From: Hordeum vulgare subsp. vulgare | Lineage: Eukaryota; Streptophyta; Magnoliopsida; Poales; Poaceae | DNA length: 64,000 nt | Assembly (NCBI RefSeq): GCF_904849725.1 | Contig: NC_058519.1 | Span: 537,858,316 to 537,922,315, forward strand | Direction: 5' to 3' | Shown here: in pieces, positions 1 to 64,000 of the stretch | Layout: the number at the start of each line of letters is the position of its first letter | Numbering within the stretch: position 1 is the first letter of the stretch | Notes under the pieces: model-generated | Database searches by the model: none | Told to the model about the DNA's origin: nothing | What the model saw: the letters and a program-made list of their open reading frames with translations, nothing else | Program-made: the position numbers and the translations under genes

Positions 1-209
1 AATCATTTCGGAGTTTTTCTTCCGTTTGGACTCCGTTCCAAAATCAGATCTGAAAAGAGTCAAAAACACGGAAAAAACAGGAACTGGCACTTGGCACTGA
101 ATTTATAAGTTCGTCCCAAAAAGATATAAAAAGGTACAAAAAACATACAAAGAAGGCAAGATAACAGCGTGAAACCATCAAAAATTATAGATATGTTTGA
201 GATGTATCA
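1..209 (-). mobile_element. Start of a gypsy-type LTR, cut by the window edge
   Basis: Read on the minus strand, an LTR-like sequence begins at 209 with TGATACATCTCAAACATATC. This is close to the TGATACGTCTCC-type LTR starts common in Triticeae gypsy elements, and it runs out of the window at base 1. It directly abuts the copia LTR remnant at 210, so it marks a nested or recombined junction. No coding sequence is visible. The family is not certain. Confidence 0.5.
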
Positions 210-1645
210 GTCCCCTCCTTATTGATCCAGCAAGAGAGGGAGGAGAAGTAGACGGATCACAACTAGCACGATGGCCTCGTGGTGATGGTGGTGGAGAAAT
301 CCTAGCATGGCTTCGCCAAGCACCTCCAGAACTACGAACGAGGGAGAACATGAGAGAGGGGAGGTCATAGGGCATGTAAATTCTTGTGTCCAGCCCTTGT
401 GCCTCCTCCCCATTGTATATAGGGGTGTTGTAGGGCTCGGGGTGCAGCGATAGCCACTTCTCCAAGGAGGGGAGTCGGCCAAAGGGGGAGGAGTGCCCTA
501 CAAGCCAACTGGAGGGTCCTCCGCCTGTGGGTTTACCTTCCCCTGGGAGCATGGGCCTTAGGGGGCTGGTGTGCCTGGCCCTATAAGGCTAGGACGCCCC
601 TTACACACCATGTATGCCCTAGGTGCGGGAGGGATCCTTCCAGGCTCCTCTGAAACCCTGTGGAACATTTCGAAAGCTTCGTGATACAATAGTGATAAAA
701 CCCAAAACTTTTCCGATAGCCAAAATACGACTTCCCATATATAAATCTTTACCTTCAGACCATTCCGAAGATCCTCGTTAGGTTCGTGATCTCAGCCAGG
801 ACTCCAAACAACATTCGGTCACTAATGTACATATCCCAAAACTACTCTAGCCTCACCGAACGTTAAGCGTGCGGACCCTATGGGTTCGAGAATGATGTAG
901 ACATGGCCGACACACCTCTGCGGTCAATAACTAATAGCGGGACATGGGTTCCCATATTGATACATACATATTCCACGAAGATCTTCATAGGTCAAACCAC
1001 GATGCCAAGGATTCAATTAATCCCGTATGTTGTTCCCTTTGTCCAGCGGTATGTTACTTGCCCGACATTCGATCATCGGTATCTCCATACCTAGTTCAAT
1101 CTCGTTACCCGCGAGTCTCTTTACTCGTTCCCGTAATACCAAATCCTATTACTAACTCCTTAGTCACATTGCTTGGAAGCTACTTGTGATATTGTATTAC
1201 CATGTGGGCCCACAGATACCTCTCTGTCATACGAAGTGACAAATCCGAGTGTCGATCCATGCCAACTCAACAGACACCCTCGAAGATACCTATAGAGCAT
1301 CTTTATAATCACCTAGTTACATTGTGACGTTTGATGCACACAAGACATGACTCAGGTATCACATAGTTGCATGATCTCATGGTCTTAGGAACACGTACTT
1401 GACATGCACAAAGCAATAGCAATAAACTTAGTGATACAATCAAATGTTATGCTTAAGGTTTGGGTCTTGTCCATCACATCATTCTCCTAATGATGTGATC
1501 CCATTATCAAATGACAACTCATTTCTATGGTTAGGAAACCGTAACCATCTTTGAACAACGAGCTAATCTAGTAGAGGCTTACTAGGGACTCTGTATTGTT
1601 TATGTATCCACACATGTATCTGAGTTTTCAATCAATAGAGGGGGC
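210..1645 (-). mobile_element. Truncated copia LTR (Angela/WIS/BARE-like), reversed
   Basis: The reverse complement follows the copia LTRs at 30493, 37538 and 50880 block by block. Shared stretches include the GATCACATCATTAGGAGAATG segment, the 'tcaagtacgtgttcctaagaccatgag' block, the ATCGAATGTCGGGCAAGTAA block and the GGAGTCC(C/T)GG block. About the first 100 bases of the LTR, including TGTTGGAAATATGCCC, are missing at the 1645 side. The other end stops at the gypsy LTR at 209. It is more diverged than copies A and B, so probably older. The small ORFs across it are chance. Confidence 0.8.
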
Positions 1646-1656
1646 TAACGCACTAG

Positions 1657-2236
1657 CTTTTCAAGATTATTAAACAAGACCCGGCTCATATTCAAGAAGA
1701 TGACCCGGCCCTTGGGGCTACATGTTGAAGTTTTCAAGGTTATTAAACAAGACCCGACTCATCTTCAAGAAGATGACCTGGCCCTTGGGGGCTACAGGTT
1801 GAAGTTTTCAAAGTTATTAAACAAGACCCGGCTCATCTTCAAGAAGATGACCTGGCCGTTGGGGGCTACAGGTTGAAGTTTTGAAGGTTATTAAACAAGA
1901 CCCGGATCATCTTCAAGAAGATGACCCGGGCCCCTACAGGTTGAAGTTTTTAAGGTTATTAAACAAGACCCGGCTCATCTTCAAGAAGATGACCCGACCC
2001 TTGGGGGCTACAAGTTGAAGTTTTCAAGGTTTTTAAACAAGACCCGGCTCATCTTCAAGAAGATGATCTGGCCCCTGGAGGCTACAGATTGAAGTTTTCA
2101 AGGTTATTAAACAAGACCCCGCTCATCTTCAAGAAGATGACCCGGCCCTTGGGGGCTACATGTTGAAATTGTCAAGGTTAATAAACCAAGACCCGGCTCA
2201 TCTTCAAGAAGATGACCCGACCCTTGGGGGCTACAC
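1657..2236 (+). repeat. Tandem array of about eight 74-bp units
   Basis: About eight direct copies of a 74-bp unit run head to tail. Each unit contains ATTAAACAAGACCCGGCTCA, TCTTCAAGAAGATGACC and CTTGGGGGCTACA. One unit near 1930 is shortened by about 7 bp and the others differ by a few substitutions. The CTTGGGGGCTA core resembles a polypurine tract. The array sits just beyond the 3' end of the antisense gene of the neighbouring gypsy element, where Tat/Ogre-type elements often carry tandem subrepeats. Confidence 0.9.
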
Positions 2237-4991
2237 GGGGATATATGGAGTAATTTATTACACAACACCATACCTCGTATCTTTTCTTCATCATATTTAC
2301 GAGGCCAACTTCCATGTCGCGGCTTATGGAGAGGTAGTTTAGATATCCCGCATGCAGTTCTTCAAAGTCCAGTTTCTCAATATTGGGAAGCTCAAGTTTA
2401 GCTTTCCCTTTTTCTATTTTGGTTAAGACATCCTTGGCAGTATGTTTAGCCAACACATTAAAGACGGGCGTCATGTGACATGTCCCAGTAATGACGACAA
2501 CTTCTTCTTTAACCATGGCATCTTTGGATGACCTCAGTGGGCTTGGTGGTTTGAGGTTTTCTCTCTGACTCGGGTCCACGGTCGCATTGTCAGTTTCTGC
2601 TCGGTCGACTTGAATGTGAGGGATATTATCCATAGCACTACTCTCAGGAGGTTCAACATAAGTTTCAACTAGTTCAACCGGAGCATCACAGATAGAGGCA
2701 TCTGTTTCCTCCACTTCGGGTGCTTCATTATTTTGGACTGACCTGTCGGTTTTCCTTTTTCTTCGCTTGAGCCCTAAAAAGAAAAGTTGAGGTATTTATA
2801 ATGACATGTAAAGTATTGAAGCAACTGCTAATAAAACAAGTAGTGATGTACCCTGGGAGACGAACAAGGGGTGGCAATTTTGAAGACGCTGAATCGCCAG
2901 ATGAACGAGGAGACACCTATTACAGTGGGAAATCTTGTGAGTTTGAGCAATTGACAAACAGGGTACAGTTGATAAAGAAAGAGAAAGCACGAGAGTGTAG
3001 CGTTTACGACTAGAGGTTTTCTCAGGAAGACCCTCCATAAGATCACCTGAGGAGCTATGGGTGTGGCGTTTTGGAGTATATAAAGCCTTCTTCAAAAGGA
3101 AGTTAAGGATCCAAATGAGCATATGGATGATTCATAGGAACTTTCCTAGAAACCTGTCTTGGAGGTCTTTCCAAGGAAATATTTGAGTCACAAGATATTG
3201 AAATTACCTTAGCATCTTCAGCATCACTTTCAACGTCATCCCCCTGTGAATAAATTAAATGATTAGAACAACATGTGACGCACTAAGGGGACAATCTAGA
3301 CATTTAGCTCAGAAAGTTCTTCAATGTTCTGTGACTCGCCCACAACGGATGACTCGCCTGCACCTGTTTTGGTTTTCTTCTTCTTCTTTGCGGCAGTCTT
3401 GACCTTTTTAACGGGTGGCTTGGTTGGTCTACGTTTCTAGAAGGGCGCGTTGTCCTGTAGCAGTATAAAAGAGGGGAAGTTAATTCTCCAAAGATCAAAG
3501 AAAATACCAAATAAGGCGGGTGATGGTTGAATATATTTACCTCACGAGCCGGATTCTGGATGCAGAATGGTTTCAAACCAATTTTTGAACATACTTCTTC
3601 GGGCTCACCACATAGCTTCTTCACAAGGCTATTAACTTCTTAAGAGTCAAGCATTACATTGGTGAAGTGTTGAGAATTGTTTAAGTCGCCGTTATAATAG
3701 CACATCAGTCCATCTCGGCGGCTTAAGGGCATAATACGCCATTCCACCCACCATCGGATCAAGTCAACACCGATCAAGCCATTGGCGTTCAAAGCTCTAA
3801 GTTTTTCCCAGACAAAAGTGTGGGCGGCTTGTTCTTCCAGGGTCAGTGCACCGGGGAGCTAGAAATCCATTGGAAGACGCTCTTCTCAGTAACCCGAGAG
3901 AGGATTTTGCTGAGCAGGTGCGGTATTATTGCAATAAAACCAAGCTTTCCCCTAGCCCTTGGGGTGACTGGGCAAGGTGACAGCAGGAAAATCGCACTCA
4001 CGCTGCATCTGGATTGTGACTCCACCGAGTTCTAAGCTGGGGCCATCAGCCCATTCTGTCTGGCGATTCAAATAGAAGAACTCCCTAAATAAGGTAACGG
4101 TGGGTTCTATCCCTAGGTACGCCTCGCAGAAGACTTGAAACTGAAATAAATTACTGATTGAGTTGGGACCTAGTTCTTGGGGGTGGAGGTTGTAGAAGTT
4201 GAGAGCGTCCCGAAAGAATTTTGAACCAGGGGGAGAGAAGCCTTGTTCTAGATGATCAGTGAAAACCACAACCTCTCCTTCGGCGGGTTGAGGCCGTACC
4301 TCTCCAGCGGCGGCTCTCCATCCGATCATCTCCTTAGAAGACAAAGTTCCTACTGACACGCATCGCTGCAGGGCGGCATCACCAATTTCTGAGGGCAACC
4401 ATTCACTTTTTGATGGTTCCAACATGCCGACAGGTTCAGGAAGGAAACAGGCTGCATAAGTATGATTGGCGGGTTATTCTAACGAACAAAAATTGTTTGA
4501 GGAAGCGAGGAGTTCGAGATACAAACAATGAGGAAGTTCACAATACTTGAGTCGCCTTAATGAAAAGGTGGTTCATAGAGATGGCGAGTTGCAAAATATT
4601 TAACAAGTCGTCGTGAGGGTGAAAATGACTTATGAAGGAAATGTGATATCAGATTCCACTAAGTACTAGACAAATAGTTTTCTACCAAAGTGTACAGAAA
4701 GACGGATCTACCAATGGTACGCAAAAAGGAATCTAGTAGTCCTAGACGACAGTAAAATATGGGGTAGCAACAGATAGTATTCATGAGGTTTACGTAAAAT
4801 ATCCAGGAAGTTTATGCGAGATTTAGATCTCTACTTTTCCCGCAACCTATCGTTGGGGAAGATTTTCATCAAGGAATCAAATAGATCTGTAATGGCGATG
4901 AATATAGGATGAACCCTATGAACTCTGTTAAACTACAGTGAGCGACCTAAGCAGATCCAGTACAAGAAACAAAAGGCTTACCTGATGGCAT
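2178..4991 (-). pseudogene. Antisense gene of a Tat-like gypsy element (broken)
   Basis: A gene-like unit on the strand opposite to the flanking LTR. A 10-nt coding exon (ATG at 4991-4989, exon end 4982, donor GTAAGCC) joins in frame to an exon starting at 4451 (acceptor TATGCAG). The joined protein runs to the stop at 3952. It holds a segment with GFSPPGSKFFRDALNFYNLH and FQFQVFCEAYLGIEP, typical of the plant 'putative gypsy type transposon' domain (Pfam Transposase_28). Beyond the stop the same protein continues: WRIMPLSRRDGLMCYYNGD about 3760-3700, KKLCGEPEEVCSKIG near 3600, and a donor at about 3541. The C-terminal part is at 2714-2178 (KLDFEELHAGYLNYL, SRDMEVGLVNMMKKRYE). In-frame stops make it a pseudogene. 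The molecular function is unknown. Confidence 0.72.
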
Positions 4992-5161
4992 TGACGGAGG
5001 TGGAAAAGGTTCGCGGTTCGAAGTAGAAGACGCGCGACGGCGGAGCCCTCGTACCGGAGAGCTTGACGATGGGATGTGCGGCGACGATGCGATGCGGGCT
5101 CGAGCTCGAGGTAGAAGACGAAGAAGAGGAGCAGGGTAAAAGTAAAATAGATATCCTTGTT

Positions 5162-5172
5162 GGTATTTAAAG
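5162..5172 (-). promoter_or_regulatory. TATA-like box of the antisense gene
   Basis: The minus strand reads CCTTTAAATACC about 170 bp upstream of the proposed ATG at 4991. It is followed by a pyrimidine-rich, GC-rich leader and a canonical donor. This fits a cellular-type Pol II promoter for the antisense unit, pointing away from the LTR. It is an inference from position and sequence only. Confidence 0.4.
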
Positions 5173-5472
5173 GCCGGAGCGGAAATGGAAAAGGCAGGCG
5201 TGGGAATCTAGGAGTCGTAGTAAATTTCAGAGTTGATGGCGCCTCGATTGTCGGGCCAAACGAATAAGCTAAAGGAGCCGTTGGAGTGATGCCATAAAGA
5301 TCCCTAACATCTCGGGATAGCTGACATCATCAACAAATGGAAGAGGAGACCAAAAGGATATTACAAGCCGATGTTTCTTCCATTGGAAGACAAGTTTGGA
5401 TTATGTGTGAGCCGCCAAGAATACGAGAAAGGTTTATAAACGTGAACGAGTTCAAGTCAATCTAAGGCCTAA

Positions 5473-6016
5473 TGTTGGAGATATTATCCCGCCATGAGAC
5501 CCTCCTAAGAGGCCGGGTCAAGATGATGGCGGCTCAAACATTCATGTTCAAGACGGGCCATGACTTATCAAGCACAAGGCACAAGGTGAAGCCAGAAGAG
5601 CCGGTTGTAGCCCAAGACATAAAGATGACGACTTATGGCCCATATAGAAGAAGGGCCTCGAGAAGTTTCCTTGCGATAAAAGTAAGGCGAGTTAAAGATA
5701 TGTCAAGTCACGAATTATACGTGACCCGAACTCTTGTAATCCTAGGGCCTCGACCTGTATATAAAGACGGATCTCTAGGTCTGATAGGGTTAAGTTATCA
5801 CTAATTGAGAGCTAGGCCAGACGAATCCGCACCCTTGTAATCGATTTGCACATAATTATACACAAAGCAGGACGTAAGATTTTACCTCGATGAGAGAGGC
5901 CGAACCTCGTTAAAATCGTCTCTTGCTCCCTATAACCCCTTTGAGTCGCCACATGGTTGCGATGCCCCCATCACTAAGTCCTCTCAGAAGGACATCTGCC
6001 GTGACAAACCACGGCA
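5473..6016 (+). mobile_element. LTR of a Tat-like gypsy element
   Basis: About 544 bp beginning TGTTGGAGATATTATCCC and ending near CCACGGCA. It holds a TATA box (TATATAAA, 5758-5765) and a U5-like stretch with CAGGACGTAAGATTTTACC and GGCCGAACCTCGTTAAAATC, which is characteristic of grass gypsy LTRs. With the antisense gene and tandem array upstream, it reads as the 3' LTR of an element whose pol and 5' LTR were lost. Exact ends are uncertain because the partner LTR is absent. Confidence 0.65.
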
Positions 6017-6208
6017 ACCTCCCTCCTTGTTGAGCAATGAAATTCCCTTAACCCTGCAAAAATACTTAGATGAATATTAGACATTGTATTATCACACATG
6101 TAATGTATGCTTGATATCAATGAAGGCGCTTTTGGCGCTGCCATTTTGTCCAAAGAAAAGCACATGTTTTGTTCTAATCTCTCGACACGGCATCCAAACC
6201 TTCAACTT

Positions 6209-6375
6209 TATACTCCCTCTATTTTGAAATATAAGTATTTTTTTAAAGATTTTATTATAAATTACATAAAAAAAATAAGTAAACTTATACTCTAAAGTAT
6301 GTCTATATTCTAAAGTCCGTAGACTAAAAAAACTTATACGCCGTAGTCCAAAAAACTTATACAGCGTATTACCAC
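6209..6375. mobile_element. Degenerate Stowaway-like MITE
   Basis: It starts TACTCCCTCTATTTTGAAATATAAG, the usual Stowaway terminus. The inner part 'aaacttatactctaaagtatgtctatattc' is shared with the intact MITE at 15651. The far end has lost the expected CGGAGGGAG terminus. It lies about 220 bp upstream of the ankyrin gene TATA box. Confidence 0.6.
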
Positions 6376-6597
6376 CAAATCTTACATATACCAGATCCAC
6401 TTGTCACACACTCTCTCTCTCTCATCCAGGGCCGAGCCTGAGCCGGAGCCTGAGCCTGAGCCGGAACCAAGCCGCGCGAGGGTCGTGTGATATTCATTCA
6501 CGCTCTACCCCACCCGTATCAGCCGCGCATCACACTTACTCGTGGACCCCCACACCCAATTCACCGCGCAGTTACTTTACCCCCATCAAGAGCCCAC

Positions 6598-6604
6598 TAT
6601 ATAT
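6598..6604 (+). promoter_or_regulatory. TATA box of the ankyrin-repeat gene
   Basis: TATATAT lies 133 bp upstream of the chosen ATG at 6737, preceded by CCAAT-like CCCAATTCACC near 6555. A short CT run (6410-6424) and a hexamer-rich GAGCCT/GAGCCG stretch (about 6433-6466) lie further upstream. The box argues against using the in-frame ATG at 6542, which would precede it. Confidence 0.6.
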
Positions 6605-6736
6605 GACGCCTCGGCGAGCTCCCGTCGCGCCCTCCCCCTTTCAAGTCTTCCCCACCCTGCCGAGAGACAGACACGGAAGAGATCGAAGCAGAGTGGAGCT
6701 CCGTACGCCGTCCGTCAACAGGAGCAAGCTTCTAGA

Positions 6737-9700
6737 ATGGCGGTGCTGCTGCGCCCGGCGGCGATCGCCGGCGGCCGGCAGGTCTGGCCGGTGGCGGAGG
6801 ACCAGGCCGACGCGGCGGCGGCGGCCTCCCAGCGGCTCGTGGAGGCGGTGGCGCGCGGCGACTCCAGGGAGGCGGGCGAGCTGCTCGCGTCCGGGCGCGC
6901 GGACGTGAACTACGCCGGGGTGGTGTGGCTCGACGCGCGCCGGGTGGCGGAGGCGGCGCTGCGGGAGGGCGCCGCCGCCGAGCTGCGCGCGTCGCGGGAG
7001 GAGATCCGCGCCGACGTCTCGCCGCTCTTCCTCGCCGCCGGCAACGGGGACGTCGCGCTCGTCCGCGCGCTGCTCGTGAGTGCTTGGCTCCTCCCTCCCC
7101 TGCTCTCGTCGTTTTTGGGACTTGCTCTGCTGCCGTTTCCCGTCTGCTTTTCGGTTTGGAGAGCACGGCCATGCTGCTTTTCCGTCGGTTTTGATGCGTT
7201 TAGCCAGGAATGCGAGCTCCGTTTTGGCTTATTATGACCGGCGTTTCATCCATAATTTGTAGAGTACTAGTACAATCGAACACCCAAACACACATTTTTC
7301 ACCTTGGAAGAAATAAGTCTAGGAAAGGAAACATGGAGAGCGTGCGCCGCTCAAAATTTGAAGTGCCATAGGGCGTAGGCCGGACTAGCTTAGCTGCGCT
7401 TTTATCTTTACCGAGTCGGCGAAGACTTTCAAAAAACATTTTCGAATGGTCTCAGCGGGCGCTGGCAACTCACGGATGTACTACAAGTACAACACACTGT
7501 CTGTATCTCATCCATGTAGTACTCCCGCATAGTTCAGTGTACCTGATGGATAGATAGGAGTAGAAGGTTGGCCATCTACTTCCGTTCCATTCCAAATGAA
7601 AAAGCTTTGAGCTCATCATAGTTCAGTCTACTATATAAATGCACGCGCCAGGACAAATCCCATTTTCGTGTAGGTTTAGACACGCATGCCAGCCCCCCCT
7701 CTCAAATCTCATTTACGCGCTCGGCCTGGCCCCTCCTACTAATCACTTCCTACCCTCCAAAATGGAGTTATATTAGACATAAAGAACATTCATTACGAGA
7801 TATTTTGCAGACCCCAATCATGTGTTCCCTCGCCAGTCTTCACTTGAGGAGCTCCAACCCATTTCTCTGCAATTAGTTTCTCGAAGAGGGGCTACCAAGT
7901 AGTAGTACCAACCCGCATGGCTGCGATGGGGACCATGCTGTGCTTTGCGTTTGCAGTTCCTCTTTAATGCGTGTACGGACACATTTTGTTGTCTTGCCAT
8001 GATACAAGTCGTGAAACGGATGGGGGCATGGAGCCGGCCATGGAGCTTACGCAGAGAAGCTTCCTGGACACGCCTTCTAGTAGGAGCATGCCCTAGATAT
8101 ACGTGTGTGTGTGTGTACAGTATATATGTGCATCGATCGAGGTCTAGACATACCGTATATACATACATACATACGTCCTGACATGTTACTGTACAGTACA
8201 TTGCCTACAAAACAAATTATTTCCTACGTACATTTTTTGTAGTAGTAAAACTGAGGTTGGTCCACAAGGCTACGCACGCTGCTGCGTTGGGGAGAGATGT
8301 AATGGAGTATTTTAGCGACGAATTGGGGGGACAACGGTAGATGGGTTTGACTTTAACCCTGACCCATCCGTGCTTTGTTTACTGCTGCCGATAATATAAC
8401 GAATCAGGTAAGTAGTAGTCGAAAGCACAGGTGCCCAGCGGTTGATGGTACTCCAGTCCAGTGGTGCTGCTAATCAAGTTTACCACTCTACAAAACAGGC
8501 AAAGGGAAGAGCTCAACCTCTGAACCTCAACGCTTTGGCCGAAACCAATATATTCCCCCCTCGTGAGCGCGGTCGGGGTTGGTATCACGTGACCCCCTCA
8601 CTCAGGGTCAGGGTCCCGTCCCCCTCGACCCCCAGAGTCCCAGCACAGTTCATCCTACGTCCGTGTCTTTGTCTTGTGTAGTGCACACTCCAGTAATCCT
8701 CAGATTTGTTGGATCCCATGGTACTATGCCTTGGCCTTTGGTAGTTGCCACCTGGGCCTGATCACTGATCACGGCCTCACGTGCCTGTCACGCGTAATCA
8801 TGCAAGATCGTTCTGCTCTACGAGGTTAAGGGCGTGTGTGTCTCGCAACAGGTGGTGGAGGTGGAGGCGAGGTGAGATCCATGATCTATCTACGTGGCTT
8901 GCAGTGTCCGGCCGGTTGATCCGCCGGTGTCATGGGGCGGCCCCGATGCGCTATGCCAACTCCATTGAATGGGATTGACAGGGGAGTAGGTTGCAATGGA
9001 CGGGGCCGAGCACGAGCAGGAGCACGCACCCGGCCGGCCATGCCATGTACTCCTACTACCAGTAGTCTTTGCCTTGCAGGCAAAGCGCACGGCGCATGGG
9101 TACCGGCACTCTCCCCTGATCCCTTCCAAGGCCAATAAATGCCATCGCCATTCGCCAGGGACAGGAGTCCCATGGCCGGCGTGGCCCTCGTCCCAGAGGC
9201 GCATGCTTTGCTGCAGCATCTTGCTTGTTTGGAGCTCTTCGTTTGGCTCGCTAGCATGGAAAAGGGATGCGGCCGAGCAGGCAACACATCTCAACTCTGC
9301 TCTGCTGGGTCTTCCGGATCAAGACAATTTAGGGCTGAACCTCGTGCGTTTTGTAAGCGTGAAGCCGATCCCAAAACCTGCTAGAGCTCATCCGGGCCGG
9401 CACTGCTCGCTCAGCGGAACCACACGGTCCGCATCTGCCGTCCGCACATGCCGGACGCTAGCTGATCCAATACGTCCAAACCGCCCCAGCTGTATTTGAT
9501 CACGCCATGAAACCTAGCCCCTTGAGATTGAGATGCTGAGCCCCAAGCCGGCAAGTAGGCCAAGGACGGCCAACCTTCTCCGTCCTCCGTGGAAGCGCCA
9601 TCAAAGACACCGACGCATGTCCGTCCCAGTGCGATGCATCACAATCACATGCCCGATCGCATCGCATCGCTCGCTCGGCCTCTGCATGGCACCCCTGAGC

Positions 9701-12700
9701 CGGCACGACGGGGGAGAGGAGGTATTGGGTACGGAGAGCTCACCCACGTACCCTGTCGCGTTCCTTGTCTCGTAGCCATGGCCTGCCCCCTCTGCCACCG
9801 GCCAGCTGTACCCCCTGCTGCTCCTCCCCCCTCATCACTCATGGCTGGCCAGCTACGCGCACTTGGCGCCCATGCACAGCCGCGGGCACGTCCGTCCTTC
9901 CCTGTCCTGCCCTCAGCGCCTGCCGCTCCTCGTGTATCCGGTGGTGGCCTGCGCGCCATTGATGGTGACATGGGGAGACCATGCACTGTTAACAACATCA
10001 CCTCGGCTCAGTGCACCAGTGCTATGTATTTATTGTACAGCGCTGGAATATAGGCTAGGTCTCCTTGAGGTTGATACAGGGAGGTCCTGTTACAGTGTGA
10101 GTGGATGGTTAAACTGGGGATCTGATGTGACTATTACTAGATGCTTAACATCGATGGCCGCAGCATCTTTTATTGCTCAACGGAACCGTTGTTCATGCAT
10201 TCATTCAGTCCGATTTGCAGTAGGAAATGAGAAACACGACTGTTTTTCTGTAATTGAACAACATTTGACAAGGGCAAATGTGCAAGCTTGGATATATTTT
10301 CGGTAGGTGTTGCCATCTTGAAAGCTACGGCTGCTATATGCAGCGACGTTGAGCTGACACAGAGGTAATGAAGGCAGGAACATAAAGATTTGAGGCAATA
10401 TCTCGAATCTCGATGGATGGATAGGGATGCCATCACCTGCAGAATTTTGACCAGATTCCCTCTTCCAGTAGGAGGCCCCTTCTGTTCTCTCCTGCGTAAA
10501 TGAATCCTGGCATAGTGCCAATGCAACAGTACCTGCACTGCACAGCACAGCACAGGCTCACCGGCCAGCAAGCAGTCGATGTATTGGTCACCACATCACC
10601 GACCTGACCGGACATAGTACCAGCAACAGCGACATTTGCTACCCGGCCAGCTATGGTTCCGAGTCCCGATGGTCATTGGCCTCGCCCCTGTTCTAGTAGT
10701 ACGCTGGGGTGGGATGGACCATCTTTATCTTTACCTTCCGTGCAGTGAAAGCGAAATTAGAAGTAGGCCTCATGCACATTTTGTTTCAGGAATTCAACCT
10801 GCCTTGAGGGAATTGTTTAGCTGCTCAATCCGTGAACGTAAACATCCTCATCATTGTTAGGAGTTGCAGGTCTGCGTTCTACTGTAATTACTTTACACGC
10901 TTCTGATGGTTGGTTCACGTGTGGCGTGCAGGCAAAGGGAGCGGACGTGAACGGGAAGGTGTTCCGGGGGTACCCGGCGACGGCAGCGGCGCGGGAAGGG
11001 CGCGCGGAGGTGGCGGAGCTGCTGGTGCGCGCCGGTGCGTCGCAGCCGGCCTGCGAGGAGGCCATCGTGGAGGCTGCGCTGCAGGGGCAGGCTGCCCTGG
11101 CGGCCATCTTCATGCGCTCCGACCTCGTCCGCCCGCGCGTCGCCGTGCACGCGCTCGTGTCTGCGGCCACCCGCGGCTTCGTCGACGTGGTCGACACGCT
11201 CGTCAAGGTATGCCCATGTTACATTTCTCCTCCTATTCTTCTGGGCTTTTAGCTGCAGCTTTGAGTACTTAGGCCCTAGTATTACATGGGCTTCGGGCGA
11301 AACGGTTTAGCACCAACATATGGGCTTGGGCGTGAACTGCTGGCGAGGTTAACTTCTCATGGGCTCGAGTTTTGTGTCCTAGGGCGCAAAGGGGTACGCG
11401 TGGTGTGCCGCAGCAGAGAGTGTCCTAGTCTTTAGTCCCACCTCGCTGGCTGAGGGAAGCTGTGACCGGTTTATAAGGCGAGGTGTACTTCACACCACTG
11501 TGTTCGTAAAAAGGAGAGACGGTTGGCATCTCCCCTGACAGGGACGGGAACGGTCTTCGGACTTTCCTCTAGCACACTGCGGTTAAGGCTACCCGCTTCG
11601 GCGGATCTTACCCAAATTTTTTTGCCGATTTTGTTTTACAAAACAAATTTAAATAAGTTGTTCGACATTAAAATAATTTCTCAAAATTTGCACGCATGGA
11701 TTCTTTATGTGTTATATCCTACGCGGCATCTAATATCATCTGATTCTCTCCTTTGCAGTGCGGGGCTGATCCAAACGCGACCTCCCGGGTGCTTCTGCGT
11801 TCTCTCAAGCCATCACTGCATCTCAATGTCGACTGCACAGCGCTCTTCGCCGCGATCGTGAGCCGGCAAGTCGCCGTGGTTCGTCAGCTACTTCAGGTGT
11901 GCACCATCGCATCGCCAACCTCTTTTCGCGATCGACGCATTTGAGTCTTTTTGACGCTCATTTTGCTCCTCTTGTGCAGGCTGGTGTGAAGAGGGACACC
12001 AAGGCGAGGCTAGGAGCGTGGTCCTGGGACGCGGCCACCGGTGAAGAGCTGCGCGTCGGCGCCGGGCTAGCGGAGCCATACGATGCGGCCTGGTGCGCCG
12101 TGGAGTACTACGAGTCCACCGGCTCCGTCCTGCGCATGCTCCTGCAGAACGGGTACTCGTTGGGCGCCACGCACCATGGCCGGACGCTGCTCCACCACGC
12201 CATCCTCTGCGGGAGCGTCGGCGCCGTCGAGACGCTGCTGGGTTGTGGTGCGGAATGCGAAGCTGCCGTGAGGACCTCCCGGAGCGGCAGGTCCAGGCCT
12301 GTTCACTTGGCCGCGCGCCTCGGCCAGCCGGAGATCCTGCAGACGCTCATGGACAAGGGCTGCGACGTCAACGCGAGGGCGGAGGCTGGCGATGTCGCCG
12401 TCATCCTGGCCGCGCGCCACAAGGAAGAGGACTGCGTCAGGGTTCTCGTGTCAGCCGGAGCAGACGTTGCGCTGTTGAACTTGGCAGGCGAGTCGGCGGC
12501 ATCCGTCGCCTCTTCCGGTGGCTGGAAGGCGGGCTTTGAACGCGCCGTTCTTGGCGCGATTCGGTCCGGGACCATCCCTCTGTCCAGCGATCGGCACGTG
12601 TTCTCGCCCATGCTGTTCACGGCGCGATGCGGTGATGCCGCTGCGCTGGAGGTGCTGCTCGCCCAGCCGGGCGTGGACGTGGACGAGCAGGACGCCGACG

Positions 12701-13542
12701 GGTGCTCGCCCATAATGGCCGCCGCCAAGGAAGGCAATGTTGACGCCTTCCGCGCCCTCGTCTTCGCCGGCGCCAACGTGAAGCTGTGCAACAAGCGTGG
12801 CGAGACGGCCATTGGGCTCGCGCAGCAGAGCAAGAAGAGGGACCTCTTCGAGCAGGTCATGCTCGACTTCGCGCTGGAGAAGGGCATGCCGGCCGGCGGG
12901 TTCTACGCTCTGCACTGCGCGTCCCGGCGCGGCGACAGCGCGGCCGTGCATCACCTGGCGAGCACGGGCTACGACGTTAACATCCCGGACGGCGATGGAT
13001 ACACCCCGCTCATGCTGGCCGCAAGAGAAGGCCACGCGACCGTGTGCGAGCTACTGATCTCCCACGGCGCCCGGTGCGACATCCAGACCCCGCGGGGTGA
13101 GACGGCGCTCTCCCTCGCACGGTCGGCGCTTGCCACTGCGGCCTTCAACAAGGCCGAGGACGTGATCATGGACGAGCTGGGCCGGCAGCTGGTGCTGGCG
13201 GGCGCGCACGTCGTGAAGCACACCAAGGGCGGGCGCGGGAGGCCGCACGGCAAGTCGCTGCGGATGGTCGCCGCGGCCGGCGTGCTCCGGTGGGGCGGGT
13301 CGAGCCGCCGCAACGTCATGTGCGTGGAGGCCGAGGTCGGGGGCAGCTCGGCGTTCCAGCGGCACCGGCAGAGGAAGGGCCGCCGAGGCGACGACGCGTA
13401 CGCGCCGGGGCTGTTCCGCGTGGTGACGGCGACGGGGAAGGAGGTGCACTTCGTGTGCCAGGGCGGGGAGGAGGCGGCGGAGCTGTGGGTGCGGGGCATC
13501 AGGGCGCTCACCAGGGCGGTGTTCGGCAAGCGGGGGAACTAG
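6737..13542 (+). CDS. Ankyrin-repeat protein, 771 aa, four exons
   Basis: Exons 6737-7075, 10932-11207, 11759-11896 and 11980-13542 join to 771 codons plus stop. All introns are GT-AG and phase 0. The protein starts MAVLLRPAAIAGGRQVWPV. Ankyrin repeats run from about residue 93 to 660, for example DVSPLFLAAGNGDVALVRALL, DGDGYTPLMLAAREGHATVCELL and ADGCSPIMAAAKEGNVDAFRAL, with about ten or more units. The C-terminus (FRVVTATGKEVHFVCQGG, then AELWVRGIRALTRAVFG) looks like a PH-type tail conserved in a plant ankyrin subfamily. No signal peptide or membrane helix is seen, so a cytosolic protein-interaction role is likely; partners are unknown. Exons are very GC-rich and introns are not. All three introns cut the repeat at the same place, before the (A/C)GA(D) turn. 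Intron 2 hosts the U6atac gene. The start was chosen downstream of the TATA box. Confidence 0.92.
7076..10931 (+). other. Intron 1 of the ankyrin-repeat gene (3.86 kb)
   Basis: Bounded by donor GTGAGTGC after codon 113 and acceptor GCGTGCAG at 10931. It contains a (GT)n/(ATAC)n microsatellite stretch at about 8103-8174 and a GC-rich zone from about 8560 to 9990. I recognise no transposon or RNA gene inside. The ORFs across it lack family-like features and have no splice continuity. Confidence 0.8.
11287..11365 (+). promoter_or_regulatory. Three monocot-specific promoter (MSP)-like motifs
   Basis: TGGGCT occurs at 11287-11292, 11321-11326 and 11360-11365. It is the reverse complement of AGCCCA, which fits the RGCCCR motif known from monocot U-snRNA promoters. 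All three lie within 150 bp upstream of the USE of the U6atac gene. TGGGCT/AGCCCA is also common in other plant promoters, so the assignment rests on position. Confidence 0.5.
11434..11476 (+). promoter_or_regulatory. Plant snRNA promoter: USE plus TATA, Pol III spacing
   Basis: The upstream sequence element AGTCCCACCTCG (11434-11445) differs at one base from the plant consensus RTCCCACATCG. TTTATAA lies at 11470-11476. The gap of 24 bp is the spacing known for plant Pol III snRNA genes (Pol II snRNA genes have about 33-34). The TATA box begins 30 bp before the proposed RNA start at 11500. Together these form a complete plant Pol III snRNA promoter inside intron 2 of the ankyrin gene. Confidence 0.9.
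11500..11620 (+). ncRNA. U6atac: U6atac small nuclear RNA (minor spliceosome)
   Basis: The sequence matches U6atac along its length: GTGTTCGTA start, the AAGGAGAGA box followed by GGTTGGCA and CTCCCCTGACAGGGACGG, a stem capped by TTCG (GTC-TTCG-GAC), the conserved CGGTTAAGGC, and a 3' hairpin CCGC-TTCG-GCGG. In the family, AAGGA pairs with the 5' splice site of U12-type introns and the following bases pair with U4atac and U12; U6atac forms the catalytic core of the minor spliceosome in the nucleus. The length of about 121 nt fits. The gene has its own USE/TATA promoter and a T7 terminator, so it is expected to be transcribed by Pol III independently of the ankyrin gene. It lies wholly inside intron 2 (11208-11758) in the same direction. 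I see no defect that would make it a pseudogene. Confidence 0.93.
11617..11623 (+). terminator. Pol III terminator of U6atac
   Basis: A run of seven T immediately after the 3' hairpin and CCCAAA of the U6atac RNA. It is on the sense strand, as required for Pol III termination. RNA 3' ends are expected within the run. Confidence 0.85.
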
Positions 13543-13937
13543 GTAGTGCTCCGTGTAGGCTTTGGCTTTGGTAGTTTGCAGCAAGCGTGCCTGTAAAGAG
13601 TAGGGGACATTAGAGCGAGTTGATGCGTGGAGTTGGGTGTGCTGGTCTTCTGCTCGAAGGCTTTGCCGAGTTGCCATGATGTTTTTGGTTCAGGGCCTGT
13701 AGTTTGTACAGCTTTAATTTGGTGTATGTTTTTGCCCAAGTTGCTTTGGCTATGCTTCTAGTTGGCTTTCACTTTGAAGCTCTTACTATGTTAAAACTTA
13801 TCCTAAAATCTTAGGATGATATGCCGGTTCAGTCTCTCGAAGGTATTCTAGGGGTATGAACGCTCGCATCTGTACTTTGTTTAAAATATATATATTTCCC
13901 AACCATAACTAGCATTTTAGTCCACCAAAACATACTA
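13543..13937 (+). other. 3' UTR and downstream flank of the ankyrin gene
   Basis: GT/TTTG-rich sequence typical of a plant 3' UTR follows the TAG at 13540-13542 (for example 'ggtgtatgtttttgccc' near 13722). No perfect AATAAA is seen. Nothing else is recognised before the MITE at 13938. Confidence 0.5.
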
Positions 13938-14094
13938 CTCGCTCTGTTTCTAATTATAAGATGTTTTAGATATTGCAATATGGACTACCCAGGGATTAAA
14001 ATGAGTAAATATACACATTAAAACACGTCCAGATGTATAAGAATCTGAGAAAATAGAATAAACAAAAAACATCTTATACTAGAAACAAAGGGAA
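13938..14094. mobile_element. Stowaway-type MITE, imperfect
   Basis: It begins CTCGCTCTGTTTCTAATTATAAG and ends with the inverted match CTTATACTAGAAACAAAGGGAA, with TA on both sides. The inner AAGATGTTTTAGATATTGCAA pairs loosely with AAAACATCTTATACT. The terminal repeats carry several mismatches, so it is old. Confidence 0.7.
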
Positions 14095-14096
14095 TA

Positions 14097-14549
14097 AAAG
14101 CAGTATGCAGACTCTTGAAGCAAGAGGTCAGCTTTTCTTTCACTGTCCATTGACAAAAATTTGCTGGAACTACCTATGTCCCTCTTGGACATCCAATGGA
14201 CAAGGCCTTCACGAAGAGATTGATCAGCTGAAACGACTAATCAACCAGCCTTTCTCTTTGGAAATCATCATTATAGTGACTTGGGCTCTATGGAACACAA
14301 GAAATGAGTTCATATTCGAACATATCAGACCGAGTCTTTATGCTTGCAGGAGAAAGTTCAAAGAAGAAATCAAATGGCTAGTCTAGCCTGTATATTTAAC
14401 GCTGTCTTGCAGCGGTTGCTGTTGTTGTATTTTTTATTTCTAGTCTAGCCTGTATAGCTCTTCTGTTTTCTCTTCTTCAAACATCTGTATATTTATTTGA
14501 AAATAAATAAATAAACCCAGCAAAGTCCTGCTGTTTCCCTAAAAAAAAG
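14097..14549 (+). mobile_element. 5'-truncated LINE, 3' end only
   Basis: An ORF at 14105-14386 encodes LFFHCPLTKICWNYLCPSW and IIIIVTWALWNTRNEFIFE, the zinc-binding region that ends plant LINE reverse transcriptases (zf-RVT family). It stops after FKEEIKWLV. A 3' UTR follows, ending in a TGCTGTTTCCC block and an A8 run at about 14541-14548. The RT core and endonuclease are missing, as expected from incomplete reverse transcription. It sits between the convergent ankyrin and recycling-factor genes. Confidence 0.8.
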
Positions 14550-14918
14550 TGACCTATTGTTATAAGAGGGTAACCACAGTCAACAGTAGACTCGGACAGA
14601 GGGCTAGGAAAGAATTCAGCCATCATGGACATAGCAAACCAGCTGAACAGGAGAAACCATACTGGACACAGTAAACCAGCTTTCATCATTCTCAAAGTAT
14701 CAATTTGTGACTCCTACAGCATAATCGAAGTTCCATCACCAACACCTGCCAGCTTGTCCTGGCTATCACATTGTTTTGAATTGCTAACAATATAGCTACA
14801 ATGCCACAAGAAAAAACTTTTATCATCGATATGCTGCAGCACCTCAGTGGCTCAACATCAATGGCATCGAAGTTGTGGAAGGTAAACGAAGGAAAGAACA
14901 TCAGCTAGATGGACAGGT

Positions 14919-17900
14919 TCAGCTTCCAGAGATTTCCTTCTCCTTAGCCTTGCACATATCATCTGCCGACTTGATGAACTTCTTGGTCAATTCTTCGACC
15001 TGGAGGAAACATAATGTGTAAGATATTTACTACTCCCTCTGTAAAGAAATATAAGAGTGTTTATATCACTACTTCTTTACGGACGGAGTATCACACAACA
15101 TATTTCCTTTCAGAACATTGTTCAGTTACTCACTTCCTTCTCGAGTCGCTTTATATCATCCTTTGGCATGCTAGATGAAGATTTCTTTATCGTATCAAGT
15201 GCCTAGAAACACAAGGGAAATGCATTGAGATTTATTATGTAATAATAGGAAAGGGCATAAGAAAATCAAAATTGGATCCTAGTATTTCAGAGAAACATGA
15301 GTAGTCGTGAGGATCAAACGCTAGGACAAGCCATATATTCAGAAAATATTACGGCACAACAGTGAACATTACACACAAGGAATACTGTAGAGTAAGAATA
15401 CTGCTCCCTCCAATCCATACTACTTGTCTTAGATTTGTCTAGATACGGATGTATCTAGACACATTTTAGTGATAGATACATCCGTATCTAGACAAATCTA
15501 AGACAAGTAATATGGATCGGGGGTCTAGATACCCGTATCTAGACAAATCTAAGACAAGTAATATGGATCGGGGGTCTAGATACCCGTACCTAGACAAATC
15601 TAAGACCAGTAATATGGATGGGAGGGAGTATTACATAGATCAATTTAGTACTCCCTCCGTTCCTAAATATAAGACCTTCTAGAGATTACACTATAGACTA
15701 CATACGGAGCAAAATGAGTGAATCTATACTCTAAAATATGTCTATATACATCTGTATATAGTCCATAGTGTAATCTCTAGAAGGTCTTATATTTAGGAAC
15801 GGAGGGAGTAGTCTTCAGCACTGTTACCTTCATGAGGTCATAGTACTGTCGCATGGTTTTCTAATTCTAACTCAAATAATAGGCCAGAGAATAATAAATG
15901 GAGTTGATGTAAGTGCCCCCTCTTTCAACAGATATCATAAGAGAAATGCTACATCATACTCCCTCCGTTCCTAAATATTTGTCTTTTTAAAGATTCAACT
16001 ACGGACTACACACGGAGCAAAATGAATGAACTTACACTCTAAATTATGTCTATATACATCCGTATGTAGTCCGTAGTGAAATCTCTAAAAAGAAAAATAT
16101 TTAGAAACGGAGGGAGTAAAATTCCTAGCTGTCTGCTAAATGCAAGTCCGAAAAGAAAACATATGCCCGGTGACAATTGCCTGAATGAACCATACAGTGA
16201 CACTACAAATATCCAACTAAGCCTTCAAAACATCGATCATCATAAATTGAAGAAACAAAGGTAAAGCAAAATTACCTTTTGGCGTGCTCTTCTAATACTT
16301 TGCTTGAAATCCTCAGCAGATTTAGTAACAACCTTACACATTGCCTATATCCAAGCAGCAGAAAATTCATTAGTAGTTTCAAGAATAAAAGTGAGATTTA
16401 AGCTTAGTTAATCTTACCTGCATAGTCTCTTTTGTCAATCTGCACATGTACAAATTAAATTAGAAGGTGCAAACAAATTTAAGACAACAAAGTGCATGTA
16501 GTAAAAAAGATGATAAATCTGAGTGCAAACAAATTTATCACAAGTTTGTGGACAGTAGTGGACCTAGAAAGTACTCCCGCCGTTCACAAATATAAGATGT
16601 CTGAATGTTTCAATATGGACTACATACAGATTGAAATGAGCAAATAAACACACTCAAACGTGTCTATATACATCCGATTCACAAAAAAGTTAGAACATCT
16701 TATATTTGTGAAGGGAAGGAGTAACTCTTAAATTACTTACAGGTAAGCACATAGCTATGATAAATAGTAACATTACACTTTATACTTACGGAGGGACAGC
16801 TGCAATAATCCTACTGCCGTCAGGTGTTGGATTGATGCCCAATGGAGATGAAGCGATTGCATTCTCTATAGATTTCATTGTCTGTACAACAATTGGTTAG
16901 AATCAGCCACAGGAAGTTTAAGAAGTTAAAATTATTGTACGAAATAACATCTGTAGGGCCTGCAGTAGCATTAGCAGGCACCATTTCTTCGATGCAGCAT
17001 TCATAGTAATAGTATATCGCTTGCCAGGCCGCTACATCACTAGAGCATATGTCTATTTTTGTCTCACATGTCACAATGACTATCTTGTCATGCCAATAAC
17101 TAATGATACAAGTAAATAACATGATTATACAAAGTTGCTGGTGCTTTTAGTACCCTGAGAATATCATCTGCTATCTACTGCAGTGATTAAATCCATTACA
17201 ACCCTACTATCCGCTGTTTAGTGATTATGGCATTAAGGTTAGGACCAAACATAGCATACACATTTTTCCCTGAACACGAAAGCATACACATGTACATGAA
17301 ATTATGGCATTGATGGCTCCTACAGGTGAAGCACCAAAGTGGTATCAAAATGTATTAATTTGTCAGATTTACTATCTATATAATGAAGAAAGGCTCTTAC
17401 ATTAGGATCATATGGCATCACTGATAGGGTATGCGAATCTAGAACAGAAACAACAGCAATACGGCCCAATCCAACTTTAACATCCCCAGTTTCCACCATG
17501 ATGTGGTCAAGCATGCCTGCAGAATACATCGGTTACATCATCCGTACGGGAATCAGCATTGGCCAGCAGAAACAATGACACAATGAAGATGCAAATCATA
17601 ATTATACCAGGAGAAGCTCTCCCTGTCCGAAGTTTACTCAGCTCTCGCGACAGTGCAACAACAGCAGTATCCATTTGTGCAGTCGCGGCCGATTTGACAG
17701 TCGGCCCGATATCAGGAGCGGCTTCAACGGTATCACCTCGACTATCATTCTCTAGGCAATGACCAAGAAGCAAAAATATCAAGTCTCTGATTACATCTCT
17801 ATAATGACCTATCCCACAAAGTAATTGCAGTGCACTGATTTAAGAATTACGGAATCAAATAGAGAAGACCTAGTAACAAGGAACAAACAAACAAACAGAG

Positions 17901-18155
17901 TGGTCTTCTACCGAACAGCATTTAAAGGGCAAGGTGAGTCGAGGAGGGCGGGTGCGGCGACTTACTCGATTTCTTCCCTTTCGCGAAGCCTCTCCGGATC
18001 TCGAGGAGGAAAAACTGCGTGGTGGGCAGGTTTCTTGCGGCGGCAAGGGATCCGGCGGTCGGTAGGCGGTGGACGGAGGTGGAAGCTGAGGAGGCGGCGG
18101 CGGCGCGCAGCGTGCGGGCGGCGACTGCGGCACCTCGCCGCAGGAGGAGCGCCAT
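14919..18155 (-). CDS. RRF: Ribosome recycling factor, organellar (probably mitochondrial), 260 aa
   Basis: Eight exons on the minus strand: 18155-17966, 17751-17608, 17516-17401, 16881-16790, 16439-16418, 16344-16276, 15202-15134 and 14999-14919; all introns are GT-AG. They total 783 nt, or 260 residues. The first ~60 residues (MALLLRRGAAVAARTLRAAA...) are Ala/Arg-rich with almost no acidic residues, typical of an organelle-targeting peptide. The rest is a full RRF domain: LSRELSKLRTGRASPGMLD, RIAVVSVLDSHTLSVMPYD, IASSPLGINPTPDGSRIIA, PLTKETMQ, SAEDFKQSIRRARQKALD and a charged C-terminal helix ending KEKEISGS. RRF, with elongation factor G, splits post-termination ribosomes. Exon 5 is only 22 nt. 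An in-frame ATG lies 20 codons upstream; the start at 18155 was preferred because the targeting sequence begins there. Mitochondrion is favoured over plastid from overall resemblance, not proven. Confidence 0.93.
15031..15090. mobile_element. Short Stowaway-type MITE in RRF intron 7
   Basis: Sixty bases including TA on each side. The left end CTCCCTCTGTAAAGAA pairs with the inverted right end TTCTTTACGGACGGAG. It is very short and may be internally deleted. It is intronic and leaves the splice sites of exons 7 and 8 intact. Confidence 0.8.
15399..15630. mobile_element. Stowaway-type MITE with duplicated right arm
   Basis: It starts CTCCCTCCAATCCATACTACTTG and ends with inverted GGATGGGAGGGAG. 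The hairpin arm 'gtatctagacaaatctaagacaagtaatatgg' occurs three times in direct orientation because a ~52-bp unit (containing GGGGGTCTAGATACCCGTA) is tandemly repeated at about 15520-15620. It lies in intron 6 of the RRF gene. Confidence 0.8.
15651..15808. mobile_element. Stowaway MITE, near-perfect
   Basis: 158 bp flanked by TA. The left end CTCCCTCCGTTCCTAAATAT and the inverted right end ATATTTAGGAACGGAGGGAG match perfectly. The match extends inward through AAGACCTTCTAGAGATTACACTAT with few changes. It is the best preserved MITE here, so probably among the youngest. It is in intron 6 of the RRF gene. Confidence 0.95.
15959..16116. mobile_element. Stowaway MITE
   Basis: 158 bp with flanking TA. 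Ends CTCCCTCCGTTCCTAAATAT and AATATTTAGAAACGGAGGGAG; inner arms share ACGGACTACA/TGTAGTCCGT. It is related to the copy at 15651 but more diverged. It lies in intron 6 of the RRF gene. Confidence 0.92.
16574..16721. mobile_element. Stowaway-type MITE of another subfamily
   Basis: About 148 bp with TA on each side. Ends CTCCCGCCGTTCACAAATATAAG and CTTATATTTGTGAAGGGAAGGAG. The inner part (ATGTCTGAATGTTTCAATATGG) differs from the copies at 15651 and 15959. It lies in intron 4 of the RRF gene. Confidence 0.85.
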
Positions 18156-18215
18156 GAGGCTTCTGACGACTAGGGGTCTATAGAGGTCTCGGGGTTCAAC
18201 GGGCTCCGCCGGCAA

Positions 18216-18241
18216 GCGGCGGCGGCGGCGGCGGTGGCGGC
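18216..18241. repeat. (CGG)n microsatellite in the RRF 5' region
   Basis: About eight CGG units with one CGGTGG variant, about 60 bp upstream of the RRF ATG (GCC repeats on the gene strand). This is common in cereal 5' UTRs and is probably transcribed. Confidence 0.8.
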
Positions 18242-18322
18242 GAGAAGGGTTTTGTAACTTCCGATGGGTTTACTGCTTTTGGGGGAGAAACATAGGCTTC
18301 GACCACCAGCCCACTCGTGTAG

Positions 18323-18606
18323 AGCGTCTTTGGTTCGGAAGTACAAATGTCCTATAGCAAAAAAAATGTTTGACAGTCCAGAAGAAACAAAAAAATTCTA
18401 CATAGACCCCTCAAAAAAAATCTACATAGAGGTTTCAATGGATAAAAAAATACTCCCACAAATAATACAAATGTATCCTATAAAAAATCTCTAAAAATGT
18501 CAAGTCTACGAATCAAACTACCATCACACGAAAAATTCCTAAGGGTCTGAATCCTTCATAAGTCCTATGCAATTCCTTTAAATCAGAGTATCCCTACATG
18601 GCCTCT
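18323..18606. mobile_element. Possible degraded Harbinger-like MITE
   Basis: The left end GAGCGTCTTTGGTTCGGAAG and the right end ATGGCCTCTTTGA recall the GGCCTCTTTGATTC termini of grass Harbinger-type MITEs. The interior is AT-rich with ATTCCTTTAAATCAGAG near the right end. The terminal repeats pair poorly and no target duplication is clear, so this is tentative. Confidence 0.35.
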
Positions 18607-18611
18607 TTGAG

Positions 18612-18951
18612 AGGGTGTTTGTTTACAGGGGCTTTTTAGTGTAGGGACTAAAAAAAAGTTTCTTTTAATCCCATCTAAACCAAACATGAGGGACTTTTAG
18701 GGACTATAAATTTGGGACTAAAGAAAAAAGACCCCGAGTGAGAGTCTTTTGGGACTTTTTCCAACAATGTCCCGGCTTTTAGCATGTCATTTAATAATCT
18801 CTAGTCCATTACTAGGGGTAACATGATCTTTTAGCATATCATTTAATAACTTCTAATCCATGTTTAATCACTGGAATCAAACAGGTAAGGACTAGGAACT
18901 TTTTAGTTGGGACTAAAAGAAGTCGTAGAACTTTTTAACTAAACAGGGCAT
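18612..18951. mobile_element. MITE-like element with GGGTGTTTG ends
   Basis: It starts GGGTGTTTGTTTACAGGGGC and ends AACTTTTTAACTAAACAGGGC, an imperfect inverted pair. Inside are repeated TTTAGGGACT/GGGACTAAA motifs on both arms, and a duplicated segment ('cttttagcat(g/a)tcatttaataa') occurs at about 18776 and 18830. The superfamily is unclear. Confidence 0.5.
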
Positions 18952-19110
18952 GATTTCTAGGATTCCTAAAAGAATGAAAGATACCCCCTCCCCCCTCCCC
19001 CACCCATAAAAGGAAGGGAAAATACATTTCCCTCGAAAAAGAAGAAAAAAATACACGATCATGATGACATGTCCATTTGAATTCGATAAGATTAACAAAG
19101 AGTATTTGAT
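18952..19110. other. Unassigned stretch
   Basis: AT-rich, with a C-rich patch 'taccccctcccccctccccc' near 18985. I recognise no gene or element. Confidence 0.5.
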
Positions 19111-19435
19111 ATGTTGATGGAATTGTTTCCTGTTGTTTGAAGACTTTGGCCGAAGGCTTTCTAAATTTCATCAATCCAAAATTCTTCAGTCAATTTACCT
19201 TCCGCTTGCTTATCTTGGCCGCTTACTACTTATTCATTGTGTATGCCCTGTTTCATTGTGACGACTTTGTTGTTACCATGTTTCGCATGCAGTTGAGTAT
19301 TTTATCTGTTGCATAGTATTTTGTCACTCTGAAATTCTTGACTAAGTAATTCCTCAGTGAAAAATTTGTAAGAATTGCCCAATCACCTTCCCTCTGGTCG
19401 ATATAATGCATTTTTAATTGGTATCAGAAGCAAGG
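19111..19435 (+). mobile_element. LTR remnant with primer-binding site
   Basis: A PBS-like sequence TTGGTATCAGAAGCAAGG (19418-19435) nearly matches the complement of initiator tRNA-Met, the usual primer of copia elements. Just before it, TATAATGCA could be the end of an LTR starting TGTTGATGG at 19111 (~300 bp). The interior is cut off by the copia LTR at 19494. The PBS call is firmer than the LTR start. Confidence 0.5.
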
Positions 19436-19493
19436 TACTTCCTTGTTTTGTGTGATTTTGATTTAACCAACTATACTATTAGTTGTTGAAAAT

Positions 19494-19822
19494 GTGCCCT
19501 AGAAGCAACAATAAAGTGGTTATTACCATATTCTTGTTTATGATAATCGTTTATTATTCATGCTAGAATTGTATTGACCGAAAACTTAAATGCATAAATG
19601 GATATATAAAGAACACCATGTTCCTAGTGAGCCTCTACTAGACTAGCTAGTTGATCAAAGATGGTTAACGTTTTCTAACCATAGACATGAGTTGTCATCT
19701 GATAACGGAATCACATCATTAGGAGAATGACGTTAAGGACAAGACCCAACCGTAAGCATAACATTTGATCTATCACTTAGATTGTTGCTACTGATTTCTT
19801 CATGTCAAGTATCTGCGTCGAG
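19494..19822 (+). mobile_element. 5' fragment of a copia LTR (Angela-like)
   Basis: It begins TGTTGAAAATGTGCCCTAGAAGCAACAATAAA and follows the first ~330 bp of the LTRs at 30493 and 50880 (ATGATAATCGTTTATTATTC, AGACATGAGTTGTCATCTGA, GGAGAATGACG, GACAAGACCCAA). It stops abruptly in the 'gtcaagtatc' block and passes into the Tat-like LTR region. Confidence 0.85.
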
Positions 19823-19867
19823 GTACAATAATATATGGGACTAGCAAGGCCCCTTTTACAGTTCAGT

Positions 19868-20657
19868 TGTGGGGATTCACGAGCACAAAGAGCATCACCA
19901 ACCAAAGCGCACATGCGGGTTTAGACAGGTTCGGGCCACCCGGAGGCATAATACCGTACGTCCTGTGTGGTGGTTTTGTATGATTTATGTGCGGAGTACA
20001 CGGAGCGCAACAACCCGATAAGAATGCTAGAGAGTGTTGCTCTACGCGCAAATAGACAAAGTTTCGGCCCTTGCAAAGGTAGCCATGGACCTCCTTTTAC
20101 AGTCTAAAGGGGTTACGACAATGGCTAAAAAGGTAATTACACAAGGGTAAATAGTGGATGTAACAGTGGTCAAACTACTAACACGGTATAGTGGGAAATA
20201 CCTAACCGTGACGGATTAGGACTTGCGTATTAAATGTGCCATGGGGTGTCACGCCGACGTCGCTCCCCGGCAAGAATCATCTCCCCTTCTATGGCGTTGG
20301 CCCAAGTACCTCTTATTATCATGTCATACCGTTAGGATGGGTGTCATTAAATTTACTATAAATCCCTTGAGCCGCCACATGCCTCGAGAAGGCCTACCTG
20401 ACAGCCTTCCCACTTGACACCTCATTGATGGCGATAACCAGCCTGATGAGGTGGAGCGGTGGCGTGGTAATGGGATCTTGCCGGGTGCACACGTTGTCGG
20501 GTCTTCTACATCGGCAAGAAGGCTTGCCGGTAGCTTGGTCTTCGCTTGACGCTGTCGTGAGTGTAGTAACTCCCCGTAAAGGCTTGTCAGGACGGAGGCC
20601 ACTACCGTCTGTGCACAAGTCATGGTGCTAAATGACCCATTCTTTAGTACGCCGACA
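19868..20657 (-). mobile_element. 3' LTR of a Tat-like gypsy element on the minus strand
   Basis: On the minus strand a U5-like stretch ACACAGGACGTACGGTATTATGC followed by GGGTGGCCCGAACCTGTCTAAA is diagnostic of grass gypsy LTR 3' halves. The LTR probably starts TGTCGGCGTACTAAAG at 20657, just after a CCTAGGGGC polypurine-like stretch, and ends near CCCCACA at 19868. A TTTATAG TATA-like box lies near 20352. Boundaries are approximate because the 5' LTR is not in the window. Confidence 0.6.
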
Positions 20658-20895
20658 AGAGCCCCTAGGCATGGGCCACACTTGAGTCCATGACGTGGTT
20701 GGGTTAGGCCTAAAAGAGTGCAAAGACACACGTGGCCGATCTTTACTTCGGTTATGGTGATGGTATTACCGCTCACCTACGACGTGCATTAAATGCGGGG
20801 TGTGGGAGAGGTGGAGCGAAACGGCGCCTGAGGGGCGCGCCTAAAAAGGCGCAGCCACATCTGGCAGAGAGAGGCGGTCTCTTCGTATCCCGCCC

Positions 20896-20902
20896 TTATA
20901 AG
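20896..20902 (+). promoter_or_regulatory. TATA box of the second antisense gene
   Basis: TTATAAG lies about 125 bp upstream of the ATG at 21026, with a pyrimidine-rich leader between. It is the same layout as the antisense gene at 2178-4991: the promoter abuts the LTR and points into the element. Confidence 0.5.
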
Positions 20903-21025
20903 AGGGGGATTCATAGATTTGCTGCTCATCCCAGCCATTGTTTCCCTCTTCTGCCTTCTTCTTCGCGCAGAGCAGAGCCCCCACGCTACTTCTCGTCTTC
21001 GTTACCATCCATCTCCGAACACACT

Positions 21026-24000
21026 ATGGTGCCTAAGCGAGCGTCATCCACCACCGCCTCTGGCCAGGCGAAGAGGGCTAAGAAAGTGGCTGACCCCAAC
21101 GCGAAAGCGAGGAATGAAGGACTGGCGGCAACGTGAAGGAACGATGCCATATTCTATCCCTTCGTGTTGACGGGGAACGACCTCATCTCGAGGTACGCCT
21201 TGATGTGGGGGAAGGAGACCAAGGCGCATCATGTGCCGGTGGTGATTCCTGGCGACTCCTAGCCCATTGCACAGAAGTACCCTTTCTTCACGGCGTACTA
21301 CTACCGCGGACGGGTTCCCCCTTTCTTCACCTTCTTCGTAGATTTAAAGTTGACCTATGGCTTCAAGTTGTTAGATTTCACGCCCAATACGATGAGCACC
21401 TTGTCGGTCTTCGCGCATTTGTGCAAAAAATTGATGGAATCGTTCCCAATGTCTATCTCTTCTGCCATTTATAGTATCCATCATAGAAGGCGGCACTTGC
21501 TCCGGCAACATCACATGGATCTCCCATAGCACCCACAAGGAGGTGTACCCTCCTGGCAACCTGCACAAGAAGTGGGAGGAATGGCGGGTCGAGTGGTGTT
21601 ATATAGTCGACATGGAACCCCCAATCTTCTGCAAAACCCGGAAGTCCAAGCCCATCCACGACAAGCAATGGAGTGGTCTCGCCCCCAACGATAAGAAGTT
21701 GGATCTTGCCAACACGCGCATGTTCCGGCTGAAGGTTGTCGGGTTCACCATAGAGATGGTGGGCGCGGATTTCCTTGCCGGGCGCATCGCCCCCCTGCAC
21801 GACCGGGGGTGCTTCGCCTCGAAATATGACAATGCTACCGATATTATGCAGTTGCGTCGAGTGCTCGACGGTAACGTGATGTCGTTTTAGCTCTCCACAT
21901 TAAGACACCATCACTTTCGTCCCGACGGGAAGTTCAAGCTCCCAGGGACTATCATCCCGCTCGGCAACAACTCCACCAAGGACTCAATCCCGACGATGAT
22001 GCCGACGTGCAATGCGCATGGGGTCGATCCCACATGGTAGCCGCCAACAAGGGAAATGGCACGGGCGTGGTTCGACAACCCGACGAAAGTGCGTGTCAGG
22101 GACAAAGGGTTACTGATCTGGGACACCACCGAGGAGGAGATATAATTCATTTGGTAGGAGAGTCGCCAGGTAGGTTTTGATGTGGGCGACGACAGTTCTA
22201 GTGCTGTCGCGCTTGATGAGGACGAGAAGGAGAACGACGACAAGGAGGAGGGCGATGAAGAAGCGTCGGCACCCGACCTGCCGCAGGAGCCTGTCGGGGT
22301 CGAGGAACCAAAGGTTGTTGGCGTCGAGTGGGCTAAAGCTATTGTGGAACAGGAATTTGAAGAGTTCCACGTCCACGCCATCCTAAAGAAGAGGTCATGT
22401 GTCCTTCATGGGGCCACCATTGTTCGTCCTTCCCCACCACCAGGAGTAAAATAGGAGGAGGACGAGGACCCCACCGCCAATGTTGGTCGCCCATGCAGAC
22501 GAGGCAAACCATCACAAAGCATGCGACAAGCGCTTCTGCACAGTCGGCAAGACCTACGAGCTCCACCACGCCAACTACGCACTCGAGGACGCCCACTCCA
22601 CCCCTTCTCCTGCCATTTGCAAGGAGGGGATGTGGAACCTGTCCACCTTCTGCTTGTCGGAGGAGGAAGATGAGTAAGCACTTGTCCCTATAATTTTTCT
22701 TGATTCTTGTACCGCTCTTATTGAGACCTCTTATTGTTGATCTTGTAGGGACGATGAGACCTTGGTGCAACATTTATCCAAGAGGACGAATCTCATGCAC
22801 ACCACAAAGGGCACGACTAGCTCCGCATCGGAGCGGGAAGTTATGGACATCAACCCTTCGACCAACCCCCTAGCAAGAGGTCCTACCCCAGTACCCAATG
22901 GCAAGTACGGGTGCGGACGTTGGCACTACTACCTCCATTCTTCTACAAGTGGAGATGGAGCGCCCGGAAGCAGCTCACAGACGCTCAAACCTGAAGAGGA
23001 GCTCCCGTGCAAGGGATTCCACCGATGAGCCCGTCTACATCGAAGACACGCCGGCAAGAAGCGCTGTCGGTGGTCATGCGACAACAATAAATGTTGTCAG
23101 AGGAGAGGTCATTCCTCCTCAACGGGAACCCACAGGTAAGTCCCTCGTTACCAAAATTATTATTTTGTTTTCTTGAACTTCTTCTAAGTCCAATGTTATT
23201 TCTTTCCCCTGTGTTGTAGATCTACCCCCGCCCGAAGATTTGAATGTTGATGCCAACGCTGGGGAAATCACCAAGGACGCGGTGGAAGAGGCAAGTTGGG
23301 AAGCAACAGAGGATGAGGCCGCCCGCAAGGTCGTCAAGGAAGCCGACAAGAAACCCATCGAGAAGCCGTCTGTGCTGGTGGTGGCATATACTGAGAGCAC
23401 TTCTGCCTCAGGAGCGCCAGGAACATGCATGCTCGTCATGACGAGGTCTGCTAGCAGACCTGATGTCGGCCCGTCGACATCAGAGGTGCCATCTCCGAGC
23501 CGGTACCTTAAGGTTGGTGACCTGCAATTTGTCAGCTTCCGTGGTGACACGATCCTCCAAGCCTTCTTTGAAGGAGCCGTCGACTATGTAGTCACCATCA
23601 TCAGAGGGGAAGTGTCAGTCGATCCCTTTGGCAAGAATGATGAAGCCAAGGAGCATGCCATCTTGTCTTTCATGAGCAAAATCTTCGGGCAGCTACTGGT
23701 GCACTACGTTAACCACGCGGAGAAGTTTGACCGTCGGGAAGCTCTCCTTGCCGAGGTGGAGTCCAGGTTCCAAGAACGCCTCACCAAAGCCCAGAGCTGG
23801 TTTGCCGACTACCGCAAGGATCTTACCGAGTGGCAAGCCGATCTCACCAAGGCCATAGCTGAATTCATCAACCAAAAGGCTGAAGCGGAGAAGATTTGGA
23901 GGGAGGCCTATAGGAGCATTGCCACCACTGACGCATATCTTGTTGCTTGCAATATTCAGTTGAACACTCAAGAAGAAGAGCTCGCCGCTCGGGGAAGGGC

Positions 24001-24838
24001 TCTTACCGTGAGGCTCAGAACTGATTTCGAAAAATAGGTCCAATAGCTGGAATCAAAGCACAAGGATGACCTTGAGAAGCAGGAGACAGAGCATGTCGGC
24101 AAGCTCCAAGAAGTCGTTAGTGTCGTCGAGGATTCCTAATCCACTAAGGACGACCTCGAAGGCAGAGTGCGATGGTTGGAGTTGGACCTTGTCGCTTCTG
24201 GCAAGGAGGTCTTGAAGCTAAAATATGATATTCATAAGATGATCGGGACCTTGGCGGCCCTGCAAGTAGGGCTTTCCAACAAGATCAAGGCACTAAACGC
24301 TGCCGCGGAGGTCAATGCTCATCTACAGGTGAAAGTTTGCACCTACGAGGACAATGTCATGGCCACCAAGACCAAGGAGCGTGGTCTGCTTGAAGAGCTC
24401 TGGAAGAAGAAAGAGTTGATTGCCTCTGTCGCCCGTGCATCCAACGAACTACACAAGAATGTCAGGCTATGGATGGAGCAGCTCATCGACATTGCCAGCA
24501 AGCTTTCTGCCTAGCTTGTAGATATGGGCTTGGAGGAGTGCACCTTCTCCAACGACACGAGGGAGGTGGCGAGCATCAAGCTAACCACCTTCTTGAAGAA
24601 GCTCGTCGAGGTGTTGGCAAAGTATGAGGTAGGTCGGGCTGACAACTTGCTCCAAGGTCCTCGCGAGCTCTGTCGCGAGGTTCTTCACAAAGTCTTGGTG
24701 AAGATCGCATATCATAACCCTTGCCTGGACCTGATAAGGGTCCTCTCCAAGCTGTTGAAAGGCTTCGACACCAGCACCCTCGACACTATTGTCACTCCCA
24801 TCTTGGACAAGGATGTCTATGTGACCTTGAACAAGTGA
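21026..24838 (+). pseudogene. Antisense gene of the second Tat-like element (broken)
   Basis: It starts MVPKRASSTTASGQAKRAKK at 21026, then breaks by frameshift. Recognisable blocks follow: LISRYALMWGKETKAHHVPVV near 21190; HKKWEEWRVEWCYIVDMEPP and RLKVVGFTIEMVGADFLAGR at 21543-21890; an acidic stretch (DEDEKENDDKEEGDEEAS) at 22182-22454; a serine-rich part; and a long helical, coiled-coil-like part at 23240-24037 and 24167-24514 (LGQ/LKYDIHKM...). A C-terminal block (ELCREVLHKVLVKIAYHNP) ends at 24838. Similar long coiled-coil hypothetical proteins are widespread in wheat gypsy elements. The unit lies between pol and LTR, opposite to them. Stops and frameshifts make it dead. Function unknown. 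Confidence 0.65.
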
Positions 24839-25600
24839 TTCCTCTGTTGTTTCCATGGTGCGTGTATTAATTTTTTTCTCTTGAACTATCACCACAACTT
24901 TGCTTTTGAATGTATTATATTTGTTTGCTGAAATGTATGGCTGATTTCCCTTATATTTGATCCTATACTTGTATGTTTTCAATAGCTACACTTGCCGGAA
25001 ACACCCGACGATGCGCATATTCTTGCCGCGAGCGCTTTAGGAATGGGTCCTTAGCATCTTGCTCGCAATGTCACTGTCGACGGGTCCACCTTGTCGTTCT
25101 TACCGCAACTACTTTGGTTGTCGAGCGGACTCAAAACAACTCAAGAGCGTGAATGATTTTGACAAGGGTCATTTGCATGCAGGTTTTCCCATACAAATAT
25201 TGGAACTGTTCAAGGGGAAATAGCTTACAATAAAGATTTTTATGAAGCTTTTGGTGACTTACCTTTTCTTTGATGTACTTCTTACCGTGAAACGATTGTC
25301 CTTGAATGCATTTGGGTATCCATACGATCACTCCCCCCGGGAAGACTTGCATGCGGGAAGCCCTTCGGTCCTTTAAGAAAAAGAAAGAAGAGAAAGAGAG
25401 GAGGCTAGGAACCTGGTCAGTTCAGCAGTCGTCTCAGGCAGTCTATAGTGTTCACAACATTTTCATTTAACATAAAAATTAATATGTACTTTGACAAAAA
25501 GTTGTAGAACACTTAGCTTTATTGATTATGCACTGCTTGTTCGCCTGGCTTTGTAAAAAAGATTACATGCCTTGTCCGGATGACTTGTACAAAAGAGGCT
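24839..25600. other. Non-coding spacer between antisense gene and pol
   Basis: No ORF of note. AT-rich downstream of the antisense gene stop. Unlike the element at 1657-6016, no tandem array is visible in this position. Confidence 0.5.
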
Positions 25601-25609
25601 ATCGTGGTG

Positions 25610-28600
25610 CCCAACAACCACTCCTCACAGGTAGAACTTGCAAAGAATCTCAATATTCCATGAGTTTTCCATGAGAGTACCATCTTCGGTCTCCAGACAG
25701 ACTGCACCAGGCCTAATGACTCGTACCACCCAGTAAGGGCCTTCCCACTTTGGCGTCAACTTGTTTGCCTCCTTCACAGACTAGATGTAGTGAATGACAA
25801 GGTTGCCTTCCTCAAGTCTTTTGGCGTGCACCTTGCGACTATGATAGCGGTGCAAGACTTGTTGGTAGTGAGCAACACGCAGGGCAACATGAGGACAATC
25901 TTCCTCGAGGAGTGTGGCATCGTCTTGCCGCAATTGCTCTTGTTGGTCCCCATCAAAGGCATGCACTCGGGGTGACCCATATGTGAGTTTTGTGGGGAGT
26001 ACCGCTTCTACATCATAGACTAGGTAGAAAAGGCTTGCTGGTTGCTCGATTTGGTGTCGACCTGATTGACGAAAGAATCGTCGGCAGCTCATCAATCCAG
26101 CGCCTTTCGTGCTTGCACAACTTGTTGAACATCCTTATCTTGAGGCCCCACAACACTTCAGCATTTTCCCTTTCTACTTGGTTGTTGCTCCTGGGTGGGC
26201 AACTAAGGCAAAGCAGATCTTGGTGCCAATATCTTGACAATACTGCATGAAAGTGTTGTTGGTGAACTACGTGCCATTGTCGGTAATGATCTTGTTTGGC
26301 ACTCCGGACAAGCAGACTATTCCTCTGATGAACTTGACTGTTGCTTGTATCATTTCCTTTCTCACTGGCTCCACTTTAGTCCACTTTGTAAACTTCTCAA
26401 TTGCAATGAACAAGAACTCAAAGCCCCCGGTAGCACGAGAGTAAGGGATGACGATGTCGAGCCCCCAGACTGCAAATGGCCAGGAGAGTGGTATGGTATG
26501 AAGGGTTTGTGCAGGTTGATGTATTTTCTTGGTGTGGAATTGATGTGGTTACCACCACCAAGGCATCTTGAAGGGATGTGAGCCAATAAAATCCTTGCCG
26601 GAATGACTTGATGACAAGCGTGCGGGACCTAATGTGGGGATCTGCATATCCCTTCATGTATCTCTGCCAAAAACTTATGTCCATCCTCCCGGGAAATGCA
26701 CTTCAATTTCACCCCATTTTGTCTTCCCTTGCATAGAGTGTTGTCCATGAATTGGTACATGCTTGAATGCCAGGCTACTCTTTCAGATTTCTCTTGCTCT
26801 TCGAGAAGATCTCATGTGGCTCGACGACAAGGACTAAAGGCATTTCTTCCACCGCGGGAGCTCTAGCTTCTATGGCAAGGGCCACTAGCCCTGCCAGAGT
26901 ATGTTGCTCCCTAGCAAGTGTCTTGTTATTCCCGACAACCTTCTTGGCGGTGGCGGTAGCTCTATCGAAAGTAGTCGCCATGACTGATCTTTCTCTTCTT
27001 TGCTTGCCGAACTGATGGTGTGACAAATGGTTGAGTCAATTGGAGTACAAAAGTGCCACATTGCACAGGTAGCTTCTATGCAGCTTGTTTTGACAAGTCA
27101 GCAGTGATGTTTTTTTTCGCACGAGGATTGCACTCTCTTTGTAGACCATTAAAATGCTCTTCCAATTTTCTTAGTTCATCTACATATGCTTCCATTAGAG
27201 GGCTTTGGTAATCCTTGTTCACCTGACGTACAACCAGTAGTGAATCCCCCTGAACTATCAATTTTCTGATGCCAAGGTCCTGCTATCCATAGGTCAGCAA
27301 GCAGTCATTCATATTTAGTTGTGTTATTTGTCGATGCCTCTCGAGGATAATGTATCTGAACCACATACTTGAGATGCTCTCCGGTGGGTGCGACAAGCAG
27401 CACTCCGGCACCGGCGCCTTGCAGCGAGAAGGCCTCATCAAAGTACATAATCTATTATTGCGGCTCTTCCTTACCGTGGAGGGATGTTTATGGGATTTCT
27501 TAGTCTTGCATTGGCGTCCATTCCCTAATGAACTCCGCCAAGGCTTTTCTCTGAATAGTTGTCATGCTTTCAAGGCTCACATCAAAGCTAGCCAGATCCA
27601 GCACCCACTCAACAATCCTGCAAGTTGCTTCTGGATTTCTCAAAATGTGTTGCAACGGAAAGCGGGCAACGAAAGTAATATGATGTGCTTGGAAGTAGTG
27701 GCTTTTGGGAGGCCAAGAGAAGGCTGAAAAGCAGTTTTTGCACTCGAGAGTACCTTGATCTAGCCCCGTGCAAGAGAGAGCTAACAAAGTAGATTGGACG
27801 TTCCACCATCTTCTTCTTTTGCACAGTTTGCTGGTCTGTTTCTTGCAATGTACTTGCGTTTGCGTATCCTTGGCTTGCCGGAGTTGAATCTGGCTTGAAG
27901 ATTACCGGCTCGAGGGCTGTCGCCTCCTCATCTTGAGCTTCTCTCTCCGCCACCAGTGCATCACTAACCAGTTGATTCGTTGCTGCCAAATATAGTAGCA
28001 ACGGTTCTTGTGGTTTGGGCGTGACTAGTACTGGCATCGAGGACATGTATTTATTCAAATCTTGCAGTGCTGCCTCCGCTTCCGGAGCCCACTTCATTGG
28101 ACTTGCCTTTTCCATGATTTTTAAAAAATGACAGGGCCCGTTCTGCAGATTTGGAAATGAACCTATTGACGGTAGCGATGCAGCCCACCAAGTGGCGCAC
28201 ATTCTTGAAGTGTTTTGGTGCCTCCAAGTGCTCGATTTCTTTTATCTTGTCGGGGTTAGCTTCAATCCCATGCTATGACACCAAGAACCCGAGAAGCTTG
28301 CCAGATGAGACTCCATACACACTTCTTGGGGTTAAGCTTCAAGTTGATCTTGCGCAAGTTTGCAAATGTTTCTTCTAAGTCTTGAATAAGTGTTGCTTTG
28401 TCCTTGGTCTTGACCACTATATCATCCATACAAGCTTCCACATTTCTATGCAGCTCGAGCTCAAAACCAATCTGGACGGCTCTTGCAAATGTTGAACCGG
28501 CACTCTTCAACCCGAAAGGCATACGCTTCAAGTAGTATGTGCCACATTAGGTGATGAATGCGGTCTTTCCCTCGTCTTCCTTGACCATGAAGATTTGATG

Positions 28601-28990
28601 ATAACCAGAGTAGGCATGAAGGAATGACAACAGATCACAGTCGACAATAGAACCCACTATTTGATCAATGTGCGATAAGGGAAAGAGATCTTCTGGACAA
28701 GCTTTATTGATGTGAGTAAAGTCAATATAGAGCCTCCACTTACCGTTTGCCTTTCACACTACCACTAGATTTGCTAAGCACGTGGGGTGGATCACACCTC
28801 TAATCATCCCTGCCACTTCTAGCTTCTCGATTTCCTTGGTAATAAACTCTTACCGCTCTAAAGATTGCTTCCTAAGCTTCTGCTTGACGAGGCGTGCATG
28901 GGGACAAACAACAAGGTGGTGCTCAATCACCTTCCTAGGAACGCTGGCGATGTTAGATGGTTGCCAGGCAAACACATCGATATTTTGGGT
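25610..28990 (-). pseudogene. Gypsy pol (RT, RNase H, integrase), Tat-like, broken
   Basis: Read on minus. RT: VIEHHLVVCPHARLVKQKLR near 28930, MIRGVIHP, then KRMPFGLKSAGSTFARA at 28531 and the catalytic motif ACMDDIVVKT at about 28432-28421 (usual Y-x-DD; here Cys replaces Tyr). RT connection and RNase H: MKWAPEAEAALQDLNKYMSS and ERPIYFVSSLLHGARSRYS at 28202-27609. A second RNase H-like segment: LLVVRQVNKDYQSPLMEAY at 27261-27076, as in Tat-lineage elements. Integrase: WGLDIV near 26460, ITDNG near 26285, NNQVERENAEVLWGLK near 26170, and a C-terminal LTPKWEGPYWVVR near 25730. Many stops and frameshifts break it. No protease motif was found. Confidence 0.85.
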
Positions 28991-29720
28991 TGTTCTGGGA
29001 TGCCTTTGATTTCTTTTTGTGGGCTTCCTTGTTTCGATCAATTCTTCTATTTCATGTGTATCAAGCTCCATTTTTTTGTCGGGAAGTCTCCCAAATACTC
29101 TTGGCTCTCCTTCATGCAAACCTGTGAAAAATGTCCTTCTTCTCCACATGAGTAGCAATCGTTGGAGAAAAACTTGGTTAGGCCTTGTTCATCAGGGTCT
29201 TCAACATCTTCCTTCATCAGAGGTTCTTCTAAAATCCGGTTTACTTCACTTCTTCTTTCTGCTGCTTGATGATTTGTTGCACCTTGGGGTAAATGCGTAA
29301 TTGAGCTAGGTAGTGGGTGGTTCCTTCACACAAGAAATAAGTCACCTGACTAGTTGGGCATTCCTCAGCTCAGTGATTTTCATCACAATGAGGGCATCCA
29401 TCCTTGTATTCTTCATGCGTGTGTCCTATTTATCCATAGATCTTGCATGCACAAGTCTTCTTCATTGGGTTATCACAGTGCTTCCGGATGAGGCGAGATC
29501 TTAACAGATTCTTCTTAATCCATTACATCCTTGTATGTCTTGGTGCATTTTCCACCAGGTTGCATCACTGAAGGGCGTATTGAACCTCATACTTACTTGC
29601 AATTAAATTGTTCCTGAAGTGATTCTCCGTGTTCTGAATCCATCGTTCTGCCTCCAACCGTGTCATTGGTCCAGAAAATAGAAGTTCATCTTCATTCATC
29701 ATCTATTGGGTCCAAGGGTT
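28990..29720 (-). pseudogene. Gypsy gag fragment with several CCHC knuckles (broken)
   Basis: Minus-strand gag: SGPMTRLEAERWIQNTENHF near 29670, then zinc knuckles: a degraded one before IGHTHEEYKDG, CPHCDENH-x-AEEC at about 29400-29360, and CYSCGEEGHFSQVC near 29150-29110. It ends in a basic/acidic tail (ELDTHEIEELIETRKPTK). At least two in-frame stops sit inside the knuckle region. It follows a leader and PBS at 30221, so it belongs to the gypsy element whose LTR is split by copia A, not to the Tat-like pol to which it is now fused. Confidence 0.7.
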
Positions 29721-30220
29721 TTGGGGTGAGATACGAGAGAGGGATAGAGGGAGATACACACAATACAAACAATAGTTTTGAAAATAGGTTTCATTTTTTT
29801 GCTGTTGTTAGATTTTTTTTCACATAATGACAACTCACAAATCATCGTATCTAACGTGAGTATACAATAGGGGATTTGGTCTTATAAGTGTCATGGAAAA
29901 TCATGGAATTCTTCAGGGTCTTCATATTCTTCAAGTCCTCAGAGTCTTCAATCGTTATAGGTTGAACTTTTCTAATACATGGTGAAATCCTGAAGTGGCC
30001 ATAAGTTGTCCGATATCTTGTCCTTCTCGGAGTTGTTTCAATTGATCCTCCATGTTGTCGAAGGTGAAAAGGTAGTGTCTAACTATTTGAGGTAAGAGAT
30101 AATTTTTTGACATAGCTCAAATAAGATTAGAAGTAAAATATATTTTGAAAACAAAGTTTTTGAGAAATCCTTTCATAAGTGCTTTCCAGTTTCTAGGGTC
30201 ACGTATTACAGTCAACATGT

Positions 30221-30232
30221 GCTCTGATACCA
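30221..30232 (-). other. Primer-binding site of the gypsy element
   Basis: The minus strand reads TGGTATCAGAGC, the exact complement of the initiator tRNA-Met 3' end minus CCA. It comes four bases after the LTR end (GTCGCTATA). It fixes the 5'-LTR/internal border at about 30236/30237. The stretch 29721-30220 is the untranslated leader with no ORF. Confidence 0.85.
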
Positions 30233-30236
30233 TCTC

Positions 30237-30492
30237 TATAGCGACCCGACCAAAATGGATCGATGCGTGTGTTCTTTCTGTGCCATGCCTTGATCAGTTT
30301 GCTGGCACACACAATATTTTGATAAAATACCATAGCATCACATGTAAAATAAATACCGTCGATCCAGAGTAGACTTTATTTATCACATGAGAAACAAATC
30401 AATAGGGGTGTGGAGTCCCATCAATGCCAATGGCAAGTTGAGTGTAGATCGTAACCCTATATTTTACTCTTACTCGTCGTAGAAGTATCCGC
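30237..30492 (-). mobile_element. Gypsy LTR, 3' part (split by copia A)
   Basis: It matches the 3' end of the solo LTR at 58103-61388 (CGACGAGTAAGAGTA, TCTACACTCAACTTGCC, GTGTGTGCCAGCA, GGGTCGCTA). The LTR continues at 39306 beyond copia element A. Confidence 0.85.
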
Positions 30493-32258
30493 TGTTGGAA
30501 ATATGCCCTATAGGCAATAATAGAATGGTTATTATCATATTTCCTTGTTCATGATAATCGTCTATTGTTCATGCTATAATTGTATTAACAGGAACAGTAA
30601 TACATGTGTGAATAAATATATCACAATGTGTCCCTAGCAAGCCTCTAGTTGGCTAGCTCGTTGATCAACAGATGATCATGGTTTCCTGATCATGGACATT
30701 GGATGTCATTGATAACGAGATCATATCAGTGGGAAAATGATGTGATGGACAAGACCCATTCCTAAGCATAGCACTAGATCGTATTGTTCGTATGCTAAAG
30801 CTTTTCTAATGTCAAGTGTCTTTTCCTCCGACCATGAGATTGTGCAACTCCCGGATACCGTAGGAGTGCTTTGGGTGTATCAAACGTCACAACGTAACTG
30901 GGTGACTATAAAGGTGCACTACGGGTATCTCCGAAAGTGTCTGTTGGGTTGGTACGAATCGAGATCGGGATTTGTCACTCCGTGTGACGGAGAGGTATCT
31001 CTAGCCCACTCGGCAGAACATCATCATAATGAGCTCAGTGTGACTAAGGAGTTAGTCATGGGATGATGTGCTACAGAACGAGTAAAGAGACTTACCGGTA
31101 ACGAGATTGAACAAGGTATAGGTATACCGATGATCGAATCTCGGGCAAGTTCTATACCGACAGGCAAAGGAATTGTATACGGGATTGATTGAATCCTTGA
31201 CATCGTGGTTCATCCGATGAGATCATCGTGGAACATGTGGGAGCTAGCATGGGTATCCAGATCCCGCTGATGGTTATTGGCCGGAGAGTGTCTCGGTCAT
31301 GTCTGCATGATTCCCGAACCCGTAGGGTTTACACACTTAAGGTTCGATGACGCTAGGGTTATAGGGAATTGTTATATGAGGTTATCGAAGGTTGTTTGAA
31401 GTCCCGGATGAGATCCCGGATGTCATGAGGAGCTCCGGAATGGTCCGGAGGTGAAGATTGATATATAGGATGGATGGGTTTGGACTCCGGAAATGTTTCG
31501 GGCACCACCGACAAAGTGTCAGGACCACCGGAAGGGTTCCGGAGGCCCACCGGGAGGGGCCACAAGCCCCGGAAGGCTACATGGGCCAAGTGCGGGAGGG
31601 AACCAGCCCCTAGGTTGGCTGGTGCACGCCCCCCACACTCAGCCCACGCGCACCAGAGAGGGAGGGAGGGGAAACCGTAGGCGCTAGTGGGCCTAAGGCC
31701 CACCTAGGGGTGCGCCACCCCCTCTCCTCCCTGGCCGCCCCTGCTCTCCCATCTAGGGCTGCCGCCCCCTCAAGGGGGAAACCCTAAAGGGGGTGCCACC
31801 CCTCCCTTCCCCCTATATATAGTGGGGGGTTTGGCCTTTGGAGATACGGTTTTCCATCTCTCTCTCGACGCAACCCTGTTCTTCTTCTTCCTCCTCTCCC
31901 ACGGTGCTTGGCGAAGCCGTGCCGGGAGACCTCGTCTCTCCATCGACACCACACCGTCGTGCTGCCGGAGATCTTCCCCAACCTCTCCCTCCTCCTTGCT
32001 GGATCGAGGTGCAGGAGACGTCACCGGGCTACATGTGTGTTGAACGCGGAGGTGTCGTGGTTCGACACTAGATCGGAATCACACCGCGATCTGAATCGCC
32101 GCGAGTACGACTCCATCAACCGCGTTCTAGCAACGCTTCCGCTTAGCGATCTTCAAAGGTATTAAGATGCACTCACCCCTCTCTCGTCGCTGATCTCTCC
32201 ATAGGAAGATCTGAATATGGCGTAGGAAAATTATGAATTTATGCCCCATTACCCAACA
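30493..32258 (+). repeat. 5' LTR of copia element A
   Basis: 1766 bp, TGTTGGAAATATGCC to CCCAACA. TATATATAGTGGGG near 31813 is the likely TATA box. A degenerate primer-binding site TGGCATCCGAGCGAGG (32260-32275) follows. The ORFs inside the LTR are chance. Confidence 0.95.
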
Positions 32259-33517
32259 GTGGCATCCGAGCGAGGTTTTCTATGTGTAGATTCTATGCAG
32301 AGTAGAACACAAAAGCTTGTGGGCGCCGATTTGTCAATTGCTTGCCTCTACTAGTCTTATTCTTTTCCGGTGGTATTGTGGGATGAAGCGGCCGAGACCG
32401 ACCTTATACGTACGCTTACGCGAGACAGGTTCCACCGGCCAACATGCACACCGTGCATAAAGGTGGATAGCGGGTGTCTGTCTCTCCCACTCTAGTCGGA
32501 TTGGATTTTATGAAAACGGTCCTTATGAAGGGTAAATAGCTTTGGCATATCATCGTTGTGGCTGTCACGTAGGTAAGAAGGCATTCTTGCTAGAAACCCA
32601 AATCAGCCACGTAAAACTTGCAACAACAATTAAAAGACGTCTAACTTGTTTTTGCAGGGTTAGACATGTGATGTGATATGGACAAAGTTGTGATGTTACA
32701 TGTGTGATGTATGAGACGATCATGTTATTGTAATAGGATTCACGACTTGCATGTCGATGAGTATGACAACCGGCAGGAGCCATAGGAGTTGTCTTAATTT
32801 ATTGTATGAGATGCAACGCCATGTGTTTACTACTTTTACTTCATTGCTAATGGTTAGCTATAGTAGTAGTGGTAGTAGTAGTTGGCGTGATGACTTCACG
32901 GAGACACGATGATGGAGATCATGGTGTCAGTCCGGTGACAATGATGATCATGCGATGCCTGAAGATGGAGATCGGAGGAGCAAAGATGATAATGGCCATA
33001 TCATGTCACTATATGATTGCATGTGATGTTTATCATGTTTTTCATCTTATTGCTTAGAATGACGGTGGCATAATAAGATGATCCCTCATAAAATTTCGAG
33101 AACGTATTCCCCTAAGTGTGCACCGTTGCGAAGGATCGTTGTCTCGAAGCACCGCGCGATGATCGGGTGTGATAGATTCTAACGTTCGCATACAATGGGT
33201 GTAAGCGAGATTTACACACGTGAAACACTTAGGTTGACTCGACGAGCTTAGCATGTACATACATGACCTCGAATACAAGAGACCAAAAGGTCGAACATGA
33301 GTCGTATGGTTGAATACGATCAACATGAAGTTGCTCACCATGACGACTAGTCCGTCTCACGTGATGATTGGACACGGGTTAGTCAACATGGATCATGTAT
33401 CACTTAGATGACTAGAGGGATGTCGGTTTAAGTGGGAGTTCATACTTAATTTGATTAAATGAACTTAATTGTCATGAACTTAGTCTAAAAGTTGTCTTTA
33501 CAAATATTGTAGATCCA

Positions 33518-36500
33518 ATGGCCAACGCACCTGTCAACCTCAATTTCAACGCATTTCTAGAGAAAAACAAGCTAAAAGATGATGGTAGCAACTATGCGGA
33601 CTGGGTCCACAACTTGAAGCTCATCCTCGAAGCAGCTAAAAAGGCTTATGTCCTTAATGCACCACTAGGTGACCCTCCTGCTCCCGCAGCGGCCCATGAC
33701 ATTCAGAACGTCTGGCACATGCGGAGTGATGACTACTCTCTGGTTAGGTGTGACATGTTATACAATTTGGAAACGGGGCTCCAAAGGCGTTTTGAGCAAC
33801 ACGGAGCATATGAGATGTTCCAGGAGCTGAAACTAGTTTTTCAAGCTCATGCCTGTGTCGAGAGATATGAAGTCTCCAACAAGTTCTTTAGATGTAAGAT
33901 GGAGGAGAACAGTTCTGTTAGTGAGCATATACTCAGAATGTCTGGGTTACACGGTCGTCTGACTTTGCTTGGAGTCGAACTTGCGGATGACGCTGTAATT
34001 GACATAATCCTCCAGTCTCTCCCACCAAGCTACAAGGGTTTTGTGCTGAACTACAACATGCAAGGGATGGAAAAGACCATTCCCGAGTTGTACTCGATGC
34101 TGAAATCTGCAGAAGTAGAAATCAAGAAAGAGCATCAAGTGTTGATGGTCAATAAGACCACCAGTTTTAAGAAGGGCAAGGGTAAGAAGAACTTCAAGAA
34201 AGACGGCAAAGCCGTTGCTACTCCCGGTAAGCCAGATACTGGGAAGGAGAAAACAATGGACCCAAGCCTGAGACTGAGTGCTTCTATTGCAAGGGAAAAG
34301 GTCAGTAGAAGCGGAACTGCCCCATGTACTTAGCGGACAAGAAGGCCGACAACGTTAAAGGTATATATGATATACATGTTATTGATGTGTACCTTACCAG
34401 CGCTCATAGTAGCTCCTGGTTATTTGATACCGGTGTTGTTGCTCACATTTGCAACTCAAAGCAGGAACTGCGGAATAAGCGGAGACTGGCCAAGGACGAG
34501 GTGACGATGCGCGTCGAGAATGGCTCCAAGGTCGATGTGATCGACGTCGGCACGCTGCCTCTACATCTACCGTCGGGATTAGTTCTAAACCTTAATAATT
34601 GTTATTTAGTACCAGCTTTGAGCATGAATATTGTACCAGGGTCTTGCTTAATGCGAGACGGCTACTCATTTAAGTCAGAGAATAATGGTTGTTCTATTTA
34701 TATGAGTGATATGTTTTATGGTCACGCTCCGTTGGTGAATGGTTTATTCTTGATGAATCTCGATCGTGATGTTACACATATTCATAGTGTGAGTACCAAA
34801 AGATGTAAAGTTGATAATGATAGTGCCACATACTTGTGGCACTGCCGCCTTGGTCATATCGGTGTTAAGCGCATGAAGAAGCTCCATACTGATGGACTAT
34901 TAGAGTCTCTTGACTTTGTGTCATTTGACACATGCGAACCATGCCTCATGGGCAAGATGACTAAGACTCCATTCTCAGGAATAATGGAGAGAGCGACCGA
35001 CTTATTGGAAATAATACATACTGATGTGTGTGGTCCAATGAACGTTGAAGCTCGCGGTGGCTACCGTTATGTTCTCACTCTTACCGATGATTTGAGTAGG
35101 TATGGGTATATCTACTTGATGAAGCACAAATCTGAGACGTTTGAAAAGTTCAAGGAATTTCAGAGTGAGGTTGAGAATCAACGTGACAGAAAAATTAAGT
35201 GTCTACAATTTGATCGTGGAGGAGAATATTTGAGTCACGATTTTGGCACACACCAAAGAAGCGTGGAATTGTTTCACAACTGACGCTGCCTGGCACACCG
35301 CAACGTAACGGAGTGTCTGAACGTCGTAATCGCACTTTATTAGATATGGTACGATCTATGATGTCTCTTACCGACTTACCGTTATCATTTGGGGGATACG
35401 CATTGGAAACTGCAGCATTCACTTTAAATAGGGCACCGTCTAAATCCGTTGAGACGACACCGTATGAACTATGGTTTGGCAAAAAACCTAACCTGTAATT
35501 TCTTATAGTTTGGGGCTGCGATGCTTATGTGAAGAAACTTCAACCAGAAAATCTCGAACCCAAAGCGGAGAAATGTGTATTCATAGGATACCCTAAGGAA
35601 ACTATTGGGTATACCTTCTATCTTAGATCCAAAGGTAAAACATTTATTGCCAAGAACGGATCCTTTCTAGAGAAAGAGTTTCTCTCGAAAGAAGTAAGTG
35701 GGGGGAAAGTAGAACTTGATGAGGTAATTACACCCCCTCTCGAACCGGAGAGTAGCGCAACGCGGGAAATTGTTCCTGTGGCGCCTGCGCCAACTGGAGA
35801 GGAAGTTAATGATGATGATCATGAAGCCTTAGATCAAGTTGCTACTGAACCACGAAGGTCCACAAGGGTACGATCCGCACCGGAGTGGTACGACAACCCT
35901 GTGATGGAAATCATGTTGTTAGACAACGGTGAACCTTCGAACTATGAAGAAGCAATGGCGGGCCCGGATTCCAACAAATGGCTTGAGGCTATGAAATCCG
36001 AGATAGGATCCATGTATGAGAGCAAAGTATGGGCTTTGGTGGACTTGCCCGATGATCGGCGAGCGATAGACAATAAATGGATCTTCAAGAAGAAGACTGA
36101 CGCAAACGGTAATGTGATCGTTTACAAAGCTCGACTTGTCGCAAAGGGTTTTCGACAAACTCAAGGAGTTTACTACGATGAGACTTTCTATCCCGTAGCG
36201 AAGCTGAAGTCAGTCCGAATCATGTTAGCAATTGCCGCTTTTCATGATTATGAAATTTGGCAAATGGACGTCAAAACAATGTTCATTAACGGGTATCTTA
36301 AGGAAGAGTTGTATATGATGCAACCAGAAGGTTTTGTCGATCCTAAGAGTGCTAACAAGGTATGAAATCTCCAGCGCTCCATCTATGGGCTGGTGCAAGC
36401 ATCTCGGAGTTGGAACATTCGCTTTAATGAGGTGATTAAAGCGTTTGGGTTCATACAGGTTTATGGAGAAGCCTGTCTATACAAGAAAGTGAGTGGGAGC

Positions 36501-37420
36501 TCTGTAGCTTTCCTCATACTATATGTGGATGACATATTATTGATTGGGAATAATATAGAGTTATTGGAGAGCATAAAGGCCTACTTGAACAAGAGTTTTT
36601 CAATGAAGGACCTTGGAGAAGCTGCATACATATTAGGCATCAGGATCCATAGAGATAGATCGACACGCCTCATAGGTCTTTCACAAAGTACATACCTTGA
36701 CAAGATATTGAAGAAGTTCAATATGGAAAACTCAAAGAAGGGGTTCTTGCCAGTTTTACAAGGTATGAGGTTGAGTAAGACTCAGTCACCGACCACGACA
36801 GCAGATAGAGAGAAGATGAGTCATGTCCCATACGCGTCAGCCGTAGGCTCTCTAATGTATGTCATGCTGCGTACCAGACCTGATATAAACCTTGCCATAA
36901 GTTTGGTAGGGCGGTACCAAAGTGATCCCGGTACGGAACACTAGACAATAGTCAAGAATATCCTTAAGTACCTGAAAAGGACTAAGGAGATGTTTCTCGT
37001 TTATGGAGGCGATGAAGAGCTCGTCGTAAAGGGTTACGCCGATGCTAGCTTCGACACAGATCCGGATGACTCTAAGTCACAGACCGGATACGTGTATGTT
37101 TTGAATGTCGGGGCAGTGAGCTGGTGCAGCAGCAAGCAAGAAGTCATGGCAGCATCTACATGTGAAGCGGAGTACATAGCTGCTTCAGAAGCGGCTCATA
37201 AAGGGATTTGGATGAAGGAGCTCATCACCGACCTTGGATTGGTCCCAAGCGCGTCGGGTCCGATGACACTCTTCTGTGATAACACTGGGGCCATTGCCAT
37301 AGCCAAGGAGCCCAAGTTTCACCGGAAGACTAAGCACATCAAACGCCGCTACAACTCCATCTAGGACCATGTCCAGAGTGGAGTAATAGATATTTGTAAA
37401 GTGCACACGGATCTGAATAT
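33518..37420 (+). pseudogene. Copia gag-pol of element A, broken by stops and frameshifts
   Basis: Gag starts MANAPVNLNFNAFLEKNKLK at 33518. A frameshift near 34256 precedes the zinc knuckle ECFYCKGKGQ, whose next codon (34306-34308) is TAG where Trp is usual. Protease: WLFDTGVVAHICNS near 34420. Integrase: LWHCRLGHIG...CEPC near 34840-34950, TDVCGPMN near 35020. Frameshift near 35265; stop at 35496. RT: KWIFKKKTDANG near 36080, stop at 36363, catalytic YVDD at 36522-36533, stop at 36942. RNase H: ADASFDTDPDDSKSQTG and SSKQEVMAASTCEAEYIAAS, stop at 37362. The order PR-IN-RT-RH is that of copia. Several stops fit C-to-T decay. Confidence 0.93.
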
Positions 37421-37526
37421 TGCAGACCCGTTGACTAAACCTCTTCCTCGAGCAAAACATGATGAACACCACAATACTATGGGTGTTCGATACATCACAA
37501 TGTAACTAGATTATTGACTCTAGTGC

Positions 37527-37537
37527 AAGTGGGAGAC
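37527..37537 (+). other. Polypurine tract of copia element A
   Basis: AAGTGGGAGAC directly before the 3' LTR. The same tract is at 57662-57672 in element B. Confidence 0.85.
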
Positions 37538-39305
37538 TGTTGGAAATATGCCCTAGAGGCAATACTAAAATGGTTATTATCATATTTCCTTGTTCATGAT
37601 AATCGTCTATTGTTCATGCTATAATTGTATTAACAGGAAACAGTAATACATGTGTGAATAAATATATCACAATGTGTCCCTAGCAAGCCTCTAGTTGGCT
37701 AGCTCGTTGATCAACAAATGATCATGGTTTCCTGATCATGGACATTGGATGTCATTGATAATGGGATCACATCATTGGGAGAATGATGTGATGGACAAGA
37801 CCATTCCTAAGCATAGCACTAGATCGCATTGTTCGTATGCTAAAGCTTTTTCTAATGTCAAGTGTCTTTTACTTTGGCCGTGAGATTGTGCAACTCCCGG
37901 ATACCGTAGGAGTGCTTTGGGTGTATCAAACGTCACAACGTATCTGGGTGACTATAAAGGTGCACCACGGGTATCTCCGAAAGTGTCTGTTGGGTTGGTA
38001 CGAATCGAGATCGGGATTTGTCACTCCGTGTGACGGAGAGGTATCTCTGGGCCCACTTGGTAGTACATCATCATAATGAGCTCAGTGTGACTAAGGAGTT
38101 AGTCACGGGATGATGTGCTACGGAACGAGTAAAGAGACTTACCGGTAACGAGATTGAACAAGGTATAGGTATACCGACGATCGAATCTCGGGCAAGTTCT
38201 ATACCGACACGCAAACGGAATTGTATAGGGGATTGATTGAATCCTTGACATCGTGGTTCATCCGATGAGATCATCGTGAAACATTTGGGAGCCACCATGG
38301 GTATCCAGATCCCGCTGATGGTTATTGGCCGGAGAGTGTCTCGGTCATGTCTGCATGATTCCCGAACTCGTAGGGTCTACACACTTAAGGTTCGATGACT
38401 CTAAGGTTATAGGGAATTGTTATACGAGGTTACCGAAGGTTGTTCGGAGTCCCGGATGAGATCCCGGACGTCACGAGGAGCTCCGGAATGGTCCGGAGGT
38501 AAAGATTAATATATAGGATGGATGGGTTTGGATGCCGGAAATTTTTCGGGCACCACCGGCAAAGTGCTAGGACCACCGGAAGGGTTCCGGAGGCCCACCG
38601 GGAGGGCCACAAGCCCCGGAAGGCTACATGGGCCAAGTGCGGGAGGGAACCAGCCCCTAGGTGGGCTGGTGCCCCCCCACACTCAGCCCAGGCGCACCAG
38701 AGAGGGAGGGAGGGGAAACCCTAGGCACTGGTGGGCCTAAGGCCCACCTAGGGGTGCGCCACCCCCTCTCCTCCCTGGCCGCCGCCCCCTCTCTCCCATC
38801 TAGGGCTGCCGCCCCCCTCAAGGGGGAAACCCTAAAGGGGGCGCCACCCCTCCCTTGCCCCTATATATAGTGGGGGTTTTGGCCTTTGGAGATACGGTTT
38901 TCCATCTCTCTCTCGGCGCAACCCTGTTCTTCTTCTTCCTCCTCTCCCACGGTGCTTGCGAAGCCCTGCTGGGAGACCTCGTCTCTCCATCGACACCATG
39001 CCATCGTGCTGCCGGAGATCTTCCCCAACCTCTTCCTCCTCCTTGCTGTATCAAGGTGTGGGAGACGTCACCGGGTTGCACGTGTGTTGAACGCGGAGGT
39101 GCCGTGGTTCGGCACTAGATCGGAATCACACCGTGATCTGAATCGCTGCGAGTACGACTCCATCAACCGCGTTCTAGCAACGCTTCCGCTTAGCGATCTT
39201 CAAAGGTATGAAGATGCACTCACCCCTCTCTTGTTGTTGGTCTCTCCATAGGAAGATCTGAATATGGCGTAGGAAATTTTTGAATTTATGCTACGTTCCC
39301 CAACA
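37538..39305 (+). repeat. 3' LTR of copia element A
   Basis: 1768 bp, TGTTGGAAATATGCCCTAG to CCCCAACA. It has the same blocks as the 5' LTR, with scattered substitutions and single-base indels. Confidence 0.95.
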
Positions 39306-40450
39306 TCTGCAACATGAGACGTTGCAACCGTGTAGGCAGTACATTGGATGTATCGGCAAGATCACAATATGAAGGCAACTGATGAAACTATTCTATATGT
39401 AATATGGCTTTCTGGCTTTGTGTCAGAGTTTTTGCGTAAAAGCTGGTTTATTTATTTTTACTATAAAAAAGGAATATCAGGAATCTTCACTACAGAGTTA
39501 TCTACCATGACATGGTTCCGCCAACCGATGTCCCGTAGCCCAAAAAATCATCACAACTAGCCCACAATTAGTTATCAGTCTGGTGTTGAGAGTTCAGAGA
39601 TAGATCCAAGTCCATATGCTCAAATTATCCGTAACACGGGACATGATTAATCGATTAGGTTTTAACTCTGGATAGTGTTGTGCACTTTACCCACAAGAAT
39701 CGTTCCCTCCTTGTAAGTCCTCGCGCTGCCACGTGAATGAGAACACGACGAACGAAACATGGTCTTTCAAAGAGTTCTTCTGACCACTGTTCGGTGCCCA
39801 TCCAACCCTACCGTTCGTCTACATCTGCTAGCACCGTCCAAGTCAGAGTCGCGACTAAGGTCAACCAAGCAAGAGCCCATATTAACTTGTGGTTGCATAG
39901 GTAAGCTTCCGGGCTTGAAGTATTCTTCCTTCTCTTTGAGTCTAGGTGAAGCTTTCTACAAGATGTCATGGTGCTTCTCCATGCATCCCGGGTCATCCAT
40001 TGGCTTCTCTAGGGTGTCCATCAAAACCATCCTTCACCTAGTAGCGTGTATTGAAAATCTTGTCTTGAGTCTCGAAGTCATGAGGTCTTGAAGATGTAGG
40101 CCTTGAAGATGCCATCATGGAGGAGTCATCTTTGACGTAGTGTCCTTCTTCTCACACCAATCTCGAACACTCATACCAACCCCGTCTACTATAGCATAGC
40201 ATTAAAATAAATAACGTCATGGGGCTTGATAACCGGGTGGTGGGTTCCTAACTCAGGCATTCTACTCAACTACACGATTCAATATCACTAGTGGAGGAGA
40301 TGGTGAAATGGTGACACCAAATGCAATAAAAGCATAGGTATGAACAACATGGTCAAAGTAACTTGCCTGGTATGAAGATAATATCGCTCTCATAAAACTT
40401 GATAAAAATATTCATCACTCTCCGATGAAATTTATATAGTAAAATTGCAC
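39306..40450 (-). mobile_element. Gypsy LTR, 5' continuation beyond copia A
   Basis: Its reverse complement aligns with 60110-61125 of the solo LTR: ATACCAGGCAAG, GGATGACCCGGGATGC, AAGCTTCACC, GCTAGCAGATGTAGA, GATGGGCACCGA, AAAGACCATGTTT and CTAATCGATTA. It fades out near 40450, so roughly the first 2 kb of the LTR are missing or too diverged to follow. Confidence 0.8.
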
Positions 40451-41140
40451 TCATATAAGCAATCATACTAGCAATCAACCTAACAATTCAAGAAGCAAAA
40501 ACAAGTACTAAACACTCTAGTGTTGAGATGAAGGAAATACTTAAGGCAAAAGTTAAAACAATAAAAACTTTGTCAAAGCAAGCAAGAATTGTTTTTCTCT
40601 ATAAATAACCTATTATCAACAACAAACAACAAAAACAAAGACTTAACATAAATTATTTTAGTAAATCTTTTACTAGCAGAAAAAGAATTACTTTTGAAGA
40701 ACAACTAAAGTAACACGCTAAGCAATACAAGTTTTTGCCCTAATAAAACATAACAACAAAGAAAACACTAGAATAATAAAATAACAGAAAACAACACATA
40801 AAACAACTAAGGTAACAAAAAGTATTTTTCAAAAAAAATTATTAGAAAAAACAAGTAATTGAGAAGGTTTTATTAAACTCTACATATGATCAAAACAAGG
40901 TTTCTTTCAAACAAAAGAAACAAAATACTAAAAAATATTTTTCAACAACAAATAGAATACCTAATCTTGACTAATAGAAACTAAACAAAACATATGAGAA
41001 GTAACAAACGAAAATAATTAAAAGAAATTAAAAACTAAAGGAAAGGAATTTACTTAAAACTAATGAAACTAGTACTATTTTTGCTAAAATCCTAATTTGA
41101 AACAAACTAAAAGTAAATTCCTAAGTACTACTGGATAAAT
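40451..41140. other. A-rich non-coding stretch
   Basis: Strongly A-rich on + (T-rich on -), no ORF. It is either the diverged LTR start or the untranslated part of the Athila-like element downstream of its gag. I cannot place the border. Confidence 0.4.
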
Positions 41141-41147
41141 GGTTCAT

Positions 41148-42851
41148 CTAGTGACTAACAGTATCTGGGCTGCTAGCATGCAAGTTCCTATCATCTTTCT
41201 TCTTCTTTCTAGGATGACTAGGTGCATTAGTTCTAACTCCTTGAGAATCTTGTTCAATTCTCTTAGGATGACCCTCAGGATACAAAGGTTCCTGAGTCAT
41301 TCTACCGCCTCTAGTGACGACTCTAACAGAATTTTCATTCAACTCATTGAGCAAGTCATTTTGAGCCTTAAGTACTTGTTCTACTTGAGTAGTAACAATA
41401 GAGGCATGTTTATTCAAGAGCTTAAGATCGTTGACGTTTCTGTCCACACAAGCACTTAAATGACTAAGCATACGAGCATTCTGTTCCAATTGTCTGCTAA
41501 CATAATCATTGAAACATTGTTGTTTGGCAACAAAGTTATCAAATTCATCCAGGCATAAGCTAGGAGGTTTATCAAAAGGAATATCACTATCATTGAATCT
41601 ACGAAGAGAATTTACTTCTACTACCTGTATCGGGTTATCGAGACCATAGATCTCTTTGATAGGTGGTAGATTTTTGACATCTTCAGATTTAATGCCTTTC
41701 TCTTTCATAGATTTCTTAGCTTCTTGCATATCTTCAGGACTGAGGAATAGAATGCCTCTTTTCTTCGGAGTTGGCTTCGGAGGTGGTTCGGGAATAGTTC
41801 AAGCATTCTCATTGCACAAGATATTATTCAATAGGATCTCAGCTTGTTCTACAGTTAGTTCCCTAAAAACACAACCAGCACAACTATCTAGGTGGTCTCT
41901 ACATGCATCGGTAAGTCCATTATAGAAGATATCAAGTATTTCATTCTTCTCAAGAGGGTGATCAGGCAAAGCATTCAGTAGCTGGAGGAGCCTCCCCCAA
42001 GCTTGTGGGAGACTTTCTTCTTCAACTTGTGCAAAGATGTATATTTCCTGCAAGGCAGCTTGCTTCTTATGCGCAGAGAAATATTTCTCAGAGAAGTAGT
42101 AGATCATATCCTGGGGGCTACGCACACAACCAGGAGCAAGAGAAGTGAACCAAGTCGCGAGAAAGGAAATAACTTAAGGATATAGTAGTGGCAGATCTAC
42201 TCGTGAATAGGGTGGATATATCGTGCAGTTTGGTAATATGGGCTACAACCATTCAGACTCATAATCGTGAAAAGGATCAGATTCAACCAGAGTGATTAAC
42301 TCAGGGTCGACAGAGAATTCATAATCCTTATTGGTCACAAAGATAGGCAAAGTAGCAAACTTTGGGTCGTATTTCATCCTAGCGTTCAAAGATTTTTGTT
42401 TCCACTCGCGCAGTAATTTCTCAACATCATAGCTATCCTTACACGCAAGAAAGTCCTCAACTATCTCTCCCTCCATAACATAACCCTCAGGCATATCAGG
42501 CAATTCATCTCTAGGAGAGCTAGTTCTAACAGGCGAAATAGTAGGTTCTACTTCAATAGTATCAGTAGTTTCAGAAGTATCATCACATCTAGCAACAACT
42601 CTAGCAATTTGTGCATCAAGGAATGCACCTAGTGGCAAAGCAGTATCAAGAATAGCATCATCACAAGCATCATGGATAGCAGAAGTAGCATCATCAAGCA
42701 CATGCAACATACCAAGATTTCTAGCAGGAGGTGGTGTCACAAACTTACTCATAACTGAAGGTGAATCAAGTGCAGAGCTAGATGGCAGTTCCTTACCTGT
42801 CCTCGTAGTTGAGGGCAAGACTTTAGTTCTTGGATCTTTCGGATTCCTCAT
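41148..42851 (-). pseudogene. Athila-like gypsy gag (broken)
   Basis: On minus: MRNPKDPRTKVLPSTTRTGK starts at 42851 with DVEKLLREWKQKSLNARMKY further in. Next is a gag core (FSEKYFSAHKKQAALQEI, LEKNEILDIFYNGLTDACRD) at 42125-41799. Then a C-terminal part (PFDKPPSLCLDEFDNFVAK, HASIVTTQVEQVLKAQNDLL, RVVTRGGRMTQEPLYPEGHP) at 41729-41148. Frame changes separate the three parts. It follows the LTR and PBS at 42903-44359 in the right order for a 5' end. Pol is absent; the element is cut off towards 40450. Confidence 0.78.
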
Positions 42852-42902
42852 AGTGATCAGAAGACGTAAATTCCAAGTGACTCAGAGAATATAGTTGTGC
42901 TT

Positions 42903-42926
42903 CCGTGGCAACAACGCTAGAAAAAG
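42903..42926 (-). other. Degenerate Athila-type primer-binding site
   Basis: The minus strand reads CTAGCGTTGTTGCCACGGAAG right after the LTR. Compared with TGGCGCCGTTGCCGGGGA of Athila/gypsy elements, most changes are transitions typical of methylation decay. Confidence 0.6.
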
Positions 42927-42930
42927 GTCT

Positions 42931-44359
42931 TGATAACCCACAAGTATAGGGGATCGCAACAGTTTTCGAGGGTAGAGTATTCAACCCAAATTTGTTGATT
43001 TGACACAAGGGGAAGCCAAAGAATATTCTCAAGTATTATCAGTTGAGTTGTCAATTCAACCACACCTGAAAGATTTAGTGTCTGCAGCAAAGTATCAGTA
43101 GCAGAGTAGTGTGATAGCAGCAGTAGCAACAGTAACCAATAGCAGCAAAGTGACAGCAGTAGCAGCAAAGTAACAACAGTAGCATCAGTGACAACAGTAG
43201 CGACAAAGTAACGTAGCAAGGACCAGTAGGAAAGACTCATAGGCATTGGATCGGTGATGGATGATTATGCCGGATGTTATTCATCATGCAACAGTTATAA
43301 CACGGAGAGATACGTAACTAGCTCCAGTTCGTCAATGTAATGTAGGCATGTATTTCGTATGTAGTCATACGTTCTTAGGGAAAAGAACTTGCATGAAATC
43401 TATTGTCCATCCCTCCCGTGGCAGCGGGGTCCTAATGGAAACTACGGGATATTAAGGTTCTCCTTTTAATAAAGAACCGGACCAACGCATTAACACTTAG
43501 TGAATACATGAACTCCTCATACTAGGGTCATCTCCGGGTGTGGTTCCGACTATCGTCACTCCGGGGTTGCCGGGTCATAACACATAGTAGGTGACTACAA
43601 CTTGCAAGATAGGATGAAGAACACACATATATTGGCGACAACATAATAGGTTTAGATCTGAAATCATGGCACTCGGGCCCTAGTGACAAGCATTAAGCAT
43701 GGCAAAGTAGTAGCAACATCAATCTCAGAACATAGTGGATACTAGGGATCAATCCCCGTCAAAACTAACTCGATTAGATGATAGATCTCATCCAACCCAT
43801 CACCGTCCAGCAAGACTACGATGAGATTACTCACGAACGGTGAAGAGCATCATGGAATTGGCGATGAAGGAAGGTTGATGATGACGATGGCGACGATCTC
43901 CCCTCTTCGGAGCCCAGAACGGACTCCAGATATGCCCTCTAGAGGAAGAATAGGAGGTGGAAGCGCCTCCGTATCGTAAAACGCGATGAACTCTTCTCCT
44001 TTATTTTTTCCGGACGAAAGGGACTAAATAGAGCTAAGATTGGAGGCGGTGGAGCAACGTGGACCCACAAGCCTGCCAGGCACGGCCGGGGGGGGGGGGG
44101 GGGGCGCCTGGTGTGCTTGTGGGCTCACAGCTCCACCCCTCCGGTTGATTCTTGCGCCAATATTTGTAATATATTCCACAAAAAATCCCCGTAAATTTCC
44201 AGGTCATTCTGAGAACTTTTATTTCTGCGCAAAAACAACACCATGGCAATTCTGCTGAAAACATCGTTAGTCCGGGTTAGTTCCATTCAAATCATGCAAA
44301 TTAGAGTCCAAAACAAGGGCAAAAGAGTTTGGAGAAGTAGATACGACGGAGACGTATCC
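42931..44359 (-). mobile_element. Athila-type LTR (LTR2)
   Basis: On minus it starts GATACGTCTCCGTCGTATC near 44358 and ends GATCCCCTATACTTGTGGG-TTATCA at 42931. It shares CGAAAACTGC, ATACTCTACCCTCG, GTTATGACCCGG and GCAGAATTGCC with LTR1 at 47156-48729. Inside are an (AGC/AGT)n-like trinucleotide stretch (about 43095-43210) and a 17-G run (44088-44104). Its upper end interrupts the CACTA ORF. Confidence 0.8.
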
Positions 44360-47113
44360 GGTATGAACTCGCGACTTGCCGGTCCCCAGCTCCGCCCAAG
44401 AGCTTGGCACGCATGTAAAAGGGGTCGACTATCACGATGTCCGGGGTCTTGTCTCTAATGATCCGCATCTCCATACTGAGCGAAAATAGCCGAATGAAGT
44501 TGTAGTGCAGCGGATAAAGGTTAAGCATACCGAAGATGACATCAAACCGCATGACGATCATACGCCCGGTGGTGCTATCGACAAAGCCCTTGCCCTCTGG
44601 CACCTTGTCCACGAAAACCGGGTATGTCACATCATTCTCGGAGAGACACCACTTCTCCATATAAAGAACAACGTCATGCAGACTCCGCATAGCACCGGTT
44701 GGAGCATTGAGTAGATTAGTCGGTAGCATCGGCCTACCCGCCACATGCAGCCTCCTCTCAATATCCTTAGATATTGGTGGCCCGTCCTGAGCACAGATCA
44801 TACTCGGTGCCGGCTGGCTCGCACCCTTGTTGTTTTTTCTTTTCCGTCCCTTCTGCTTCTTCAGCTGTAATGGGATTGAGTTCTTCTCAGAGACCACCTT
44901 CTTGAGTGTGTTGGGGCTGATAATATTTCGCACCTCGACTATTTGAGTCTCGGTGAAGGCGGCAGCTGGAGGCGTCTCCTGAGAACTGAACAAACGACGT
45001 CTGTTGAAATTGGGTTTCTGCGCGGTACCAGCTAGATCGCCATCGTCTTTTGGAGGGTTGGGTTCTTGAGAAGGAGGCCCGAACAATTCGTCACCGTACC
45101 CATGTTCGTTGATGTACTTATCAATGTTGGAAATTGTATCTCGTTGTCGTCCGGATTCTGTGCCATATGCATGTTCGGATCTGCTGACGGCGGTAGCGTT
45201 GCGGCGGTCTTGCCATGGCTTGGCGCCGGCACGACTGGTGGTGTTGTCTGTGGGTTGGTGTCCCCCGCCCCCAAACGAATCTGGCTCTTCGTGCAAAGAA
45301 TGGACCAATTTAAGGAGGCGCTGAGGGTCATAACATCATCTTCGTCGGCCCCAGCGGGTCGATACGGAGGTAACAAGTCGTCGCAGCCCCGCAGCACCCG
45401 AACCAGTTGAATCCTATACACGGTGGGTGGCATCGCATTACCGTGGAACACGCGGTTGCCTGGTTCAATGATTTTGGCCTTGGCGACATCGATCAACTCG
45501 CCATCCGCGAAGTGCAGGAGAGTGCATGGAACGTTGGCGGCGCCCTGCGAAAACATGTAGGGCGTCAGGGATGCCCAGTCAAAGGCAAGGAGATGAAGTC
45601 ATCGGCCGAGGCTTAATTTCCGTCATGGCGTCGAGCTCAACTAATGTCGAGGCACCGCCAACGGCGGGCGTGCAAGTGACGGAGGGGCCGCTTGATGCCG
45701 AGGTGCCGGTCGGCGTATTCTTCCCACACACGGGTGCATTAAGCTCCAATTACGGCACCGACGCCGGAGGCACCAGCAATGCCGCCTCCGTCGGAGACAC
45801 CGATGCCGGCGCGTTGTGCGAGTTGCTGCCCGTGAAGCTGGGAATCGGGGGCGGCCCCTGTTGGCCACCCGCAATCCACCACCGCATCCCCTCAAGCAAG
45901 GAAGGCATAATGGCGGTGATCGTCGCTCCCAGTTGGTCTCGCACTTTCTCTTGGACTATCTCCGGAATCCGTGCCACTTGTGCCTTGAGTTCTTTAACCT
46001 CGCGCTCCTGGCTTTCCGAGATGGTCTTTCTCTCCTTTCGCCCAGACTTATAGTATTCCGACCATTTCGTGGACAAGCCTTCGCTGGCCACACGACCAGC
46101 TGATGACGGCTTACTGAGCTTATCCTTGTGTTTCATTACGTTCAACACCCCATTTAAAGTGCTGTCCCAAGGGGCAGACGGGGAGCTCGGAAACCCTGCG
46201 CTAGTGCTTTCAGTTTCCTGCGGAAGGAACATGAACCATTTAGAAATTTGGCTTCATTAATTAGAATGCAACCATATGGAGCTAATTATGCGGGGGTGTA
46301 TTCCTTACCAGAACACGCTCAAGCTCCTTCACCTTCAGATCCATGGTAAGCTCCTTTTTTACCGGGTCCACCTTGTACCTGGCCCTGACATAGTTCCTGG
46401 TTTGCTTTTCATGGTATTTATCAAAGAGGGGTGGTAGGCCTTGCTCGGCACGCTTCGCGTCCTCCTTGTCCCATTTAGGTTTCGCCACTCTGTAACCGCC
46501 GGGACCGAGTTTGTGGACCCCTAAGTTCAAGCCCCGCATATCTTTCCCCCACTGACTTGATTCCGCGGATGCGTTGCTCTCGCACTTGATCTTGAACTCC
46601 AGGTAGTAAGCTTCGCTGATCGAAGGATTTGTCTCCTTGATCTTCTCATAACTATCACCTCTTAGAACCCTTCTCTTCACCGAGGCTCTCCAAGTAGCCA
46701 GGGTCGTGCTCATCTTCGTGAGGGCGGCACTGTTCACTTTATTCCCTGAGATGCGTGTGTTTGCAACGTCACCGGGGAACTTGTATCGTTCGTGCAGCTT
46801 CGTGAAGAGGAGGTTGCGCAAATTCGCTCGACCTTGATGCCTTAGTTTCTCGGTGTTGATCGAGACGGTGCTCCGAAGAATGCACCCGAGTTGTCCCTCG
46901 TACCCACCGACTAATTCTTTGGGCGCCGTTGGATGCCCACTGGAGGACAGTTCAATAAATTCCTCCGTGACGGTGCCGAGCACGTTCGGGCGCCGGTCCT
47001 TCCGTTGCTTCTTCAGTTGGCTGCCATCTGTGCGTTCGCTGCCATCATCAGTGGTGGCATCCCCGGCGGCACCATCAGTGGTGTCATCCCCGATGCCACT
47101 AGGGGTTGTGTAG
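44360..47113 (-). pseudogene. CACTA (En/Spm) transposon ORF fragment
   Basis: On minus, exon 1 runs 47113-46309: DGSERTDGSQLKKQRKDRRP, VTEEFIELSSSGHPTAPKEL, SSQWGKDMRGLNLGVHKLGP, a plant Ptta/En/Spm-type (Transposase_24) domain. A 91-bp GT-AG intron (46308-46218) follows. Exon 2 continues TKWSEYYKSGRKERKTISES and PPSLFEGM-like text, then LLHFADGELIDVAKAKIIEP at 45550-45400. A frameshift near 45135 passes to NIDKYINEHGYGDELFGPP and KVPEGKGFVDSTTGRMIVMR, RDKTPDIVIVDPFYMRAKLL (start of a Ulp1-like part), ending at QVASSYR where LTR2 cuts in. No CACTA termini are seen. Role in the parent element: transposase-associated protein. Confidence 0.8.
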
Positions 47114-47128
47114 TGATGTCAACTGTTC

Positions 47129-47155
47129 TTCCCCTTTGCAACGGCACTAGAAGAA
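47129..47155 (-). other. Athila-type primer-binding site next to LTR1
   Basis: Minus strand TTCTAGTGCCGTTGC then AAAGGGGA; the first 12 PBS bases (TGGCGCCGTTGC) match except two transitions. It lies directly beyond the lower end of LTR1 and next to the CACTA fragment. The motif ACTAGAAGAATG(C/T)TGTT is repeated 35 bp away at about 47181. Confidence 0.55.
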
Positions 47156-48729
47156 TGCTGTTAGCACTCTTCGGCAATCGAAACTAGAAGAATGTTGTTG
47201 ACGCCCACCAACACGTGGGATCGTAGCAGTTTTCGAGGGTAGAGTATTCAACCCAAATTTGTTGATTCGCACAACGGGAGGTGAGAGAATACTCTCAAGT
47301 ATTAGCAGCTGAATTTATCAGATTCAACCACACCTGAAAGATTAGTATCTGCAAACAAAGTAGTAACATCAAAGTAGCGAGTAACGGCAGTGGCAAGGAA
47401 CAACGGTAGTGATAGCAGTAGCAAGTAGCAATAGTAGCAAGCGATAATAGTAGCAACAGTAGCAGCAGAGCAAGACAAGTAACAGCAGTAGCAACAGTAG
47501 TAGCAGCAGCAGTAGGGCAAGACAAGTAACAACAGTAGCAACAATAGTAGCAACAGCAGAGCAAAACAAGTAACAACAGTAGCAACAGTAGTAGCAGTAG
47601 CAACAGTAGGACAAACTCGTAGGCAATGGGTCGGTGATTTGTTTGGATGATATTCATCATGCAACAGTTATAACACGAGAGATATGTGGCTAGCTCCCGT
47701 TCGTCAATGTGATGTAGGCATGCATTCCGTGTGTCGTCATACGTGCTTAGGGAAAAGAACCTGCATGACATCTATTGTCCACCCCTCCCGTGGCGGCGGG
47801 ATCCAAAAGGAAACTACGGGATATTAAGGTTCTCCTTTTAATAAAGAACCGGACCAACGCATTAGCACTTGGTGAACACATGAACTCCTCAAACTATGGT
47901 CATCACCGGGAGTGGTTCCGGTTATTGTCACTCCGGGGTTGCCGGATCATAACACATAGTAGGTAACTACAACTTGCAAGATCGGATCTAAAACACACAT
48001 ATATTGGTGACAACATAGTAATTTCAGATCTGAAATCATGGTACTCGGGCGCTAGTGACAAGCATTAAGCATGGCAAAGTAGTAGCAACGTCAATCTCAG
48101 AACATAGTGGATACTAGGGATCAATCCCCATAAAAAATAACTCGATTACATGATAGATCTCATCCTACTCATCACCGCCCAGCGAGCCTACAAATAGATT
48201 ACTCACGAACGACGAAGAGCTTCATGGAATTGGAGAGGGAAGAAGGTTGATGATGACGATGGCGACGATTTCCCCTCTCCGGAGCCCAAGACGGACTCCA
48301 GATCTGCCCTCGAGATGAAGAACAGGTGGTGGCGGCGGCTCCATATCGTAAACACGACGAAAACTTCTCTTTTTTATTTTTTTTGGGACGAAAGGGGACT
48401 TATAGACCTCAGGTTGGGGGCGGCAGAGCCGTGTGGGCCCCACAAGCCTACCCACCGCCACTAGGGGGTGGTGGCAGAGCGAGGGCTTGTGGCCCAATGG
48501 CCCACCCCCTTAGGTGGAACTTGGCGCAGATATGTTTTATATTTTCCAAAACTGCTCCCCGTAGATTTTAAGGACGTTTGGAGAACTTTTATTTCTGCAC
48601 AAAAATAACACCAAGGCAATTCTGCTGAAAACAGCGTCAGTCCAGGTTAGTTCCATTCAAATCATGCAAATTAGAGTCCAAAACAAGGGCAAAAGAGTTT
48701 GCAAAAGTAGATACGATGGAGACGTATAA
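47156..48729 (-). mobile_element. Athila-type LTR (LTR1)
   Basis: On minus it starts TATACGTCTCCATCGTATC near 48729 and ends between 47194 and 47156. It is colinear with LTR2 but carries a longer trinucleotide tract (47345-47615). A polypurine-type AAGCTTGGGGGAG precedes it (48731-48745). Confidence 0.78.
47345..47615. repeat. Long (AGC/AGT/AAC)n trinucleotide tract
   Basis: About 270 bp made almost wholly of AGCAGT, AGCAAC and AGTAGC triplets on +. It produces spurious Leu/Cys/Tyr-rich ORFs on minus. The matching tract in LTR2 (43095-43210) is much shorter. Confidence 0.9.
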
Positions 48730-48730
48730 A

Positions 48731-48745
48731 CTCCCCCAAGCTTAA
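48731..48745 (-). other. Polypurine tract of the Athila-like element
   Basis: Minus strand AAGCTTGGGGGAGTT directly upstream of LTR1. A second GCTTGGGGGAGTA occurs at about 50634-50650, just after the end of ORF1. Confidence 0.7.
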
Positions 48746-50633
48746 AACCTTGCTTGTCCTCAAGCAACTCAGTTGACAAACTGAGAGAGAAAGAAAAACT
48801 TTGACAAACTCTGTTTGATGTTGTTGTTGCAACTATGTCTAACTCATAACCAGAATTTGAGCAAGATCACAAGTTAACCACATAAGCAAGTGACACAAAT
48901 GTCTCACGGTAAACTAATATCAATGGCATAATCAGCTAATGAGCAAATAATAATAAGTTTCAAATACCAACACTTCAATCAAAACAAGCATGAAGCAATA
49001 TGAATAGGTGGTATCTCGCCAACTCTTTCTAAGACCGCAAAACATAAATGCTGAGCACTTTCAAAGATCAAGGGCTGACTAAACATTGTAATTCATAGCA
49101 ACGAAGATCCAGTCATAGTCATAGTCAATATCAATCAAAAGCAAAGCATAAAAATGACAGAGGTGCTCTCTAATTGGTGCTTAAATAAGAGGAGGATGAC
49201 TCAACAGGAAAATAAATAGACAGGCCCTTGGCAGAGGGAAGCATTGATTTGCAGAGGTGCCAGAGCTCAAGCTTTCAAAACAGAGATAATAATTTTGGGT
49301 GGCATGCTTTCATTGTCAACGCAATGACCAAGAGTTCTCAATATCTTCCATGCTACTCATGCTATAGGCGGTTCCCAAACAGAAAAGTAAAGTTTTAACT
49401 CCCCCACCACCAATCAATCACACTCCACAGCTAGCCGAATCCTCGGGTACCGTCCATACTAACATCAATCCGGGGGGAGTCTTGTTTTACAGTTATGTTT
49501 TCGATTTAAGCGTGGAACTGGGCATTCCAATTACCGGCCCCTTTCTCGTGAATGACAGTGAATAAACACATGTCGAGGATAACACTCCTAGCATGGAAGA
49601 TACCAATAGCCCCCTGTCACCACATGAGCGGTTCGGGCATGCAAAACAGATTATTTCTTGAAGGTTTAGAGAATGACACATGCAAAGTTACTTGGAATGG
49701 CAGGTAGATACCGCAAATAGGTAGGTATGGTGGACTCTCATGGAAATCTTTTTTGGGTTTATGGAAGTGGATGCACAAGCAGTATTCCGCTTAGTACAAG
49801 TGAAGGCTAGCAAAAGACTGGGAAGCGACCAACTAGAGAGCGACAACAGTCATCAAGATGCAATGAGTTTGACTAACATTGAATGCAAGCATGAACATGA
49901 TATAAATCACCATGAACACGAACATCATAGAGGCTATGTTGATTTTGTTTCAACTACATGCATGAACATGCGCCAAGTCAAGCCACTTGAAACATTCAAA
50001 GGAGAATACCATCCTATCATACTACATCATAGTCATCTCAAAATCTATGTTGGCATTCAAGACAAACCATTATAAGCTCTGAGCTAAATAAGCATGGCAT
50101 CAGAAACTATGATCTCTAAGTTGTCATTGCAAACATGGTTCTCTCACAACAAAGCTAAATCTGGGTCGACAAGCTAGTCATATTTACAAAAACAAAATAG
50201 ATAGAGTTCATACCAGCTTTTCAGTCTCAGTCACTTCATCATATATCATCATTGTTGCCTTTCATTTGCACGATCGAACGATGTGAACAATAATAAGCGC
50301 ATTGGACTAAGCTGAATCTGCAGGCAAACACAAAGGAGAAGACAAAGTAATATGGCTCTTTTGAAAGCTAAATAGGCAAGCATGCAAGAACCAATAAACA
50401 TTGTAACCAATATCTTCTACCTTGACACAAAGAAAAAGAAAACTATTTACACGGGAAAGCTCCCAACAAGCAAAAGAAGAAAGAAAAATCTTTTTGGGTT
50501 TTATCAAAAGGACACAAAACAAGAAAACAAGAAAACAAAAATAAACTAGCATGGATAATACAGTGGCAAAGTGTAAACAACGGCTAACAAAGTGAAAGCA
50601 TAAGCATAAATGTAAAGTCGGTGAGAACACGTA
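48746..50633 (-). other. Long non-coding internal part of the Athila-like element
   Basis: About 1.9 kb between ORF1 and the LTR with no reading frame of note, read on minus as T-rich text. With no pol between ORF1 and the LTR, the element looks non-autonomous. Confidence 0.6.
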
Positions 50634-50879
50634 CTCCCCCAAGCTTAGGCTTTTGGCCTAGCTTGGTCTACTCCCATGGATGGTCCTGGCGAAACCCAAA
50701 GTCATAATGGGTGTTATACGGGAGTGCTGCAGCCACTGCCTGAATAGCTGCCTCACAAAGTCGAGCAGCCGTGGCCTCCCTCTAATACTCCTCTGCCTCT
50801 CCTATGGTTATGTAGTATCTTTGTTTTACCTGAAAGTCAAAGAAAGCAGGGGCAGGAAGGGTAATATGGAAAACAAGCT
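50634..50879 (-). pseudogene. Athila ORF1, 3' part (split by copia B)
   Basis: Minus strand LVFHITLPAPAFFDFQVKQRY then IGEAEEY and REATAARLCEAAIQAVAAAL, with stop codons inside. It continues the protein coded at 62797-63612 on the other side of copia element B. Confidence 0.75.
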
Positions 50880-52700
50880 TGTTGGAAATATGCCCTAGAG
50901 GCAATAATAAATTAGTTATTATTATATTTCTTTGTTCATGATAATCGTTTATTATCCATGCTATAATTGTTTTGATTGGAAACACAGTGCATGTGTGGAT
51001 ACATAGACAAAACACTGTCCCTAGTAAGCCTCTAGTTGACTAGCTCGTTGATCAGAGATGGTCAAGGTTTCCTGACCATAGGCAAGTGTTGTCACTTGAT
51101 AACGGGATCACATCATTAGGAGAATCATGTGATGGACTAGACCCAAACTAATAGACGTAGCATGTTGATCGTGTCATTTTGTTGCTACTGTTTTCTGCGT
51201 GTCAAGTATTTGTTCCTATGACCATGAGATCATATAACTCACTGACACCGGAGGAATGCTTTGTGTGTATCAAACGTCGCAACGTAACTGGGTGACTATA
51301 AAGATGCTCTACAGGTATCTCCGAAGGTGTTCGTTGAGTTAGTATGGATCGAGACTGGGATTTGTCACTCCGTGTGACGGAGACGTATCTCGGGGCCCAC
51401 TCGGTAATACAACATCACACACAAGCCTTGCAAGCAATGTGACTTAGTGTAAGTTGCGGGATCTTGTATTACAGAACGAGTAAAGAGACTTGCCGGTAAA
51501 CGAGATTGAAATGGGTATGCGGATACTGACGATCGAATCTCAGGCAAGTAACATACCGAAGGACAAAGGGAATGACATACGGGATTATATGAATCCTTGG
51601 CACCGAGGTTCAAACGATAAGATCTTCGTAGAATATGTAGGATCCAATATGGGCATCCAGGTCCCGCTATTGGATATTGACCGAGGAGTCTCTCGGGTCA
51701 TGTCTACATAGTTCTCGAACCCGCAAGGTCTGCACACTTAAGGTTCGACATTGTTTTATGCGTATTTGAGTTATATGGTTGGTTACCAAATGTTGTTCGG
51801 AGTCCCGGATGAGATCACGGACGTCACGAGGGTTTCCGGAATGGTCCGGAAACGAAGATTGATATATAGGATGGCCTCATTTGGTTACCGGAAGGTTTTC
51901 GTGCATTACCGGAAAAGTTTCGGGCTCATCGGTAGTGTACTGGGAGTGCCGGGAGGGGTGCCGGGGACCATCAGGAGTGGTGTCACGCCCCAAGGGGTCT
52001 CATGGGCTATGGGAAGAGATAAACCAGCCCCTAGTGGGCTGGAATAAGTTCCCACTAAGGCCCATAAGGTTTGAGAAGGAAAAAACACAAGGTGGAAAGA
52101 GTTTCCAAGTGGGAAGGTGGAATCCTACTCCAAGTAGGATTGGAGTAGGACTCCTCCACCTCCAATTTCGGCCAAACCTTTAGGTTTTGAGGCTGCCTCC
52201 TCCCCTCCCTCCCTCCTATATATAGTGGGGTTTTAGGGCTGATTTGAGAAAACTTTTGCCACGGCAGCCTGACCACATACCTCCACGGTTTTACCTCTAG
52301 ATCGCGTTTCTTTGGAGCTCGGGCGGAGCCCTGCTGAGATTAGATCACCACCAACCTCCGGAGCGCCGTCATGCTGCCGGAGAACTCATCTACCTCTTCG
52401 TCTCTCTTGCTGGATCAAGAAGGCCGAGATCATCGTCGAGCTGTACGTGTGCTGAACGCGGAGGTGCCGTCCGCTCGGCACTAGATCGGAGCGGATCGTG
52501 GGATGGATCGCAGGACGGTTCGCGGGGCGGATCGAGGGACGTGAGGACGTTCCACTACATCAACCGCGTTTCTTAACGCTTCTGCTGTGCGATCTACAAG
52601 GGTACGTAGATCAGAAATCCCCTCTCGTAGATGGACATCACCATGATAGGTCTTCGTGCGCGTAGGAAATTTTTTGTTTCCCATGCGACGTTCCCCAACA
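50880..52700 (+). repeat. 5' LTR of copia element B
   Basis: 1821 bp, TGTTGGAAATATGCCCTAGAG to TTCCCCAACA. TATATATAGTGGGG near 52217. It holds a 12-bp tandem repeat with four units at 52493-52540. A degraded PBS TGGCATGATGAGCTAGG follows at 52702. Confidence 0.95.
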
Positions 52701-53929
52701 GTGGCATGATGAGCTAGGTTCATGCGTAGATGTAATCTCGAGTAGAACACAAAAGTTTTTGTGGGCGGTGATGTGCGTTTTGCTTCCCTCCTTAGTCTTT
52801 TCTTGATTCCGCGGTATTGTTGGATTAAAGCGGCTAGGACCGACATTACTCGTACGCTTACGAGAGACTGGTTTCATCGCTATGAGTAACTCCGTTGCTC
52901 AAAGATGACTGGCGAGTGTCGGTTTCTCCAACTTTAGTTGAATCGGATTTGACCGAGGAGGTCCTTGGATGAGGTCAAGTAGCAATTCATATATCTCCGT
53001 TGTGGTGTTTGCGTAAGTAAGATGCGATCCTACTAGATACCCATGGTCACCACGTAAAACATGCAACAACAATTAGAGGACGTCTAACTTGTTTTTGCAG
53101 GGTATGCTTGTGATGTGATATGGCCAACGATGTGATGTGATATATTGGATGTATGAGATGATCATGTTGTAATTGTTAATATCGACTTGCACTTCGATGG
53201 TACGGCAACCGGCAGGAGCCATAGGGTTGTCTTTAAACTAACGTTTGGGCTTGCAGATGCGTTTAGTATATTGCTAGGACGTAGCTTTAGTAGTAATAGC
53301 ATGAGTAGCACGACAACCCCGATGGCGACACGTTGATGGAGATCATGATGATGGAGATCATGGTGTGACGCCGGTGCTTTGGTGATGGAGATGAAGAAGC
53401 GCATGATGATGGCCATATCATGTCACTTATGAATTGCATGTGATGTTAATCCTTTATGCACCTTATCTTGCTTAGAACGACGGTAGCATTATGAGGTGAT
53501 CTCTCACTAAAATTTCAGGACGAAATTGTGTTCTCCCCGACTGTGCACCGTTGCGACAGTTCTTCGTTTCGAGACACCACATGATGATCGGGTGTGATAG
53601 ACTCAACGTTCACATACAACGGGTGCAAAACAGTTGCACACGCGGAACACTCGGGTTAAGCTTGACGAGCCTAGCATGTGCAGACATGGCCTCGGAACAC
53701 ATGAGACCGAAAGGTCGAGCATGAATCATATAGTTGATATGATTAGCATAGAGATGCTTACCACTGAAACTATTCTCAACCCACGTGATGATCGGACTTG
53801 AGATAGTGGATTTGGATCATGTACCACTCAAATGACTAGAGAGATGTACTTTTTGAGTGGGAGTTCTTAAGTAATATGATTAATTGAACTAATTGTCATG
53901 AACATAGTCTAATGGTCTTTGCGAATTAC

Positions 53930-56900
53930 GATGTAGCTTGCGCTATAGCCCTACTGTTTTTATATGTTCCTAGAGAAAATTTAGTTGAAAGTTGATAGTA
54001 GCAAACTTTGCAGATTGAGTCTGTAAAACCGAGGATTGTCCTCGTTGCTGCGCAGAAGGCTTATGTCCTTAATTCACCACTCGGTGTGCTGCACCTCGAG
54101 CGCCGTCTGTAGATGTTGTGAACATCCAACATACACGTTTCTGATGACTACACGATAGTTCAGTGCAAAATACTTAATGGCTTAGAAGCAAGGCGCCGAA
54201 GACGTTTTGAAACGTCACGGAACATAAGAGATGTTCTAAAGAGATGAAATTGTGATTTCATGCTTGTGCCCTTGTTAAGAGGTATGATACCTCCGACAAG
54301 ATTCTTTGTCCACGAAGTAAAGGAGAAAATCTCAATCGTTGAGCGTGTGCTCAGATTATCTAAGTACGACAATCGCTTGAATCAAGTGGGAGTTGATCTT
54401 CCGGATAAGATAGTGATGGTTCTCCAAAGTCACTGCCACCAAGCTGTGAGAGCTTCATGATGAACTATAACATATCATGGATAGATACAATGATCCTTGA
54501 GCGATTCGCGATGTTTGACACTGCGAAAGTAGAAATCAAGAAGGAGCATCAATAGTTGATGGTTAGTAAAACCACTAAGTTTCGATAAAGGCAAGGGCTA
54601 GAAGGGATACTTCGTGAAACGGCAAAGCAGTTGCTGCACTAATGAAGAGACCCCAGATTAAACCCAAGCCCGGGACTAAGTGCTTCTGTTATGAGGGGAA
54701 TGGTCACTGAGGCGGAGCAACTCTAGATACTTGGTAGATAAGAAGGCTGGCAAAAGTCGAAAGAAGTATATTTGATATAGATGATGTTGATGTGTACTTT
54801 ACTAGTACTCCTAGTAGCACGAGGGTATTGGATACCAGTTCGGTTGCTAAGTGATTAGTAACACGAAATGAAAGCTACGGCATAAACAGAGACTAGCTAA
54901 AAGGCGAGGTGACGATACGTGTTGGAAGTGTTTCCAAGGTTGATATGATCAAACGTCGCACACTCCCTCTACCATCGGGATTGGTGTTAAACCTAAATAA
55001 TTATTATTTGGTGCTTGCGTTAAGCATGAACATGATTGGATCGTGTTTATTGCAATACGATTATTCATTTAAAGAGAATAATGGTTACTCTATTTGCTTG
55101 AATAATAACCTTCAATGGTTTATTGAATCTCGATCGTAGTGTTACACATGTTCATGATATTGGTGCCAAAAGATACGAGGTAATGATGATAGTACCACTT
55201 GCTTGTGGCACTGCCTCTTGAGTCATGTTGGTATAAATTGCATGAAGAGGATCCGTGCTGATGGATCTTTATACTCACTTGACTTTGAATCACTAGTGAC
55301 ATGCAAATCATACCACATGAGCAAGGCCTTGTTTTCATTGAGATGAAACAAGATAGTAACTTGTTGGAAGTGATACATTTTGATGTATGCAGTCCAATGG
55401 GTGCTGAGGCACGCAGTGGATATCATTATGTTCTTACTTCAATGACGATTTGAGTAGATACAAGAGTATTTATTTAATGAATCACAAGTTTGAAATATTG
55501 AAAAGTTCAGTTCTATTTCAGGAGTGAAGTTCGTTGTAACAAGAGGATAAACTGTCTACGATATGATCATAGAAATGAATATCTGAGTTACGAGTTTTGG
55601 TACGGAGTTAAGACAATGTGGAAATTGTTTCGCAGTTCATGCCACCTGGAACATCATAGTGTGATGATGTGTGTGAACGTCATAGCCATGCACTATTTGG
55701 TATGGTGCATGCTATGATGTCTCTTATCGAATTACCACTATCGTTTATGGGTTATGCATTAGAGACAACCGCATTCACTTTAAATAGGGCACCGCGTATT
55801 TCCGTTGAGATGACACAGTATAGACTGAGGTTTAGAGAAATCTAAACTGTCGTTTCTTGAAAGTTTGGGGCTTCGACACTTGTGTGAAAAAGTTTCAGTC
55901 GAATAAGCTCAAACCCAAAGCGGATAAATGCATCTTCATAGGATATCCAAAACAGTTGGGTACATCTCCTATCTCAGATCCGAAAGCAAAGTGTTTGTTT
56001 CTAGAAACGGATCCTTTCTCGAGGAAAGGTTTCTCTCGAAAGAATTGAGTGGGAGGGTGGTAGAACTTAATGAGGTTATTGAACCATCACTTCAACCAGT
56101 GTGTAGCAGGGCGCATGAAGTTATTCATGTGGCGCCTACACCAATTGAAGTGAAGGCTGATGATGGTGATCATCGAGCAGCGGATCAAGTTACTACAAAC
56201 CTCGTAGATTGAGAAGGTCGCGTACTACTGCAGAGTGGTACGGTAACCGTGTCTTGGAGGTCATGTTGTTGAGCAACAGTGAACCTACGAGTTATGGAGA
56301 AAGCAATGGTGGGCCCGGATTCCGACAAATGGCTGGAAGCCATGAAATCCGAGAGAGGATCCATGTATAAAAACAAAGTGTAGACTTTGGCAGAACTACT
56401 TGATGGTCATAGGACTATTGAGTAAAGATGGATCTTTAAAAGGAAGACAGACGATGATGGTGATAAGTCACTATTAAGAAAAGCTCGACTTGTCGCAAAG
56501 ATGTTTTCGACAAGATCAAACAGTTGACTATGATGAGACTTTCTCACTCGTAGCGATGCTAAAAGTCTGTTAGAATTATGTTAGTAGTTGCTGCATTATT
56601 TATGAAATATTGCACATAGGATGTCAAAACATTGTTTCCTCGACGGTTTCCTTGAGCAAACATTGTATGTGATACAACCTGGAGGTTTTGTCGATCCTAA
56701 AGATACTAGCAAGTATGCAAGCTCCAGCGATCCTTCAATGGACTGGTGCAAGCATCTCGGAGTTGGAATATACACTTTGATGAGATGATCAAAGATTTTG
56801 GGTTTGTACAAGGTTTATGAGAAACTTGTATTTCCAAAGAAGTGAGTGGGAGCACTATAGAATTTCTGATAAGTATATGTGGTTGACATATTGTGGATCA

Positions 56901-57640
56901 GAAGTAATGTAGAATTTCTGTAAAGCATACAAGGTTGTTTGAAAGAAGTTTTCAAAGGAGTACCTGGATTGCGCTACTTGAACGTTGAGCATCAAAGATC
57001 TATAGAGATAGATCGAAAGCGCTTAATGGAAGTTTCAACAAGATGCATGCCTTGACAAGTTTTTGAAGGAGTTCAAAATAGATCAACAAAGAAGGAGTTC
57101 TTGGTCGCGTTGTGAGGTGTGAATTTGAGTAAGACTCAAAACCCGACCCCGGCATAATAAAGAGAATAGACGAAGGTCGTCTACTATGCCATGGCCGTAG
57201 AATCTGAAGTATGCCATGCTGGGTACCGCACCTGATGTGTGCCTTGACTCAAAGTCTGTTGAGAGGTACAGAGAGTGATCCATGATTGAGTCACTAGTAG
57301 CGGTCAAAATTTATCCTTAGTAACTGATGGACTAAGGAATTTTTCTCGATTATGGAGGTGGTTAAAGAGTTCGTCGTAAAGGGTTATGTCGATGCAAGCT
57401 TTGACACTAATCCGAATAACTATGAGTAGTGAAACGAATTCGTATAGTAGAGTAGATATTTGGAGTATTTCCGAATAGCACATAGTAGCAGCATCTATAA
57501 GATGACATAAAGATTTGTAAAGAACACACGGATCTGAAAGTTTCAGAACCGTTGACTAAAACCTCTCTCACGAGCAAGACGTGATCAGACCCCATAACTA
57601 TATGGGTGTTGGATTCGTTGGAATCACATGGTGATGTGAA
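53930..57640 (+). pseudogene. Remnant copia gag-pol of element B
   Basis: DNA-level similarity to gag-pol of element A runs through the whole stretch but nearly every frame is broken. Recognisable points: knuckle-like CFY-EGNGH near 54680; protease site reads DTSS instead of DTG near 54830; integrase LWHCLLSHVG near 55205 and FTLNRAP near 55775; RT part with ESERGSMYKNK near 56350; RNase H part near 57380; polypurine tract AAGTGGGAGAC at 57662-57672. It cannot encode active proteins. Confidence 0.9.
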
Positions 57641-57672
57641 CTAGATTATTGACTCTAGTGCAAGTGGGAGAC

Positions 57673-58102
57673 TGTTGGAAATATGCCCTAGAGGCAATAA
57701 TAAATTATTTATTATTATATTTCTTTGTTCATGATAATCGTTTATTATCCATGCTATAATTGTATTGATTGGAAACACAGTGCATGTGTGGATACATAGA
57801 CAAAACACTGTCCCTAGTAAGCCTCTAGTTGACTAGCTCGTTGAACAGAGATGGTCAAGGTTTCCTGACCATAGGCAAGTGTTGTCACTTGATAACGGGA
57901 TCACATCATTAGGGGAATCATGTGATGGACTAGACCCAAACTAATAGACATAGCATGTTGATCATGTCATTTTGTTGCTACTGTTTTCTGCGTGTCAAGT
58001 ATTTGTTCCTATGACCATGAGATCATATAACTCACTGACACCGGAGGAATGCTTTGTGTGTATCAAACGTTGCAACATAACTGGGTGACTATAAAGATGC
58101 TC
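57673..58102 (+). repeat. 3' LTR of copia element B, first part
   Basis: The first 430 bp of the 3' LTR. I count about eight differences from the same part of the 5' LTR. It ends in the target duplication TGCTC before the solo LTR. Confidence 0.95.
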
Positions 58103-61100
58103 TGTAACATCCCAAAATTATAAATTTTGGAATGTTAATATAATTATTAGATTGATTGTTTGTTTGTTTGAGTGATTTAAACTTGAGTGGAATTTGAAAC
58201 TTTTCAAAAAAATGAGAGGGAATAAAATGACTTTCCCAAAATTTTCTATTTTGAATCCCTTTTCAATTTGGAGTTTGAATATTTTCAAAACCCTTTGATT
58301 AAAAAAATCAAACGAGAGGAGGAAAATGACCCTCCAAAATCAGAGACAATGTCTTGATTCAAATTTTAAGTATTTGCAATTTATTTGAAATTCAAATTCC
58401 TTTTCATTTTAAAGTTATTGCAAAAAAAATAAATTTTTTTTAAAAGTATTTTTTTGGTTTTGAAAATATGTTCATGTTTTAGAAAATTTTATTCTGAAAA
58501 TTTTGATATATAATATGTCTTTATAAAATGTTCTCTCTTTTTCATTTATACGTTTTTCTTCTTTGTTTAAAAAAAATTTGTTCGTTCGGAAAAAAAAACA
58601 AAGGCCACGGCTGCTCATGCGGCTGGCCAAAGTTTTTTTTGCCCATGCGGCCCTTCTTCTCTTTTTTTTTCTATTTTCTCCTCTTTACGTATATGTTTAG
58701 TCCCACATTGCCTATCTATGGACCATTAGACCTCCCTTCCATCTATAAATATAGATCCATAGGAGCATCCAAAAATCATCTATTTCGGGTTAAATCAATC
58801 TTTTGATTTAACTAGATTTATTAAATAAAAATATTTTTTTCTTCTCTTCGGCGGGATTTCTCGAAGTCGTCTCTTCATTGGAATTAATTCTTACTCTCCA
58901 TTCTAAAGGTATTTCTCTTCGTATTTTTTATACTCCCGTAGTTTATTATTTCTAGACTAGTATTCCTACACTAGTATACGGTAGAGTAATTAGATATATT
59001 ATTTAGTCTTCGTATTTACACATTAGTACTAGAATTCCTTTAGACATAGCACTTTTCTTCCGTAAAATAGCTTGTTCCTGATTTTTCAAATAGCCATAAC
59101 TTTTTACTCGTTTATCCGAATTAGATGAAACCAACGCCTAGAGTTTCGTCTTGATCCCACCTATCGTGCGAACCTATCATATCAACTTTTTGAAATTTTC
59201 AAATTTCGAAATTTGTTCATATTCATATTCAAACTTCTTTTGATCATATCTTTTTATCCGTAGCTCCGTTTTAGATGAATTCAATTGCGTCAGATTCGTA
59301 TCAAAGTAATCTTCCCGTTTGTATCATTAGTTTTAACTTTTCAACTTATAATTTTGATCAAATCAGATTTATCTATTAGTGCCCAAAAGTGTTCACATCG
59401 TTCTAAGCCGATTCAATGTTATATTGACGTATTTGTATCTTTTGATCCGCTAGTTCAAATCTAGTAATTCTTTTTTCTACACGCTCATATTGATCTCCTA
59501 TATCCAGTAGCATCATTAGTTTCGACCTTTGAACCTGACAAATTTGAGCGATTCAAATTTGTATTCGAACATTCATTTGATCTTATCTTGCAAATCGTAC
59601 CACCTTTTCAATTGATTCCTTTTACCCCTAAACACTCATGTCATATATTTTTGTACGTAATCATCGTACTTCAGTTCAACTTCTCTTGACCTTTTGAATG
59701 CAAATTCAATTCATACTTCAATTCACTATAACTTGCGTTGTAGTGCTCCATTTCAAGAAATTCTTTCTACAAATAAATTCTTATGTCTTATACTATTTGT
59801 CAAACAACATTCATGTTGTTCTCCCAATATTTTTGATCATCTCCCATAGTGTATGCAAGTCGAGCTTATATAGCAATAGTTCATCGTCCATTACCTCTTT
59901 TGATCTCATTCATGCACCGTTCCTTTTACAACACACTTACGACCTTTTTGTTAAACCTTAGTACGTTGTTATTTTGTACCAAGACATGCTTTGTTCTTAT
60001 GTTCTCTTGGTTCTTCCTTTTTGGCATGAATGTTTATTGAATGATATTTGTTTACGATAGATTGCTCGTGGTGTGGTGAGTAGAATTATCAGGATTATGA
60101 GAGCGACTATCTTCATCAAGTAATACCAGGCAAGTCACTTTGATCATACTATCACCTATGTTTTATGCATCGTAGTTCTACCATCCTATGCCCAATTGCA
60201 TGCTGCTTAGGTACTTGGAAATTGTAGTATAGATTGTAGTATCATGTGGTAGGCACACAACAACCTCGATACTTGGCCCCGGGATGACAAATTTCATATT
60301 GCTATGCTTGAGTAGACGGGATTTCGGTTGAGTGCATAACACGAGTGATGCGAGGTTGATTAAATAATCAAGACCGGTTAAGACAAGATTTTCAAGACCT
60401 CGGACGCAATGCAACTCTGGGTGAAGGACGGTTGATCGGCTCCCTGGAGAACCCAGTGGATGACCCGGGATGCTGGAGAGGCCATGACATCCTGCGGAAA
60501 GCTTCACCCAGGCTCAAAGAGACGGACGGATATTTTCAAGACCCAAGGCTTACCTGCACAGCCACAAGTCATTATGCGCTCTGGCATGGTTGGACAACGC
60601 GGCGACTCTGGACAGGCGGTGCTAGCAGATGTAGAAGAACAGTAGGAATGGATGGGCACCGACAGGGATTCAGAGGGACCCGTTGAAAGACCATGTTTTG
60701 GTCATCCGGTCTTCAAACATCCTGAAGTGCGAGGACATACACGGAGGCGATCAAATCTTGTGGGGAACGTGTGCAAAACTCCGCAGAGTACTCAAACCTA
60801 ATCGATTAGCCGTGTCCACGGTTATGGACAACTTGAGCCAAAGGAACTGAAGTTATCTGAAATTCTCAACACAAATAATAATATTGATGTGGGAATTATT
60901 GACAACATGGGTACGAGAATTGGTTGGTGGAACCATCTTGTTAACAACCAACAATGTAGTAACATTTTGCTTTTAGCCATCTCTTGATGTAGGAGAAAAC
61001 TTGCTTTTCGCTAAAAACTTATAGCCCCACCTGCCATATATGCATATAGTATAGATGATTACTTTTCACCCCTCTCTTATGTGACTTGCCGGCATATTCA

Positions 61101-61388
61101 ATATGCTGACCTACACGGCTGCAACGTCTTATGTTGCAGATATTCTTCTTCGACGAGTAAGAGTACGATTCAAGGTTACGGTCTACACTCAACTTGCCGT
61201 TGGTGTTTATTGGGACTCCACTCCCTTGACTGCTTCCGCTGAAATATTTAAGGTATATATCAGTTTTACGCTATTTACATGTGATTGCACTTTGATATAT
61301 ACATTGATGTACTGTGTGTGCCAGCATACTGATCCAGGGATGGCACAGAAACACAGAGGCTTGACTCGTCTTGAGTCGGGTCGCTACA
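58103..61388 (+). mobile_element. Gypsy solo LTR, 3286 bp, with perfect 5-bp target duplication
   Basis: It starts TGTAACATCCCAAAATTATA, ends GGGTCGCTACA, and is flanked by TGCTC at 58098-58102 and 61389-61393. No internal gag-pol, PBS or polypurine tract is present, so it is a solo LTR left by LTR-LTR recombination. The 3' portion is the same family as the LTR parts at 30237-30492 and 39306-40450. A TATA box TATAAATA is at 58744-58751. The small ORFs inside have no family features. Confidence 0.93.
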
Positions 61389-62796
61389 TGCTCTACAGGT
61401 ATCTCCGAAGGTGTTCGTTGAGTTAGTATGGATCGAGACTGGGATTTGTCAGTCCGTGTGACAGAGAGGTATCTCGGGGCCCACTCGGTAATACAACATC
61501 ACACACAAGCCTTGCAAGCAATGTGACTTAGTGTAAGTTGCGGGATCTTGTATTATGGAACGAGTAAAGAGACTTGCCGGTAAACGAGATTGAAATAGGT
61601 ATGCGGATACTGACGATCGAATCTCAGGTAAGTAACATACCGAAGGACAAAGGGAATGACATACGAGATTATATGAATCCTTGGCACTGAGGTTCAAATG
61701 GTAAGATCTTCGTAGAATATGTAGGATCCAATATGGGCATCCAGGTCCCCCTATTGGATATTGACCGAGGAGTCTCTCGGGTCATGTCTACATAGTTCTC
61801 GAACCCGCAGGGTCTGCACACTTAAGGTTCGACGTTGTTTTATGCGTATTTGAGTTATATGGTTGGTTACCGAATGTTGTTCGGAGTCCCGGATGAGATC
61901 ACGGACGTCACGAGGGTTTCCAGAATGGTCCGGAAATGAAGATTGATATATAGGATGGCCTCATTTGGTTACCGGAAGGTTTTCGTGCATTACCGGAAAA
62001 GTTTCGGGCTCATCGGTAGTGTACTGGGAGTGCCGGGAGGGGTGCCGGGGACCATCAGGAGGGGTGTCACGCCCCAATGGGTCTCATGGGCTATGGTAAG
62101 AGATAAACCAGCCCCTAGTGGGATGGAATAAGTTCCCACTAAGGCCCATAAGGTTTGAGAAGGAAAAAACACAAGGTGGAAAGAATTTCCAAGTGGGAAG
62201 GTGGAATCCTACTCCAAGTAGGATTGGAGTAGGACTCCTCCACCTCCAATTTCGGCCAAACCTTTAGGTTTTGAGGCTGCCTCCTCCCCTCCCTCCCTCC
62301 TATATATAGTGGGGTTTTAGGGCTGATTTGAGAAAAGTTTTGCCACGGCAGCCCGACCACATACCTCCACACTTTTACCTCTAGATCGCGTTTCTGCGGA
62401 GCTAGGGCGGAGCCCTGCTGAGATTGGATCACCACCAACCTCCGGAGCGTCATCACGCTGCCGGAGAACTCATCTACCTCTCCATCTCTCTTGCTGGATC
62501 AAGAAGGCCGAGATCATCGTCGAGCTGTACGTGTGCTGAACGCGGAGGTGCCGTCCGTTCGGCACTAGATCGGAGCGGATCGTGGGACGGATCGCGGGAC
62601 GGTTCGTGGGACGGTTCGCGGGGCGGATCGAGGGACGTGAGGACGTTCCACTACATCAACCGCATTTCTTAATGCTTCTGCTGTGCGATCTACAAGGGTA
62701 CGTAGATCGGAAATCCCCTCTCGTAGATGGACATCACCATGACAGGTCTTCGAGCGCGTAGGAAATTTTTTGTTTCCCATGCGACGTTCCCCAACA
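61389..62796 (+). repeat. 3' LTR of copia element B, second part
   Basis: It resumes at the duplicated TGCTC and runs to CCCCAACA. It carries five units of a 12-bp repeat at 62577-62636 where the 5' LTR has four. Otherwise nearly identical to the 5' LTR. Confidence 0.95.
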
Positions 62797-63612
62797 ACGA
62801 TGCCGGTTAAATATCAAGCGGTATAGGAGGGATCCATGATCTCTCTCAAGGAACTGGTAGCGTGTTAGAGCGACACGATCAAGGTAGGCTGTACGGAGAG
62901 GAGGGTCTTCTGGACGGATGGATACTCCAAGAAAATTTGCTAAGCGCGTAGCATAAACTCCACCAAAGAAATCCCCCTCACTGGCATTTTTATTCAGCCT
63001 CCTTGCTTTTATAGCTCCCATATTGAAGCTCCTGTCACCTGTTACTGCGCTCTTAAGGATACTAAGGTCGGAAGCGCATAGGTGACAATGTGCACCCTTG
63101 TCGTTAATGCACCTACCTATGAAGAGGGCAAGGTAGTGCAAGGCAGGGAAATGGATGCTTCCTATGATGGCTTGCGTGATATCTCTGGTTTCTCCAATTG
63201 TTATACTGGAGACAAAGTCTCTGACCGAAGATTTAGAAGGATCATTAACACTACCCCCATCGGGTATCTTGCAAATCCTATTGAAATCCTCCAGATCCAC
63301 GTTATAGGATTTATCGTACAGATCAAACAGTATGGATGAGTCATGACCAACTAAAAATTTAAATCTACACACGAAAGAGGCAGTGAGCATAGCATACTAT
63401 TCATATTTATCTGAGAGGAATTGTTCTAACCCAGCATTGCGGACAAGTGCATCAAACTCATCCTTGAAACCTGCTTCGATCATGAACTCATCGGAAGGCC
63501 ATTCACATGGTTGTACCGGTGCGTCCCTTAGTTGAAAAGGTTCGGGCTCCCGAAAAGAGAGACGAGGACCCTTCTTACTTGAGGAACTACCATGAATCTT
63601 CCTCCTGAACAT
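62797..63612 (-). pseudogene. Athila ORF1, 5' part (split by copia B)
   Basis: On minus, probable start MFRRKIHGSSSSKKGPRLSF at 63612. Then EFMIEAGFKDEFDALVRNAG and, after an in-frame stop (near 63397), FKFLVGHDSSILFDLYDKSY, IGSIHFPALHYLALFIGRCI, GDFFGGVYATRLANFLGVSI and LLYRLIFNRHR at the junction with copia B. This is the plant Athila ORF-1 family (gag-like, Pfam ATHILA). The rest of the protein is at 50879-50634. The host element's 5' LTR lies beyond the window. Confidence 0.82.
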
Positions 63613-64000
63613 AATTTCCTTTTGCTGAAATTTTTGCAGTTCAAGAGAAAATTGAATAAAGACCCACCACACCTTGTAGCAACTACTCCTACTAGTGCCT
63701 AGAGACCGTATCACGCGCTAAAACTACTTGGAACCAGCTAAAATCAACATTTCTAGCTCAAGAACAGGGTCACCAAGGTAGTAAGAATACGCGAAGGATA
63801 AAGCACTAGAGCAAAAACTAATTGGACCAATGGAGGAGTCACTTACCAAGGAGTAATTTCCCCAAAACGGTTCGGAGAATGGTGCTTTGAGCAAGGAGAT
63901 CGAAAATCACAGCCAAATGGGCAAGAACACGGGTTTGAGTTGTGAAACAATTTTTCTGGAGGTGGAAGAACAGGCTGAGAGCTGGAATGAGTGGAGGGGG
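63613..64000 (-). other. 5' leader region of the Athila-like element
   Basis: An in-frame extension to 63714 exists but looks like leader. The rest has no ORF of note and no PBS was found before the window ends. Confidence 0.4.

Follow-up and report, generated by a model that had tools for sequence, protein, structure and literature searches.

The question raised by this barley locus is whether a stretch that lies in an intron of an ankyrin-repeat gene and resembles U6atac, which serves as catalytic RNA in the minor spliceosome, represents a working gene, and how such a unit might operate inside the transcription unit of its host. RNA identity, promoter parts and nesting were computed, as were a second copy and the stretches by which possible partner RNAs match, on the basis of the 64-kb window, that is, the whole stretch of DNA analyzed here (C2:537858316-537922315), and of the assembly of 4,214,333,890 bases to which it belongs. 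From these results, we propose with good confidence that this U6atac gene is functional and would be transcribed by Pol III within a Pol II host; a further gene with the same RNA body was found in the genome. The RNA itself is ordinary, and the main point of interest is its nested intronic location. According to PMC3728624, U6atac is scarce and strikingly unstable.

From a comparison with 4227 Rfam families, U6atac (RF00619) is the sole one reaching its gathering threshold in the 64-kb window. The match at 11500-11623 on the forward strand extends over model positions 1-126 and scores 87.2 bits at a threshold of 33, with E-values of 4.1e-21 in a 2.3-kb scan and 1.1e-19 over the whole window. 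The preliminary description had claimed a complete U6atac gene and proposed a covariance-model run as a check; with the strong, end-to-end match now obtained this claim is borne out, and the identity of 11500-11623 as U6atac is near certain. The entire model, both hairpins included, is covered by the barley RNA, the differences being a gap at model positions 97-101 (five positions of the 3' loop) and several 5' and central positions departing from the consensus. Following the forward strand, the RNA comprises GUGUUCG at its 5' end (11500-11506), AAAGGA (11510-11515), GGUUGGCA (11521-11528), the putative U4atac stem II sequence CAGGGACGGG (11539-11548) and a 3' stem-loop (11580-11612) with TTCG in the loop region. 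When the AAGGAGA box was tested by computing the pairing with UCCUUU, the consensus of U12-type 5' splice sites, the barley AAAGGA was able to pair at 6/6 positions. Neither a further U6atac nor a repeat of intron 2 was found in the rest of the 64-kb window, and a degenerate plant U6atac pattern matched no stretch in collections of viral, bacterial and archaeal contigs, which has no bearing on plants.

The barley gene also resembles the Arabidopsis system. According to PMC545797, Arabidopsis possesses two U6atac genes (atU6atac and atU6atac-2) with a promoter consisting of an upstream sequence element (USE) and a TATA box. When the U4atac query printed in PMC545797 is read as its reverse complement, the stem II region of Arabidopsis is CTCCTCTGACAGAGACGGG, from which the barley sequence CTCCCCTGACAGGGACGGG differs in two letters. 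The same query anneals to the barley U6atac at -34.8 kcal/mol, compared with a mean of -13.7 kcal/mol for 2000 random 124-nt segments of the window, of which only two reach the former value, both being located on the U6atac gene itself. As this query had been deduced from the Arabidopsis U6atac (PMC545797), the annealing reflects likeness to the latter and is not an independent test of pairing.

The U6atac sequence is equipped with promoter and terminator, in agreement with the preliminary description, which had postulated a USE, a 24-nt gap, a TATA box 30 nt ahead of the start and a T7 terminator; all of these parts were located as claimed. On the forward strand, the USE GTCCCACCTCG at 11435-11445 shows one mismatch to RTCCCACATCG and is the same in the second gene copy, the TATA box TTTATAAG at 11470-11477 follows 24 nt beyond the USE (26 nt when counted to the word TATA), the RNA start at 11500 is 30 nt past the TATA start at 11470, and the T7 tract occupies 11617-11623 as a T-tract terminator, a feature of plant type 3 Pol III genes. 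Two further USE matches with one mismatch occur in the window (22027 and 58700), neither of which has a TATA 20-30 nt downstream, and a USE followed by a TATA at this distance appeared on the forward strand in 1/20 shuffles of the 64-kb window. According to PMC9845283, the distance between USE and TATA in plant snRNA genes is shorter by one helical turn for Pol III than for Pol II. Counted from the end of the USE up to the word TATA, it amounts in barley to 26 nt in both U6atac genes versus 33 nt in a U4atac candidate and 37 nt in U12, so that the U6atac genes show the spacing of the plant type 3 Pol III class.

Upstream of the USE, in the part of the host intron that follows its 5' splice site, lie four TGGGCT sites that had not been mentioned in the preliminary description (11242-11365, with starts at 11242, 11287, 11321 and 11360, no strand being assigned). 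Their reverse complement AGCCCA fits RGCCCR, the monocot-specific promoter element (MSP) which, according to PMC9845283, is added upstream of monocot Pol III snRNA genes in one to three copies. In 5000 dinucleotide shuffles of this stretch, the mean number of sites is 0.75 (P 0.0048 for four), and at least four TGGGCT are found in 0.8% of 225-nt windows (step of 25 nt over the 64 kb, U6atac locus included; maximum of 6). The sites are assumed to be monocot-specific promoter elements working in reverse orientation. The locus shares with the plant type 3 Pol III genes for U6 and U3, as portrayed in PMC9845283, the USE plus TATA at shorter spacing and, with its presumed elements, the upstream MSP of monocots, but it encodes U6atac and is located inside an intron. 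Neither in its RNA nor in its promoter does it depart from a normal plant U6atac gene, a kind already well known.

The surrounding protein gene consists of four exons on the forward strand, the coding exon 1 (6737-7075), exon 2 (10932-11207), exon 3 (11759-11896) and exon 4 with the stop codon (11980-13542). Removal of the 551-nt intron 2 (11208-11758, GTATGC...TTTGCAG) leaves the frame open, and joining all four exons results in a 771-aa open frame with ankyrin repeats (Pfam) and full-length homologues in grasses. Among the 120 listed of 510 proteins passing an E-value of 1e-20, the best match shows 98% identity over 100% of the query and belongs to a cluster named Triticum urartu, and the next 15 listed are 81-87% identical, likewise over 100% of the query, 14 of these 15 being named for grasses; two Hibiscus proteins among those listed are named as like AT5G14230. 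Gene models translating intron 2 were not seen when inspecting by eye 21 of the 120 listed homologues (510 having passed 1e-20), and one homologue, P0087, has an unrelated stretch ahead of exon 3. Internal repeats were not found in intron 2. The nesting of U6atac in an ankyrin-repeat gene in the same direction, as previously claimed, therefore holds, with the RNA lying in sense within intron 2.

An intronic minor-spliceosome snRNA gene is also known from human, where RNU4ATAC has such a position and is transcribed by Pol II, not Pol III. In PMC13400782, RNU4ATAC is reported to overlap CLASP1, giving a precedent for an snRNA gene of the minor spliceosome overlapping a protein gene, albeit with another snRNA and another host gene than in the barley U6atac/ankyrin case. 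Judged by titles and openings of abstracts, no listed paper on U6atac of rice, maize and wheat, on nested snRNA genes of plants or on AT5G14230 deals with this arrangement, which does not imply that it is absent from print.

Loss of the U4atac/U12 pairing positions had been named beforehand as evidence against the gene. Instead, these positions have possible partners in the barley genome, the U4atac one being itself a candidate. U12 is encoded on C6 (Rfam, 87 bits) and preceded by the USE ATCCCACCTCG with the above-mentioned gap of 37 nt. U6atac positions 22-25 match U12 nt 9-12 (GGUU with AACU, one G-U) and positions 26-29 match U12 nt 2-5 (GGCA with UGCC), both lying in the GGUUGGCA stretch; these matches are short and others of equal size are found elsewhere in the list. 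They lie at the positions of helix Ia/Ib, which they may represent.

For U4atac, the Rfam genome search gave no match among 49 scored of 153,936 candidates. Arabidopsis U4atac was found via the complement of U6atac in combination with USE and TATA (PMC545797), and a barley pattern was built on the same idea, requiring 8/10 stem II pairs. One forward match was obtained (C4:151852600; L003 1579-1728), and as the backwards control also matched once, the pattern by itself does no better than chance. The candidate possesses a USE plus a TATA at a gap of 33 nt corresponding to Pol II spacing; the TATA, together with the full-model alignment and the 7-bp match given below, lies outside the pattern and lends support to this place. 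It aligns with the full Rfam U4atac model at 22.5 bits versus a cut-off of 53 (E 0.6), a low score with which the outcome of the Rfam genome search is consistent, and the alignment ends in CAAUUUUUGGAA. The candidate carries the Sm-site end CAATTTTTGGAA. With respect to pairing, U6atac positions 1-7 (GUGUUCG) form a 7-bp match with candidate nt 79-85 that was outside the search pattern, and the putative stem II comprises 10 bp between 11539-11548 and candidate nt 2-11, of which 8 were demanded by the pattern. In addition, a 6-bp match (one G-U) between U6atac positions 23-28 (GUUGGC, 11522-11527) and candidate nt 63-68 was noticed by eye and is missing from the predicted dimer. Since the dimer energy is reached by 4/300 shuffles of the candidate, it is suggestive but not decisive. 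If confirmed, the C4 candidate would demonstrate that a plant U4atac can score under the Rfam cut-off and yet be found via U6atac, and surveys relying on the Rfam U4atac model could miss it.

In the barley assembly, at least two U6atac matches exceed the Rfam cut-off, namely, the window gene on C2 and C6:90984929-90985052 (L001 1501-1624), and because 46 of 236,196 first-look candidates were scored this number is a lower bound, fitting the very few copies initially claimed. The bodies of both copies are identical at 116/116 positions, and over the full 124 nt they differ only once, at position 117 on the border of the T tract. Likewise, the USE (11/11) and the TATA box (8/8) are the same and both gaps are 24 nt, whereas the spacer between USE and TATA agrees at 13/24 positions only. 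When comparing the two 3.1-kb loci by BLAST, only the stretch from USE to terminator aligns (88.7%). This combination of an identical body, USE and TATA with a diverged spacer suggests that RNA and promoter have been under selection, in preference to a very recent duplication; gene conversion could also have produced the identity of the two copies. The Arabidopsis pair differs in that atU6atac-2 has a central deletion of 10 nt, as described in PMC545797, whereas the two barley bodies are the same. The C6 copy follows, at a distance of about 750 bp downstream, an open frame that contains an O-fucosyltransferase domain, so its neighbor is not the ankyrin gene.

This second copy gives room for the alternative that the C2 sequence, despite being intact, is a silent spare kept off by Pol II traffic of the host or by chromatin, all U6atac being made from C6. 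Such a scenario would profit from the same body and promoter core being available outside the ankyrin gene, and from the sense orientation of the nested unit, which might offer a route for interference. However, USE, TATA and RNA body have been conserved at C2 while spacers diverged, and four MSP-like sites are found within 350 nt upstream of the C2 gene versus one TGGGCT and one GGCCCG upstream of the C6 copy, so that we consider a silent C2 copy rather unlikely. Improbable, too, is a regulatory relationship in which Pol II transcription of the host adjusts how much U6atac is made by Pol III, or in which the influence runs the other way, and the C6 copy provides a constant supply; if true, it would link minor-splicing capacity to the ankyrin host gene. 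Many genomes contain retrocopies of low-copy snRNAs, and the intronic sequence might accordingly be thought of as a processed pseudogene inserted as a U6atac RNA retrocopy. An RNA retrocopy would lack a USE and a TATA box set at the distance used by Pol III, though, and the C2/C6 alignment spans USE to terminator with the full RF00619 model being matched, making this origin very improbable. A chance resemblance or an unrelated RNA is of practically negligible probability, the E-value being 1.1e-19 when the window is compared with 4227 Rfam families.

Judged from the sequence features, the C2 copy is probably active; most likely it works and duplicates the role of the C6 copy. For this gene, we infer transcription, polymerase choice and snRNP assembly as well as host splicing in vivo as follows. 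Directed by the USE/TATA promoter inside the intron, Pol III would initiate at 11500, the upstream monocot elements probably boosting this step, and would terminate at the T tract. The resulting U6atac is expected to pair with U4atac and, once released, with U12 and the U12-type 5' splice site, as in other eukaryotes. Pol II, on the other hand, would read the host ankyrin gene across the U6atac unit, which would be removed along with intron 2. An intronic second copy in a cereal-type grass offers a natural test of a Pol III unit inside a transcribed Pol II gene. Moreover, with the locus being known, edits of the ankyrin intron can avoid accidental damage to the snRNA gene.

Besides, some features in the remainder of the window may be mentioned. 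tRNA genes were not found in the 64 kb. Simple U12-type intron motifs (5' and branch) are scattered through the window. About eight tandem copies of a 74-bp unit are located at 1658-2235, this array overlapping the end of an opposite-strand open frame (2178-2714) without Pfam match. At 33518-36944, fragments of a Copia-type retrotransposon are present, whose gag, integrase and reverse transcriptase domains are spread over consecutive open frames. A 12-bp tandem unit, CGGATCGCGGGA, occurs at both 52492-52541 and 62576-62637, 10 kb apart.
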